From: Desmodesmus armatus | Taxonomy: Eukaryota; Chlorophyta; Chlorophyceae; Sphaeropleales; Scenedesmaceae | Direction: 5' to 3' | Assembly: GCA_007449985.2 (NCBI GenBank) | Contig: VIIQ02000838.1 | Coordinates: 186,001-250,000 of the forward strand | Length of the DNA stretch: 64,000 bases | Shown: positions 1 to 64,000 of the stretch, piece after piece | Layout of the letters: every line of letters begins with the position of its first letter | Numbering within the stretch: the stretch's first letter is position 1 | Notes under the pieces: generated by a model | What the model saw: the letters and a program-made list of their open reading frames with translations, nothing else | Told to the model about the DNA's origin: nothing | Database searches by the model: none | Position numbers and translations under genes: made by a program

Positions 1-575
1 GCAGCAGCAGTCAAGCTGTGGGGCCAACCACGTGCCCATGAGCATCCACAGGCCGACATCCACACAGCAGCTGCAGCCCAGGACCCGCCAGCCGTGCCAG
101 CATTAGGGGCAGCAGCTGGCGATGATGCCACACCGATGAATGTGGAGGGAATTGTCAGCGGCCATACCCAGCTAGGTGAGTCTTAGGAAGGAAAAAAAAA
201 GTCTTAGGAAGGCAGGGGTGAGGTTGGGCGTGTGCTCCCTGCTTTACACACATACAACAAATCAGCAGGCCTGACTGCAGTATATGTGTGTGTAGAGACA
301 CTTGGGTCTGAAATTTAGAGAACTGTGCCTGTCTAAGACACAATGTGGGGTGCCGGTGAAACGATACGTTGTTTCCCCGTCGACTGGAGAGCGTACACTT
401 GTGACAGCCTCCCTTCTCAAACAAACCCTGCATTTTTTTTGCCCCCACCCCCTCGCGCTGCTTTTGATCGCTGTAGACTCTTTCGGGACAGCAGCAGCTG
501 CCAACACTCAGTCTCAGACTGCACCCAGCAGCAGCAGCAGCACCCAGCAGGAACAGCAGCAGCCAGCAGGGACAG

Positions 576-612
<37 letters not shown>

Positions 613-1691
613 CAGCAGCAGCAGCTGCCAGCAGGAACAGCAGCAGCAAGACAGACAACTTGGGGCCGACAGGTCAAGCTGGCAGATGGCAGAGGGTGTG
701 CTGCTGCTTTGGGCGCAACAGCTGGAAGCCGAGCCACAAGACTGGCTCCACCAGCTGTCAGCACTAGCTGAAGGCTTCCAGGCTATCTGCACCCTCCACA
801 GGGCCTCCCTAGGGTTTACTGAGCGGCAGTTAGCAATAGTAGCACACATCCTAGCTGCTGCCGACAGCACCACTGGCAGCAGCAGTGGCAGGGCTGGCAA
901 GGCAGGAGATGCAGCGGGTGACAGCAGCAGCAGTGGGGTTAGTGCGGGCATGCTTATGGGCATACAGCGCTGCTTGCTGGTTGCAACAGCAGCTGCTACC
1001 TTGTGCCCGGCTGCCATTTCCATCCTCCCAAAAGGCCCGCCTGCCACCCTTCACTCCTCAGCAGCTGAGGTAAGGCCTTGGGGGGAGGCTCTTTTCCGGC
1101 TGCCTATGGTACTGCTTTCCACCGCTTCTGCTGCAGTACACACCGCCGGTGCTGCTGCTCTGCCGCTTGCAGCAGCCTGTGTCTTCTCCTGTCACAGCAT
1201 GCAGCAGCAGGTGCTAGGATGGGGGCATGTCGCAGCTGCGCAAGGCAGCACGCCAATGCTCGCGTGGCTTTGGCAGGCCTGGGCGGTGGTCGCAAGCGGA
1301 CAGCAGCAGCAGACTGGGACCCCGACGGACAGTTGGCAACCGGGTCAGGTAGCTGCATTCAGGAGACTGATAGACGATGTGGATGGTACCATAGCGGCTT
1401 CAGTGCTAAGCCTGACAGGGATACTGATGCAGCAGCTGCTGTGGCATGCACACAAGCAGCAGCTGCAGCTGCAGCAGCAGGGCACGGGGACAGCAGCAAC
1501 AGCAGCAGCAGCTGCTGCTGCTGGTCAGCCAGGGGTGTTCCATGACACACTGCGGATCTGTGAGGCGGTGTTGTCGCTGAGTCTTGACCGGATGCGGCTC
1601 ACAAACCACGACGGCGGGAAAAAAGGGCGGGGGCAGCTGTATGCCCAGGCAGCTGCGGCAGTGCAGGTGGCAGAGTCTGCACAGCGATGTC

Positions 1692-1730
<39 letters not shown>

Positions 1731-4267
1731 GTGGTGGCACACGTCCCGGCAGCAGGCCATCAGCAGCAAGCAGCAGCAGTGGCGGCAGGGCTGCTATCGC
1801 TGTTGCATTTGGCAACACACATAGTCTGTGCTGTACTGCACTTGACTTGATTGTCAAGGAAGAGCTGCTGCTTGCAGACCATCAGCAGCAGCAGGAGCCA
1901 CAGCAGCAACAGCAGCAGTGTCAGCTGCAGAAGCTGCAGCTACTGCAGGCCGTTACTTCCGCCCTCTTTACAGCAGCAAAAGTCACACGACTAGGGCTGC
2001 TGCAAGTGCAACCAAGCCAGTGCCTCTGGGTGGTACAGAAGCTACATGAAGTGCTGGCAGCTGTTGCCCAGCAGCAGCAGCAGCAGCAGCAGCAGGGTTC
2101 AGCTTGGGCAGGGCCCAAGTTGCGGTCGCGGCCTCGGCGCTGCTTGCGTGCTCGCCGCGCTGCCAACAGCGAGCAGCAGCTGCAGGATGGCAAGCAGCAG
2201 GAGCAGATGAGCAGCAACGGCGGCCGCAGGCAGACCAGCAGCAATCAGTTGCAGTGACACAGCAGCAGCAGCACAAGGACCAGCAGCAGCAGCATAAGGA
2301 CCAGCAGCAGCAGCCAGAAGCATTGGGGCATCAGCAGTTGGAGCATGTTCTGACTGCTGCTGTGAGCAGCAGTTGCGGTGGCGCCGCCAGCAGTGTTGCG
2401 GCGGCGGCGACGGCCACGGCTGCTGATGCAGGCGACACAATCAAGGTGCGCAACGATGGGATCAGTCGCAGCGGCGACAGCAGCAATGGCACCGGCGCCG
2501 GCGGCAGTGGTAGCGGCGACTGCAGCAGTGGTGGTGGCGACACCAGGAGTAGCAGCAGCAATGGCACCGGCAACAGCAGCAGTGGCGACACCAACAGTAG
2601 CAGCCACAATGGCGCCTGCAGCAGCAAAGGCGACAGCAGCAGCGCAGCAGTGCTGGCGGCATCACTAGGTTTGTCGCTAGGTCCCCTCCTCTGTGCAATG
2701 CTGGGTGCGTTGGGGCAGCAGCTGCAGCAGCAGTGGGAGCAGAGTCCCGACGATACGATACGCTGGCTGCTGCAAAGCCCACAACAGGCCAACCCCTGCC
2801 TGGTTGGGGGACCCCCTGGGCCTGCAGCACCTCCTGATGCAGCACCTTGTGTGCTGCTGACAGCTGATGCAGCAGCTAGTGAGCTGCTGACGACTGATGA
2901 ACCAGCTTGTGAGCTGGTGCATGTGGTCAACTTTCTGAGTGCTTGCTGTGACTGCTGCCGGGTTTTGGTGGGGCTGTGCAACAGCTTAATGCAGCAGGAG
3001 AGGTGCGAGACGCAGCAGCGGGAGGGTGGAGCTGATGCTGCTTGCCGACCTGCCGGTGGGTCGGCAGCGATAGAGACAGCAAAAGTAAGGGGCGGGGCCG
3101 CAGCAGCAGCATTGGAAGCTGCAGCGGCGGGAACTGGGCAAGGGGTCGAGTCTGCAACAGCAGCAGCCGGGCATGCAGCAGCAGCACCTACAGCAGGTGG
3201 AGGGGCAGCAGCAGCAGCAGCGGCGGCGCCGTTGTACATTGCAGCTGAAGCAACACCAGGATGCGGAGCAGCAGCAGCAGCAGCAGAGGCAGGGCCGCAG
3301 CAGCACCTTCCCAACAGCCAGCTGCTGCTGCACAGGGTCCACACAGGGCTGGGGAAATTGACTGCACACCTATCCTGCGTGCGTCAGCTGTTGGACATCA
3401 GAGCTGGTGCACCATACCCAGAGCACCCGTACGCGTGGTTCCGAGGGTTGGCAGAGGAGTTGCGAGGGGCATTTGCTGATAAAGGTATGTCAGTGGATGA
3501 CAGTGTCGTTACCGCATTCCTGCCGCCAGTGCTGCGCGACCAGAAGCCCAACCTTGGATCCATGGTCATCGACCTGTCTGCCAGGATGCAGATGGCAGAG
3601 GAGGTGGGGTTGCCGCTGCTGCCGACCGCATACCGCTGCAACAACCCGAGCTGTGTGAACCTGGACACAGCGAGCGAGAGCTTCGGGCTTGTGCGGGGTG
3701 CGGCGTGCGTGTGTGGGGGCTGCTTGAAGGCCGGGGCGGCAATCGATCAAGCATCGCCAGTGTTTGCGGCAAGGTAAGTTAACATGCAGGGTGAAGCGGG
3801 GTTGGGGCGGGAACGATGCATCATGAGTTCGGGTGGGTTTAGGCCATCTTCTAAAGCCCCATAGCCCGTGCAGTGTTCTTGTGCCGGCGCTGCCAATGGC
3901 AGGCATGGTTTGCGGCTGGAGGTGTCGCCACAACGCTCCTCCCCCCAACCACCACCTCACCCACCACCCATTCACCTGACAGCTACCCAGTCTTCAGGGG
4001 TTGGGTGGGGGTGCAGGGGGAACCAAACTTTGCGCAACAGCAGAAGGCTAGATTCAGCGCAGCACAGACGCCACTCGGATTTACACATGTCGTCATTCCC
4101 AATGTGACATGGTGTGACATTTGTGCTGGTGCTCGGTGGTGTGGCTGCTGTCGTGCTGCAGGTACTGCTGTTGTGGCTGCCAGAGGGAGCACTGGCCCTA
4201 CCACCGCCCTGGCTGTGGAGCTTGGCAATCAGCTGCTGCTGCAGCTGCTGATGTGGCCGCCCTTTGA
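1..4267 (+). CDS. MYND-type zinc-finger protein, Gln/Ala-rich (5' end outside window)
   Basis: The exons I can support are 1-175 (donor GTGAGT, phase 1), 477 to about 2096, about 2255-3773 (donor GTAAGT, phase 2) and 4162-4267 with stop TGA at 4265-4267. Phases agree at 175/477 and 3773/4162. Most of the protein is poly-Gln/Ala/Ser with helical Trp/Leu-rich stretches. The C-terminus joins CNNPSC and CVCGGC (before 3773) to RYCCCGCQREHWPYHRPGC (after 4162), a complete MYND zinc finger split by the last intron. MYND fingers usually mediate protein-protein contacts, so the role of this protein is unknown. Near 2100-2255 the open frame changes. A 158-bp intron at 2097-2254 would fit the phase, but its donor is poor, so a repeat-length error in the CAG tract at 2069-2096 is equally possible. 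The gene continues upstream of base 1. Confidence 0.72.
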
Positions 4268-5251
4268 GAGATGGTGTCTGCACCGCACATCGGAAGTGCT
4301 GCCAGTGTAAATGACAGCCCCTTGTGAAGGGAGGGTCCTGAGGCGCCAGGTGTGTGCTGAGGTTCACAATAATCCTATATTGAAAGAAGGCTTGAGAACA
4401 CATGGGCACATGGCTGTCAAAATTTTGCCTTGGACCCGGTCACACCTGTGGGGGGGTGCTGAGGTTGCCACAGTTGCCATGAGTTGAGGTGGTGGGTGTG
4501 GCTGTTGCTGCACGCATGATACAGGATATGACTGAGGTGCAAGTTGACAGCAGTAATGTACACAATAGCGCAGTGACAATACTGTCATACTTGTCGTTGT
4601 GCATGTGGGATTTGACAGGCGTTGTGGTTGATGCCTGCTGCAGGCACTGCTGCTGCTGCTGTGGCTGCTAAGCCCAGCAACTGGCACTGTTTGTCTATCA
4701 AAGCGGTACGTGAGCTGGGTTCAATGTGTGGTGAAGTGCTGCACTGGGGTGGCCACAGAACAGTGGAGGTGACATCCAAAGCCCCAGCTGCTGCTGCTGC
4801 TGCTGCTGCTGCATACCCAAAAGGTGTGCTGATGGTTGTGCAGAAACTCTGTAACAGGTGTCTGCGAGTTGGTGTGGTGTGACAGAAGTTCTCATTGTAA
4901 TAGGCCGCTACACTACCATCTCGGAGGATTTGTCATGGCAGCACCTGTTCCCCTGCCAGGCATCGTACTGAGTCAAGCAGGACGACATATATGCTATTGC
5001 CTTTGCTGCCTGGGTGCGCTTTAATTGGTTTGCAACCCCTCAGTTGGAGCCGGAGGTTGCAGCCTGACTTTGGGTGCAGTCAGAGAGGGATGGGGTTGTG
5101 TGGCACTTTCTTCAAGACCAGTGGATCAGATCAGTCCTGCAGTACACTGAGCCGCTTGGTCGTACATCTGCCCTGGGCTAGGCTGACATGTTGGTGTATA
5201 CACGTTGACGTATCATGCAAGCAATCAGGCGATCGCACGGTTTGCTCAACT
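4268..5251. other. spacer between the MYND gene and its duplicated 3' end
   Basis: I see no convincing gene. Part of the first stretch (to about 4345) is 3' flank that reappears after the duplicated copy downstream. A GCT-type run lies at 4789-4812. Short open frames here are interrupted and lack splice-consistent partners. Confidence 0.4.
4306..4310 (+). terminator. candidate TGTAA polyadenylation signal
   Basis: TGTAA lies 39 bases after the stop of the MYND-finger gene. TGTAA is the usual polyadenylation signal in chlorophyte algae. The call rests on motif and position only. Confidence 0.4.
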
Positions 5252-5847
5252 CGCAGCACCTTCCCACCAGCCAGCTGCTGCTGCACAGGGTACACACAGG
5301 GCTGGGGCAATTGACTGCACACCTATCCTGCGTGCGCCAGCTGTTGGACATCAGAGCTGGTGCACCATACCCAGAGCACCCGTACGCGTGGTTCCGAGGG
5401 TTGGCAGAGGAGTTGCGAGGGGCATTTGCTGATAAAGGTATGTCAGTGGATGACAGTGTCGTTACCGCATTCCTGCCGCCAGTCCTGCGGGACCAGCAGC
5501 AAAACCTTGGACCCATGGTGATCGACCTATCTGCCAGGATGCAGATGGCAGAGGAGGTGGGGTCGCCGCTGCTGCCGACAGCATTCCGCTGCAACAACCC
5601 GAGCTGCGTGAACCTGGACGCAGCGAGCGAAAGCTTCGGGCTTGTGCGGGGTGCGGCGTGCGCGTGTGGAGGCTGCTTGCAGGCCGGGGCGGCAATGCTG
5701 GTGTGCTGGTGCTCGGTGGTGTGGCTGCTGTCTTGCTGCAGGTACTGCTGCCGTGGCTGCCAGAGCGAGCACTGGCCCTACCACCGCCCTGGCTGTGGAG
5801 CTTGGCAATCAGCTGCTGCTGCAGCTGCTGATGGGGCCACCCTTTGA
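5252..5847 (+). pseudogene. duplicated 3' end of the MYND-finger gene, internally deleted
   Basis: This is a close copy of 3300-3742 joined to about 4120-4267 of the upstream gene. The join removes the end of the penultimate exon, its GTAAGT donor and most of the last intron. About 42 bases of intron 3' end remain (near 5699-5740) and are open in frame. The reading therefore continues from CACGGC straight to RYCCRGCQSEHWPYHRPGC and the stop at 5845-5847, and all MYND ligands survive. No start codon or upstream exon of its own is evident, so it is most likely a truncated duplicate. If an upstream exon or promoter was captured, it could make a short MYND protein. Confidence 0.6.
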
Positions 5848-7122
5848 GGGATGGTTTCTGCACCGCACACAGGTGTGTGCTGATGGGCACAGAAGCTGAC
5901 AGCTGGCAGCTTCCTGGCAATGGCGGTGTGTAGTTTGGCATGCAGGGGTTGTATCACCAAATCAAGTGAAGTACATTGTGAAGTCATGAATCTGATCAGG
6001 GCCTGGTTCTGGCGTTTATGTTGTCCAACTCGTGGTTTGGACAGCGCATGCGTGCAATGCTTCGCATAGCCATGTGATTGTTTGCTGAAATTTTGCCTTG
6101 GCCAGCTGTCCTATTCAGAGGCCTCATTTAGTCAGTTTGACTAATGGCGGATTTGAAAACTAGGACCGCCGTATCGGCGACACCTGTCCTTGGCTGCGTT
6201 CGACGTCCCGCTATTACGTTCAGTGTGTTCATGCGAGTTGTTCTGTTCCACGGTGGCCTGATATGCTGTTCTTGCGCCATTGCCAGGTTGGCCCATGTGT
6301 ATCTCTCTCAGTCATGTAGGCTGCTCGTCGTCCAACTGTGTGGTGAGGTTGACTCTTCCGCGGACGATCTTAAGCACCTGAGAGCCAGCCACGTCCAACA
6401 TACTGCATGGCCTGCCAGCCTGGCAGGTCATCTGCTGTTGGACAGACCATTGCTGTTGTGGCTGACCTGTGATTTGATGTTTTATGTCTTCGCTTGTAGG
6501 TGGCCTTGGCTTGTAGGTGGCTCAAGGCAGTTTCTCGTCTACGCTCCTGCCTGACACAGGCCTTTCGTTGCAGTAGCAGCAGAGGAGCCTGCAGCAGCTT
6601 CCAGTTCTCCATACGGGACAGGAAGGGCAGCATCACATGCAGCTCCTACCAGTAGAACAGGTACGCCTTCCGCCCTGATGCTGCCCTTGTGCGTTTACCT
6701 CTCCAGCAGAACGGTTTGGCCACTACAGCCTGCTGCAAGCAAACGTCCCACAGCAAGTAAACCCAGACAGGCCAGTCAGTAACGAATGGCAGAACTAGCA
6801 ACAGGACCCAGGCTCGGAACATGGCCAGCAACTGCTGCACATCAGGGGACGTTGTTCAGTGCAGCTGTCAAGGTTGGTGATGCAGACAGCTGCCAGACGT
6901 CACCTGTGTAAGAGGGCCACTCATCAGAGTTACTAGATAAACAGCAGCCACCCGACTAATCAGAGACAAACCCAAAACTCTCTTATTCTCAGTGACTCTC
7001 ACGCTGAATCTCACTGGGAACTTTTTTTTGACTCTGGGTTTGTCTCTGTTGACCGTACAGTGCGCATTGCTAAAGTTACTGTCTTGAGCTATGGTTTGAA
7101 TCTGTATCGTCTCAGACCCACG
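5848..7122. other. intergenic region upstream of the CCP-repeat gene
   Basis: The first ~40 bases are still duplicated 3' flank. The rest holds short open frames on both strands (for example 6144-6554 plus and 6370-6636 minus) with no recognisable motif or splice-consistent partner. It ends in an inverted repeat at 6962-7047. It probably contains the promoter of the downstream gene, but I cannot point to a clear TATA box. Confidence 0.35.
6962..7047. repeat. 13-bp inverted repeat with 60-bp loop
   Basis: AGAGACAAACCCA at 6962-6974 is exactly reverse-complementary to TGGGTTTGTCTCT at 7035-7047. It sits 75 bases before the start codon of the CCP-repeat gene. It could be a foldback element remnant or a cis-regulatory or 5'UTR hairpin. 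Confidence 0.6.
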
Positions 7123-10100
7123 ATGAAATCGCACCGGCTGTCGGGTGTCTTGATACTGATCGCTTGCTGCTGTGCTGTGGAGGCACGAGTATTACAGCAA
7201 ACAGGTCCAAATGACAAGCCGCCACCATGGAGCCTGCACCCGTGGTCAAGGGTGTGGAAGGTGCGACCAACCAGCAGCAGCTATCAGCCATCACTGAACT
7301 GCAAGCTGTCCCCTGAGCAGAGTGCAAGATCTGTGCCAGCTGCTGCCTTTCTGTTGCTGCAGGAAAGGATTGTTACATGCCGTGATCAACCGAAAGGCCC
7401 TAATGTGCGGATGTTCGTCACGCTTGATGCTTGGTATCGGGTGAGTGAGAGTGACCAATGGGGTGCTGCTCAAGCCTGGAAGTGGTCTTGGGTTGATGGG
7501 GCCATGACACTGCAGGAAGATCAGATCAGAACGACCTATGTGACATTCAGCCACCTGTTGCAGCTGCAAAGCAATCCAGCAGCTGGTGTGATATCTGGCT
7601 GGCAGCACTGGCCGTGGCAACAAGCAGCGCATGCGCGTGCACTATCTCACTGCAGCAGCAGCAGCAGTGCCATCAGGGACAACTCTGAGCAGCTTCCAGT
7701 CATGACAGTGCCAGCTAATACCGTGACTTTGCAATCACACAGATCGTCCTTGGGGGTGGGAGCGGAGGACAGGGGGAGGGAGCTGCTGGTTTCTCTCAGC
7801 AGCTCGACTGCTGTGCTAGATGCAGGGGTTATGCTGCAAGGAATGGGTGGTTTGTTTCCTTTGTGGAGGACCAATTTGCTTATGCGATGTCTTGCCCACT
7901 GAAGCAGGGACGCTCATGGTGACTAAAGCTGACACACTGCATGCTTGCAGGAAGGCGGTGCTGACAACAGCGCTGACTGTCACTGGGGCTGGTGGAGTGA
8001 TGCCAAGAAGTGTGACACATCAGCTATGAAAGCCAACTGTGGTTGCCGAGCAGGCCGCAGCGGGCCCCAGTGCAAGTGCCTTGATAACCAGAGGTACAAC
8101 ACCAAAATGGGACTCTGTGAGAACGGTGAGTGCCTCCCTGCCTTCCACACAGATGTTACATGCAGTTTACTGCCTTGGCACTTGGATGACTGCCCTGCAG
8201 ATAGGCAGAAGGGACAGCGTGCCTGGTGCTAGCAAGCGTTGAGCAACAGCGCCAGGCTCAGGCTTTACTTGTCCAGCACGGGTGTACTCAAACCTGTACG
8301 TGTATGGTACGCAGCGTACAATGTCTCAGCACTTGGTTCGCCGGCATATGCAGGGCTGGCCTGGGCGTCGTGTAACTTACGTCGCGGCAACCCAATACTG
8401 TTACTGTTACTGTTACTGTTACCTGGTACATGCCTTGCTGTGCCAAACACACTGGAGCAACATGGCTTGTCATACGAAGAGTCTGCCTTTTTTGCTGCCT
8501 TTTTGCTGTGCGCAGTGTGCAAGGCACGCCCCGCAAACCCGGGCCCGGGCTACTTCACATGCAAGAAGCCCCCTGTCACTGCCGGCACAGTGTGCGGCGG
8601 CTTCTGCTACACCGGCGCAGGGCCGGTCTCAGCTGAGTGCCTGCCGACAGGCAGCTGGAAGGTGCAGGGCACCTGCGATGTAACAGGTGGGCAGAAGAGG
8701 CCGATGTGGGCGGTCACTTTGCCGAACAAGATTGCAAATGCTGCCTTTCAAGCTTGGAAGGGGAGATGGAACTTCTTGCTGCATCATGCTGCATCATGTG
8801 CTGTCATAACCTCAGTTTGGGTACCACCATATAACCTCGTGGAGATGCTCCGAGTCCCCAGCCAGGCTTTTGTGCGCGCATGCTGGTTGGTGCTGGGACA
8901 CGTGAAACCTGCTTGCAAGCCTGCAGCTCAGAACAACAGGTTTGTGTGCATCTGGTCCAGTGCATGGTGTGTGTTGATCAAGGGGTGTTTCAATTATTTG
9001 TGCATGCATGCTGGTTGGTGCTGGAACACGTACATGCTTGTGTTGAGCTTGCCAGCTTGTGTCAAATGTCAGCAGTTTGTCTGCGTCTGGTCCAGCGTGT
9101 TGTGTTTGCTGATCAAGGGGTGTCTCTTTCCTTTCCTGCAGTGTGCCTCGGCAGCCCCCAAGCTCCCACTGGTGGCATCTTCAGCTGTGGCAGCAGCTCT
9201 GTTGTCGACCAAGTCTGTACCGGCACTTGCAGCACCGGCGGTGGACCAATCACAGCTACGTGCAGTGAGGGGGGCAGCTGGCAAGTAGTGGGGACCTGCA
9301 ACCAGGTTCAGCCAGGTAGGCATCTATGTGTGTACTGCAAATCTGACACGTGAAGCATCTGCTGGCTAGGAGAGACGTGGATGCATCCGCGCACTGTGCC
9401 ACTGTTTCATCCAATGACCGGACAAACCGCGGGGCACATGCTGACAAATGGCGTCACACGCTAGTTGGTATGAGTGTGACCTTGGTAGAAGTTCTAACAT
9501 TGTGTGTGCCTCCTTTCCTGTCATGCAGTGCTGTGCACTAGCGTCCCAGATGCTCCTGCGGGTGGCAACTTCCAGTGTGGCAGCAGCTCTGCTGTTGGCG
9601 ATGTGTGCAACGGCACTTGCAGCACCGGCGGTGGACCCATCACAGCTGAATGCGGGGCAACTGGCAACTGGACGGTGCAAGGGACATGTGCTGAGCCTCC
9701 GACAGGTGGGGAAAGCATATGTTTGTTGGCGCGTAAACGACTCTACAAGTGTACATTCATGTTACTTGGGTGCATGACAAGGCCACCATCAGCACCCAGT
9801 AGGTGTCGCTGCATGTGCAGCCTCATGGCCTTGGCGCTGCATGTTTGTCCCAGCCTAGTGTTGTGAGTGAGATCAGCACAGTTGGTCACAGTGCGCTCTG
9901 TGATGTGCTGGGGTGTCTCGTTCCTTCCATGCAGTGTGCACTGGCAGTCCCGAGGCTCCAGCTGGTGGCAGTTTTGATTGCGACAGCAGCCCTGTGGCCG
10001 GTACAGTGTGCAACGGCACCTGCAGCACCGGCATTGGACCCATCACAGCTACGTGTGAAGCCACCGGCAACTGGACAGTGCAGGGCATATGTGCTGAGGC

Positions 10101-13100
10101 TCCAACAGGTGGGGAGGCTGGTGAATTGTGGGCGCAAAGCATGACCTTGCTAGCGTACACTCATGTTGCTTGTGTCTTGATGGTGCCAACAGTGGGTGTG
10201 ACAGCATGTCCATCCTGCTGGCTTGGCGCTGCATGTACGTCCTAGCCTTGCGTTGTGAGTGAGATCAGCACAATTGGTCATAATGCGCTCTGTGATGTGC
10301 TTGGGTGTCTCGGTGTGTCTCCATGCAGTGTGTACTGGCAGTCCTGAGGCTCCAGCTGGCGGCAGTTTTGATTGTGGCAGCAGCCCTGTAGCCGGTACAG
10401 TGTGCAACGGCACTTGCAGCACCGGCATTGGCCCAATTGGAATTACAGCTACGTGTGAAGCAAGCGGCAACTGGACAGTGCAGGGCATATGTGCTGAGCC
10501 TCCGACAGGTAAGGAGGCTGGTCAACTGAGAGCGCAAAGCACGACCTTGCTAGCGTACACTCATGTTGCTTGTTTGTTGCTGGTGCCAACAGTGGGTGTG
10601 GCAGCATGTCTAACCTGCTGGCTTGGCGCTGCATGTACGTCCTAGCCTTGCGTTGTATGTGAGCTCAGCACACATGACGACGACGTGCTTGTTGGTCTGC
10701 TTGTGCGTCTCCTTCATGTCATGCAGTGTGCGCTGGCAGTCCTGAGGCTCCTGCTGGTGGCAGCTTTGATTGCGACAGCAGCCCTGTGGCCGGTACAGTG
10801 TGCAACGGCACCTGCAGCACCGGCAGTGGACCCATCACAGCTACGTGTGAAGCAAGCGGCAACTGGACAGTGCAGGGCGCATGTGCCGAGCCTCCACCAG
10901 GTGGGGAGGCTGGTAACTTGTGCGAGCGCAATTCAACTCATATGTGCACTTGTGTTGCTTGAGCATATGATAGTGCCATCCTCCAACGCTTGGCGCTGTA
11001 GTATATGCTGCTTGCTTGCTTGCGCGCGGCGTGGCCTGGGTCCTTCTGATGTCACTAACCGAATGCTTGCTCAGCACTGATGATCGATACACCTTCTGAT
11101 GAGTGCGTGTATGACTCTCCTTTCTATGCAGTGTGCACTGACAGTCCTGAGGCTCCCACTGGTGGCAGCTTTGATTGCGGCAGCAACCTTGTGGCCGGTA
11201 CAGTGTGCAATGGCACCTGCAGCACCGGCGGTGGACCCATCACAGCTACGTGTGAGGCCACCGGCAACTGGACGGTGCAGGGCACCTGCGACCTGCCCCA
11301 GACAGGTAAGGAAGCTGGGTGTGCGGCGTTCCTATTGTGCACTGTCTTGCTTGGGCTTACAATGGTGCCATCCTCCACAGTCAGGGAGTGTAGCATGTGC
11401 TGCCTGCTTGCTTGGTGCAGCATGCATGATTGGCATGAATGCTTTTGAGGTGAGGTAGTGATTGCATGCTCAGTACAGATGCAGATCATGACACCTTCAG
11501 ATGTGCTCGTGTGAATCCCCTTCCCTGCAGTGACGTGCGCTGGCAGTCCCGAGGCTCCTGCGGGTGGCAGCTTCGAGTGTGGCAGCAGCTCTGCTGTTGG
11601 CGATGTGTGCACCGGCACTTGCACCACCGGCGGTGGACCCATCACAGCTGAATGCGGGGCAACTGGCAACTGGTCCGTGCAGGGCACATGCGACCAGGCG
11701 CAACCAGGTGGGGAGAGTAGGATGAGCAATTGTGTGCCGCGTCACGCACGGTGCAGCCAGGTCATGCACATGATGCGCATGTCCAGCACACACCTGTTGC
11801 ATGCCAACCCGTGCATGTTTCCTCATGCTTGAATGGTGCTGAGCGGTGACCGGCTTGTGTCTCTTCCTGTCATGCAGTGACGTGCGCTGGCAGTCCCGAT
11901 GCTCCTGCGGGTGGCAGCTTCGAGTGTGGCAGCAGCTCTGCTGTTGGCGATGTGTGCACCGGCGCTTGCACCACCGGCGGTGGACCCATCACAGCTGAAT
12001 GCGGGGCAACTGGCAACTGGTCCATGCAGGGCACATGCGACCAGGCGCAACCAGGTGGGGAGAGTAGGATGAGCAATTGTGTGCCGCGTCACGCACGGTG
12101 AAGCCAGGTCATGCACATGATGCGCATGTCCAGCACACACCGTTGCATGCCAACCCGTGCATGTTTCCTCATGCTTGAATGGTGCTGAGCGGTGACCGGC
12201 TTGTGTCTCTTCCTGTCATGCAGTGACGTGCGCTGGCAGTCCCGATGCTCCTGTGGGTGGCAGCTTCGAGTGTGGCAGCAGCTCTGCTGTTGGCGATGTG
12301 TGCACCGGCGCTTGCACCACCGGCGGTGGACCCATCACAGCTGAATGCGGGGCAACTGGCAACTGGTCCGTGCAGGGCACATGCGACCAGGCGCAACCAG
12401 GTGGGGAGAGTAGGATGAGCAATTGTGTGCCGCGTCACGCACGGTGCAGCCAGGTCATGCACATGATGCGCATGTCCAGCACACACATGTTGCATGCCAA
12501 CCCGTGCATGTTTCCTCATGCTTGAATGGTGCTGAGCGGTGACCGGCTTGTGTCTCTTCTTGTCATGCAGTGACGTGCGCTGGCAGTCCCGAGGCTCCTG
12601 CGGGTGGCAGCTTCGAGTGTGGCAGCAGCTCTGCTGTTGGCGATGTGTGCACCGGCGCTTGCACCACCGGCGGTGGACCCATCACAGCTGAATGCGGGGC
12701 AACTGGCAACTGGTCCGTGCAGGGCACATGCGACCAGGCGCAACCAGGTGGGGAGAGTAGGATGAGCAATTGTGTGCCGCGTCACGCACGGTGCAGCCAG
12801 GTCATGCACATGATGCGCATGTCCAGCACACACATGTTGCATGCCAACCCGTGCATGTTTCCTCATGCTTGAATGGTGCTGAGCGGTGACCGGCTTGTGT
12901 CTCTTCCTGTCATGCAGTGACGTGCGCTGGCAGTCCCGATGCTCCTGCGGGTGGCAGCTTCGAGTGTGGCAGCAGCTCTGCTGTTGGCGATGTGTGCACC
13001 GGCGCTTGCACCACCGGCGGTGGACCCATCACAGCTGAATGCGGGGCAACTGGCAACTGGTCCGTGCAGGGCACATGCGACCAGGCGCAACCAGGTGGGG

Positions 13101-16100
13101 AGAGTAGGATGAGCAATTGTGTGCCGCGTCACGCACGGTGCAGCCAGGTCATGCACATGATGCGCATGTCCAGCACACACCTGTTGCATGCCAACCCGTG
13201 CATGTTTCCTCATGCTTGAATGGTGCTGAGCGGTGACCGGCTTGTGTCTCTTCTTGTCATGCAGTGACGTGCGCTGGCAGTCCCGAGGCTCCTGCGGGTG
13301 GCAGCTTCGAGTGTGGCAGCAGCTCTGCTGTTGGCGATGTGTGCACCGGCGCTTGCACCACCGGCGGTGGACCCATCACAGCTGAATGCGGGGCAACTGG
13401 CAACTGGTCCGTGCAGGGCACATGCGACCAGGCGCAACCAGGTGGGGAGAGTAGGATGAGCAATTGTGTGCCGCGACACGCACGGTGCAGCCAGGTCATG
13501 CACATGATGCGCATGTCCAGCACACACCTGTTGCATGCCAACCCGTGCATGTTTCCTCATGCTTGAATGGTGCTGAGCGGTGACCGGCTTGTGTCTCTTC
13601 TTGTCATGCAGTGACGTGCGCTGGCAGTCCCGAGGCTCCTGCGGGTGGCAGCTTCGAGTGTGGCAGCAGCTCTGCTGTTGGCGATGTGTGCACCGGCGCT
13701 TGCACCACCGGCGGTGGACCCATCACAGCTGAATGCGGGGCAACTGGCAACTGGTCCGTGCAGGGCACATGCGACCAGGCGCAACCAGGTGGGGAGAGTA
13801 GGATGAGCAATTGTGTGCCGCGTCACGCACGGTGCAGCCAGGTCATGCACATGATGCGCATGTCCAGCACACACCTGTTGCATGCCAACCCGTGCATGTT
13901 TCCTCATGCTTGAATGGTGCTGAGCGGTGACCGGCTTGTGTCTCTTCCTGTCATGCAGTGACGTGCGCTGGCAGTCCCGATGCTCCTGCGGGTGGCAGCT
14001 TCGAGTGTGGCAGCAGCTCTGCTGTTGGCGATGTGTGCACCGGCGCTTGCACCACCGGCGGTGGACCCATCACAGCTGAATGCGGGGCAACTGGCAACTG
14101 GTCCGTGCAGGGCACATGCGACCAGGCGCAACCAGGTGGGGAGAGTAGGATGAGCAATTGTGTGCCGCGACACGCACGGTGCAGCCAGGTCATGCACATG
14201 ATGCGCATGTCCAGCACACACCTGTTGCATGCCAACCCGTGCATGTTTCCTCATGCTTGAATGGTGCTGAGCGGTGACCGGCTTGTGTCTCTTCCTGTCA
14301 TGCAGTGACGTGCGCTGGCAGTCCCGATGCTCCTGCGGGTGGCAGCTTCGAATGTGGCAGCAGCTCTGCTGTTGGCGATGTGTGCACCGGCACTTGCACC
14401 ACCGGCGGTGGACCCATCACAGCTGAATGCGGGGCAACTGGCAACTGGTCCGTGCAGGGCACATGCGACCAGGCGCAACCAGGTGGGGAGAGTAGGATGA
14501 GCAATTGTGTGCCGCGTCACGCATGGTGCAGCCAGGTCATGCACATGATGCGCATGTCCAGCACACACCGTTGCATGCCAACCCGTGCATGTTTCCTCAT
14601 GCTTGAATGGTGCTGAGCGGTGACCGGCTTGTGTCTCTTCCTGTCATGCAGTGACGTGCGCTGGCAGTCCCGATGCTCCTGCGGGTGGCAGCTTCGAGTG
14701 TGGCAGCAGCTCTGCTGTTGGCGATGTGTGCACCGGCGCTTGCACCACCGGCGGTGGACCCATCACAGCTGAATGCGGGGCAACTGGCAACTGGTCCGTG
14801 CAGGGCACATGCGACCAGGCGCAACCAGGTGGGGAGAGTAGGATGAGCAATTGTGTGCCGCGTCACGCACGGTGCAGCCAGGTCATGCACATGATGCGCA
14901 TGTCCAGCACACACCGTTGCATGCCAACCCGTGCATGTTTCCTCATGCTTGAATGGTGCTGAGCGGTGACCGGCTTGTGTCTCTTCCTGTCATGCAGTGA
15001 CGTGCGCTGGCAGTCCCGATGCTCCTGCGGGTGGCAGCTTCGAGTGTGGCAGCAGCTCTGCTGTTGGCGATGTGTGCACCGGCACTTGCACCACCGGCGG
15101 TGGACCCATCACAGCTGAATGCGGGGCAACTGGCAACTGGTCCGTGCAGGGCACATGCGACCAGGCGCAACCAGGTGGGGAGAGTAGGATGAGCAATTGT
15201 GTGCCGCGTCACGCATGGTGCAGCCAGGTCATGCACATGATGCGCATGTCCAGCACACACCGTTGCATGCCAACCCGTGCATGTTTCCTCATGCTTGAAT
15301 GGTGCTGAGCGGTGACCGGCTTGTGTCTCTTCCTGTCATGCAGTGACGTGCGCTGGCAGTCCCGAGGCTCCTGCGGGTGGCAGCTTCGAATGTGGCAGCA
15401 GCTCTGCTGTTGGCGATGTGTGCACCGGCACTTGCACCACCGGCGGTGGACCCATCACAGCTGAATGCGGGGCAACTGGCAACTGGTCCGTGCAGGGCAC
15501 ATGCGACCAGGCGCAACCAGGTGGGGAGAGTAGGATGAGCAATTGTGTGCCGCGTCACGCACGGTGCAGCCAGGTCATGCACATGATGCGCATGTCCAGC
15601 ACACACCGTTGCATGCCAACCCGTGCATGTTTCCTCATGCTTGAATGGTGCTGAGCGGTGACCGGCTTGTGTCTCTTCCTGTCATGCAGTGACGTGCGCT
15701 GGCAGTCCCGATGCTCCTGCGGGTGGCAGCTTCGAGTGTGGCAGCAGCTCTGCTGTTGGCGATGTGTGCACCGGCACTTGCACCACCGGCGGTGGACCCA
15801 TCACAGCTGAATGCGGGGCAACTGGCAACTGGTCCGTGCAGGGCACATGCGACCAGGCGCAACCAGGTGGGGAGAGTAGGATGAGCAATTGTGTGCCGCG
15901 TCACGCATGGTGCAGCCAGGTCATGCACATGATGCGCATGTCCAGCACACACCGTTGCATGCCAACCCGTGCATGTTTCCTCATGCTTGAATGGTGCTGA
16001 GCGGTGACCGGCTTGTGTCTCTTCCTGTCATGCAGTGACGTGCGCTGGCAGTCCCGATGCTCCTGTGGGTGGCAGCTTCGAGTGTGGCAGCAGCTCTGCT

Positions 16101-19100
16101 GTTGGCGATGTGTGCACCGGCGCTTGCACCACCGGCGGTGGACCCATCACAGCTGAATGCGGGGCAACTGGCAACTGGTCCGTGCAGGGCACATGCGACC
16201 AGGCGCAACCAGGTGGGGAGAGTAGGATGAGCAATTGTGTGCCGCGTCACGCACGGTGCAGCCAGGTCATGCACATGATGCGCATGTCCAGCACACACCG
16301 TTGCATGCCAACCCGTGCATGTTTCCTCATGCTTGAATGGTGCTGAGCGGTGACCGGCTTGTGTCTCTTCCTGTCATGCAGTGACGTGCGCTGGCAGTCC
16401 CGATGCTCCTGCGGGTGGCAGCTTCGAGTGTGGCAGCAGCTCTGCTGTTGGCGATGTGTGCACCGGCACTTGCACCACCGGCGGTGGACCCATCACAGCT
16501 GAATGCGGGGCAACTGGCAACTGGTCCGTGCAGGGCACATGCGACCAGGCGCAACCAGGTGGGGAGAGTAGGATGAGCAATTGTGTGCCGCGTCACGCAC
16601 GGTGCAGCCAGGTCATGCACATGATGCGCATGTCCAGCACACACCGTTGCATGCCAACCCGTGCATGTTTCCTCATGCTTGAATGGTGCTGAGCGGTGAC
16701 CGGCTTGTGTCTCTTCCTGTCATGCAGTGACGTGCGCTGGCAGTCCCGATGCTCCTGCGGGTGGCAGCTTCGAGTGTGGCAGCAGCTCTGTTGTTGGCGA
16801 TGTGTGCACCGGCGCTTGCACCACCGGCGGTGGACCCATCACAGCTGAATGCGGGGCAACTGGCAACTGGTCCGTGCAGGGCACATGCGACCAGGCGCAA
16901 CCAGGTGGGGAGAGTAGGATGAGCAATTGTGTGCCGCGTCACGCACGGTGAAGCCAGGTCATGCACATGATGCGCATGTCCAGCACACACCGTTGCATGC
17001 CAACCCGTGCATGTTTCCTCATGCTTGAATGGTGCTGAGCGGTGACCGGCTTGTGTCTCTTCCTGTCATGCAGTGACGTGCGCTGGCAGTCCCGATGCTC
17101 CTGCGGGTGGCAACTTCGAGTGTGGCAGCAGCTCTGTTGTTGGCGATGTGTGCACCGGCGCTTGCACCACCGGCGGTGGACCCATCACAGCTGAATGCGG
17201 GGCAACTGGCAACTGGTCCGTGCAGGGCACATGCGACCAGGCGCAACCAGGTGGGGAGAGTAGGATGAGCAATTGTGTGCCGCGTCACGCACGGTGCAGC
17301 CAGGTCATGCACATGATGCGCATGTCCAGCACACACCGTTGCATGCCAACCCGTGCATGTTTCCTCATGCTTGAATGGTGCTGAGCGGTGACAGGCTTGT
17401 GTCTCTTCCTGTCATGCAGTGACGTGCGCTGGCAGTCCCGATGCTCCTGCGGGTGGCAACTTCGAGTGTGGCAGCAGCTCTGCTGTTGGCGATGTGTGCA
17501 CCGGCGCTTGCACCACCGGCGGTGGACCCATCACAGCTGAATGCGGGGCAACTGGCAACTGGTCCGTGCAGGGCACATGCGACCAGGCGCAACCAGGTGG
17601 GGAGAGTAGGATGAGCAAATGTGTGCCGCGTCACGCACGGTGCAGCCAGGTCATGCACATGATGCGCATGTCCAGCACACACCGTTGCACGCCAACCCAT
17701 GCATGTTTCCTCATGCTTGAATGGTGCTGAGCGGTGACCGACTTGTGTCTCTTCCTGTCATGCAGTGACGTGCGCTGGCAGTCCCGATGCTCCTGCGGGT
17801 GGCAACTTCGAGTGTGGCAGCAGCTCTGCTGTTGGCAATGTGTGCGACGGCACGTGCATCACTGGCGGTGGACCCATCACAGCTGAATGCCAGTCGAACG
17901 GCACCTGGTCTGTGCAGGGCACATGCGTCCAGCCAAGTGAGCACACTGTCCATGTGGGACAGAAACCCATCCAAATCCTGCCGTGCGTGCGGCACCCTAT
18001 TGGCGCTGCATGAATTTTAGGCTTAGAGCTGGCTCCAAGTCCCCAACTGCTTCCCTCCCTTCTGAACACGTCTGTCAACCTCCGCATCACCACAATGTTG
18101 AAACACCGGCCCCGTGCGCAAGTGCCCTTTTGGCGCGGCTGTTCTCGTCACGTGTTGCTGTGTTATTTTGTTGTAAGGTCACGTTGTTTCTGGATATCAG
18201 CAACCGCTCATCCTGTTGTGACCGTACTTGCTGTTGTGCAGCCTGTCCCAGTACCAACTTCTCAGTCAACTTGGTCCACCAAGATGGTGTTGCAGCGCCT
18301 GAGACGAATGAAGTGTTTGTGTCCAACCCTACCCCCTGGGTCAGCAGCGTCTCCACCTGCCTGAGCGAGTGGGTAACCTATGGTCCCAACTGGTACCTCT
18401 TGGAAGGGGTCCCAGAGAGCTATGACACCCACAATGCGAGCTCTCTGGCGGAATGCTTGGCAAGATGCTCTGATGACTGTATGTTTGTCACCTACATACC
18501 CCCGAACTCCAACTCTGACCCTGCTACACTTGGGCGTTGCCACGTCCGGAAGAGCACACCTGCTTTGTACGAAGGCGTTATGTGAGTTTAACGGTTGCTT
18601 CGGATATATTGTGTTGCTTGGGGTAGAATGAGGATGACACTCTGCGCACCGCATGCCATGCCATGCATGATGCATTGCAACCATGCCAGGATTGCACTTC
18701 ACAGATTGGCTAGGGCCAGGTGACTGCTATGCATGCATGCTGCCTTGTGACATGTGCGTGCTTGCCGTGCGCAACCATCCTTGACAGTTTGCATTTGTGT
18801 TCACCCACAGGCTCACATTATATGCTTGGAGGGCCTCCCACATGCTTTCCAGACCAGATCAGCAAGCACCCCTTTCTTATGTCGTTGCATCGTACCTTCA
18901 CTTGCAGGGCGCCCCTTGTGGGTTTGAAGACTGTGACAGCTGGCGACGCCTCACAGCCATCCGGTGCATACACCTATTATACAGATGCCTATGGAGACTC
19001 TCTGGGCTCACAGGTCGAAGCACCGGATTCAGGGTACTTCCAAGACCTGCTGCAGTGCCGTGCAGCATGCGATGTGGAGCCCTTGTGTGCTGGCATTCGT

Positions 19101-19223
19101 GTCATCTACTCTGTGAACGATTGTAATCTGATTTTCGGGTCGGTCGAGGTCAACATTGAAGGGGCTGTGTCTCTTGTCCGAGCCAACACAACCCGCCTGC
19201 AAGTCCCTGCATGGGGTATCTGA
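7123..19223 (+). CDS. Secreted multi-CCP/Sushi-like repeat protein with PAN/Apple-like C-terminus
   Basis: About 30 exons encode roughly 1,909 residues. Exon 1 (7123-7440) opens with a signal peptide (MKSHRLSGVLILIACCCAVEA). Exon 2 (7951-8125) is Cys/Trp-rich and EGF-like. Next come 26 phase 1-1 exons of 57-60 codons: 8516-8686, 9142-9315, 9529-9705, 9935-10108, 10329-10508, 10727-10900, 11132-11305, eighteen 177-bp exons starting at 11531 through 17420, and 17766-17936. Each module has six Cys and a G-N/S-W motif. The spacing resembles CCP/Sushi with an extra Cys pair. Exons 18242-18581 and 18908-19223 (stop 19221-19223) resemble PAN/Apple domains by their ECLARC and LLQCRAAC motifs. All junction phases agree. 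It is probably a cell-surface or matrix protein; ligands are unknown. Exon 1 could contain a further intron. Confidence 0.8.
11531..17765 (+). repeat. Tandem array of 18 near-identical CCP exon+intron units (346/347 bp)
   Basis: Unit starts (first exon base) are 11531, 11878, 12224, 12571, 12918, 13265, 13612, 13959, 14306, 14652, 14998, 15344, 15690, 16036, 16382, 16728, 17074 and 17420. A diverged terminal unit starts at 17766. Each unit is a 177-bp phase 1-1 exon plus a 169/170-bp intron, with only a few substitutions between units in either part. The 1-bp length difference lies in the intron (ACACACCTGTTG or ACACACATGTTG against ACACACCGTTG). From 14306 onward all units are the 346-bp type. 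Introns are as conserved as exons, which indicates recent amplification rather than protein-level selection. Confidence 0.95.
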
Positions 19224-21339
19224 GGAAACTGCTCGTAAGCAGTGGCTCAGCTGTGCTTGTGACTGGCTGACAGAAGTGTGCTTGGGTGTGTTGTGGGTTT
19301 TGATGTTGCCTCGGAGCAATGCAGGAGGTTTGACAAGCTCACACTTGTGGGCTGCTTTTGGTGTCTGATATTGAGGTTTTGAGGAGGGTTTGGGTCCTCA
19401 GCGGAGCATGCATGTCTTCCACCTTGTTCAGTTGGCTTTGCGAGTGCGGCTAAGTGTGTTGTTGCACTCCACTGCCAGCTTGGTTCAATGGCATAGTGTC
19501 TCTGTGCTATGCCGTGAGGCTGGTCATGTTAGGCACTACCCACAGCACCGTATCATACACCCTTGATGGGCACACAAATGGTTGCCTGCTTGTGGGGCAG
19601 TAGCGCGGTGCTAGCTCTTTGGTGCGAGCTTGTGTTGTGGCCTTGTTGTTGTGTCAGATACGCTTCATGACATACAGCTTCCCTGCAACTAGCAGGTTAC
19701 TCTGTCGCACCTGGTTGTCAGATTATAATACCCCTTTGTGTCTGGTGCTCTGTTTGCATTTGTGTGACGTGTGGCATGTCAGTTTTGGAGTCGCTGTCGG
19801 GCCTTGATGTCCACTCAGGCTCAGAACTAGGCAGGTCACATGCTGTTGGTAAGGCAGGGTGCTCCCCTATGGACCAAACATGTGAAGTGGCTACACAGGA
19901 ATGGGGGAGTTGACCCTTCCTGGCGATCCAAGGATTTGTGTACATACTGTTGTGCAGTTGTTGAGGTGTGCAGCTCTGATCCACAGCATCCACTTGAACC
20001 AGTACACTGCAGTGACACGCTGCTTCCTGCACTGCAGGAAGCACTTCACTGCAGGCATGGCCGCCTTCACCATTATCTGCTATGTTTGCTGCATGCACCC
20101 TGCTCCATCACTTGGTTTGTGCGCTGTGCGGTGCTGTGCTGTGTTGTGTGCTACACTGCCAGTGCGGCATGGCAGGCTTGGGTTACTGGTGTGTTTGCAC
20201 AGCTGCTGACTTTTTAAAATGCAATGTTTTGTGGATGCCATGACTGGCAGGGCCTGTCAGACAGGCATTGCGTCACCTTGTTGACGGCAGGTGTTCAGGC
20301 AAAAGCAGGCAGCTGCACACATCCTTGCTTTTGCATGTCTGCACATCAGGCAGGTAGTGCCACTGCGACATTACACCTGGAATACGGCTCAGGTGTTTCG
20401 TGCTGCTCAGCATCATGTACAGCTTCACCACTATTTCTCGTCAGACCTTGTTTCACAGCCCTGACACGGGCACGTGTGTGTCAGCTCTGCCCTCTGCTCC
20501 AGGACACTTTGGTATGTGTAGCATGCTTTTCAAACGCACGGTTAGTCGTATCAGAGTACTCGTAGTATGCTGTTTGCTGTTGTGGCTTTTATGGTGGTGC
20601 CAGTGGCACACTGGCGAGGAGTTGCACAGTACTCACATGCAGCGTTGCTCACGAGGCTCGTTTCGAAACACAATCGTCCACCGTGGACAGTGCTCGGGTG
20701 GTGCCTTTCAGAGTCAGTCAGCACTACCCAACTATCAGCATTCAGCTGGGCTGTTGTGTGTGCTTTTTCCTTGTGTGTGCAGCTTTCAGGGTGTTGTAAA
20801 GTCCTGCAGAATGCCCTGTTGACAGCGACCGTTGTTTTGGCTGCGGACCCTGACTGCCGCATTTGTTCATGTCTTTGTGTAAGGTTGATACACGTCACAC
20901 ATTCGGCTGTTGATAGTTGGAACAGCATGCCTGCTGGTGCAGTAGCTGGTGTTGCCAGCAGAACGGTTCTGCTGTTCTAATTGTCTGAGGGGTTGCCTTC
21001 GCCTGCGGGGGAAGTTGCTGCAGTGGATACCTTGGCGGCTGGGCTGTTGCTGTCCTTGTGCTGACCAGGTTGCGCTTTGGGGTTCCCTACAGCCACCTTT
21101 GTGCTACAGCAGGCATGCGGTGCGGTCTATTCAGGTGACAACACTGCTGCAGTTTGCGGCACAGGCTCAATCCTGCCCGTGCAATTCGCATTGGTGAGGT
21201 ACAGCTCCACCAACTTAGTTTGAAAACCACTCACTTTCAGCACTTTCATCCAGGCGGCCTGGAACAGGATCAGTGGCCAGGGCAGCTTTACACGGCAAAC
21301 CAGACCAGCGTTTACCTAGACCTCAACTAACAACTTGAT
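19224..21339. other. 3' flank of the CCP gene and intergenic sequence
   Basis: I see no supported gene. There are several T/G-rich short open frames on plus (for example 20224-20565 and 20400-20822), but no conserved motif and no chain of phase-consistent splice sites. It presumably includes the 3'UTR of the CCP-repeat gene. Confidence 0.35.
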
Positions 21340-21979
21340 AAGCAACTTTGATACATGCAAGAGGGAGTCCTGGGGGACACCTTGGCAACTTTCATCATGC
21401 AATAAACTGAAGTTGACCCCAGCAAAATTGAGCTCCAACAGCACTGGCCATGAATCAATAATAAGGAGCAGTCTGAAAAAGACAGCTGCATGCCACAGCC
21501 AAGCAGCTACAAAAGATGCAAGGCAGCATCAAAATGTGCCAACATGATGCTGGTGAACATGCTACAACCGTGCTCTGCACTATCTCAGATTCAGGCAAGC
21601 GGGCGCTGTGGCTGTGCAGCACCAACGTCAGTGACATCCTCCTCATCCTCGCAAAGTACTCCATGTGTACTTATCAGCCTCAAAGACAGCCTGCACAGAC
21701 AGCAGCACGTGGCAACAAGGTGTCAGCTTGTCTCACTGCAGGTGCTCATCATGAGAATCTGCATGGTGCAGAGTGTGGCTGGCTGTCGTGCTTGCACGCT
21801 GTGCAGGCTGGCGGCGGGGTTCTGCAGGTCCCAACCATGCCATGTTGTGTCAACAGCAGGAGATGGAATGAAATCTTCTCTGATCCTCTGAGAGGCACCA
21901 AGTCAACAGAAGAAGCATTCAAAGCCAAACCTACACTACACAGCCACATGCAACTGCTACTGTGGCCTGCCTACCTGAT
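21340..21979 (+). repeat. C-family 3' flank, copy 1 (separated from gene C1)
   Basis: This stretch is homologous to 30840-31745 (plus) and to 38020-38700 (reverse complement). In the other two copies the sequence directly abuts the 3' end of a C-family gene. Here it is cut off from gene C1 by the inverted-repeat element at 21986-27899. Shared landmarks are a pentamer-like TGAAATGAAAT or GAATGAAAT run, CTGATCCTCTGAGAGGCACC, and an end at GGCCTGCCTACCTG. Confidence 0.75.
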
Positions 21980-22326
21980 TGATCAGGGTACTGCGTCCCT
22001 GTTTTTGGGGGCCTTGTATCCAACAGATGTACGCATCGTCTGTACACGGTCCGTGTACAGAGCCTGTCAACGGAACGGTCTAACGGCCCTACACGGCCCG
22101 TGGATACACGGCTGTGCACGGTCCGTGTACCAGCGACCGTACATCGGCGATACTATCGTGGCACGGGGGCCGTTTGATACACGGGACATACACGGGGCGC
22201 CAGCACTGCGCTACACGGGCCATGTACGGGAGTGTTTTTGCCGTGTATACATGGCGCCGTGTATATATGGCTGCTGTTGCTGGCATACAGGGCAGTTGCA
22301 CTGCTGTGGTGTTTTAAGGTGCATGT

Positions 22327-22957
22327 TGATGAGATTCAGGCTCTGCTGAAGCTGACTGAAACAGCTGTAAGCTGAGTGAAACACTGCTGAATCACTAGCA
22401 CAGTAAGCGGGGTCTCTGAGCGTCAAAGCTCACAAATGAACAGACTCAATGGGGTATGTGACTTGTTACAGGACACCGACAACCCTCCTTATCCTAGCAT
22501 CCTGCCTTACGGTCTGTCCATCGCAGAAGCAAACAGGACGCTTTAGTATGCCCAATGTTGCAAGGGCGCAAATAAACGTACGGCAGTCAAAGCATGTCAT
22601 TACTTATGCTCTAGCGCATGACTATGCAACAGGTTGCAGTAAAGATGCGCACGACACAATAGTACAAATGTACTCTTGTATAATGACACTGCAAACAGCC
22701 CAAACAGTGCAGTCCGCACTGTGGCCAATACAACAGGCTGTGCGCGTAACGCAACTCAGGCCTGTGTACGCTGTAAATGCTCGAGTAATACTAACTCATG
22801 CACGCACAACATAATGTGTGCAAACCGTATGCAGCTGTGCCGAATAACCAGTCACCATGCACAAGGTGCAATTAGATGTGACCAGCACTCATGTTCATGT
22901 TCATGTCTCGTAGCAGGGTGTGACTGGAACTAGCTTAGACAGCTGTAAATCACAACA
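22327..22957 (-). repeat. LTR (3' LTR in element orientation)
   Basis: Direct repeat partner of 24785-25415. TG...CA ends; bordered on the outside by CATGT and on the inside by a purine-rich tract. Confidence 0.85.
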
Positions 22958-23703
22958 CTCCCTCGCCAGGAGCAGCCTGCTACAGCACTCCAAGTGCTTT
23001 AAACCAAAGAAGAGGATCATAACCCACAACTGGAGGTCCAAGCAAAACCAACGGTGTGAAACACACCATAGTTGCTGTAGTGGCGGTCTGTATCGAACAG
23101 GGCCAGCATCCAATGCTGTTCACCTCACAACTGGAAACATGCCATGCCTAAGATGGCATCAGTCAGAAACAAGTCTTCTTGCTTGCTGACAGTCAGAACA
23201 CTGTTAGGTCATGTAGTAAACAACCTAGTAGGTCATGTGGTAAACAACCACGTACTCAGCTTGAAACGAAAAGGTCGCATTGGAATGAAGTCCTAAGTAC
23301 CCAATAACTTCCATTCCATAACCCTTCACCAGTGATGGGACCTGCAAAGCAAAACACTGGGCAGGTAGCCGGGTAGTAGATGTCCTCCTTCTGGTAATTG
23401 CTCCCTCGGTGTCTTATCCTCAGTAGGTGGTAGGTAGCAGGTAGAAGTGAGTGTGTAGCCATTCTCCACGTAGCTTTACTCCTCAGTGTGTGTAGCTGTA
23501 CTCCTCAGTACGCTTGTATGTTGCTCCTCTTCACGTGTTGCTCCTCTTGGTGCAGTCTTCAGTAGAACGTGGTAACACAAAGCACTTACGTGCTAACAGC
23601 TTCCAAAAGCTGTTCCTGTCGGCACTTGTATCCAGTGTGACTCCCTCCTGTCAGCACTTGTGCGACATACTGTGGCTGGTGTGTAGCTTGAAGCAGGGTT
23701 GCT

Positions 23704-24042
23704 TCACCGTGTGTTCTTCTCCTCTGAAGTCGCTCTTGTGTTGACTTGTACTTGCTCATCGAAGGTAGGCAGCTTGGTATCTTGAGCGGTAGTCAGGGTA
23801 GACAGGGCCACAACAGTAGTATCGCTGTTGCCATTGGAAGAGGACTTGTACTTGGCGTTGTCAGCCTTTAGTCTCTTGAAGTCGCGCTTGACTTGGCCCT
23901 TCTTGTGACAGTAATGGCAGGTGCACTGCTCCTCATTGTAGTTGCCCTTGTTGTAGATGACTGTGGTGTAGTCATTTGGTCTTGAACGGACGGTAGCCCT
24001 TGAAAAGTAGGTAGGTACCCTTGTCGTAGTGCCCTTGATCAC
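23704..24042 (-). pseudogene. Copia Gag fragment with degraded zinc knuckle
   Basis: The open frame contains CTCHYCHKKGQVKRDFKRLK. This aligns to the Ty1/Copia Gag knuckle CxxCxxxGHxxxxC, but the His and last Cys are replaced by Gln and Phe. A Ser/Asn/Thr-rich tail follows. Neighbouring minus-strand frames (24292-24749) are basic and probably more gag, but they lie in different frames, so the gene is broken. Confidence 0.6.
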
Positions 24043-24784
24043 ACGACGGTCTGGCAGTCGGTAGTACCTTGGTGTAGGTCACTTGTGCTTGGTGCTTACT
24101 GCTTCGGGATGGTAGTCCTTATCTACTGGAACTAGCTTGTCAACTTGACAGCTTGAAGCTCTTGATGTAATTTCTTCACTTGCACTTGCAGGTGGCTTGC
24201 ACTCGGTAGGCTTGTGTGGCCTAGTCTTCTTGTAGCTCGTAGAAGGTGTGCTTGTCAGTCTTGTCGGATGTCTTGAGCGGCTTGCTCCTTGTCAGTCTTG
24301 GGCTTGCACAGGGATGTGCCTTGAGCTCCTCCTCTGTGAAGATTTCCTCGAATCCTGTGTAGATGGCCAAGTGGGGACCTTGTGGATGTACTTGTGCTCA
24401 GTGTCTTCTGGTGACTTCTTGGGCAGGGTGCCACTTTCTTCTATTGACGTTTCCTGCAGCCTGCCTTGCAGTAGCCTGCCAAGGCCATGCGCTGCTGCTC
24501 GTGGTGGCTGTACCACTTCGGGGTAGCTGGAAGCTTGCTTGCTTCGCCTGTACGACGTTTCTTGTCGTTACACTTGTCGATCCTTGCCTGGATGACTTGT
24601 CGTTTCTTGTGTACCCGGTCTTCTCCTGACCTGGCTTCTGGGCAGCGTGAGCTGCGCCTGTAACGTAAATGCAGCGTTTCGTCAGTAGAAACGCGTACTG
24701 CTTGACCACTACTCTGTTGACGCTGCAGCAAGCGGAGTGCCGCAGTCAACGTGTACGTTGAGACCCGCAGAAGGGCTCATAACC

Positions 24785-25415
24785 TGATGAGATTCAGGCT
24801 CTGCTGAAGCTGACTGAAACAGCTGTAAGCTGAGTGAAACACTGCTGAATCACTAGCACAGTAAGCGGGGTCTCTGAGCGTCAAAGCTCACAAATGAACA
24901 GACTCAATGGGGTATGTGACTTGTTACAGGACACCGACAACCCTCCTTATCCTAGCATCCTGCCTTACGGTCTGTCCATCGCAGAAGCAAACAGGACGCT
25001 TTAGTATGCCCAATGTTGCAAGGGCGCAAATAAACGTACGGCAGTCAAAGCATGTCATTACTTATGCTCTAGCGCATGACTATGCAACAGGTTGCAGTAA
25101 AGATGCGCACGACACAATAGTACAAATGTACTCTTGTATAATGACACTGCAAACAGCCCAAACAGTGCAGTCCGCACTGTGGCCAATACAACAGGCTGTG
25201 CGCGTAACGCAACTCAGGCCTGTGTACGCTGTAAATGCTCGAGTAATACTAACTCATGCACGCACAACATAATGTGTGCAAACCGTATGCAGCTGTGCCG
25301 AATAACCAGTCACCATGCACAAGGTGCAATTAGATGTGACCAGCACTCATGTTCATGTTCATGTCTCGTAGCAGGGTGTGACTGGAACTAGCTTAGACAG
25401 CTGTAAATCACAACA
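24785..25415 (-). repeat. LTR (5' LTR in element orientation)
   Basis: Apparently identical to 22327-22957, followed by the second CATGT duplication at 25416-25420. Confidence 0.85.
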
Positions 25416-25420
25416 CATGT

Positions 25421-27640
25421 GTGCCCGCTGCTGTTTCACACTGGAGGTGGCAGTTACCACATTCACTCTCTATGTCAGCAGCATGTCACAGTGCAATTGG
25501 CACTCTGCACATGTGATGCACACAAGTTACCACAAATGTGACCACACATTTCGCTCCCACCAGCAGCTGCAGCGTTCACAAACTCTAGCTACCTGCACAT
25601 CGCTGCTGTTGACTGTCAACAGCAGCAGCATGCTGCTGTGACAGAACAGATACATGACCACCCCCTGAATGTTTAGATCAACTGGACGCATGGAACACGC
25701 AGCAATACCACCCAGCAATACCCCCCACAACACCGTGACACGATGCGCCCGCACACCACTGTGCCGCAACCTAACACCCAGAACCTGAGCTCAGGAAAGC
25801 CTAGCATGTTGCAGACCTGGCTACAAAGCACACGCAAGTCGCTGCTGAAAGCCCACACTGAGCACGACATACACATACATTCATTTTTACTACGCAGTAA
25901 GCCCTGTCACAAACAAACAAACAAGCTACCCTCACATAGCCCACCATTTGTGCCACCGTGCAGCCCCCCCCCCCCCCCCCACACACACACACATGCACCA
26001 CATCACGTGGCGGCTGTAGACAGGCACGCGCCTCTACACAGTGCTGTTATGCTCCCAGCTGTCGACGCGGCAGCTGACAGTGGCTGCCTGAGACCGTCTC
26101 CGCGTGATGCTGGTCAACCCATGCTGGCTGTCACCTGCCCATGCTGGCTGTCACCTGCCCATGCAGCAGCAAATCAGCAGCGGCAGCACTGATGTTAGCT
26201 GCATGTGTATGACGCCGATAGGGACCCGCAGAACAGTTGCACCACAACAGTAAATGCAAGATCTCTTTGCTGCAGTGTAGGGCACTGTGGTGCTGCCTGC
26301 TAGCAAGGGCTGAGCACTAGTCTGTCTTGTTTTGGGAGGAACCAGGCACAGTAAACTGGCTGCCCATACATTGCGCACTCACGCAGCAGCTCCTTCGCCA
26401 GTAGGCCTTCATGTGCTGCTTGGCCTCCACATCATTGATCATGTTGGTGTCCACGCTTTGGTAGTGCAGCAACAGAAGCTGTCAGACATCAGGCTGTATA
26501 GCAAGCGGCACAAAGCAGGAAGGAAGCACAGAATCACACAGGCAGTCAAAGTGACCATTTCTTACAAGAAAGGCGATAGGGATGCCAGAAGAGATCAACG
26601 GTTGCACTGCCCAGCAGGAGGCAATCGCAGGGGTCATTAAACTACACAGCACAGCATGGCATGGCCTGACACGCCCTGGTAGCTGGATGGTGTGGAGAGT
26701 AAGGCGACCTTGTGAGCTGGTGTTGAAGCCAAATCAGTATGAAGGCAGTACTACTGCAGGTGACCTGCAAAACATCAGCTCACTTACCTATGCTGCGCTC
26801 ATCCAGCCTGGATCACAGCAGGCCAAGCCGCCCAGCCCACAGCAGTAGGCAGACTTGCTTCAGTCGATCCCTGCTGCAGGTGCATGGTCGCTTGCCTGTC
26901 ACCTGCCAGTCTGCTGCCCATGTAGGTGTGGGGGACCTCACAAAGTGGAGATCGTCTCATCTTGAACAAGCTTGCATTGGTGGGATATGGGATCAGGATT
27001 GCATGCCAACTGGTAGCAGCTGCTTGCAAAAACAGCACCTGCAAACGTATAAGGGCATGTGGCAGTAGCAGCTGGCACATGTGCATGTCTGCTGCGCAGC
27101 AGATCTGCTGCAAGCATGCTTGCATGCTGCCTGACCAGCACAGACCTGCACAGCTGATGCTGTGCTACAATCGAATCGATGCAGCATCCAAGACTGTGCT
27201 ATGGTCCATGCATATGCAGTGCCATGCAGCTGCATCTGTGCTGTGGTTGTTCCAATTGCAAATCAGCAACCTGCAGGTTCCTGGCAGTGAGAGCCCCTCA
27301 CCTTTGTCCGAGGCTCCAGAGCAGCACCTTCCGCAATCTTTGAGGCATTGCGTTGGATCTACGCTGCCAAGCAGCGTAGCTGGGTGAAGTCCAAGGCATG
27401 TCGTCTGACCGGGCTGACTGCTGGCGCATTCACCGTCAACAGCATTCTTCCGATCAAGCGTGTGGATGAGAGGAACGTGTGCTGAAACAGAAGCGATACA
27501 ATTGCCGTTACGATGCTGTTACGCGAAACGGCAGTGCTTCCTGAAGTACGTGTTTTCCGTGTTCCTGCAAATCAGTGTCCACCCAAGGTTAGACCAAGCC
27601 ACCAAACATCCATACTGGGCTCGTTATCGTGTTTGCTGCA
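25421..27640. other. interior of the inverted-repeat element, no recognised gene
   Basis: About 2.2 kb lies between the nested LTR element and the right inverted repeat. It holds a C/CA-rich tract (25964-25993), a short tandem duplication of about 20 bp near 26120-26162 and several modest open frames on plus (26332-26640, 26926-27387). None shows a transposase, helicase or nuclease motif I recognise. A stretch at 27340-27480 looks coding-like but is broken by stops. Confidence 0.4.
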
Positions 27641-27902
27641 GCTGTGTCGGCAGCCATGTATACTTGGGCCGTCAGCGGGCTGTACACGGCGCCCGTGTAC
27701 ACCCCGTTTACACCGCGCCGCGTAGATGCCGTGTACACCGATGTATACACGGCACCGTGTAAACACTGGCCGTACACCCGCCGGCCCTGCCCGTGTACGG
27801 GTCGATGTAGGGCCCGTGAATACATGGCTGTTTTACTACACGGCGTACACTGGGGATACAAGGTGGCCCCAAAACAGGGACGTGCATGCAGGCACGTGAT
27901 GA

Positions 27903-29247
27903 TCAACGCCTGCAGTGCTCGCCATGGCAGGAGGAAGATCCAAGGTGGACGTAGCCGTGCTTGTGCTCTGAGCCGTAGGCCTTGCCCTGAGCATGGCCGT
28001 AGGTCTTGTCGTCAGAAGCGTAGGTGTTGCCATATCCCTCCGCGTACTTGCCCTTGGCATCAACGTACACAGTGGACTTGCTGGCTGCAGGTTACAGAGA
28101 GGGGAACAGAGGGTGGCAGCATGCCAATGCTGTCAGGTTGACAGACAACACTGCTCTTGGCATGCCATGTTGGTGGCAGCAATCGTGTTCAGGCTAGCAG
28201 TGTTGCAGCTGATGCATGACAGTCGCAGCCAGCCAGCACCAACAGCCTCCTTGAATGCATGTAGCAGCCAGTTTGAGTCGCAGCCCCGGCGGCGTGCAGC
28301 TGCTGCTACACATCAAGAGAGCAGGGGGCAGCAGCAATGCAGGTGCTGAGCAGAGCGCATTGACTTACTCTTTTGGGATACTCAACAGCTGGGGTCCATG
28401 AGGCGGGCTTCTTGGCCTTCTTTGCGGCGGAGCTCAGCAGCTTGCGGACGCCCTCAGGCCTCTTGCATTCACCAACACAGGCAATGGACTTGGCATCGCC
28501 GTAGGCGTGCTTGTAGTGACTGCCGTAGGCTTCGACGCCGGCGTGAGAGGAGGCGTAGTCTGGCCCTGCCTTGGTGTTGCCGTAGGTGTACACCTTCTCT
28601 CCCTTGCCATAGGTGAAAGCAAGGCCAACAGCATCTGCGGCATGATGACAGGCAAGGCGCAAACAGTTTGCTGACATGCTGTGCGGTGTGGTCAGCAGCT
28701 GCAGGGGAAGACGCAACACCCATTGTGCAGCAGCAGCAACAGCATTGCTGCACCCAGCGTGCTGACGCGCTACAGCAACGTATTGAATGCAGCAGCGAGT
28801 GAATCCTTCATTTCGAGCAATGCTAAGCTAGTGCTGCAGCTTGGCAGCATACTAGTGCAGTGCTGAGCAGAGCACATTGACCTACTCTTCTTGGCTGGTG
28901 TAGGAGTGTAGCCACGGGGGTCCATGGCCTTCTTCTTCGGGGCGGCCAACAGAGTCCTCTCCGTCGAGGTTGTCGCAGTTTGCTCAACCGCACTCGCGCC
29001 TGCAAGGACGTCAAGCAAGTGACGCGTCAGCAGGAGTTGTGCGGCCCCGTGTGCAGCAGAACTGGAGCCCCTCCCAGCGTGGCAAATGCAACAGTATTAT
29101 TTGCGCTTAATTGACGTGGTTTGGATCATACACTCAGCGTGTTTTCTGTCGCAGCTTGTGTCTGCAAGTCATCGCAAACTCACATGCGTTGAGCGCCAGC
29201 ATCACCACAACCGCCGAGACCAGCCACACTGTGGTGGGGCGCGCCAT
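27903..29247 (-). pseudogene. C1: secreted Tyr/Gly/His/Lys-rich protein, frameshifted copy
   Basis: Minus-strand exons are 29184-29247 (signal peptide MARPTTVWLVSAVVVMLALN), 28886-28999, 28369-28634 and 27903-28084 (stop 27903-27905). Exons 1, 2 and 4 match paralogues C2 and C3. Exon 3 is 266 bp instead of 267 because one base is missing just before the donor (CCCAAAAGAG against CCCAAGAAGAG). The splice therefore leaves exon 4 in the wrong frame. The inverted-repeat element is inserted directly at its stop codon. Either C1 is a pseudogene with a missense tail, or the base was lost in an A-run during sequencing. Confidence 0.6.
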
Positions 29248-29337
29248 GTTCCTTTTGTGCAAGACTTTGCAAGGGTTATGAGCCAAACAGCTGAGGGGCT
29301 GCAAGGTATGATGGTGAGTGCTGGTGCTTGTGTGCGC

Positions 29338-29366
29338 TATATAGGACTGCGGCACCCTTGGATTGG
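29338..29366 (-). promoter_or_regulatory. C1 core promoter: TATA box and CCAAT box
   Basis: On minus, CCAAT (29362-29366) then CCAAGGGTGCCGCAGTC precede TATATA (29338-29343), about 90 bases before the start codon. The same arrangement precedes C2 and C3. Confidence 0.6.
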
Positions 29367-29399
29367 TCGAGTGACACCACGGTTGGTCGTGCCTTGATC

Positions 29400-30839
29400 G
29401 CGGACGAGGAAGCGAGCAGCGTGAAGTAGTTATGTCCGAAAGTACTGGCGACATGGACTGATCATTCGCAGTGAAGGCCGATGTTAATCAAGTCGTTCGC
29501 CAAACTGTCGGTCCCGGGGTGACACCGCTCCTACCCTTGCCCCTTGGGCGGACCAACATGTTCAGGGTTTTGACTGCTAACAGGAGGACGTGGCACGACC
29601 GATCGGGAGATCGGGACACGATGTGCAGGGCAGGAAGGTTGTAACAGCTACACGTAGGACAAAGGTGGTCCAGCAAATGGCATCCATGCATGCTGCTGCA
29701 ACAAGCCTGCCAGATGCCCAACACCAAAGTCGACACAGCTTCGAACCAACTGAATCCATCGTCAGCTGTTGAAACTAGGATCCCGCGATGCACAGGGGTG
29801 TGTTGACCGCCTTCTTGCTTGGGGAAGTTGTGTCTATGCTGTCGTGGTGCGGTGTAGTTTGAATTCCAGAAGTCAGGGAGCGGGGGATCCTCCATGCTAC
29901 ATGCCCCACGCTACACTGTTGCCAACTTGGTGTAATTCACTCATGATGGAATGCCCAAGGTGTGGGTGCTGCAGATCCTGCACTTTGCATCACAAGTTGT
30001 ACTTTGACTGGTGATCGGCTGCGTTGCGGAAAGTAGATGATGTGCCAGTGTCTCACACGAAAGCAAATCTCCCGTGCACACCAGCAGGCATGACCAGCTA
30101 AGGGACCGGCCGTCTGTACCGTTTCCAAGAGGGATATTGATTGTTCAGCACGGCTGACGTTTCAGCATAGGCCTCTAGCTCAATGATTGGGCACGTTGTG
30201 TCGGTAGTTGGGTGCAATGTGTTGTGGTGTCAACCTGAACTTTTGAACATGCTGCCTGACACTGTCATTGAATGGCACCAGTCTATCATTGAGTGTGGAC
30301 CTGGAAGTAGCGTGTTGGCTATACCAATACGCACCAGCTTACGCATGAGATGACGCCAACACAGGGGCCACACTCTGGTGAATCCATCTGAAATTGTTGG
30401 CAGATTGGCTGCAGAAGTGCTACAGATTTTCAGGCAGTCTGTCAGTCACTGATCGAATCATTCTGGCAGTGATCACGGAATCAACCTATCTGTACTCTGT
30501 GTGGTTCTGAAGCAACCACTGACGCAACTAAAAAAAACATCTGGCATGCTTCCTCATCCAAAGTCAGATGGCAACTTTAGGTTCCTGATCAAATCAGTTA
30601 GATTTGGCTGGCCCTGGTTTGGTTTGCCAAGACACTGCACATAAGCTTGACACGGTGTCAAGGCATGTGCCAACCATGATGCCGTAGTGCAGTTCAGTAC
30701 TACTGTACTAGCAGTACTGAGTCAGTATACTGACTCAGTCAGTACTGGGGGCCCCAATATGGACGGTAACATAGGCACTATTACAACTCAATTGACCTCT
30801 ACTGGACCAAGCAACAACTGTCACAGTTGGCAAGCAACT
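29400..30839. other. intergenic region upstream of C1
   Basis: No supported gene. A minus frame of about 135 codons (29488-29895) has no recognisable features. Near 30690-30750 there is a cluster of AGTACTG/CAGTACT and GAGTCAGTATACTGACTC words forming nested palindromes. Confidence 0.35.
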
Positions 30840-31745
30840 TGGCTACATGCAAGAGGGCATCCTGGGAGACGCTATGTCAACTTTCATCTTTCATCATGCA
30901 ATCAGTGAACTGAAGTTGACCCCAGAAGCAATAGCTTCCTGGGAAGCGCTATGGCCGCAACTTCCATCATGCAATCATTGCTTCACTTGAAGCTGAAGCC
31001 AGCCCCAGCACAATTGCGCTCCAGACAGGCACTGGCCATGAATGAATAACCCCCAACCAGTGGGAGCCTCAGGCGTCTTGAAGACGAAAGCTTGGTGCCA
31101 CAACAAGGCAGCTGCAAAATTTTGCAACATCTTGCAAAAGTTGCATTTTCAAAGATGCAAGGGCAGCAGTATATTGTGCCAACATGATGCTTGTACAGGC
31201 TATGACCATGCACTGCAAGTATCTCAGATTCAGGCAACCGGGCGCTGTGGCTATGCAGCACCAATGTGACATCCTCCTCCTCCTCGCAATACTCCATGTT
31301 GTGTCAGCCTCAAAGACAGATACAGCCTGCACAGACAGAAGCACGTGGCAGCAAGGTGTCAGCTTGTCTCTTTGCAGGTGCTAATTGTGGATGGTGTGGC
31401 TATGGTGCCTGCACACTGTGCAGTATCGTGCTGCAGGCTCATTGCCGACTCGAACTTGGTAGGCAGCCATGCAATGTTGCGTCAGCAGCGGGGGGTGAAA
31501 TGAAATGAAATGAAATGAAATGAAATCTTTTCTGATCCTCTGAGAGGCACCATGTCAACAGAAATTACACTAAACTACATCAAACAGCCACGTGCATTTG
31601 CTAGTTTGGCCTGCCTACCTAAAGGATCAATGAAATTTTCTCTGATCCTCTGAGAGGCACCAAGTCAACAGAAGAAGCATTAAAGGCTGAGCCCACACTG
31701 AACAGTCACATGCAACTACTAATTCGGCCTACCTACCTGAATGAT
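30840..31745 (+). repeat. C-family 3' flank, copy 2 (3' of C2)
   Basis: Homologous to 21340-21979 and, inverted, to 38020-38700. It lies immediately downstream of C2 in the C2 sense. It contains a (TGAAA)n run near 31497-31525 and two copies of CTGATCCTCTGAGAGGCACC, so part of it is locally duplicated. Confidence 0.75.
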
Positions 31746-31760
31746 CAGGGGATCAGGGGA

Positions 31761-33149
31761 TCAAGGCTCTGGTGCAGGCGCAGGCGCAGGCTCGCAGTGC
31801 TCGCCATGGCAGGACTTGGATCCAAGGTGGACGTAGCCGTGCTTGTGCTCTGAGCCGTAGGCCTTGCCCTGGGCATGGCCGTAGGTCTTGTCGTCAGCAG
31901 CGTAGGTGTTGCCATAGCCCTCCGCTTTCTTGCCCTTGGCATCAACGTACACAGTGGACTTGCTGGCTGCAGGTTACAGAGAGGGGAACAGAGGGTGGCG
32001 GTATGTCAATGCTGTCAGGTTGACAGGCAACACTGCTCTTGGCATGCCATGTTGGTGGCAGCAATCGTGTCCAGGCTAGCAGTGTTGCAGCTGTTGCATG
32101 ACAGCCGCTGCCAGCCAGCACACCAGCCTCTGTGAATGCATGTAGCAGCCAGTTTGATGCGCAGCCCCGGCGGCGTGCAGCTGCTGGCACACATCAAGAG
32201 AGCAGGAGGCAGCAGCAATGCAGGTGCTGAGCAGAGCGCATTGACTTACTCTTCTTGGGATACTCAACAGCTGGGGTCCATGAGGCGGGCTTCTTTGCCT
32301 TCTTTGCGGCGGAGCTCAGCAGCTTGCGGACACCCTCAGGCCTCTTGCATTCACCAACACAGGCAATGGACTCGGCATCGCCGTAGGCGTGCTTGTAGTG
32401 ACTGCCGTAGGCTTCAACGCCGGCGTGAGAGGAGGCGTAGTCTGGCCCTGCCTTGGTGTTGCCGTAGGTGTACACCTTCTCACCCTTGCCATAGGTGAAA
32501 GCAAGGCCAACAGCATCTGCGGTAAAATGACAGGCAGGGCGCAAACAGTTTGGTGTCCGCTGTGCGCTGTCGGTAAGCAGCTGCAGGGGATGGTGGAATA
32601 CCCAGTGAGCAGAAACAGCAGTAGCATTGCTGCACCCAGCGTGCCGACGCGCTGCAGCAACGTACTGAATGCAGCAGCGAGTGAGCTCTCCATTTCCAGC
32701 TATACTCAGCTGGTGATGCAGCATCAGCTGAAACGATCCTCGCGAACAACATCCAAGACTACAGGCAGCAGACTAGTGCAGTGCTGAGCAGGGCGCATTG
32801 ACCTACTCTTCTTGGCTGGGGTATAAGTGTTGTGACGAGGCTGCATCTTCTTCGCGGGCGCGGCCAACAGAGTCCTCTCCGTCGAGGTTGTCGCAGTTTG
32901 CTCAACCGCAATCGCGCCTGCAAGGACGGCCAAGGTGACACGACTGTCGGAGTGGTGTGATTTCGTGTGCTGCAGGACTGAAGCTCCTCCCACTGTGGCA
33001 AATGCAACAGATTTCAACGTGGCTTGATCATGCACTCAACGTGTTTGCTGTCGCAGCGTGTGTCTGCAAGTCATCGCGAACTCACATGCGTTGAGCGCCA
33101 GCATCACCACAACCGCCGAGACCAGCAACACTGTGGCGGGGCGCGCCAT
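31761..33149 (-). CDS. C2: secreted Tyr/Gly/His/Lys-rich protein
   Basis: Four minus-strand exons, 33086-33149, 32807-32917, 32250-32516 and 31761-31966, encode about 215 residues; all introns are phase 1 and all junctions agree. The N-terminus is a signal peptide (MARPATVLLVSAVVVMLALN). The mature part is Lys-rich, then carries repeated YG(N/S)xY and YGxAxGKAYG motifs with His/Lys (SEHKHGYVHLG), a CHGEHC motif and a Pro/Ala tail. I recognise no catalytic domain. The composition suggests an extracellular structural or metal-binding protein; that is inference. It is the shortest intact member and has a single copy of the exon amplified in C3. It is divergently arranged with C3. Confidence 0.75.
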
Positions 33150-33382
33150 GCTTCTTTTGTGAAAGACTGTGCAAGGATGGTAGTCCAAACAGCTGAGGCG
33201 CTGAAAGGGATGATGGTGAGTGCTGGGGCTTGCGTGGACGCGTGGTGATACCAAGCTTCGGCTTCGGCAGTTAACTAGGTCTGGAGAGTACCACTATGTG
33301 GTGAAAGTATCCAGTAATGAGGGAATGACAGCACAGTGGCAGCATATGCAGCGGCTGTTCCATCTCCCCTTCCCTCCTCCTT

Positions 33383-33411
33383 TATATATGACTGCCGCAC
33401 CCTTGGATTGG
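33383..33411 (-). promoter_or_regulatory. C2 core promoter: TATA box and CCAAT box
   Basis: On minus, CCAAT (33407-33411), CCAAGGGTGCGGCAGTC, then TATATA (33383-33388). This is the same spacing as at C1 and C3. Confidence 0.55.
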
Positions 33412-33649
33412 TCGAGTACCAATTACGGTTGGTCGTGCCACGGTGGAACGATCGCGAAAGGGGGAGTGTTCAACAGTCCTTTCCAATTGCACTTGATTGT
33501 ATGATAACAATGCAATGGCGTATCGCTGACGTGCTTCGCATGGCTCTGTTGGTCGAACACCCGCGCGGTTTAGTCACGCGCACCAACGGACCAACCGCAT
33601 AGGCACCTGGTCGGGGTTTTGATGCCGATAAGACTGCCCACGTGCTGGA

Positions 33650-33678
33650 CCAATCCAAGGGTGCCGCAGTCCTATATA
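33650..33678 (+). promoter_or_regulatory. C3 core promoter: CCAAT box and TATA box
   Basis: CCAAT (33650-33654), CCAAGGGTGCCGCAGTC, then TATATA (33673-33678), about 90 bases before the C3 start codon. It is back-to-back with the C2 promoter about 240 bases away. Confidence 0.6.
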
Positions 33679-33768
33679 GCGCACACAAGCACCAGCACTC
33701 ACCATCATACCTTTCAGCCCCTCACCTGTTTGGCTCACAACGCTTGCAAAGTATTGCACAAAAGAAGC

Positions 33769-36700
33769 ATGGCGCGCCCCGCCACAGTGTGGCTGGTCTC
33801 GGCGGTTGTGGTGATGCTGGCGCTCAACGCATGTGAGTTTGCGATGACTTGCAGACACAAGCTGCGACAGAAAACACGCTGACTGCAGGATCAAACCACG
33901 CCAATAACAAAAAACAAATTCGGTGCATTTGCCATGCTGGGAGGGGCTCCAGTTCTGCTGCACACGGGGCCGCACAACTCCTACTGACGTGTCACTTACT
34001 TGACGTCCTTGCAGGCGCGACTGCGGTTGAGCAAACTGCGACAACCTCGACGGAGAGGACTCTGTTGGCCGCCCCGAAAAAGAAGGCCATGAACCCCCGT
34101 GACTACACTCCTACGCCAGCCAAGAAGAGTGCGTCAATGTGCTCTGCTCAGCACTGCACTAGTATGCTGCCAAGCTGCAGCAATAGCTTAGTATTGCTCG
34201 AATTGGAGATTTCACTTGCTGCTGCAGTCAATACATTGCTGCAGCGCGTCAGCAAGCTGGGTGCAGCAATGCTGTTGCTGCTGCTGCACGATGGGTTTTG
34301 CGTCTTCCCCTGCAGCTGCTGACCAACCCCGCACAGCATGTCAGCAAACTGTTTGCGCCTTGCCTGTTGCCCTGCCGCAGATGCTGTTGGCCTTGCTTTC
34401 ACCTATGGCAAGGGTGAGAAGGTGTACACCTACGGCAACACCAAGGCAGGGCCAGACTACGCCTCCTCTCACGCCGGCGTTGAAGCCTACGGCAGTCACT
34501 ACAAGCACGCCTTCGGCGATGCCAAGTCCATTGCCTGTGTTGGTGAATGCAAGAGGCCTGAGGGCGTCCGCAAGCTGCTGAGCTCTGCCACAAAGAAGGC
34601 AAAGAGGCCCGCCTCATGGACCCCAGCTGTTGAGTATCCCAAGAAGAGTAAGTCAATGCGCTCTGCTCAGCACCTGCATTGCTCAACAGTGCTGCCTCCT
34701 GCTCTCTTTATGTGTAGCAGCAGCTGCACGCCGCCCAGGGCTGCGCATCAAACTGGCTGCTACATGCATTCAAAGAGGCTGGTAGTGCTGGCTGGCTGCG
34801 GCTGTCATGCAACAGCGGGCAACAGCTGCAACACTGCTAGCCTGAACACGATTGCTGCCACCAACATGGCATGCCAAGAGCAGTGTTGTCTGTCAACCTG
34901 ACAGCATTGGCATGCTGCCACCCTCTGTTCCCCCCTCTGTAACCTGCAGCCAGCAAGTCCACTGTCTACGTTGATGCCAAGGGCAAGTACGCGGAGGGCT
35001 ATGGCAACACCTACGCTGCTGACGACAAGACCTACGGCCATGCCCAGGGCAAGGCCTACGGCTCAGAGCACAAGCACGGCTACGTCCACCTTGGATCTGT
35101 GTCCTGCCATGGTACCCACTGCAATGACGACAGGGCCGACCGCAAGCTGCTGAGCTCTGCCACAAAGAAGGGAAAGAAGCCCGCCTCATGGACCCCAGCT
35201 GTTGAGTATCCCAAGAAGAGTAAGTCAATGCGCTCTGCTCAGCATCTGCATTGCTGCTGCCTCCTGCTCTCTTGATGTGTAGCAGCAGCTGCACGCCGCC
35301 CGGGGCTGCGCATCAAACTGGCTGCTACATGCATTTAGAGAGGCTGGGGGTGCTGGCTGGCTGCGGCTGTCATGCAACAGCGGGCAACAGCTGCAACACT
35401 GCTAGCCTGAACACGATTGCTGCCACCAACATGGCATGCCAAGAGCAGTGTTGTCTGTCAACCTGACAGCATTGGCATGCTGCCACCCTCTGTTCCCCCC
35501 TCTGTAACCTGCAGCCAGCAAGTCCACTGTCTACGTTGATGCCAAGGGCAAGTACGCGGAGGGCTATGGCAACACCTACGCTGCTGACGACAAGACCTAC
35601 GGCCATGCCCAGGGCAAGGCCTACGGCTCAGAGCACAAGCACGGCTACGTCCACCTTGGATCTGTGTCCTGCCATGGTACCCACTGCAATGACGACAGGG
35701 CCGACCGCAAGCTGCTGAGCTCCGCCACAAAGAAGGGAAAGAAGCCCGCCTCATGGACCCCAGCTGTTGAGTATCCCAAGAAGAGTAAGTCAATGCGCTC
35801 TGCTCAGCACCTGCATTGCTGCTGCCTCCTGCTCTCTTGATGTGTAGCAGCAGCTGCACGCCGCCAGGGCTGCGCATCAAACTGGCTGCTGCATGCATTC
35901 AGAGAGGCCCTCAGTGGTGGTGCTGGCTGGCTGCGGCTGTCATGCAACAGCGGGCAACAGCTGCAACACTGCTAGCCTGAACACGATTGCTGCCACCAAC
36001 ATGGCATGCCAAGAGCAGTGTTGTCTGTCAACCTGACAGCATTGGCATGCTGCCACCCTCTGTTCCCCCCTCTGTAACCTGCAGCCAGCAAGTCCACTGT
36101 CTACGTTGATGCCAAGGGCAAGTACGCGGAGGGCTATGGCAACACCTACGCTGCTGACGACAAGACCTACGGCCATGCCCAGGGCAAGGCCTACGGCTCA
36201 GAGCACAAGCACGGCTACGTCCACCTTGGATCTGTGTCCTGCCATGGTACCCACTGCAATGACGACAGGGCCGACCGCAAGCTGCTGAGCTCCGCCACAA
36301 AGAAGGGAAAGAAGCCCGCCTCATGGACCCCAGCTGTTGAGTATCCCAAGAAGAGTAAGTCAATGCGCTCTGCTCAGCACCTGCATTGCTGCTGCCTCCT
36401 GCTCTCTTGATGTGTAGCAGCAGCTGCACGCCGCCAGGGCTGCGCATCAAACTGGCTGCTGCATGCATTCAGAGAGGCCCTCAGTGGTGGTGCTGGCTGG
36501 CTGCGGCTGTCATGCAACAGCGGGCAACAGCTGCAACACTGCTAGCCTGAACACGATTGCTGCCACCAACATGGCATGCCAAGAGCAGTGTTGTCTGTCA
36601 ACCTGACAGCATTGGCATGCTGCCACCCTCTGTTCCCCCCTCTGTAACCTGCAGCCAGCAAGTCCACTGTCTACGTTGATGCCAAGGGCAAGTACGCGGA

Positions 36701-37992
36701 GGGCTATGGCAACACCTACGCTGCTGACGACAAGACCTACGGCCATGCCCAGGGCAAGGCCTACGGCTCAGAGCACAAGCACGGCTACGTCCACCTTGGA
36801 TCTGTGTCCTGCCATGGTACCCACTGCAATGACGACAGGGCCGACCGCAAGCTGCTGAGCTCCGCCACAAAGAAGGGAAAGAAGCCCGCCTCATGGACCC
36901 CAGCTGTTGAGTATCCCAAGAAGAGTAAGTCAATGCGCTCTGCTCAGCACCTGCATTGCTGCTGCCTCCTGCTCTCTTGATGTGTAGCAGCAGCTGCACG
37001 CCGCCAGGGCTGCGCATCAAACTGGCTGCTGCATGCATTCAGAGAGGCCCTCAGTGGTGGTGCTGGCTGGCTGCGGCTGTCATGCAACAGCGGGCAACAG
37101 CTGCAACACTGCTAGCCTGAACACGATTGCTGCCACCAACATGGCATGCCAAGAGCAGTGTTGTCTGTCAACCTGACAGCATTGGCATGCTGCCACCCTC
37201 TGTTCCCCCCTCTGTAACCTGCAGCCAGCAAGTCCACTGTCTACGTTGATGCCAAGGGCAAGTACGCGGAGGGCTATGGCAACACCTACGCTGCTGACGA
37301 CAAGACCTACGGCCATGCCCAGGGCAAGGCCTACGGCTCAGAGCACAAGCACGGCTACGTCCACCTTGGATCTGTGTCCTGCCATGGCGAGCACTGCAAC
37401 GACGGAGCCAAGCGCCTGCTGCTGAATGCCGCCGCAAAGAAGCCCACCTCATGGACCACCCCAACAACTCGCCCCATGTATCAGCCCAAGAAGAAGAGTG
37501 AGTCAATTCGCCCTGCTTACCACCTGGACTGCTGCTGCCTCCTGCTTTAAGGCTAAAGTGTGCCAGTGGCTGCAAGTTGACCGCGGCAGTGCATCACTCA
37601 GAGTGTGGTACACTCACTGCCACATGCATTCAAGGAGGCTGTTGGTGCTGGCTGGCTGCAATGGTCATAAAACAGCTGGCAACAGCAGCAACACTGCTAG
37701 CCTGGACACCAGTGTTGCCACCACCATACCACGGCCATGAGCAGTGTTGTCTGTCAGCCTAACAGCATTGACATGCTGCCACCCTCTGCTCCCCCCTCCC
37801 TGCCCTGCAGCCAGCAAGTCCTCTGTCTACGTTGATGCCAAGGGCAAGTACGCGGAGGGATATGGCAACACCTACGCTGCTGACGACAAGACCTACGGAC
37901 ATGCCCAGGGCAAGGCATACGGCTCAGAGCACAAGCACGGCTACGTCCACCTTGGAGCTGAGTCCTGCCATGGCGAGCACTGCAGGCGTTGA
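33769..37992 (+). CDS. C3: secreted Tyr/Gly/His/Lys-rich repeat protein, exon-amplified
   Basis: Nine exons, 33769-33832, 34015-34128, 34381-34647, 34950-35219, 35515-35784, 36085-36354, 36655-36924, 37225-37497 and 37811-37992, encode about 659 residues; every intron is phase 1. The signal peptide (MARPATVWLVSAVVVMLALN) is followed by a Lys-rich segment and one divergent Tyr/Gly module. Then come five near-identical ~90-residue modules (AEGYGNTYAADDKTYG, KAYGSEHKHGYVHLG, SCHG[T/E]HC, a KKGKKPASWTPAVEYPKK-type linker) and a short terminal module ending GEHCRR. Probably extracellular, with repeated His/Cys and Lys/Tyr patches. No enzyme motif is visible, and the function is not known to me. 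C1 and C2 are shorter paralogues. Confidence 0.8.
34950..37497 (+). repeat. Tandem 565-570-bp exon+intron repeat inside C3
   Basis: Exon starts at 34950, 35515, 36085, 36655 and 37225 are spaced 565, 570, 570 and 570 bp. The last three full units look identical in both exon and intron. The fifth exon diverges only in its last third, where it resembles the terminal exon type. C2 has one copy of this exon. Confidence 0.93.
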
Positions 37993-38019
37993 TGCCATGA
38001 TCATGCAGGTAGGCAGGCC

Positions 38020-38700
38020 AAACTAGCACTACAACATGGCATATGGCTGTTCCTTGTAGTTTGGCCTTGAATTTTCTTCTGTTGACTTGGTGCCTTTCAG
38101 ATGATCAGAGAAGGTTTCATTTCATCTCGTACTGCTGACACAACGTGGCATGGTTGGGACCTGCAGAACCCCGCCGCCAGCCTGCACAGCATGCAGGGAC
38201 GACAGCCACACTCTGCAGCATGCACAGCGAGCACCTGCAAAGAGACAAGCTGACACATTGCTGCCACATGCTGCTGTCTGTGCAGGCTGTCTCTGAGGCT
38301 GACAAGTACTACTTGTGTAGTACACATGGAGTATTTTGCGAGGAAGAGGAGGATGTCAAATTGGTGCTGAGTAGCCACAGCGCCCGGCAAGATATTGCAT
38401 GCAAAAATAGCTGTGACACGGTCATAGCCTGTTCCAACAGCATGATCATGATGCTGCCAAGTTGGCGCATTGTGCTGCTGCCAATGCGCCAAGTTGGCGC
38501 ATTGTGCTGCTGCCTTGCATCTTTTGCAGCTGCTTTGCTGCAGCATGTTTGCGGCTGCTTGATTTTAGCATGAAGCTGTCTTCTTCAGGCTCCCCGTTTT
38601 TGAGTCACCGCCAGTGCTGTCTGGGGCGCAATTGTTCTGGGGTCCGACTTCAGTTTATTGCATGTGGAAGTTGCCATAGTGTCTCCAAGGACACCATTTT
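38020..38700 (-). repeat. C-family 3' flank, copy 3 (3' of C3)
   Basis: The reverse complement is homologous to 21340-21979 and 30840-31745. It starts at GGTAGGCAGGCC about 30 bases after the C3 stop. With copies 1 and 2 it shows that the duplicated genomic unit was gene plus 3' flank. Confidence 0.75.
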
Positions 38701-40084
38701 GCTTGCAGCGAGTTTGCTTCAACAATTGTTAGCTGGTCTGGTTGAGGTAGATGTATAGAAGTTGTAATGTACTACAGTTGACGCTTGACAAACTGATGCA
38801 CGGCCTTTTTGGATGCATCGGGAGCACATGCAGCAGGCATTGCCTTTGTGCATGTTGGTACTACTTGCTAGCCATCCATCTATACGAATATGGCGGAACA
38901 GCCTTCAAGGCTGTGACATGTTGCACAGGCAACACAATCTGCGGTCTTACTGTTCAGTCAATCACACACCAAATTGTCATGATGTCTGACCAGCATGGCC
39001 GCCATCGAGCGGCTCGAACAGCCTGTGCCAATCAACCAACAGGCTCGCAACATCAGCATAAAGTTGGTCAGCCGCACACCACACAAATGTATGAAAGTCA
39101 CCAGCCTTTTTTCAAAGGATGCTACCAACGACCACAGCTGTGAGGAACTCCTTGGTGCAAGTCAGAGAAACTTTGACTTCCTTTTTTCAATTGGGAAGTC
39201 TTGGTTGGGGTGGATGTTGACAACGCCGCCTGTCATGCAGCCCGCCAGCTACTCGGTATGATGCCACCACAGTGCAGCCGCTGATAAAACACTAGCAGCA
39301 GCACTCATCCGATGATGATCACCTGCGAGAACCCACACTCAGTGGCGGCCTCCCACCCTAGGGTGGGAGGCCTGTGCCGCACCATCAGCAACTACCTGCT
39401 GCTGTTTGCCACCACGTTCGGTCCCTATGGGCATGCGTTCAGGTTGGTTTGCACTGCACTGCGCTGGCTGCCAGCATGATGCCGCATGCAAGTTGCATCG
39501 ATGCAAACCAAGGTTGGCTGGTCAACTGTGCATGCAACCACACGCCCAGGGCAAGCAGGGGGTAGAGGCTGTTCCATGGTGGTGTCTGTGTGTGCGCATG
39601 TCTTTGGGCAGGGGGGGGGGGGCGTGGGTGCATGGGCAGCGCAGCCCCCCCCCCCCCCCCCCAGGAGGGGGCAGATGGGTTGCTTGTCACAAGGGCAATG
39701 AACCTGCCAGGGTGGGCAGGTGTTTTGTGCAGAACCGTGCCATAGCTTCTTGCCCCCCTTGCCCCCTCCACTACGAGACTAGGAGTAACTCAATCAATAA
39801 TTGCACTTCAAAAAAATGTCACGTCATGTAAAGGTTTCAAAGCGGTCACAATCGCCAAAACATCAGTCAAATCAAGTCAAACTGCGTCCGCCAAACTGAA
39901 AGCACTGACGTTGAGTATGCACTGAACGCACAGCAGCAAGCATAACGTTGACTCATGCGTGAATTACGTGCTGTCCAGCCTGCGCTGCGGATGATCTTGA
40001 AGTCCGCTACCTATCCGTGCCCGGCGACAGTGATTGTGATTGAGCTCCTATTCCAGCTCCTTTGCTCACCCGAAAGCAGAGCTG
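38701..40084. other. intergenic region with a palindrome and homopolymer tracts
   Basis: No supported gene. It includes a perfect 26-bp palindrome (39347-39372) and paired poly-G and poly-C tracts (39612-39623 and 39647-39662) that could form a hairpin or reflect assembly noise. Short plus frames (38751-39143, 39406-39831) have no recognised motif. Confidence 0.4.
39347..39372. repeat. perfect 26-bp palindrome
   Basis: GGCCTCCCACCCT followed directly by its reverse complement AGGGTGGGAGGCC, with no loop. The nearest gene is 700 bases away. Confidence 0.9.
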
Positions 40085-41032
40085 ATGGGGATTGTTTCAA
40101 TGAAACAACTTGCAATTATTGCTGTGCTTCTATTCACTGGATCAGTACTGTGTCAGTTGCTTCCAGTTGAGGATGAGCATCCGGATGACTGCTCACAAGC
40201 AGCGATCTATGGTCAACACATCCACCGCCCGTCATTGGCTGACTGCCAGCTGGGCAGAACGGATTGCAGCCGAGCCAAGGTGTGCAGGCAGCCACAAGTC
40301 ATGTACTACCAGACCGACTCGAGGACTGCTAGGAGAATAGTGAATGCCCAGACTATGCCGTCATTTTTTTGGGAGTATGACGGCAATGGCATACTTTTTG
40401 CTACCACTCCTGAAGGTGCAAAGCAATTGAGCCCGCACAAAGGTGTCACCCTGAGGTGCGATGTGGAAGTTGGACGATACGATGAAGTTGAGTGGAAGGG
40501 GCCCCTACTGTTGGGGCAGCGGAAAGCCTTGCTCAAGGCTGCAACCACAGTCCAACTGGATGATTGGTTGATTTATGACAAGTTTGAAAGCATCAAGATC
40601 TACAGTCAGGGTGTGCATGTATATTTCCTGCTGGTGGATGCCAGTACTGAGCGTGTCACAAACATCCATGTTCACAATCACAGCGCAAACGCTGACGCCG
40701 AGAAAAAGAAAGGCAGCAGCCTGGTAGATTGCATTGACATCCCAGGGGTGGATGTGCCACTGTGCCACCTAAGCAGAGGCTTTGTTTGGCTTGGTGCATT
40801 CATCATTCTGCTGCAATTGGGTGCTGGGGCGGCAACGGTTGTATTCAAGGAGATTAGGTGCCTATGGCTGGGGCTGGGTGTGTTGTACATCCTTTACTGG
40901 TGTGTCTGTCCTGTTCTCATGCTGTTGCTGCATTTGGCTCCTGCAGCCGCCGTGGCAGCACTTGCTGCTCCCACTGTATGGTCTTGGTGCACCTGGTGTG
41001 CCCGTGAACTGGAAAGGCTGCAAGGCTTTTGA
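40085..41032 (+). CDS. Single-exon secretory-pathway membrane protein, unknown function
   Basis: About 315 residues if the Met at 40085 is used; the Met at 40100 gives an equally good signal peptide (MKQLAIIAVLLFTGSVLCQ). The frame is open further upstream to 40040. A Cys-containing luminal region of about 200 residues follows (CSQAA, DCSRAKVC, LRCDVEVGRYDEVEWKGP), then about three hydrophobic segments at roughly residues 232-255 and 262-300, and a short basic/Trp-rich tail (CTWCARELERLQGF). No family is recognised. The intact 300-codon frame, signal sequence and membrane segments argue for a real gene. It could have an intron I did not see. Confidence 0.55.
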   Translation: MGIVSMKQLAIIAVLLFTGSVLCQLLPVEDEHPDDCSQAAIYGQHIHRPSLADCQLGRTDCSRAKVCRQPQVMYYQTDSRTARRIVNAQTMPSFFWEYDGNGILFATTPEGAKQLSPHKGVTLRCDVEVGRYDEVEWKGPLLLGQRKALLKAATTVQLDDWLIYDKFESIKIYSQGVHVYFLLVDASTERVTNIHVHNHSANADAEKKKGSSLVDCIDIPGVDVPLCHLSRGFVWLGAFIILLQLGAGAATVVFKEIRCLWLGLGVLYILYWCVCPVLMLLLHLAPAAAVAALAAPTVWSWCTWCARELERLQGF

Positions 41033-42152
41033 CGGGATTTTCTCAAACAATCACCAAACAATGCAGCTGGCAGGCTAGTATCGCAATTCATGTGCTGCAT
41101 GCCACGACTCTAGATGTGCCACAGTGTCAATGTGTCAGCTCCCGGAGCTCCGGCGGAGCTGGTGACTAGTAGTCAGCTCACCAAATTACAGATGTGTGCT
41201 GGTGAGGGTTCATCTGTCCTGCGCAGCTGCATGGCTGAGCCTCAGCACAATTGTCGGAGCCGCTACTAGCGGCACCGTGCCTGGCGCCACTGGCAGTGCG
41301 GCACTGCAGCGCATGATGTGCTGACACTGTCAGTCTTGTGTACATAACGCAGCTGTTCATGCTACTGAGCAGTGCATGGCATGCACAGCTGCCCTGCAGC
41401 ACTTGATGTGCTGCCAGTCTTTTCCTTACATGCAGCTGTCCATGCTACTTTCATGTGCAGCTGCATGGCCAATGTGCAGCTGCATTGCTGGCGGCGCCTG
41501 ATGTGCTGACAATGAAAGGATGTGTCATGCCCAGCTAAACGCAGCATGGTGTGCTGACAGTGTTTGTGGTACTCACAATTGTCCAAGCTACTTCATGTGC
41601 CACAGGCCATGTGGCAGCAGCTATGCAGCACATGAAGTGCTGGCAGTCTTGTTTCTAGTCTCAGCTGGCCATGCAACTTCATACACAGCTACATGAGCTG
41701 ACGTATGTGCACACCTGGCCATCTGCATGAGCTCGCAGGGTTTTTGCCTCATACGGCGTCTTGTGGAAACACGTGTTGGCCAACTACATACGCTGATACC
41801 ATCAGTCAGGTTGCCCAAGCTGCTTGCGTGAATTGTTTTCTAAAAAGGTTGAGTGCCACACGAACACAGCTGGACACAAACAAACAACAACCGAACACTG
41901 GACAACAGGTAGTTAAATGACCAGTTTGCATTCAGGCTGTGACAGGCTCGAAAGGAACGGATGCAGCCCCTACCAGGCGAAGGCATGTCAGCTGTGTGAC
42001 GATCGGATGCCTCGGAAGATTGGCCAATCCATGGATGCCTTGGAGGACGTTCTGTCTCTAGGCAAGGACAGTGTTGACAGCAGACCAATGCTTGCCTGGC
42101 CAAGGCTGCTCGCAGAGAGGGATTACAACACAGGGAACAAACAGCACGCTCA
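41033..42152. other. intergenic region with a degenerate tandem repeat
   Basis: No gene. 41200-41660 holds diverged copies of a block with GATGTGCTGACAGTCTTGT and CAGCTGTCCATGCTACT words. The GATGTGCTG landmark recurs near 41308, 41404 and 41500, about 96 bp apart, with a weaker copy near 41634. The rest is 3' flank of the PIG-T gene, with TTACA (minus-strand TGTAA) at 42123-42127. Confidence 0.5.
42123..42127 (-). terminator. candidate TGTAA polyadenylation signal of PIG-T
   Basis: TGTAA on minus, 26 bases after the PIG-T stop codon. Position and motif only. Confidence 0.35.
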
Positions 42153-45100
42153 TCACAGTTCATCCCCAGGCAAAGGACCGGGGTCATATAGCCCGAAAGA
42201 GCGCGCTTGTCTCAACAGCTCAGTTTGCAACTCGGTGTCATAGTACACAGCAACTGCCATGAAGGAAACTACCAGCACGACAACCCTCACGATCTTCTTC
42301 CGTTTTTTCTTCACCGCGGTCTTCGGATCCGCTGCCTCCCGCTCGTCACGACCCGGTCTCCACAGCAGCGCATTCAGCACGCCGCCCATGAAAACTGCCA
42401 GCACGGTGGATGTCAGACAAATGACATTGTAGGGCATGCTGAAGTCGGGCACTGCAAGCGGTACGACCAAACCCGGGCTGTACACCTGCAAAGGTGCAAG
42501 GGTACAACACAAGCAGGAGAGGTTGTGATGCCAAAGATATGTGGCCGCACAGTGCCCAGCCCAGTCAAGTCAAGGACACACGTGCATCAGCTGTCAGGTC
42601 CTCGCTTCAAGTTGGCACACTTGCGCCTAGAGTCCTTTACAGCGCCACTGTGCACTACATCTGTACAGTGCGCAAAAGGGAGTTGTGTGCACTCGGTGTA
42701 CCCTGTCAAACACAAGCAAACAGGTAGGCTGCACAAGGCAGATGTGCTTACCAGGGGTGGCTCTTGCTGCATCAGTTGCTCCATCAGAGGGCTGACAGCG
42801 GTAAGGTCCCCACCACCCAGGGATCCAGGCGCTGCAAACACCTGCCACCTGTTGCTGCTGGGGACAGCAGCGGCGCCCTGTGACAAGCCCTCCGCTGGAG
42901 TGCTTGGCACCTCCCCCACTGTCACAACAGCAGCTGGCACGTCAAAGCCTCTATGTGCATCTGGTGGGTGTTCCAGCATTCTCAAGAAGGCTTTTGTAAA
43001 CTGTGCTGTGAGGGTGATGCTGTGGACCGACCTGGGGACTGCTAGGCATAGGTCCAGCACGAGTGGCCGCTGCCTGCAAGGTCAACACATCGTTGGCAGT
43101 CGTAGTCTCAGCAGATGCAGGCCAGCAGCACAGAAATATCTGGGAAATGACAGCCAGGCAACAGCATTTTCCCAGGCACAGCAAGCTAGTTGCGCCAGTG
43201 ACAATGGACGATACATCAACAGACTGATGCAAAGTGACAAAGCGCTGCAACGGTGTGGACGGCCAGACCCTGCTGCCGCGCTCGGACTTACCTGTCTTGG
43301 GCAGGGCTGATGTAGGAAGGCAGCAAAACATCCTCAAGAGGCTTGACCTGCAGCACACGAGCAAGAAACATCCCGCAAGAGCAGCAAGTGCAGCAACACA
43401 CAACAGCGGCAGCGTGGTGATGACAGTTTGCAGTCACCCCAGAGATTGCCGACGGCATGTTTACAATAGCTTCAACATGAAGGGCTGCTCAGTAACACAT
43501 CATTTAAAAGATAATCGGCATTAGCTTTGTGTTGTCATGCAGACTGTTGTGCTGCTGACGTTGCCAAATGCCTAACTGCAAGCGATCACAGCTGTGCCAG
43601 ATCCACACAGACAGAATGGTCAGCAGGCGTTGCACCCTAAACCCTGCAACCTAAAACAAAAACCCAGCAAGACAAGGACTGCTGGCCATCTATGCGGAAT
43701 CCACCTGGCCACGCATGCCGCCATAACCCAAGATACCGTCGGTCCAAAGCAAACCCACCTGGCCATCTATGCTGAGCCGTAGGGTGTGCAGCCAGAGTCT
43801 TATGTACCACGGTACCACTTGCAGGATGCACACGGAGATGTTCTTTCCTGCTCCTGCCGTCTCTTGGTCGAGCTGCTGCTGTTGCACTGCAGTTAGCTGC
43901 AATGTCATGCCTCCATGCAGCTGCCCAGTGCCTGTTATGAACCGAGCCACAGAAAACTGCGGACCCTTGGATGACACTGCCAGCACACTCTCTGCAGGAG
44001 CGGCATCTGCATGGGCATCGTTTTGCTGCTGCCACTGTACTGCAAACGGCAGCACGGCACCTGCAGCCGCTGCATGAGGTGCTGTAGGGTTTTGGTGCAG
44101 GTCCCAGATGTACAGCACCAAAGGGCTGCATGCTGCAGGAGTTGTGCTGATATCGCCTGCGCCCTGCGCCTGTTTTGGCGGGAGTCCTGCAGCAGCGCCG
44201 AGCATGCCAGCACAGGCCGGCCCTGTTGGCGCCAGGACCGCTGCTGCATCTGGCGCTGGCTGCAGGGTGAAGGCAGGCCCTGACCATGTCGCTGCTCTAC
44301 TAACCCTGTTTGAACTGCTGTTTTCATGCTGGGCCTGCTGATGCTCCCCTTCAACCTGCTGCTGCTGTGTCAAGTCATCTGCTTCTGGTACTGACCCAGT
44401 GGCGGTCGAGTGTGCTGGGATCCTCAGCAGTGCTGATAGGTCCCTGTCCTGCTGCTCCTGCAGGATGTGCTGAGGCAACTGCAGCATGAGTCGACTGGTG
44501 TCTGCCACGGGGCAGGCAGAAGGTGTCTGTGAGCCCAGTAAGCCAGTGAGGGAGATGTCTGATAGGGTTCCGGGTTTGGGAGGCTCCCTGGTGCTGCTGC
44601 TGAAGGTGTTGGAGGAGGGAGACCGCAGGACCAATGTGAGGGACTGCCGCAGCGTGGTAAGGATGGGGCGCTGCTGTTGGTCGCGTTGGACATCGATGTT
44701 GACCTGCATGGAGTGGTAGTCTGTGGTAGGCGCAGGATGATGAATGCAGGCAGGGCCAACAGCAAAGTAGTTGGTATTGATATGCCAGGATCCCATTGAT
44801 AGTCATTGTGTGAATTTGCGCCCTTCAGCCGTCCAGCACGCAAGTGGTGAGGGCTGTATCGCTCTGAGAAACACAAAAATGCTTCTGTTCCTAATGACTG
44901 AGCTGCACCGATATACATGCCAGCCACTGCTGTGCAGGACAGCACAGGAGCTTACCAGCTCCAAAGACAACACCACGCTGCGTCAGCAGCCGCCCTAGTC
45001 CGGCAGCGTCCCTGCACGACGGCATCAGGCAGCAAGATCACCTGAGCAGCAAGATGTGAGTTGCAGCCTGCTGCTGCCTGCCCGGTGCTAGTTGTTAGGT

Positions 45101-46911
45101 GCTATCCTGTACAGTTGACAAAACAAGGTTGTGAGGACAGCATCAGCTCCCCAACCAGTGCTGACGAGGTAGCAATGGCAACAGTGCAAAGGAAGTCACT
45201 GTGACCACACAAAGCAACAACCCAGGAGACAGCCGCCTGCATGGACCCGCCACCAGCCGTCAACATCCTCGCGGCCGCTGCCACACTGCTGATAAGCAAC
45301 ATACGCGACCAGGGTGCAGATGCCAAAAGCAGACACCATGCAGGTAGCAGACGGCACATCATGCTAGCCGATTTGGAAGAAAAGCTGCTGACACAACTTG
45401 ACTCCAAGTATCATGATGCGCACACTCCAAACCCGCACCTGCATGGCAGCAATTTGAGCCATGGAGTCAAGTTCTCCGTGCAGGAAGCTTCCTGTGGCAG
45501 TGATGCATACAGCACCTGCTCCTGTGCTGGCCCCGGCACCCAGCGCACTTCTGCATGGCCCTGCTGCCCTTGTTGCAGCTGCTGTCCTGCAGGAAAGTCC
45601 TCATCCTGCAGCTGCTGTCCTGCAGGAAAGTCCTCATCCTGCAGCTGCTGTCCTGCAGATAGCTGCTGTGCAAGCACGGGTTGCATGCTGACTGCGAGTG
45701 GTGCTGTAGCTTCAGGTCGAGCTACAAAGTTGAGGGAAGCGCAGAAGAGACCTCCCAGGGCGTGACTGAGGTTCCCCCACAGGCCTGGTAGGGTGTCAGG
45801 TGCCAGTGTTGGAGTGAAGTGTGCCCGAAGCACCTGCATGTGGTGTTTCAGCAGAAGCCAACAGAGCAGGGTGTAATGATGGGACAGCTGCAGTAGTGCC
45901 ATTGTGCAGGCACATGTGGCACCAAGGCAGCAATGCTCAGCCGCTGCTGATGGCTTGCTCTGCTTAGGCAGGCTTAGCTTATCGATGGACATGGCTATGC
46001 GACACGGCTGCTTTGCAGCAGCTGCTGCTGCTGTGTTGCTGGCTATCAACGTGTCAACTGGGCAGGCAAACCTACTGCATTCATGATCATGCGGCCTGCC
46101 CTGCTGATCATGCCACTGTGCTGAAACACTCACTGCTCCTGCAGGCTTTGCTTGCAACAGCGGAGCACCCCACCGTTCGTAGTGCTGCACAGCAACAGCG
46201 GCACGCAGCCGCACAGTGCACACGGTTCAGTCAGGACTACAAGCATATGTCGACACCATGCTACTACTGTACAGACATCCTGGATGATCATCACAGCCGC
46301 CTGCTTTCGAGCTGCTCATGCAACAAGTGCAGCGCAGGGCGCCTGTTGTCCACACAGAGCCAAAGGCCAGTCAGCAACTTGATGCACCCACCCCCCGATG
46401 ATTGAGCTGGCCGTGCCATGGCCTGCTACTGAGGCTTGCAAAGAAATCAAACAGACACAAAAAGCCCTCACAGTACCCTCACCCATCTGCCTTGTGTCAA
46501 GGACAGCTCCACAGACTGGAATGGGATTGCGCCTGCAAGCTGGGTGACAGCCTTGGGGAAGGTGGTGCAGTGACGCCGGCAGGCTGCCTGCTGCTTGAAC
46601 TGCAAGTGGACCTACAATGAATAACAGAACAAACGTTTTCGGCAGGAACATTTGACGACATATGCAGTTAGTATGTGCCCCCTGCTGCTGCTCCTGCTTA
46701 CCAGCACCAAGCCATCTGGCAGGGGAGTGACCAAGGCCTCCTCTGCAAAGGTTTCCTGTGGCAAATAAGGCTGTGTCAGCAGCTGCTGAATGGTCCAATA
46801 ATATCAGGTGCTGGAGAAAAGATAGCCTGCCTTTTGTTGAGCAGCTCCAGCATTGCTTGCCAGCGCGACGATGATCAGCAGCAGCAGGAGCAGGGGAATA
46901 CTCCTGCGCAT
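42153..46911 (-). CDS. PIGT: GPI transamidase complex subunit PIG-T (Gpi16 family)
   Basis: Subunit of the ER GPI-transamidase, which attaches GPI anchors to proteins. Ten minus-strand exons, 46831-46911, 46702-46755, 46483-46611, 46134-46184, 45439-45833, 44956-45011, 43759-44720, 43292-43347, 42752-43073 and 42153-42485, are all phase-consistent and give about 812 residues. Family landmarks in order: signal peptide MRRSIPLLLLLLIIVALAS, EEALVTPLPDG, ELSLTQGRW, GLFCASLNF, CTENLTPWLKLLPC, DYHSM, QVVPWYIRLWLHTL, YISPAQDR, LEHPPDAHRGF, PDFSMPYNVICLT with the C-terminal membrane segment, then a basic patch and a second hydrophobic stretch. Intron 1 has a GC donor (AAG|GCAGG). Oddities are a tandem Gln/Asp-rich repeat (QQLQDEDFPAG) in exon 5 and a long Gln/Ala-rich insertion in exon 7, which make it longer than typical PIG-T. 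Confidence 0.95.
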
Positions 46912-47544
46912 TGCACTATGGCAAGCGCGCGTAGGGTGACGGTGAACTCAATTTGACTTGAAGCCAACAGTAGTCATTGTCTTGAGTGCAACGCTGAATC
47001 CGAGCGGCAAGTGATCTATGAATGAGATCAGACTGTCTTTCCTCCTGGGAAACTTTCCTCCTGGAAACTTTGCAGCAGTCGATTCGCTTTAACGGGCGCA
47101 TTTGTTTTCAGTACAATTAACTCCCTTTCTTGACGGAATACAGTTGAGGGACCCCATGCCCAGAACTTTATCAATTGTGTCATTGGACTCTGCATAGCAA
47201 TGCATTAATCTGCAAGCTGCTGAGACAGGCTTCAGCAAGGCTTGCCTGCCAACAGCTGGAAAAGCTACTAAAAACCCACGCGATTCTGAGCCAGCTACCA
47301 CCTGTACAGCAAGCAACCTACTGACCGTCCAAGCATTGCTCAGCAAGCATATCAGCCAGTCTCTGCAGACACCAACAACCCCATATGGACACAAAAATCC
47401 CCGAGCACAGACCCAATAATACACAAATAGCCTGCAGACAGGTCAAAACCACTGCCAGAAAACGGGTGTGCTTGTACAGGCGGTGAGACAACCGGTGGGA
47501 CAACTCCTACTCGCCATCACTGCCCGCTGCCCGACCGGTGCTGA
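46912..47544. other. intergenic region upstream of PIG-T
   Basis: No gene seen. It should hold the PIG-T promoter (minus strand) and the 3' end of the next minus-strand gene. No clear TATA box. A short repeat (TTTCCTCCTGGAAACTTTCCTCCTGGAAAC-like, near 47038-47072) is present. Confidence 0.35.
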
Positions 47545-47678
47545 CTAATCACAGTAGTATTGGGTGCTTGACCCCCAACGCTCCTCCTCATCATCCAGTT
47601 GTACTGCTCCAGCGGCTACTGCTGCTGGTGGAGGTGGTGCTGGCGGGCCTGGGTTTGCCGCGGCTGCTGGCACTGCCA

Positions 47679-47751
<73 letters not shown>

Positions 47752-48380
47752 GGCCGCTCTCTGGATTGCTGCTGCTGCAGCGGCAGCTGCTGGTGCTTGT
47801 GGACGTGCTTCTGCTGCTGTTGCCGCTCTCTGGATTGCTGCTGCTCCAGCGGCAGCTGCTGGTGCTGGCAATGGGCGTGCTGCTGGGGGTGGTAATACTG
47901 CTGCGCTGGCTGCTGCGGCTGCGTGTGATGGTGCTGGTGGGGGTGGTGGGGGTGGTTGCGGCACGACTTGCGTGTCGAGGGTCGTGTAAAGCTGCCAACG
48001 TATGTTTCCCCTCCGGAACCGTGGTTTGCAGTCCCTCACATCGACTGGTGTCACCAAGACAGTTGTACCAACCTGCAGCAAGAATGATCTTTTCTATTTA
48101 GGTCCTGCAAGTATGTTGTTCCAACCAACTGTCGATGAGGTCACAATGCACTGGTATGCTTGTGCATTTCACCCACCTGCAGACTTGCTTCCAAGCTGTC
48201 CATCTTGGCAACATCAAAGCAGAACAAGCCTGTTGACAAGCTGGGATTCATACTGTCAGCCACTGTCGCCACCAAATATGGCCTGCCTGTTTGCGATGTG
48301 AATCTACGGCTGGATACAACGTTGCAAGTCACACTGCAGCCCCTTACGGGGTTCTTCATGTCAGCGATATTGAGATGCAT
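47545..48380 (-). CDS. Small protein with possible OB-like N-terminus and poly-Ala/Pro C-terminus
   Basis: Two minus-strand exons, 48177-48380 and 47545-48072, join in phase 0 (GTGGGT donor, GCTGCAG acceptor), giving about 243 residues from a provisional Met at 48380. Earlier exons are possible; an acceptor-like GGGCTGCAG lies just inside exon 1. The first ~110 residues (RRFTSQTGRPYLVATVADS, LFCFDV, VGTTVLVTPVDVRDCKPRF) read like a small beta-barrel, perhaps OB-fold; this is a guess from pattern only. The rest is Pro-rich, then long poly-Ala (CTG runs on plus at 47690-47750) with two AAAIQRAA islands and an acidic end (LDDEEERWGSSTQYYCD). Function unknown. Confidence 0.45.
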
Positions 48381-49248
48381 GGTGTATGCTGTTGATGCAC
48401 TTGTTGTGGTTTGTGAGGATGTCAGGCCTTGTAGCATGCCGCAATTTGCTTGTAGACTTGCATGTCTGACTAGCACGTCAGCATGTCGGACTGCGACGGT
48501 GGAATGCTGTCGGAACGTCACTTCAGGACCACAGAATGCAGCACTATGGCGACGCAGCTCTCTTATCGCCAATTGTCACTGTGTTCCATCAAAATAAGCA
48601 GTTCTCGCTTACATTCACCAAAATGCCAGCGTGATACGCTCAGCGCCAGAGCTAGCGCGTCTTGACAGCAAGCCGATCGAACAATAATCAAGCACCGTGT
48701 TGAAACGAACAGCCGCTGGTTCTGTTGAACAATCGGTGCCGTTTTTGCACGCGTTGAGTGAGTGTGCGGTGAGTTGCATGGCAGCAGTGGTGTGGCAGTC
48801 TGAATGCACTAGTTTAATTGCAGTGCAACAGGAGACACAACTTCAACCTGTATACAGCTGATGCCCCGAGTAGCGCAATACACTCAATTACACTGTCTAC
48901 TCTCGTTGCCCCTGCAGGACCTTTACTGTCCCAAGAGAGCGCGAGAACATGGCCTGGTGTTCATTTGCATTTGGCCATGTGCCGCAGCAAGCACTGCATG
49001 CAGGTGGGGTGGATAAGACCATTGATTCCGTAAGGGAGGGAAAGCCATGCGATTGGATCAGAAGTGACCATGGAGGGCTGGAGAGGGTGTGGGTTGTTTG
49101 GATTGGCTTGACGGGTTGTGCGGTGCTCGTAGCCTGTTGCCCCCCCCCCCTTCCCCACCACACCACTGGTGATGGCATCCCCAAGGGGGCCTGTGGGACA
49201 CCGTCATCAACCAGACAACTCCACCCGCTATAGTGAGAATGTAAACAG
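48381..49248. other. intergenic region before the Fanzor gene
   Basis: No supported gene. It could contain upstream exons or the promoter of the Fanzor gene, and the left boundary of any transposon carrying it. I found no inverted repeat matching the sequence after 56383. Confidence 0.35.
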
Positions 49249-52200
49249 ATGCTCAGAATGCACCCCTGCTTGTTGGATGCTCTGTGTGCCTCACCCTCCC
49301 GCGCACAGGTTTTACCTCCAGATGGCAAGCATTGCATTGCTGCTGAGGAGGCATACCTCATGCATCCGCCGCCCATAGGCAAGTCCAGGGCAACTGGAGA
49401 AGCCAAGTCTAGGGACAATGGCAAGCCCCTGCCCATGCGCCAGCGTGGACGCCACGGCACTACTGCGCGCTACTGTGGTGTGTGCAGTGAGCCGTGGCTG
49501 TTCACCCCACGTGCTAACCTGCGGCAAGTGCAGCAGCAGCATTGTGTCCTTGCTGACCACACCCAACAGCAGCAGCAGCAGCAGCAGCAAAAGTGGCCCA
49601 GTTTGGGGCCAGCACAGCCCGTGGCAGTGCTACCCCCGTGTGTGCCTAGCAGTAACGGAGACTTGGCACAGCAGCGCTACTCTAGACTGGCGGCATCTGC
49701 TGACAGTCCAAAGCTGTCTGCAGCGAAGGCACTGCTGCATCAGAAGGAGGATCAGTCTCATTGCAGGCAGCGTCCTCGTGTGCGTCAGCCAGCAGTAGTA
49801 GTACCAGCAACAGCCAGCCGGGTGTCAGCGGCGCCCACAAAGCCAGCAGCAGCAGAAGCACACACCATCGTGTCGTCAAATCGCTTCTCTGTGCTGCTGC
49901 ATGATGCGCCAGCAGACGAGGAGGCGATGGACACTGCAGACGCCTCCGCATGTCCGGCACAGCAGTGCAGCACACCCAAGCAGCAGCAACAGCAGCAGGC
50001 ACCCCGGGGAAAAACACCGGCAGCCGGCAGGTTGCAGCGGTCACGTCCTGCCCAGAGTAACCCTTCTGCTTGCAGTGGTGACCCCACCACAGCTGTGCAT
50101 GGGCGATGTGGCCACAGGAAGCCAAGCTGCGGCTGTCCCGTGGCGCAGCAGTCTGCCAGCACTGGGCGCCAACTGGGAATGGTTGTGGCGCTGTTGCTGC
50201 TTGTGGCTGGCCTAGGGGTGTTTGCTTCTACTACAGCAGCTTCAGCAGACATCGCTTTTACAGGCTATTACACCGTGCCAGGTTCTGGTGTTTTGGTGGT
50301 TGGCAACAGCAATGCAAGCCACGACTGGTACTGGTGTGTCACAGCTTGTGTTATATGTTCTGTGGTGTTTGCATGGGTTGCAATAGGCCCGTGCAAACGG
50401 CCTCTGGCGTGTGCTCTCTGCATGCGTCAGTGGCGTCGTGCAAGGCACCTTGGGCGTGGCCTCATGCGTCGGTTGCAGCAGCTCTGTATGCGTGGTTTTG
50501 TGTGCATTGTGTTGATACGCGGTTTATTGGGTGTGGTTGCTGGGCTTGATTGTTTGGTACAAAATGGACTGCGTTCTGTGCATCTTGCTGTGTTGATGGG
50601 CGGCCCTGCAGCTTGTGCAGTCGTTCTGCTTATATTTGCATGTTTGAGGGCTGCCTGTATTCATTTGAAACATAGTCATGTGGTGTTGCTCTATAACTGC
50701 ATCATACTCTGTTTGACGTGCATGGGTGGTGGCATCCTGTACGGTTGTTGTGTGCGGGCATTAGAACTTGTCGTAGTTGGATACTGCTTGTGGCAGTGGT
50801 CAGACAGACCTGCACTCTTTGCACTGGTCATGCTGTTCCTGGTGGTGCCGACGGCAGCAGCTCCTGGTTCTGATGCTCCTGGAACAGCACCTACTTCCCC
50901 TGGGGCTCGACATGCATTGGCAGCAGCTGTTTCTGCAGCCGCGGCTACTGCAGCTGTTGCGGCTGGCACCCGTCTCCGTGCTGTTGCTCCTGAGTTCACT
51001 CCAGGACAGCAGTACAGAGTGGGTCGTGGCAGTGGGACAGGCTGTATGCAGACCCAACAGCATCAGAGTCCTTCTGCAGCCACTTCTACTCCTGTTGCTT
51101 CTGCTGTCCTTCTTGCTGCTGTTGCCCCTGACCAGCAGCACCAGCAGCAGCAACGGCCACAGCGCAGGCCTAAGCGGACAGCAGCAGCAGCAACAACAGC
51201 TGCATTGCTGGCAGGTGACAGCGAAGGCAGTGGCAGCGGTGAGGATTACGAGCACCGTCAGCAGGCACGGGAGTGTGAGGATAGCAAGAAAGAGGGGGCC
51301 AACAGGAAGAAGACCCGGAGAGGGGGGGACTGCAGCAGCAGGATTGCTTGTTCTGCTACTCCAGCAGCTGCTGCTGCTGCTGCTGCTGCTACTGGAGAGC
51401 AACAACAGCGGCAAGGCGGCAGGAAGCAGACGAACAAGAGGCAAGGTGGGTGTATGCATGCACAACGACACCAGCCAATGCAGCAGCTCACCAGCGTGTA
51501 CATGGCTTTTTCCGCCCAATGTCCCGGACAAGCTGTATACACAAGCAGCCTCTACCATTGTGTGCTGTTGAGTCAGGCAGCAAACGTGTTCACGCCCCTT
51601 CACGTCCCTTCTCGTGCGTGCCCCTTCTGCCTTGCACTTCAACTGTCCGCCAACCATCACCTCCATCTCAGGCGTCATTCGCAGCAGCCTCCACGCGTAC
51701 CTGGCACCCAAGCGTCAGACAGCCGCCATGCAGCTGCTGGAGGACTTGGGACACGCCCAACAGCCGTTGTGCTTCCATGCACGGCTCCTGGCCAATGGCT
51801 ATATGCAGTGGGGCTTCGAGTGAGTGTGTAGGCTCCTATGCTTTGCCTGCCACAGCTGGATTGCAACCCAGCCTGATTGCCCAAAATTAGATGACACATG
51901 AGCACATCAGCATACAGTGTGCGTTGATGCCAGCGCCATGCACTTCTCCACTCACAATTTGTGACTGCCGTCTGCTGCCTGTTGCCGCAGGATCTGGTCT
52001 GGCCGCAGGACACCCCCACCCGGCTTGTCTACACAAGATGTCGTCGGCGAACTGACAGAGTTGCTGACGCCTACAAGAAGGAAGCCACGCACCGTGGATA
52101 CCGAGAGCGAACACCTTTTCTTTGCGGCACTGAAGGCCGTGACAGTTGTGCCAGGGGCGCAGGCTCCACTGCGGTATAAACTGCCAGAAGCCTTCGAATT

Positions 52201-55200
52201 CTACGTGCGTGAGGTGTGGCAGGTCGAACACCGCTGTGTGCTGCCGCATTGTGTGTCGGGCCGTGTTGCTAATGCATGGTTGACTGCATTGGCACAGTCC
52301 ATGGCACAAAACCATGGCCAGCATGTGCTCAACCTGCCATTGCGCATCAAACGCCTGGTCAAGGCTGTGGTCTTGTGTGCATTCTGCACGGCTGGCCTGC
52401 CAAGGCCAGGCCGCAAGCAGTTTGGTGTGTTGGCTCGTGGCATGTCGGATGGGTTGCTCAAGGGTGATGCACTGTCCGTGTTTGCAGCACATGTTTTTGA
52501 GCAGCAGCCTGGCCAGCAGCAAGCTGACGAGCAGCGTGTTGTGCTTGCTGCTTCTTTGCTTAGTGCTCCTGTGCACCATTGCATCAGCAGGCTGCAGCAG
52601 CAACGCCTTGCACAACAGCCTGCTCAGCAGACAGACCAGGATTACCTACTGCCTGTGCAGCAAGGCACAAACACCATGAACTATATGCATGCACGCATCA
52701 TAGAACTTGTGCAGGCTTGCAGTGTCATGCGGGCATCAGTGATGTTGCTGAAGGACACACTCTTTGCTGTTCAGCCATGCTCCACACAGGAGATGGTTGC
52801 AGTTGCAATGCAAGCGTCTCAAACAGCTCACCGCATCTGCGACTGGGCCGCGCACTTGCATGGCATGGCAGCACATCTTGTACCGAGCACACCAGACAAT
52901 GTAGCCATTGTGTCACACCTGTTGGCTGTTAGCAGGCAGTCTCTTGGCGTATACAACCAGCTACAGCGCATTCAGCTCGTGGGTCATGTGACGGGGCCTG
53001 TGTCCCATGCTGGTATTTTGCACGCCCGTTCGGCGTCTGCTTTTGCACTAGAAGGCAGCAACAATGCATGCCTGCATGTCAGCACCGCATGTGCCTACAT
53101 CAACAGCCTTGCAACAGCAACGACAGTGGCAGATGCGGCAGTGGCAGGAGAGGCAGTAGCAGCAGCACAGGCTGCTGCACCGCCCCCAAACACAGCCGCC
53201 ATACCTATCGTATGCGGTCCTGCCACGCTTCCTATCAACACCCCAACACGCCGCGACCCAGAAACAACAGCAGCACGCACCTTCACCAGCGCGTTGGTGC
53301 GTGATGTAGGGTGTGGGTTGCAGGCCACGCAACATGCCTTGCGCTGTGCTGTTGACCGCCGCAAGCTGGCGGCGGTTGCAGAGTGTGTGCGGAGTGAGGA
53401 ACTGGCAGGTCAGCTCCACGCAGCCCTGACTTCTACTTCCTCCGGCGATGCTGCAGCTGCCCTGCTGGCCCCCTTGGCCAGGCTTTGCAGCAGCGTGTTC
53501 AGCCATAGTATGCTGCGGCGTGGGCATGTCGTGCTACAGTATGCGGACCTACTGACGAAGCGGGACAGGCTGCATGCAGCACTTCAGCAGCGTCCACAGG
53601 GCCGTCCGCCACCCCCGAAGCAGGCGCAGACCCGGCAGCAGCAGCGACAGCAGCGGCAGAGAAGGGGGCAGGGGCAGGCTGGTGTAACTACTGTGGTGCT
53701 GCCGCCTTTGGCACGCGCACACCGCCAATCGCGGTGTGCTGCAGACAAGGCCAGCGCTGCAAGGAAGTACAGCGCGGCACAGACGGCCAGGAATGACTTG
53801 CAGCGTGTCCAGGATGCCTTGTTTGCGCGACTGCGCCAGCTGGCTGCCCCCTCTAACCTGCCCTTGCCAACCTCTTTGCAGCTGCGGCAGTGCTTAACGC
53901 AGTTGCGCCGTGCTGTGTGCCTCCTGGACACATGTGAGGCAAAGCTAGTCGAGGCAGCAGTGACAGCAGAGCGCTTGCGCGGCGAGGCGGCTGCAGTTGT
54001 TGCTGGCCAACCACACAGTCAGCAGGGACATCAGCCGAGCGAGGCGGCAGTGAGGGAGGCATGTGCATCTGCGCGTTTGTGCATGAGGTTGGCTTTGGAT
54101 CACGCCCGTTTGGTGGTGCCCGTGTTAGGTGCGTGCCCGGATGCACCGGTTGTGCCTGGGTTTGGAGTGTGGGCTACCACCCCTGACACGCAACTGAACG
54201 AGTGCGGTGACGAGGCCCGTAGTGTGTGGCAGTGGGTTATGGGCATGTGTCTGCAAGTGCTATTGTTACTGGCTGTAGACGCCGATGCCGGGAGTGCAGC
54301 TGCAAGTGCTCCATCCCGCGCGCCAGCACCGGGATTGTTGAAAGGCGTGTTGCAGCAAGTCAACAAGATAGAGGCTCAGTGGCGCTCTTGTCGCATTGCA
54401 TTGCAACGCCTCCCACATAGCATGACGCCGCATCCTCATTATGGTTTTACACATTTGCACTTGACACCCACACTATTGGGTTTCCTCAGAAAACATCTGT
54501 CCGGCATGGGTCCCGAGGCACGCAATGATTGGCGGGTGTGGCGGCGGCAACAGCGTGGTGTTGACCCACTACCCGTGGCTGGTGTTGACACTGTTGATGT
54601 CATCTGCGATGGTGCTGTAGAGGACATCGCGTCTACCGAGGATTTATTTAGTTTGTTGTTTGACCTTGACCGCTTGAGGGTCTTGTGTGGGGAGGGAAGG
54701 CCCAGTGGGAGACGCAGCTTTGCAAACCACCTTAGCACTGACTGTGTGTCGTTGCATGTGCATGCGACACACAACAAAGACGAGCGTGCCACCAGAAGCG
54801 CGGTCAGGTCTCTTGATGGACAGCAAAAGGCCCGCAGGGCCCGGCAGCGCGTGGCCGAGGCAGCTGCCCTGGACCATGCCCGGCAGGCCGTGGGCAGGGC
54901 AATCAAGTTGCCAACACCAGGCACAACCCCTGCGTATGTATTTGGCGGGGGTGATGATGACTGCAGCACTGTTTGTAGCACTGTGGCCGCTGCATCTAGA
55001 TCTAGGTCAGACCATGTACGGGTACTGGACGGTGACTGGCGTGTCCTTGTGGCCCGCAATGCTAGAGACGGCCCTGTAGTCACGCACGTGCCCGCACAGG
55101 CCCTGCCCAAGCAGGTCAAGACAAAGCCGGAAGGCTTGGCACAGCATTGGGTTGACTCCCATGCATCTGACCCAGCAGAGGGTGCTTCGGTGGAAGAGTG

Positions 55201-56383
55201 GGACTTGGCAAGTGATTACAGTGTGGACAGGACTAGCTACGACTTTTCTGACTCTGACTCAATTGACAGTAGCTTTTGTGTGGAGTCCAAATGTGACAGT
55301 TGTGCGCCTACTGTTGGACAGCCGGCTCTGGTACATGGCAGATGTGTGACTGTTGAGGCAGGATGTGGGCTGCGGGTGACTGGAGTTGACCCAGGTGTGA
55401 CCAGCATCGTGACTGCGGTCACTGCAAACCATGGCGTGCGGGGCGACGGCACTGATGGAGGGGATGGCTGGGTGTATGCTGTTAATGGGAGGGAATACCG
55501 GTCTGCATGTGGGCTAGATAGGCAGCGCCATTGGCTGCATGGGCGTATCAAGCGTGCTGGTGTGGCACTGCTGCTCAAGCACTTGCAGAGAACCGGCGAG
55601 AAGCATGGCCAGCATGACGCCTTTGTTTTGCATGCACGTAAGGCCATTCATGCTTTTCCTCAGTTGCATGCTGTGTACGGTTGCAGGTCTGCCCGGCATC
55701 ACCGGTTTAGAATTGGCATGCTGCAGGACCGGCAAATGCACAGGATGTGCCAGTGCTTGGCATTGGGGCACACGGGGGTGCAAGGGCGCAAGTGGCAGAA
55801 GCCGATGGGTTGCAATGCAGGCCCGTGTGTCCCCCGGCCAAGTGTTGCTGTTGTTTGCATGGGGGATGCATCAGCAGGTTGGGGCGGGCCAGTGTCACGG
55901 TCCATCAGTGCCCCTGTCATGAAGCTGAGGAACTTTTTTAGGGCACAATATGGGTCGGCAGACGGCGTGACTCGTGGTGGGCGCACAGACATGCATTGGG
56001 TGTCTGTGCACGAGTACCGGACCAGCCAGACCTGCTCTCGCTGCTATGACGAACGTGGGCTGAAACAGCACCGCAGGGGACGTTTCAAGCTCAAGCAGTG
56101 TGTGCATGGCGAGGCTGTGTCGACACCTGACAGGTTGCGGGAACAACTGCATCATGTTGTGGTTGGAGAGGATAATCACTCGCGGCGTGTACCATTGGTC
56201 CTGGACAGGGATATCAACGCTGCCCGTGTGTTGACAGCCAGGGGGGTGGCACAACTGGTGCCTGCCATGTGTGTACACCAGGGGCAACTACAGCAGCTGG
56301 CACGCTGTGTTGACCGTGTGGTGCGCAAGGACTGGTTAAACCGGCAGCGGCGGCCACGACAAGAAGAGGGGGCAGCAGTGTAA
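49249..56383 (+). CDS. Fanzor (eukaryotic TnpB-like RuvC nuclease) with long membrane-type N-terminal extension
   Basis: Three exons, 49249-51445 (phase 1, GTGGGT), 51672-51819 (phase 2, GTGAGT) and 51991-56383, encode about 2,245 residues; phases agree at both junctions and the first acceptor has a long pyrimidine tract. The C-terminal ~350 residues carry the TnpB/Fanzor RuvC core: VTGVDPGVTSIV (RuvC-I Asp codon 55388-55390), VAVVCMGDAS, HEYRTSQTCSRC (candidate RuvC-II Glu 56012-56014 plus zinc-ribbon Cys pair) and LDRDINAARVL (RuvC-III Asp 56210-56212). Upstream are helical Ala/Gln-rich regions and an acidic Ser/Asp stretch. Residues ~310-535 contain about six hydrophobic segments between Gln/Ala-rich linkers. 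Known Fanzors are RNA-guided DNA nucleases spread by transposons, and most are far shorter. The second zinc Cys pair looks reduced (KQCVHG). The start codon and the fusion itself need transcript support. Confidence 0.8.
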
Positions 56384-56852
56384 GCAGCGGCTGTGGCAGC
56401 AGCAGGGGGTGTCGGCGGGGTGGCAGTGCACCATCAGCCAATCCCCGGTGGTGCCAGGGCTAGATGTGTGGGATCGTTTAGCAGTGCCTATTGGTTTACA
56501 ATGTCGCTGAACTGCCCCGCGGGGCTTGGAGGTCCCCAGCAGAGGGGAGACCCTCTGCTGAGTGGGGGTGGGGTGTTTGGGGGGGGGGGAGTGTTTTAGT
56601 TTTGGCCTTACCATCGGTGTGCCGGGCAAGATGTGCAGCATTGTACAATTAGCATTGTCTGCAAGACTTTCAGTTGCATCCCTGCAAAGGGATTGCTTGC
56701 TCTGCGAAAGCAGGCAAGTTGCGCGTCAACTGCGCAAAAACCGGCCTGTGCATCACTGGCTCGGTGGGCAGCCATTTTTTCTTTATGGGTCGAGTTTCTC
56801 CCCAGCTGCCCATGAAGAACACACCAGGATACTTTGAAAGTTTCCTGGTGTG
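56384..56852 (+). ncRNA. Candidate Fanzor omega-RNA / structured 3' region
   Basis: Directly after the Fanzor stop there is a run of strong hairpins. GCCCCGCGGGGC lies at 56514-56525. A 9-bp stem with GAGA loop (AGCAGAGGG/CCCTCTGCT) lies at 56538-56559, nested in a CCCC/GGGG outer pair. A GAAA-loop stem (about 56696-56718, CTTGC.CTGC/GCAGGCAAG) and TTGCGC/GCGCAA (about 56719-56737) follow. A 33-bp palindrome lies at 56820-56852. In known TnpB and Fanzor systems the guide RNA overlaps or follows the 3' end of the nuclease gene up to the element's right end. That position makes this the candidate; the assignment is inference, and the boundaries are unknown. Confidence 0.35.
56820..56852. repeat. 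33-bp near-perfect palindrome
   Basis: CACACCAGGA t ACTTTGAAAGT t TCCTGGTGTG: a 10-bp outer stem with a self-complementary centre. It would form a strong hairpin in either strand. It could be the element's right-end structure, a terminator-like element, or the end of the candidate omega-RNA. Confidence 0.8.
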
Positions 56853-56950
56853 ACTATTCAACTTGAACGCGTTAGCGCTAACATCAACCCTGCTTTAGAA
56901 ACTATATCGCATTTCTCGTTTGGACTCAATACTTCTTTGTGCTGAGTGTT

Positions 56951-56980
56951 GCTTCTGCTTCTGCTTCTGCTTCTGCTTCT
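56951..56980. repeat. (GCTTCT)5 microsatellite
   Basis: Five tandem GCTTCT hexamers. Confidence 0.9.
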
Positions 56981-57057
56981 GTTACCAACAGCGCTGCTAG
57001 CATTCCTGCCAAGCTCTGTGGAATGCAATCAACTCAAGTGACAGTCAGACGGTGCAG

Positions 57058-57145
57058 CAGCTGATAGTTGGTGCAGTTGTGTCAGGTGCTGACAACCACG
57101 GCAGCTGATAGTCGGTGCAGTTGTGTCAGGTGGTGACAAATACGG
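57058..57145. repeat. 44-bp tandem duplication
   Basis: Two adjacent copies (57058-57101 and 57102-57145) of a unit starting CAGCTGATAG and containing GGTGCAGTTGTGTCAGGTG differ at a few positions. It lies in the likely promoter or 5'UTR of the next gene. Confidence 0.85.
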
Positions 57146-57439
57146 TAGACACCACCGCATGAAGCAGCTGCTGCATGGGTGCAGATGAGGGCAGTGGAGC
57201 AGCTGCTTGCAGCGGGTGCCATAGGTGTGCAGTGGCTCTTGGTTTTTGGCTCACCCAGCATGTTGAGATTGTCATGTGTAAACTTCATGTAGCTTTGGTG
57301 AGGTTTGTGGCTGTGCTGCTTGCAGCACGTGCTGGAGTTTTTATTGCGCAGGATGTTGACTTGCCTTCTGTCTGTTGCAGAGCCTGCCAGCAGCACTCAC
57401 AGAGCCAGCAAGTGCAGCAGGGCTCAACAGACCAGTGCA

Positions 57440-58163
57440 ATGCAGCCACGGGCAGTGGCAGGCAGTCCAGCTGCAGCTGATGCTTCTTTGGCAGCATCCG
57501 AAGAGAACCAGGATCCAGCTGGGGTGAAGGCTGCAATTGCAGCTGCAGCAGGGCCCGGGTGCTCTGCAGCAGCAACAGCAGCATTGGGAGCAGCAGCAGC
57601 AGAGGGACCGCTAGGGGTTGGTGCGACGCTGGTGGGCCATATATTGCCCTTGCTGCAGGAGGAGGGGTACGCGGGTGCGAGCAACATCAAGACAGCTGTC
57701 AAGGCAACCCTGCGGGGGCTAGGGCATGCCCACCCAGACACTTTCAGCTTGCAGCAGGCGGTAGAAGCTCTCAGCGACGCAGATGAGGGGGATTTGACAG
57801 GGGTGTTGGGTGCCTGTAATAGTGGCTACCAGAAGGGCCAGGACTTGAAGCACCTGATAGACTTCTGCCTTCAACAGCATGTCACCTGTGACAAGCAGCT
57901 GGGTGCGGTGTTGGCCAAGCTGGGGCGAGTGGCACCCGTAGTTAAGCAGCAGCAGCAGCAGCGGCAGCAGCAGAAACGCACGGGCAAAAGGAAGACATCA
58001 AAAACCTTGGGGCAGGTGCCTAGGCAGCAGCAACTGCTGCAACAACAGCAGGCGCAGGACAGTCCAGCCACAGACGCGTCACAGCAGCAGCAGCAGCAGC
58101 AGCCGTTTGATGGCCCGTCAAACCAGGCAGCAGGGAGTTCCCCTGGCATAGCCCAGCTGGCAG

Positions 58164-58201
<38 letters not shown>

Positions 58202-60603
58202 CGACAGCTGCCCCAGGTTGACGTCGAGCAGGCTGCTGCGATGGCCAAGGTGCTGGCTGTCTCAGTGCACTGCGCAGACGCTGCGCAGTTTGTGCAGCTG
58301 CTGCAAGACATTGATCCAACGAGTACCATATCGTGCTCGGCTGACACCGATGCGGCGTACTGCTCGTTGTGTCAGGGCTCAGTGGATGCCGCACCGCTGC
58401 TGTACTTCGTGGTAAGCAACCATGTGATGTGAAGGGCCAGGGCATTGCGGTCCAACTGCCACATGCCACCTAGGTTTGCACCCTGATGCTTTGCGCCATT
58501 GCCTTTCAATTGTGACACCTGGCATATTCCCACCAGATACCTTCAGAGGCATGCGCCACCTGCAAACCTCAGCCCTAGCGGCCCAGACAAGCTGCTGCCG
58601 CTGCCTGATCTGGCAGCGTTGCTATGGCATCGCCTTTTACTCTATGGTACCGGTTGTTCCGCATACACCAGCAACACACCATGGGCTCACAACATCACCA
58701 CATACCTTGTCTTGACCACATTGTGTCCACAACCTGTGTGCAGGGACACCCAAAAGACAGCAGAGTTGTGTGCAGGTGCTGCTTCATTGAGACAGTGAGC
58801 ACACGCAAGCTGACCGCAGAGGAGCTGCAGTGTCTCAACACCCAGCAATCACAGCAGCGGCCGCCTCAGGAGAAGCAGCAGCAGGAGCAGGATCCTCAGG
58901 AGCACCAGCAGGACCCTCCACCTCAGGAAGACCAGCAGGGACATCACCAGCAGCAGCAGCAGCAGCAACAGCAGCATGATAGGCAGGAAGCCTTGTTGCC
59001 GGCAGAACACATGATGGTGGCGGAGGCAGTGCAGGAGGTGGCAGCAGCGCTGGCAGCTCACAGTGATGACGAAGCTGCTGAGGGCAGTGCATCGGGCCTC
59101 TCCAGCACGCAGGGAGCGCAGACGCGAGTGCAACAGCAGCCGCAGCAGCTGCAGCAGGAGCAGCATCAGCATTTGGCTACACCAACAGATCCCGCTGAGG
59201 ATGATGTGGAGGTACAAGCAGAACGCCCTGCAAAAATGGCACGCTCCGGCCAGGTAGGTGGTGGTAGTGGTGGTGGGTGCTGAGCGGGTGAGGTAGTGTG
59301 AGGGCTTGTGATGCCAAGGACTAGGTGGTGGCGCTGGGCGGGTAGCAAGGTCATGTCAAACAGAATGCAGCCCTTCCCTCATACATAGGTTCAGAGTCGG
59401 CGTTCAGAGAAGAAGGGAGATGGAAGCACCGCTGCATCACAATTATTCCGCGCTGTCATGTGTTCAGGGTTTGAGCTTTGACACAAAGTGACTTTACTAA
59501 GTATCTCATACCTGGCTGTAGTTCAAGCTTGCCCAACTGCTATGCCAAAGCTTGGTCACACAAAGGGCTATGCACGTTGACCCTTCTACCCCTCACCACC
59601 CATGTGGTTGCTGCGTTGCTTTGCTACACTGCTTTTCCCACTGCAGGGACGCGGTGGTCTCATTGCTCAGCAGGCGCACTCTCAGCAACAGCAGCTGCAG
59701 CAGCCACAGCAGCAGACTGCAGCCACAAATGGCAGCATCAATGCAGCTTCAGGTACAGAGGGCAGCAGCCGCACTGTTGCCATCCTCAGGGCCATCAAAA
59801 CAGAGGCTGCAGCTGCTGCTGCTCAGCAGGGCGCCCCCAGCAAAACACGCAAGCGGCGGCAGCAGCAGCAGGCGGCTGAGGGGCACTCCCCCTCTCCGTT
59901 GGGCAGGGCTGCCACGAGGCTGCTGAAGGACCACCTCCATGCCAAGCAGCTGCCAGGTGTGCCAAACAAAAAGCAGCAGCAGTACTATGAGCTGGCAGAC
60001 AAGCCCTTCAGTGCGGGCGAACTGGTGCAGCTGCACAGCCGCTACCTGACCCCCAAAACTGTGCGCACAGTGCAGGCAGACTCCAGTACCGCCAACAGCA
60101 GCGCCGGCAGCAACAGCCGTGAGTCCCGCCGTGCCACTAGGGTCACCCTGGCCGAGCAGCAGTTCCCGCTGCTGGCTCCTGGGCTGCTGCGGCTGCGCGA
60201 TGCTGTGTATGTGTTCAAGCACACCACCAGCACAACCCAGATCCCAGCCTCTGCTGTGCCGCAGAACCCTGCAGCCAGCAAGCTGCTGCTGGCGCTGCGC
60301 TGCCTAAGTGAGTGGGGTGGCAAGATGGTGCAGCAGCAGGAGCCTCCTATGCTGCTGCAGCTGCTGCTGCTGGGAAAGCTTCAGGGGGGCGGGAAGGATG
60401 ATGAAGTGTTGGATTATGTCGATCTAGCAGAGGATGATGACAGGGAGCAGGAGCAGCAGCGGCAGCAGCAGCTGTTTGAGAAGAGTGGTGAGGAGTGCTT
60501 GATGATGCATGTTGGGCAGGGGCCGGCAGCATCGGGGGCATCAGGGGCCGCACCTGCCCCAACAGTGGCTGCTGTAGCTGTCAAGAAGGAGCCAAAGGTG
60601 TGA
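57440..60603 (+). CDS. Gln-rich protein with split Cys-pair motif, unknown function
   Basis: Three phase-0 exons, 57440-58411 (donor GTAAGC), 58744-59253 (donor GTAGGT) and 59647-60603, give about 812 residues from a provisional Met at 57440. The frame is open upstream and an acceptor-like TGTTGCAG precedes it, so a 5' exon is possible. A folded-looking domain (GHILPLLQEEGYAGASNIK, LRGLGHAHPDTFSLQQAVEAL) is followed by basic and poly-Gln stretches. The splice joins CSLCQG to SRVVCRCC, a possible C2-C2 zinc site. The C-terminal exon has KTRKRR (nuclear-signal-like), a conserved-looking region (LLKDHLHAKQLPGVPNKKQQQYYE) and an acidic end (LDYVDLAEDDDREQ). It is probably nuclear; no family recognised. 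An extra exon between 58440 and 58740 cannot be excluded. Confidence 0.65.
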
Positions 60604-62810
60604 TGTTGTGATGACAAAGCATTTGCTGCGGGTGGGGATTGCGTGAATTTTGATGTGGTGGGGTGTGGTTTGTGTGTTTGCTGTGCATATCTCAACAGAG
60701 CTGCCTGGCTTTCAAGCAGCTCACCCACTACAGCCCTGGCTGACATGGCTGGAAGCTTTTGTTATATTGTGTATCGACACCACCAATTTGTGTATATTGT
60801 GACGGCCATGTGCTGGCTGTAGTGCAGACTGCATACAGGGCTTGTGCTGTGTGCACAGTTTGTAGCATACGGAAGCGGTGGGATGTACCATGGCTTACAT
60901 GTATACTACGTAGTATCGCCCCGCTGCGGCAGTCGCCATGCCGGTCAAGGTGTTTTGTTGGGGGCTGGTTTTGCTTGATTCGTGTTGCAGCTCTCCTTGG
61001 GGCGGTTGCTCTGGAGCTTTGTCTGCCGCAAATGCTATTGGCAGCTGCGTCAGGGATGTTGTATATTAGTGCCAGTATGCCGCATCAGCACAGCTGCTGC
61101 AGCAGCAGCGTATGTGGGTTCGGGTTGAAACACACTTTCATATGCTGGCGAGCAATGTATCTAAGTTAGATTTGGTCATCAGGGATACACCTGCCTGAAA
61201 GGCAAGCAGACAAGAGCACGACAATGGATCGGATTGCAACACCACTGTATCTCAAGCTGACACACTACCTCATTATTGAGTAATTGAGTAGTAGGTTGGG
61301 TGCGCTGCTGCATTCCTGTTCAACAGGGACTGTCGCTACATTGTGCGCTTACAGCCTTACGGTCTTCCTGTTTGGGGGCAAAGCGTCAGGCTTCTCTGTT
61401 TTGATCCTCAGTATGTTGTTCCTTCTGGTTTGTTGTGCTATCTCCGTGATATCAGTGAATGGCTGGCATGAGCTCTTGAGTTTCATAGCTACAGGTGTAA
61501 CTTTGATTTTGATTTTGATGCTGCACTTTCACAACCAATGCAAATTGGGGCCCTGCCAGCATCTGTCGTACCGTACCAGCGCCTTGTCATATGAGCGCTG
61601 TGCTGAGCATGTGTTCAGCCTCAAGAGTATGTATGCTCCTTGCAGTTGTGCAAGGAACCAATCGTGCAGCAGCCACAATTGGTGCCAGCATCTTTGAAGC
61701 AGCTTCACACAATTACTGCAAATGACAGCATGACACTGCATGTGCTGGCAACCAGCACATGCCAAGCGTGAATTACTGAAGAAGGCCACAAAGGGGCACA
61801 ACACAGAGAAAAATCATATGCTTTTGCACCAATAGCAGACCCATTTGATGCAGCCAGCAACATTGTGACTACTACAGTAGTGTGACACACGATGCAGTAA
61901 TTGGCAGGGACAGCTACATGCGCACGACACCAAAACCATAGGAACTCCCCACCGTTGAGAGGCATCTTATCTTGAAGCTTGGTACAACAGAAGAGTACAA
62001 CGCCAGCATGCATTATGAAGGGTGCCGGCGCCAGTGAAACACATGCAGTACTGGGTGCACAAAGCACATTGCTGCCACCATCATACACCCGCAGATGCAG
62101 AATAACCAACAGTAACATCATGCTACAAGAACGTCTACAAAACTGCCATGGCAGGCACAATAAGGTGCAGGTGTACACACCACAAACACAACCAAGCCGG
62201 CATTGTCGGTTTCAATTGTCAACACGACACCTTGCCTGATCCCTCGACAGCTATGTGGCGAGCAACCCTCACCATGCATCAACACTGCTAGGCTTATGCT
62301 CTTGACTGGGGCTGGCCAAAAAAATAGCCCCACACGTGACCAAACCCAATAGCATGCCAACATGCCTCATCTGTAAAGCAGCACGCATGTTATACATTAA
62401 TGCAGCCAGCCACGCAGACACCCACAGCTGTTGCAGCGGCTGTCAGCAGGACAGCACTACAAGCTGGGCTCACTACAAGCTTGGGCTGGGTGCAGCCGGC
62501 TGTTGTGGCACGCTGCCAGCTGAACCTAGCTGAGTGCGTTGATCCAGATGAACAAAGAAATATCTCCAACAACAGCTGCAGATGCAAGGCACCAAAAGAC
62601 ATAAGTCAAGCCTCAGCAGGCAAGCATGACACAGACAGTCACCAGTGCCAGCAGGCCCCAGCTGCAAGCTCCTGCATGTAAAAACAACCCGGCCACCCAC
62701 ACTGCAGCAACCGCAACTGACAGCGATTGCAGCAGCCGAGGGAGAGCTCCCCTCCCCATGCACCAGTTAGCACAGCGCAGCGCCAGCAGACGCCAGACGC
62801 CGCTGCTCAC
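60604..62810. other. intergenic region, no recognised gene
   Basis: Low-information 2.2 kb containing the 3' ends of the two flanking convergent genes. A plus frame of about 137 codons (61284-61697) has hydrophobic stretches (FSVLILSMLFLLVCCAISVI) but no other support. Several Cys-containing shadow frames are present on minus. I would not call a gene here. Confidence 0.35.
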
Positions 62811-64000
62811 TCAACTGCTGCTGCGCTTGCGCTTCTGCCCCGGCGGCTGCTGCTGCTGCTGCTGCTGCTGTGGTTCCTCATGGGGCTGAGGCTGTTCTGG
62901 TCCCTGCAGCAGGTGCTGCTGCTGTTGTGGTGCCTCTTGGTGCTGGTCCTGCTGCTCTTCTGCCTGTGCCAGCAATACCTGGGCACTAGGGCCGCCCGCT
63001 GCACCGCCCACTGCAGCTCCCTCAGCAATGCGTGCTGCCAGAGCTGCTGCCAGCACTGCTACCGTGTCTGCATGACCTGCAGCAGCTGCAGCCTGCTGCG
63101 CTGCTGCGATGTGGTCTGCCTGCAGTGCGCTGCTGCTGTTCCCAAGCATGCTTTCGACCATTCTGCAGTGCCCCATCTCTGCTGCAAGCAGCAATGGCGT
63201 GCGCCCTTCTGCGTCGGCTGCATCTGCGGCAGCCCCACCCCCCAGCAACACGTCCACTATCTCTACGTGCTTGTCGTATTTACCCCAGAAGCGGGGCTGC
63301 TCACTGAACCCAGACACAGCAGCATGCAGGGGAGTGCAGCCCTGCTTGTCAACAGCAGCCACTGGAGCATCAGCTGCAAGCAGGGCCCTCACTGCTGCTG
63401 TGTTTCCCCAGTGAGTAGCACGATGCAGTGGAGTGCGGCCCTCCTTGTCGGCCGCTGTGACTGATGCACCAGCTGCAAGCAGGGCACCCACCACTGCTGT
63501 GCTGCCATCAAGAGCAGCGCAATGCAGCGGAGTGCGGCCCCCCTTGTCAGCAGCTGCCACTGGGGCACCAGCTGCAAGCAGGGCCTCCACTGCTGCTGCA
63601 TGCCCTTTGGATGCAGCTTCATGCAGCGGAGTGCGGCGCTGCTTATCAGCAGCTGAAACCCGGGCACCAGCTGCAATCAGCAGCTCCACTGCTCCTATCT
63701 GCACCCAGTCAGCAGCAGCTGCATGCAGTGGTGTTGTGCCATCTTTTTCAGCACCTGACACGCGGGCGCCAGCATCAATTAGCTGCTTCACTGTCTCACT
63801 GTCCCTTGAATTGATTGCATCGCGCAGGGCTCCAGAACCACTGGCACCACGGGCCAGCAGCTCCTTCGCCAACTCTGTATGGCCCTGGCTAGCTGCCGCA
63901 AGCAGCAGGAGCTGCTTCAGCTGTGGTGTAAGCTTGGGGCCTGCTCTGACCTGCTCCTTGAGTGCTGGCAGTCCACCCTTGGCCCATGCCTTGACAAGCT
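62811..64000 (-). CDS. Ankyrin-repeat protein (5' end outside window)
   Basis: The minus-strand frame is open from the window edge (LVKAWAKGGLPALKEQV) to the stop at 62811-62813, at least 395 residues with no intron needed. About six consecutive ankyrin repeats are visible from their GxTPLHxAA and (A)VxALLAAGAxVxAADK signatures. The fifth carries a short insertion (SEQPRFWGKYDKH). An Ala-rich helical region, a poly-Gln/Glu stretch (CTG run on plus at 62848-62869) and a C-terminal nuclear-signal-like GQKRKRSSS follow. Ankyrin repeats bind protein partners, so no specific role can be assigned. Confidence 0.88.
   Translation of the reverse strand, partial: LVKAWAKGGLPALKEQVRAGPKLTPQLKQLLLLAAASQGHTELAKELLARGASGSGALRDAINSRDSETVKQLIDAGARVSGAEKDGTTPLHAAAADWVQIGAVELLIAAGARVSAADKQRRTPLHEAASKGHAAAVEALLAAGAPVAAADKGGRTPLHCAALDGSTAVVGALLAAGASVTAADKEGRTPLHRATHWGNTAAVRALLAADAPVAAVDKQGCTPLHAAVSGFSEQPRFWGKYDKHVEIVDVLLGGGAAADAADAEGRTPLLLAAEMGHCRMVESMLGNSSSALQADHIAAAQQAAAAAGHADTVAVLAAALAARIAEGAAVGGAAGGPSAQVLLAQAEEQQDQHQEAPQQQQHLLQGPEQPQPHEEPQQQQQQQQPPGQKRKRSSS

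Follow-up and report, generated by a model that had tools for sequence, protein, structure and literature searches.

Positions 47026-56860 (no strand assigned) of the window, a 64,000-nucleotide stretch of the Desmodesmus armatus genome, are a single copy of a repeat 9.84 kb long, a mobile element that carries a TnpB/Fanzor-type gene. On balance, we favor a model in which its product, a predicted RNA-guided nuclease, likely re-cuts emptied GATC-side insertion sites, so that the element is copied back, while an enzyme encoded elsewhere moves the element.

The window copy has the 5' and 3' ends of a dispersed family: the 3' end occurs at 28 places in the genome and the 5' end at 20. The nuclease frame has 47 genome matches, ten of which, the window copy counted, are full length and stop-free. 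Given these end counts and intact frames, the family looks recently mobile and is probably a recently active jumping element. Across 23 mapped copies, exon 3 diverges from the window copy by 0.0 to 2.9%, and C1, C118, and C122/C253 are truncated copies. The first-pass annotation had offered a domesticated gene as one option. The unusual length of the protein and its membrane-like extension would suit a domesticated single host gene, but the copy number and the dispersal of near-identical copies with common ends contradict this option, and we regard its probability as negligible. That the region is a 9.84-kb repeat had been missed in the same annotation. No relatives were found in viral contigs (0 of 600 stretches). 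Is the hydrophobic exon described below general among the Fanzor families of this genome? A genome search with the relative P0002, in which the best 41 of 63 candidates were scored, gave 42 matches, and by place all belonged to the same repeat family.

Exon 3 (51991-56383, plus strand; open frame 51965-56383, 1472 codons) encodes a long N-terminal region followed by a Fanzor-type nuclease part. It is stop-free in ten copies, and its dN/dS of 0.49 (p=1e-7) indicates purifying selection. RuvC-I, -II, and -III had been reported in order, and this order holds in the window and is conserved in relatives: RuvC-I (GVDPG), a Fanzor-type glutamate (HEYRTSQTCSRC), and RuvC-III (LDRDINAAR). The RuvC-I aspartate codon (VDPG; 55388-55390) is present in 8/8 sequences covering the site; P0008 and P0009 start after it, so this count covers eight of the ten aligned sequences. 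The displaced RuvC-II glutamate codon (56012-56014), six residues before the CxxC, and the RuvC-III aspartate codon (DRDINAAR; 56210-56212), all on the plus strand, are each invariant in 10/10. From the glutamate to the zinc finger the window reads E-YRTSQT-CSRC; the published Fanzor fingerprint (PMC10711439) consists of DPG and of a glutamate placed six residues ahead of the zinc finger. The spacing D-X(125,275)-[TS][TS]XXC is also found, with 210 residues from D to TS, TSQTC, and a DRD.

The zinc ribbon listed in the first-pass annotation needs correction. In the alignment the ribbon (56033-56152, plus strand) is degenerate, with a CxxC, one further Cys, and an invariant His that may be a fourth ligand; a second CxxC is absent from all ten aligned sequences, and the region is not a C4 zinc finger. 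The C4 finger belongs to the motif of Bao and Jurka, and it is found in "many" Fanzor members (PMC10711439). Since the second CxxC is lacking, we file the gene as a Fanzor-like variant rather than as one that fits the 2013 motif in full. The PF07282 model scores 20.4 bits against the window frame (cutoff, 26.3), 26.9 against P0002, which is above the cutoff, and 14.3 against P0001, and it matches 10/10 sequences at an E value of ≤1. A genome-wide PF07282 search gave no matches at an E value of ≤0.001, the NCBIfam TnpB model matched with an E value of 0.99 at best, and the nuclease sequence matched no chain among PDB sequences. Because DPG is present in 8/8, the displaced glutamate and final aspartate in 10/10, and PF07282 at an E value of ≤1 in 10/10, the sequences support homology of the exon 3 product to TnpB/Fanzor, and the earlier assignment largely holds.

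The element sits next to a short host motif. In the window, the host DNA carries GATC (47013-47016, plus strand) 9 nt upstream of the element. In 12/16 copies a GATC lies in the last 17 nt ahead of the 5' junction, against a background of 2.5% (p=8e-17), and farther out in 0/16; with four added junctions the count is 15/20, leaving 5/20 without GATC. At one diverged empty site the insertion point bears GATC, and a second paralogous empty site of copy C24 reads GGAAC, not GATC. Among 12 copies with both flanks, the longest flush target duplication is 0 to 3 nt. Duplications beginning directly after GATC were seen in 3/12 copies, and since 463/5000 permutations reach the same count, we do not claim them.

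The two ends of the element fold differently. At the 5' end (47026-47085, plus strand) there is a weak GATCAGACTG..CAGTCGATTC foldback (z scores of -1.2 as RNA and -1.6 as DNA), and at the 3' end (56820-56852, plus strand) a terminal hairpin with a 10-bp stem (z scores of -4.8 as RNA and -6.3 as DNA) is followed by ACTATTCA, its stem stopping 8 nt short of the element end. There is a 10-bp inverted match, GGAAACTTTC; matches of this sort arise in 5.8% of random pairs. The whole 3' noncoding end (56384-56860, plus strand) folds better than 100/100 shuffles (z score, -4.05) and is a candidate guide-RNA scaffold; all Rfam matches within the element fell below gathering scores.

In the model that we favor, a guide RNA would be made from 56384-56860, the guide itself would be the host sequence after ATTCA, and GATC would serve as the recognition motif, so that the nuclease likely re-cuts emptied sites beside GATC and the element is copied back. 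The mobilizer would be encoded elsewhere and is likely a rolling-circle (Helitron2-like) enzyme. No transposase or guide RNA was identified for the element, and Pfam searches of the minus-strand gene, exon 1, and the frame of exon 3 turned up no Rep-helicase family. Lacking a Rep-helicase, the element could be a non-autonomous member of Helitron2/Helentron. Of the features of that group, it has a hairpin near the 3' end and no target duplication at its exact ends; no Rep-helicase was found in it, and its target is GATC rather than T-rich.

Could the element instead be unrelated to Helitrons and move itself? An unrecognized transposase would then lie in the minus-strand gene, in exon 1, or within the first 900 residues of exon 3. 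More than half of its coding capacity is without a Pfam match, the T-rich target of Helitron2 is missing, and a search for shared termini in 7 kb next to one of the genome's four Rep-domain loci found none. However, the hairpin end, the lack of flush duplications, the 5' truncations, and the internal deletion derivatives fit mobilization in trans as in Chlamydomonas, and we consider self-mobility unlikely. Alternatively, the Fanzor-like protein might have lost its cutting activity and be kept by the element for a structural, binding, or regulatory role. The degenerate zinc ribbon would suit such a role, as would the very long N-terminal region of unassigned fold, and two AlphaFold2 models with mean pLDDT values of 31.5 and 36.9 (both below 40) gave no confirmation of the predicted RuvC fold. 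Against it, none of the three candidate catalytic residues varies among the sequences that span its position, and purifying selection acts on exon 3; we hold a non-cutting protein to be quite improbable.

Returning to the model of a cutting nuclease mobilized in trans, the closest known counterparts are the Chlamydomonas reinhardtii Fanzor1 elements CRe-1, CRe-2, and CRe-3, which the excerpted account of Bao and Jurka (2013, PMC3627910) describes as non-autonomous Helitron2 elements that end in hairpins, insert at a target tetranucleotide, and include 5'-truncated copies. By analogy, the Desmodesmus element appears to work like them, without all Helitron2 features. Both come from algae, and like the Chlamydomonas elements this one is probably non-autonomous. 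In each, the Fanzor gene has introns, one end forms a hairpin, insertion follows a tetranucleotide, some copies have lost 5' sequence while the 3' end is intact, and duplications at the exact ends are mostly absent. They differ in target (TTTT in CRe-1/-2/-3, GATC here) and in that the ends of the Chlamydomonas elements match known Helitrons, whereas no partner was found here; neither a hydrophobic N-terminal exon nor a minus-strand gene is described for them in that excerpted account. By sequence, SpuFz1, GtFz1, and PpFz1, with solved structures as excerpted in PMC10432273 and PMC11423790, share the DPG RuvC-I, the displaced glutamate, and the RuvC-III aspartate, but here there is no PDB sequence match, the second CxxC is missing, and 1494 to 2245 residues are predicted. 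An Auxenochlorella repeat (PMC12633428, in excerpt) is likewise an abundant green-algal repeat encoding a Fanzor, and we compare it on that feature alone. Helentrons with RPA genes, as excerpted in PMC4067079, also have extra small genes and a palindrome close to the 3' end, and their subterminal inverted repeats may have a counterpart in the 10-bp inverted match; they differ in their Rep-helicase, not found here, and any likeness of the minus-strand gene to RPA was judged by eye.

Is the nuclease fused to a membrane-type domain? Two phase-matched introns had been proposed to yield a protein of about 2,245 residues, and the sequence bears this out: exons 49249-51445, 51672-51819, and 51991-56383 (plus strand) can be joined in phase without an internal stop, giving 2245 residues. 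Intron 1 (51446-51671) and intron 2 (51820-51990) are GT..AG introns with the junctions AAG/GTGGGT..CTCAG/G and CGA/GTGAGT..CGCAG/G. Intron 1 has no codon-position bias (p=0.38) and carries a 13-bp deletion in 7/23 mapped copies; intron 2 has single 1-nt indels in C68 and C1. Since this shared deletion stands against recurrent exon 1 indel sites in multiples of three (with one 4-bp exception), 51446-51671 behaves like an intron, and the splice model gains support.

Exon 1, the predicted 732-residue N-terminal part, lies in an open frame of 864 codons (49237-51831). It is very probably coding: it is open in 0/500 shuffles and has codon-position bias (p=2e-12). A simple hydrophobicity scan found five hydrophobic segments (50170-50226, 50332-50388, 50602-50658, 50680-50736, and 50806-50862) in a block at 50170-50862, not the "about six" of the first-pass annotation. 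Because this block is open in 6/2000 shuffles and has codon-position composition at p=0.027, we disfavor its reading as a T-rich intron translated by chance. Its dN/dS is 0.92; for exon 1 as a whole the value is 0.68, against 0.66 in one of two wrong frames, so selection is not frame specific. In codon usage, exon 1's own frame is not consistently favored, nor that of the block clearly. A captured host membrane gene was rejected, as the 54 matches to exon 1, by contig and place, all accompany the element; none of 7984 scored database candidates was a relative at an E value of 0.001.

With less confidence, we infer that in-frame splicing joins exon 1 to the nuclease as a hydrophobic, possibly membrane-inserted head with a basic Q/A-rich linker. 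The transposon may thus have fused an RNA-guided nuclease to a multi-pass membrane domain, such that the enzyme works from a membrane, e.g., the nuclear envelope, and encounters DNA of the element there as it replicates or re-enters, in an element that also carries a fast-changing minus-strand partner gene. We put this forward tentatively and hold it doubtful. Alternatively, there may be two products, a hydrophobic exon 1 protein and a Fanzor of about 1494 residues starting at the ATG at 51728, with no membrane fusion. A separate Fanzor stays possible because that in-frame ATG lies in exon 2; its context is GCCGCCATG, which we take to be a good start context. The exon 1 frame is open beyond the donor to 51831, and the dN/dS values of the block and of whole exon 1 are as two products would have them. 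However, in copies carrying the 13-bp deletion the read-through tail is interrupted in a different way, it is without codon bias at the p=0.38 given above, and the donor site is in frame with exon 2. Two products are a real possibility, though not one we would assume.

If the fusion is true, it would give an RNA-guided nuclease a membrane anchor, something new to biology; searches of open-licence PMC on this point, at the level of listings, gave no such case. Even without it, the Fanzor element has multiplied recently, keeps ten full-length frames, and inserts beside a clear motif, and therefore GATC plus flank is directly testable as a natural recognition motif and guide.

A further gene, missed in the first-pass annotation, lies on the minus strand of the element. 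Exon A (48177-48380, ATG at 48380) and exon B (47545-48072, a conserved part and then a low-complexity P/A-rich tail to the stop) flank an intron at 48073-48176 (CTGCAG/GTGGGT..GCTGCAG/G). Judged by eye, the product may resemble an RPA/OB-fold protein; Pfam and PDB searches for this gave no match. The frame stays open across lineages down to 61 to 70% protein identity. Differences fall at 6/104 intron sites versus 60/315 exon sites, and with a dN/dS of 1.64 (p=0.10) we do not claim positive selection. Besides lacking the second CxxC of the zinc ribbon, the family thus combines the nuclease with another gene in which the exons change faster than the intron.

From its sequence, the 9.84-kb repeat at 47026-56860 appears to be a Fanzor element that amplified recently. 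It has an insertion motif of its own, its zinc ribbon is degenerate and its second gene changes fast; possibly it also carries a membrane-spanning fusion. The first-pass annotation had assigned RuvC and zinc-ribbon motifs to its nuclease (frame 51965-56383). To the window nuclease we aligned nine relatives from public sequence (two, then seven found), giving 10 sequences. DPG was present in all eight that cover RuvC-I, and the glutamate six residues ahead of CxxC and the DRD aspartate were each present in 10/10. DPG plus the displaced glutamate is the Fanzor fingerprint described by Yoon and colleagues (PMC10711439), and the spacing in the window nuclease agrees with the Bao-Jurka motif (PMC3627910). 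These motifs were borne out, but the zinc ribbon was not found in full: its second CxxC is absent from all ten aligned sequences. An invariant histidine may substitute for it.

PF07282 matched all ten sequences at E<=1; scored singly against a cutoff of 26.3 bits, the window reached 20.4, and the relatives P0001 and P0002 reached 14.3 and 26.9. A PF07282 profile search of the whole genome gave no matches at E 0.001, the best E of NCBIfam TnpB against the window nuclease was only 0.99, and no PDB chain matched it by sequence or by profile. Two structure predictions yielded unusable models (mean pLDDT 31.5 and 36.9). Exon 3 (51991-56383) is under purifying selection: dN/dS was 0.49 (p=1e-7) over 19 copies, omitting C738, C739, C107 and C253 (copies named by contig) as suspected assembly errors, and 0.66 when all 23 were included. 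P0001, which is 80% identical, has a RING finger after the nuclease part (residues 1503-1544; PF13920, 28.2 bits, cutoff 27); the window copy's protein stops before that position.

Searching the 115.8-Mb assembly (831 contigs), probably from a green alga, we obtained 47 matches to the nuclease frame. Ten, the window copy among them, span the full frame without a stop: eight have 1472 codons and two have 1469. The upstream frame (49237-51831) gave 54 matches, in the same copies as judged by contig and place. Alignment of the window DNA to other copies stops at 47026 (5') and 56860 (3'). The last 302 bases had 29 matches, one a mere 34-bp tail, leaving 28 places, of which two run into a contig end; the first 300 bases had 21, of which one was missing the terminal 22 bases, leaving 20. 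Some places share flanks: C738/C739 and C561/C562 at the 5' side, C561/C107 at the 3' side, and C122/C253 at a truncated 5' end. Such pairs could represent alleles or duplicates from assembly, and the number of independent insertions is therefore below 28. Exon 3 diverges from the window by 0.0-2.9% across 23 other mapped copies, and the 5' part of the repeat varies more (reaching 6% over 1.5 kb). C752 and C60 have arisen by internal deletion; C1, C118 and C122/C253 are 5' truncated. The element begins with GATCAGACTG and ends with CACACCAGGA-loop-TCCTGGTGTG-ACTATTCA. Folding is strong for the 3' hairpin (z -4.8 as RNA, -6.3 as DNA) and weak for the 5' foldback (z -1.2, -1.6).

Where does the element insert? 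In 12 copies having both flanks, the longest flush duplication at the ends was 0-3 nt. In 12 of 16 copies, GATC lay no more than 17 nt ahead of the 5' junction (binomial p=8e-17, against a background of 2.5% of the window's 17-nt stretches), C739 and C562 being omitted because their flanks repeat those of other copies. The next 23 nt outward held GATC in 0/16. Adding C1, C118, C253 and C752 gave 15/20 junctions. An empty-site search with the joined flanks of nine copies returned two diverged paralogues, both of the C24 site; the insertion point reads GATC in one and GGAAC in the other. At 5' junctions (for example L056, L058 and L061), 0-13 extra bases separate the host GATC from the element's own GATC, and at three different sites these include ACA, as if brought from a donor site.

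OMEGA systems guide their nuclease with an RNA from the element end, and cutting may aid copying back of the element, as discussed by Saito and colleagues (PMC10432273). Of 100 shuffles of the 3' noncoding stretch, none folded as well as the stretch itself. On the OMEGA model, RNA from the element end would guide the nuclease, the guide would be the host sequence that follows ATTCA, and GATC would serve as the motif; at an emptied site, GATC would stand directly ahead of the guide sequence, and cutting there would help recopying. We recognized no transposase within the element. Elsewhere in the genome (G000), four Helitron Rep domains exceed the family cutoff (C637:388247, C135:211588, C189:152170 and C153:139243), two of them in open frames of >1000 codons. 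These loci are candidate partners; the 7 kb beside one of them contained no end shared with the element. Among known systems, the closest are non-autonomous Fanzor elements of the Helitron2 type in Chlamydomonas (PMC3627910). In our element, no Rep-helicase was recognized in exon 1, the exon 3 frame or the minus-strand gene, and the target is GATC rather than T-rich. For these reasons we do not class it as a Helitron2 member, although it operates in a similar manner.

The coordinates, frames and splice sites proposed for the Fanzor gene were confirmed on the sequence (plus strand; introns 51446-51671 and 51820-51990). The phases of exon 1 (49249-51445, 2197 nt) and exon 2 (51672-51819, 148 nt) agree, and the joined product has 2245 residues. 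Is the 730-residue membrane-like exon really part of it? Exon 1 was open in 0/500 shuffles, with codon-position bias (p=2e-12); its hydrophobic block (50170-50862) was open in 6/2000 (bias p=0.027), and intron 1 showed no such bias (p=0.38). Five hydrophobic segments pass a simple hydrophobicity scan. Yet dN/dS was 0.68 (p=0.036) in the exon 1 frame, 0.66 (p=0.029) and 1.03 in the wrong frames, and 0.92 for the hydrophobic block by itself; pairwise values ran between 0.43 and 1.34, and codon usage over stretches of exon 1 did not consistently favor its own frame. We conclude that exon 1 is very probably coding, as the first-pass annotation had it, but that constraint on its membrane-like part is not demonstrated.

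Among aligned copies, exon 1 has recurrent indels at 49567, 50231, 51178 and 51367 in multiples of three, except for a 4-bp change at 49567 in C217; seven copies have in common a 13-bp deletion within intron 1. Complicating this pattern, exon 1 also has frameshifts confined to one copy each (C103, C118, C122 and C737 are examples), and 1-nt deletions in exon 3 (53612, 54577 and 55831) are each found in two copies; all may be real or assembly errors. An in-frame ATG in exon 2 (51728, GCCGCC context) makes a Fanzor without the hydrophobic part possible. Literature searches, at the level of open-access listings, turned up no description of such a membrane-spanning fusion.

The second gene is a two-exon open reading frame within the element (48380 to 47545, minus strand). 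Counting the window, 12 copies keep it uninterrupted, with eight distinct sequences among them, and neither piece in C134 has a stop. The frame is disrupted in three copies, namely C737 (at a contig edge), C5 (by a 2-nt gap) and C136 (interrupted); in C118, C122 and C253 it is cut off. At E<=1 the genome gave 43 matches, 42 inside element copies and one outside them (E 0.16), which has two stops. Its exons are about three times more divergent between copies than its intron: window and C3a differ at 60/315 exon and 6/104 intron sites (p=0.0009), versus 2/538 across 48701-49240. The gene thus changes fast, with a dN/dS (1.64, p=0.10) that falls short of showing positive selection; an older segment acquired by exchange is another possibility. 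By eye the product resembles an RPA/OB-fold protein, an identity that Pfam and PDB searches did not support; RPA proteins occur in Helitrons and Helentrons (PMC4067079). Adjoining the insertion, and identifying the window as eukaryotic DNA, a minus-strand frame (43690-44802) matches a GPI transamidase subunit (PF04113 Gpi16, 53.8 bits).
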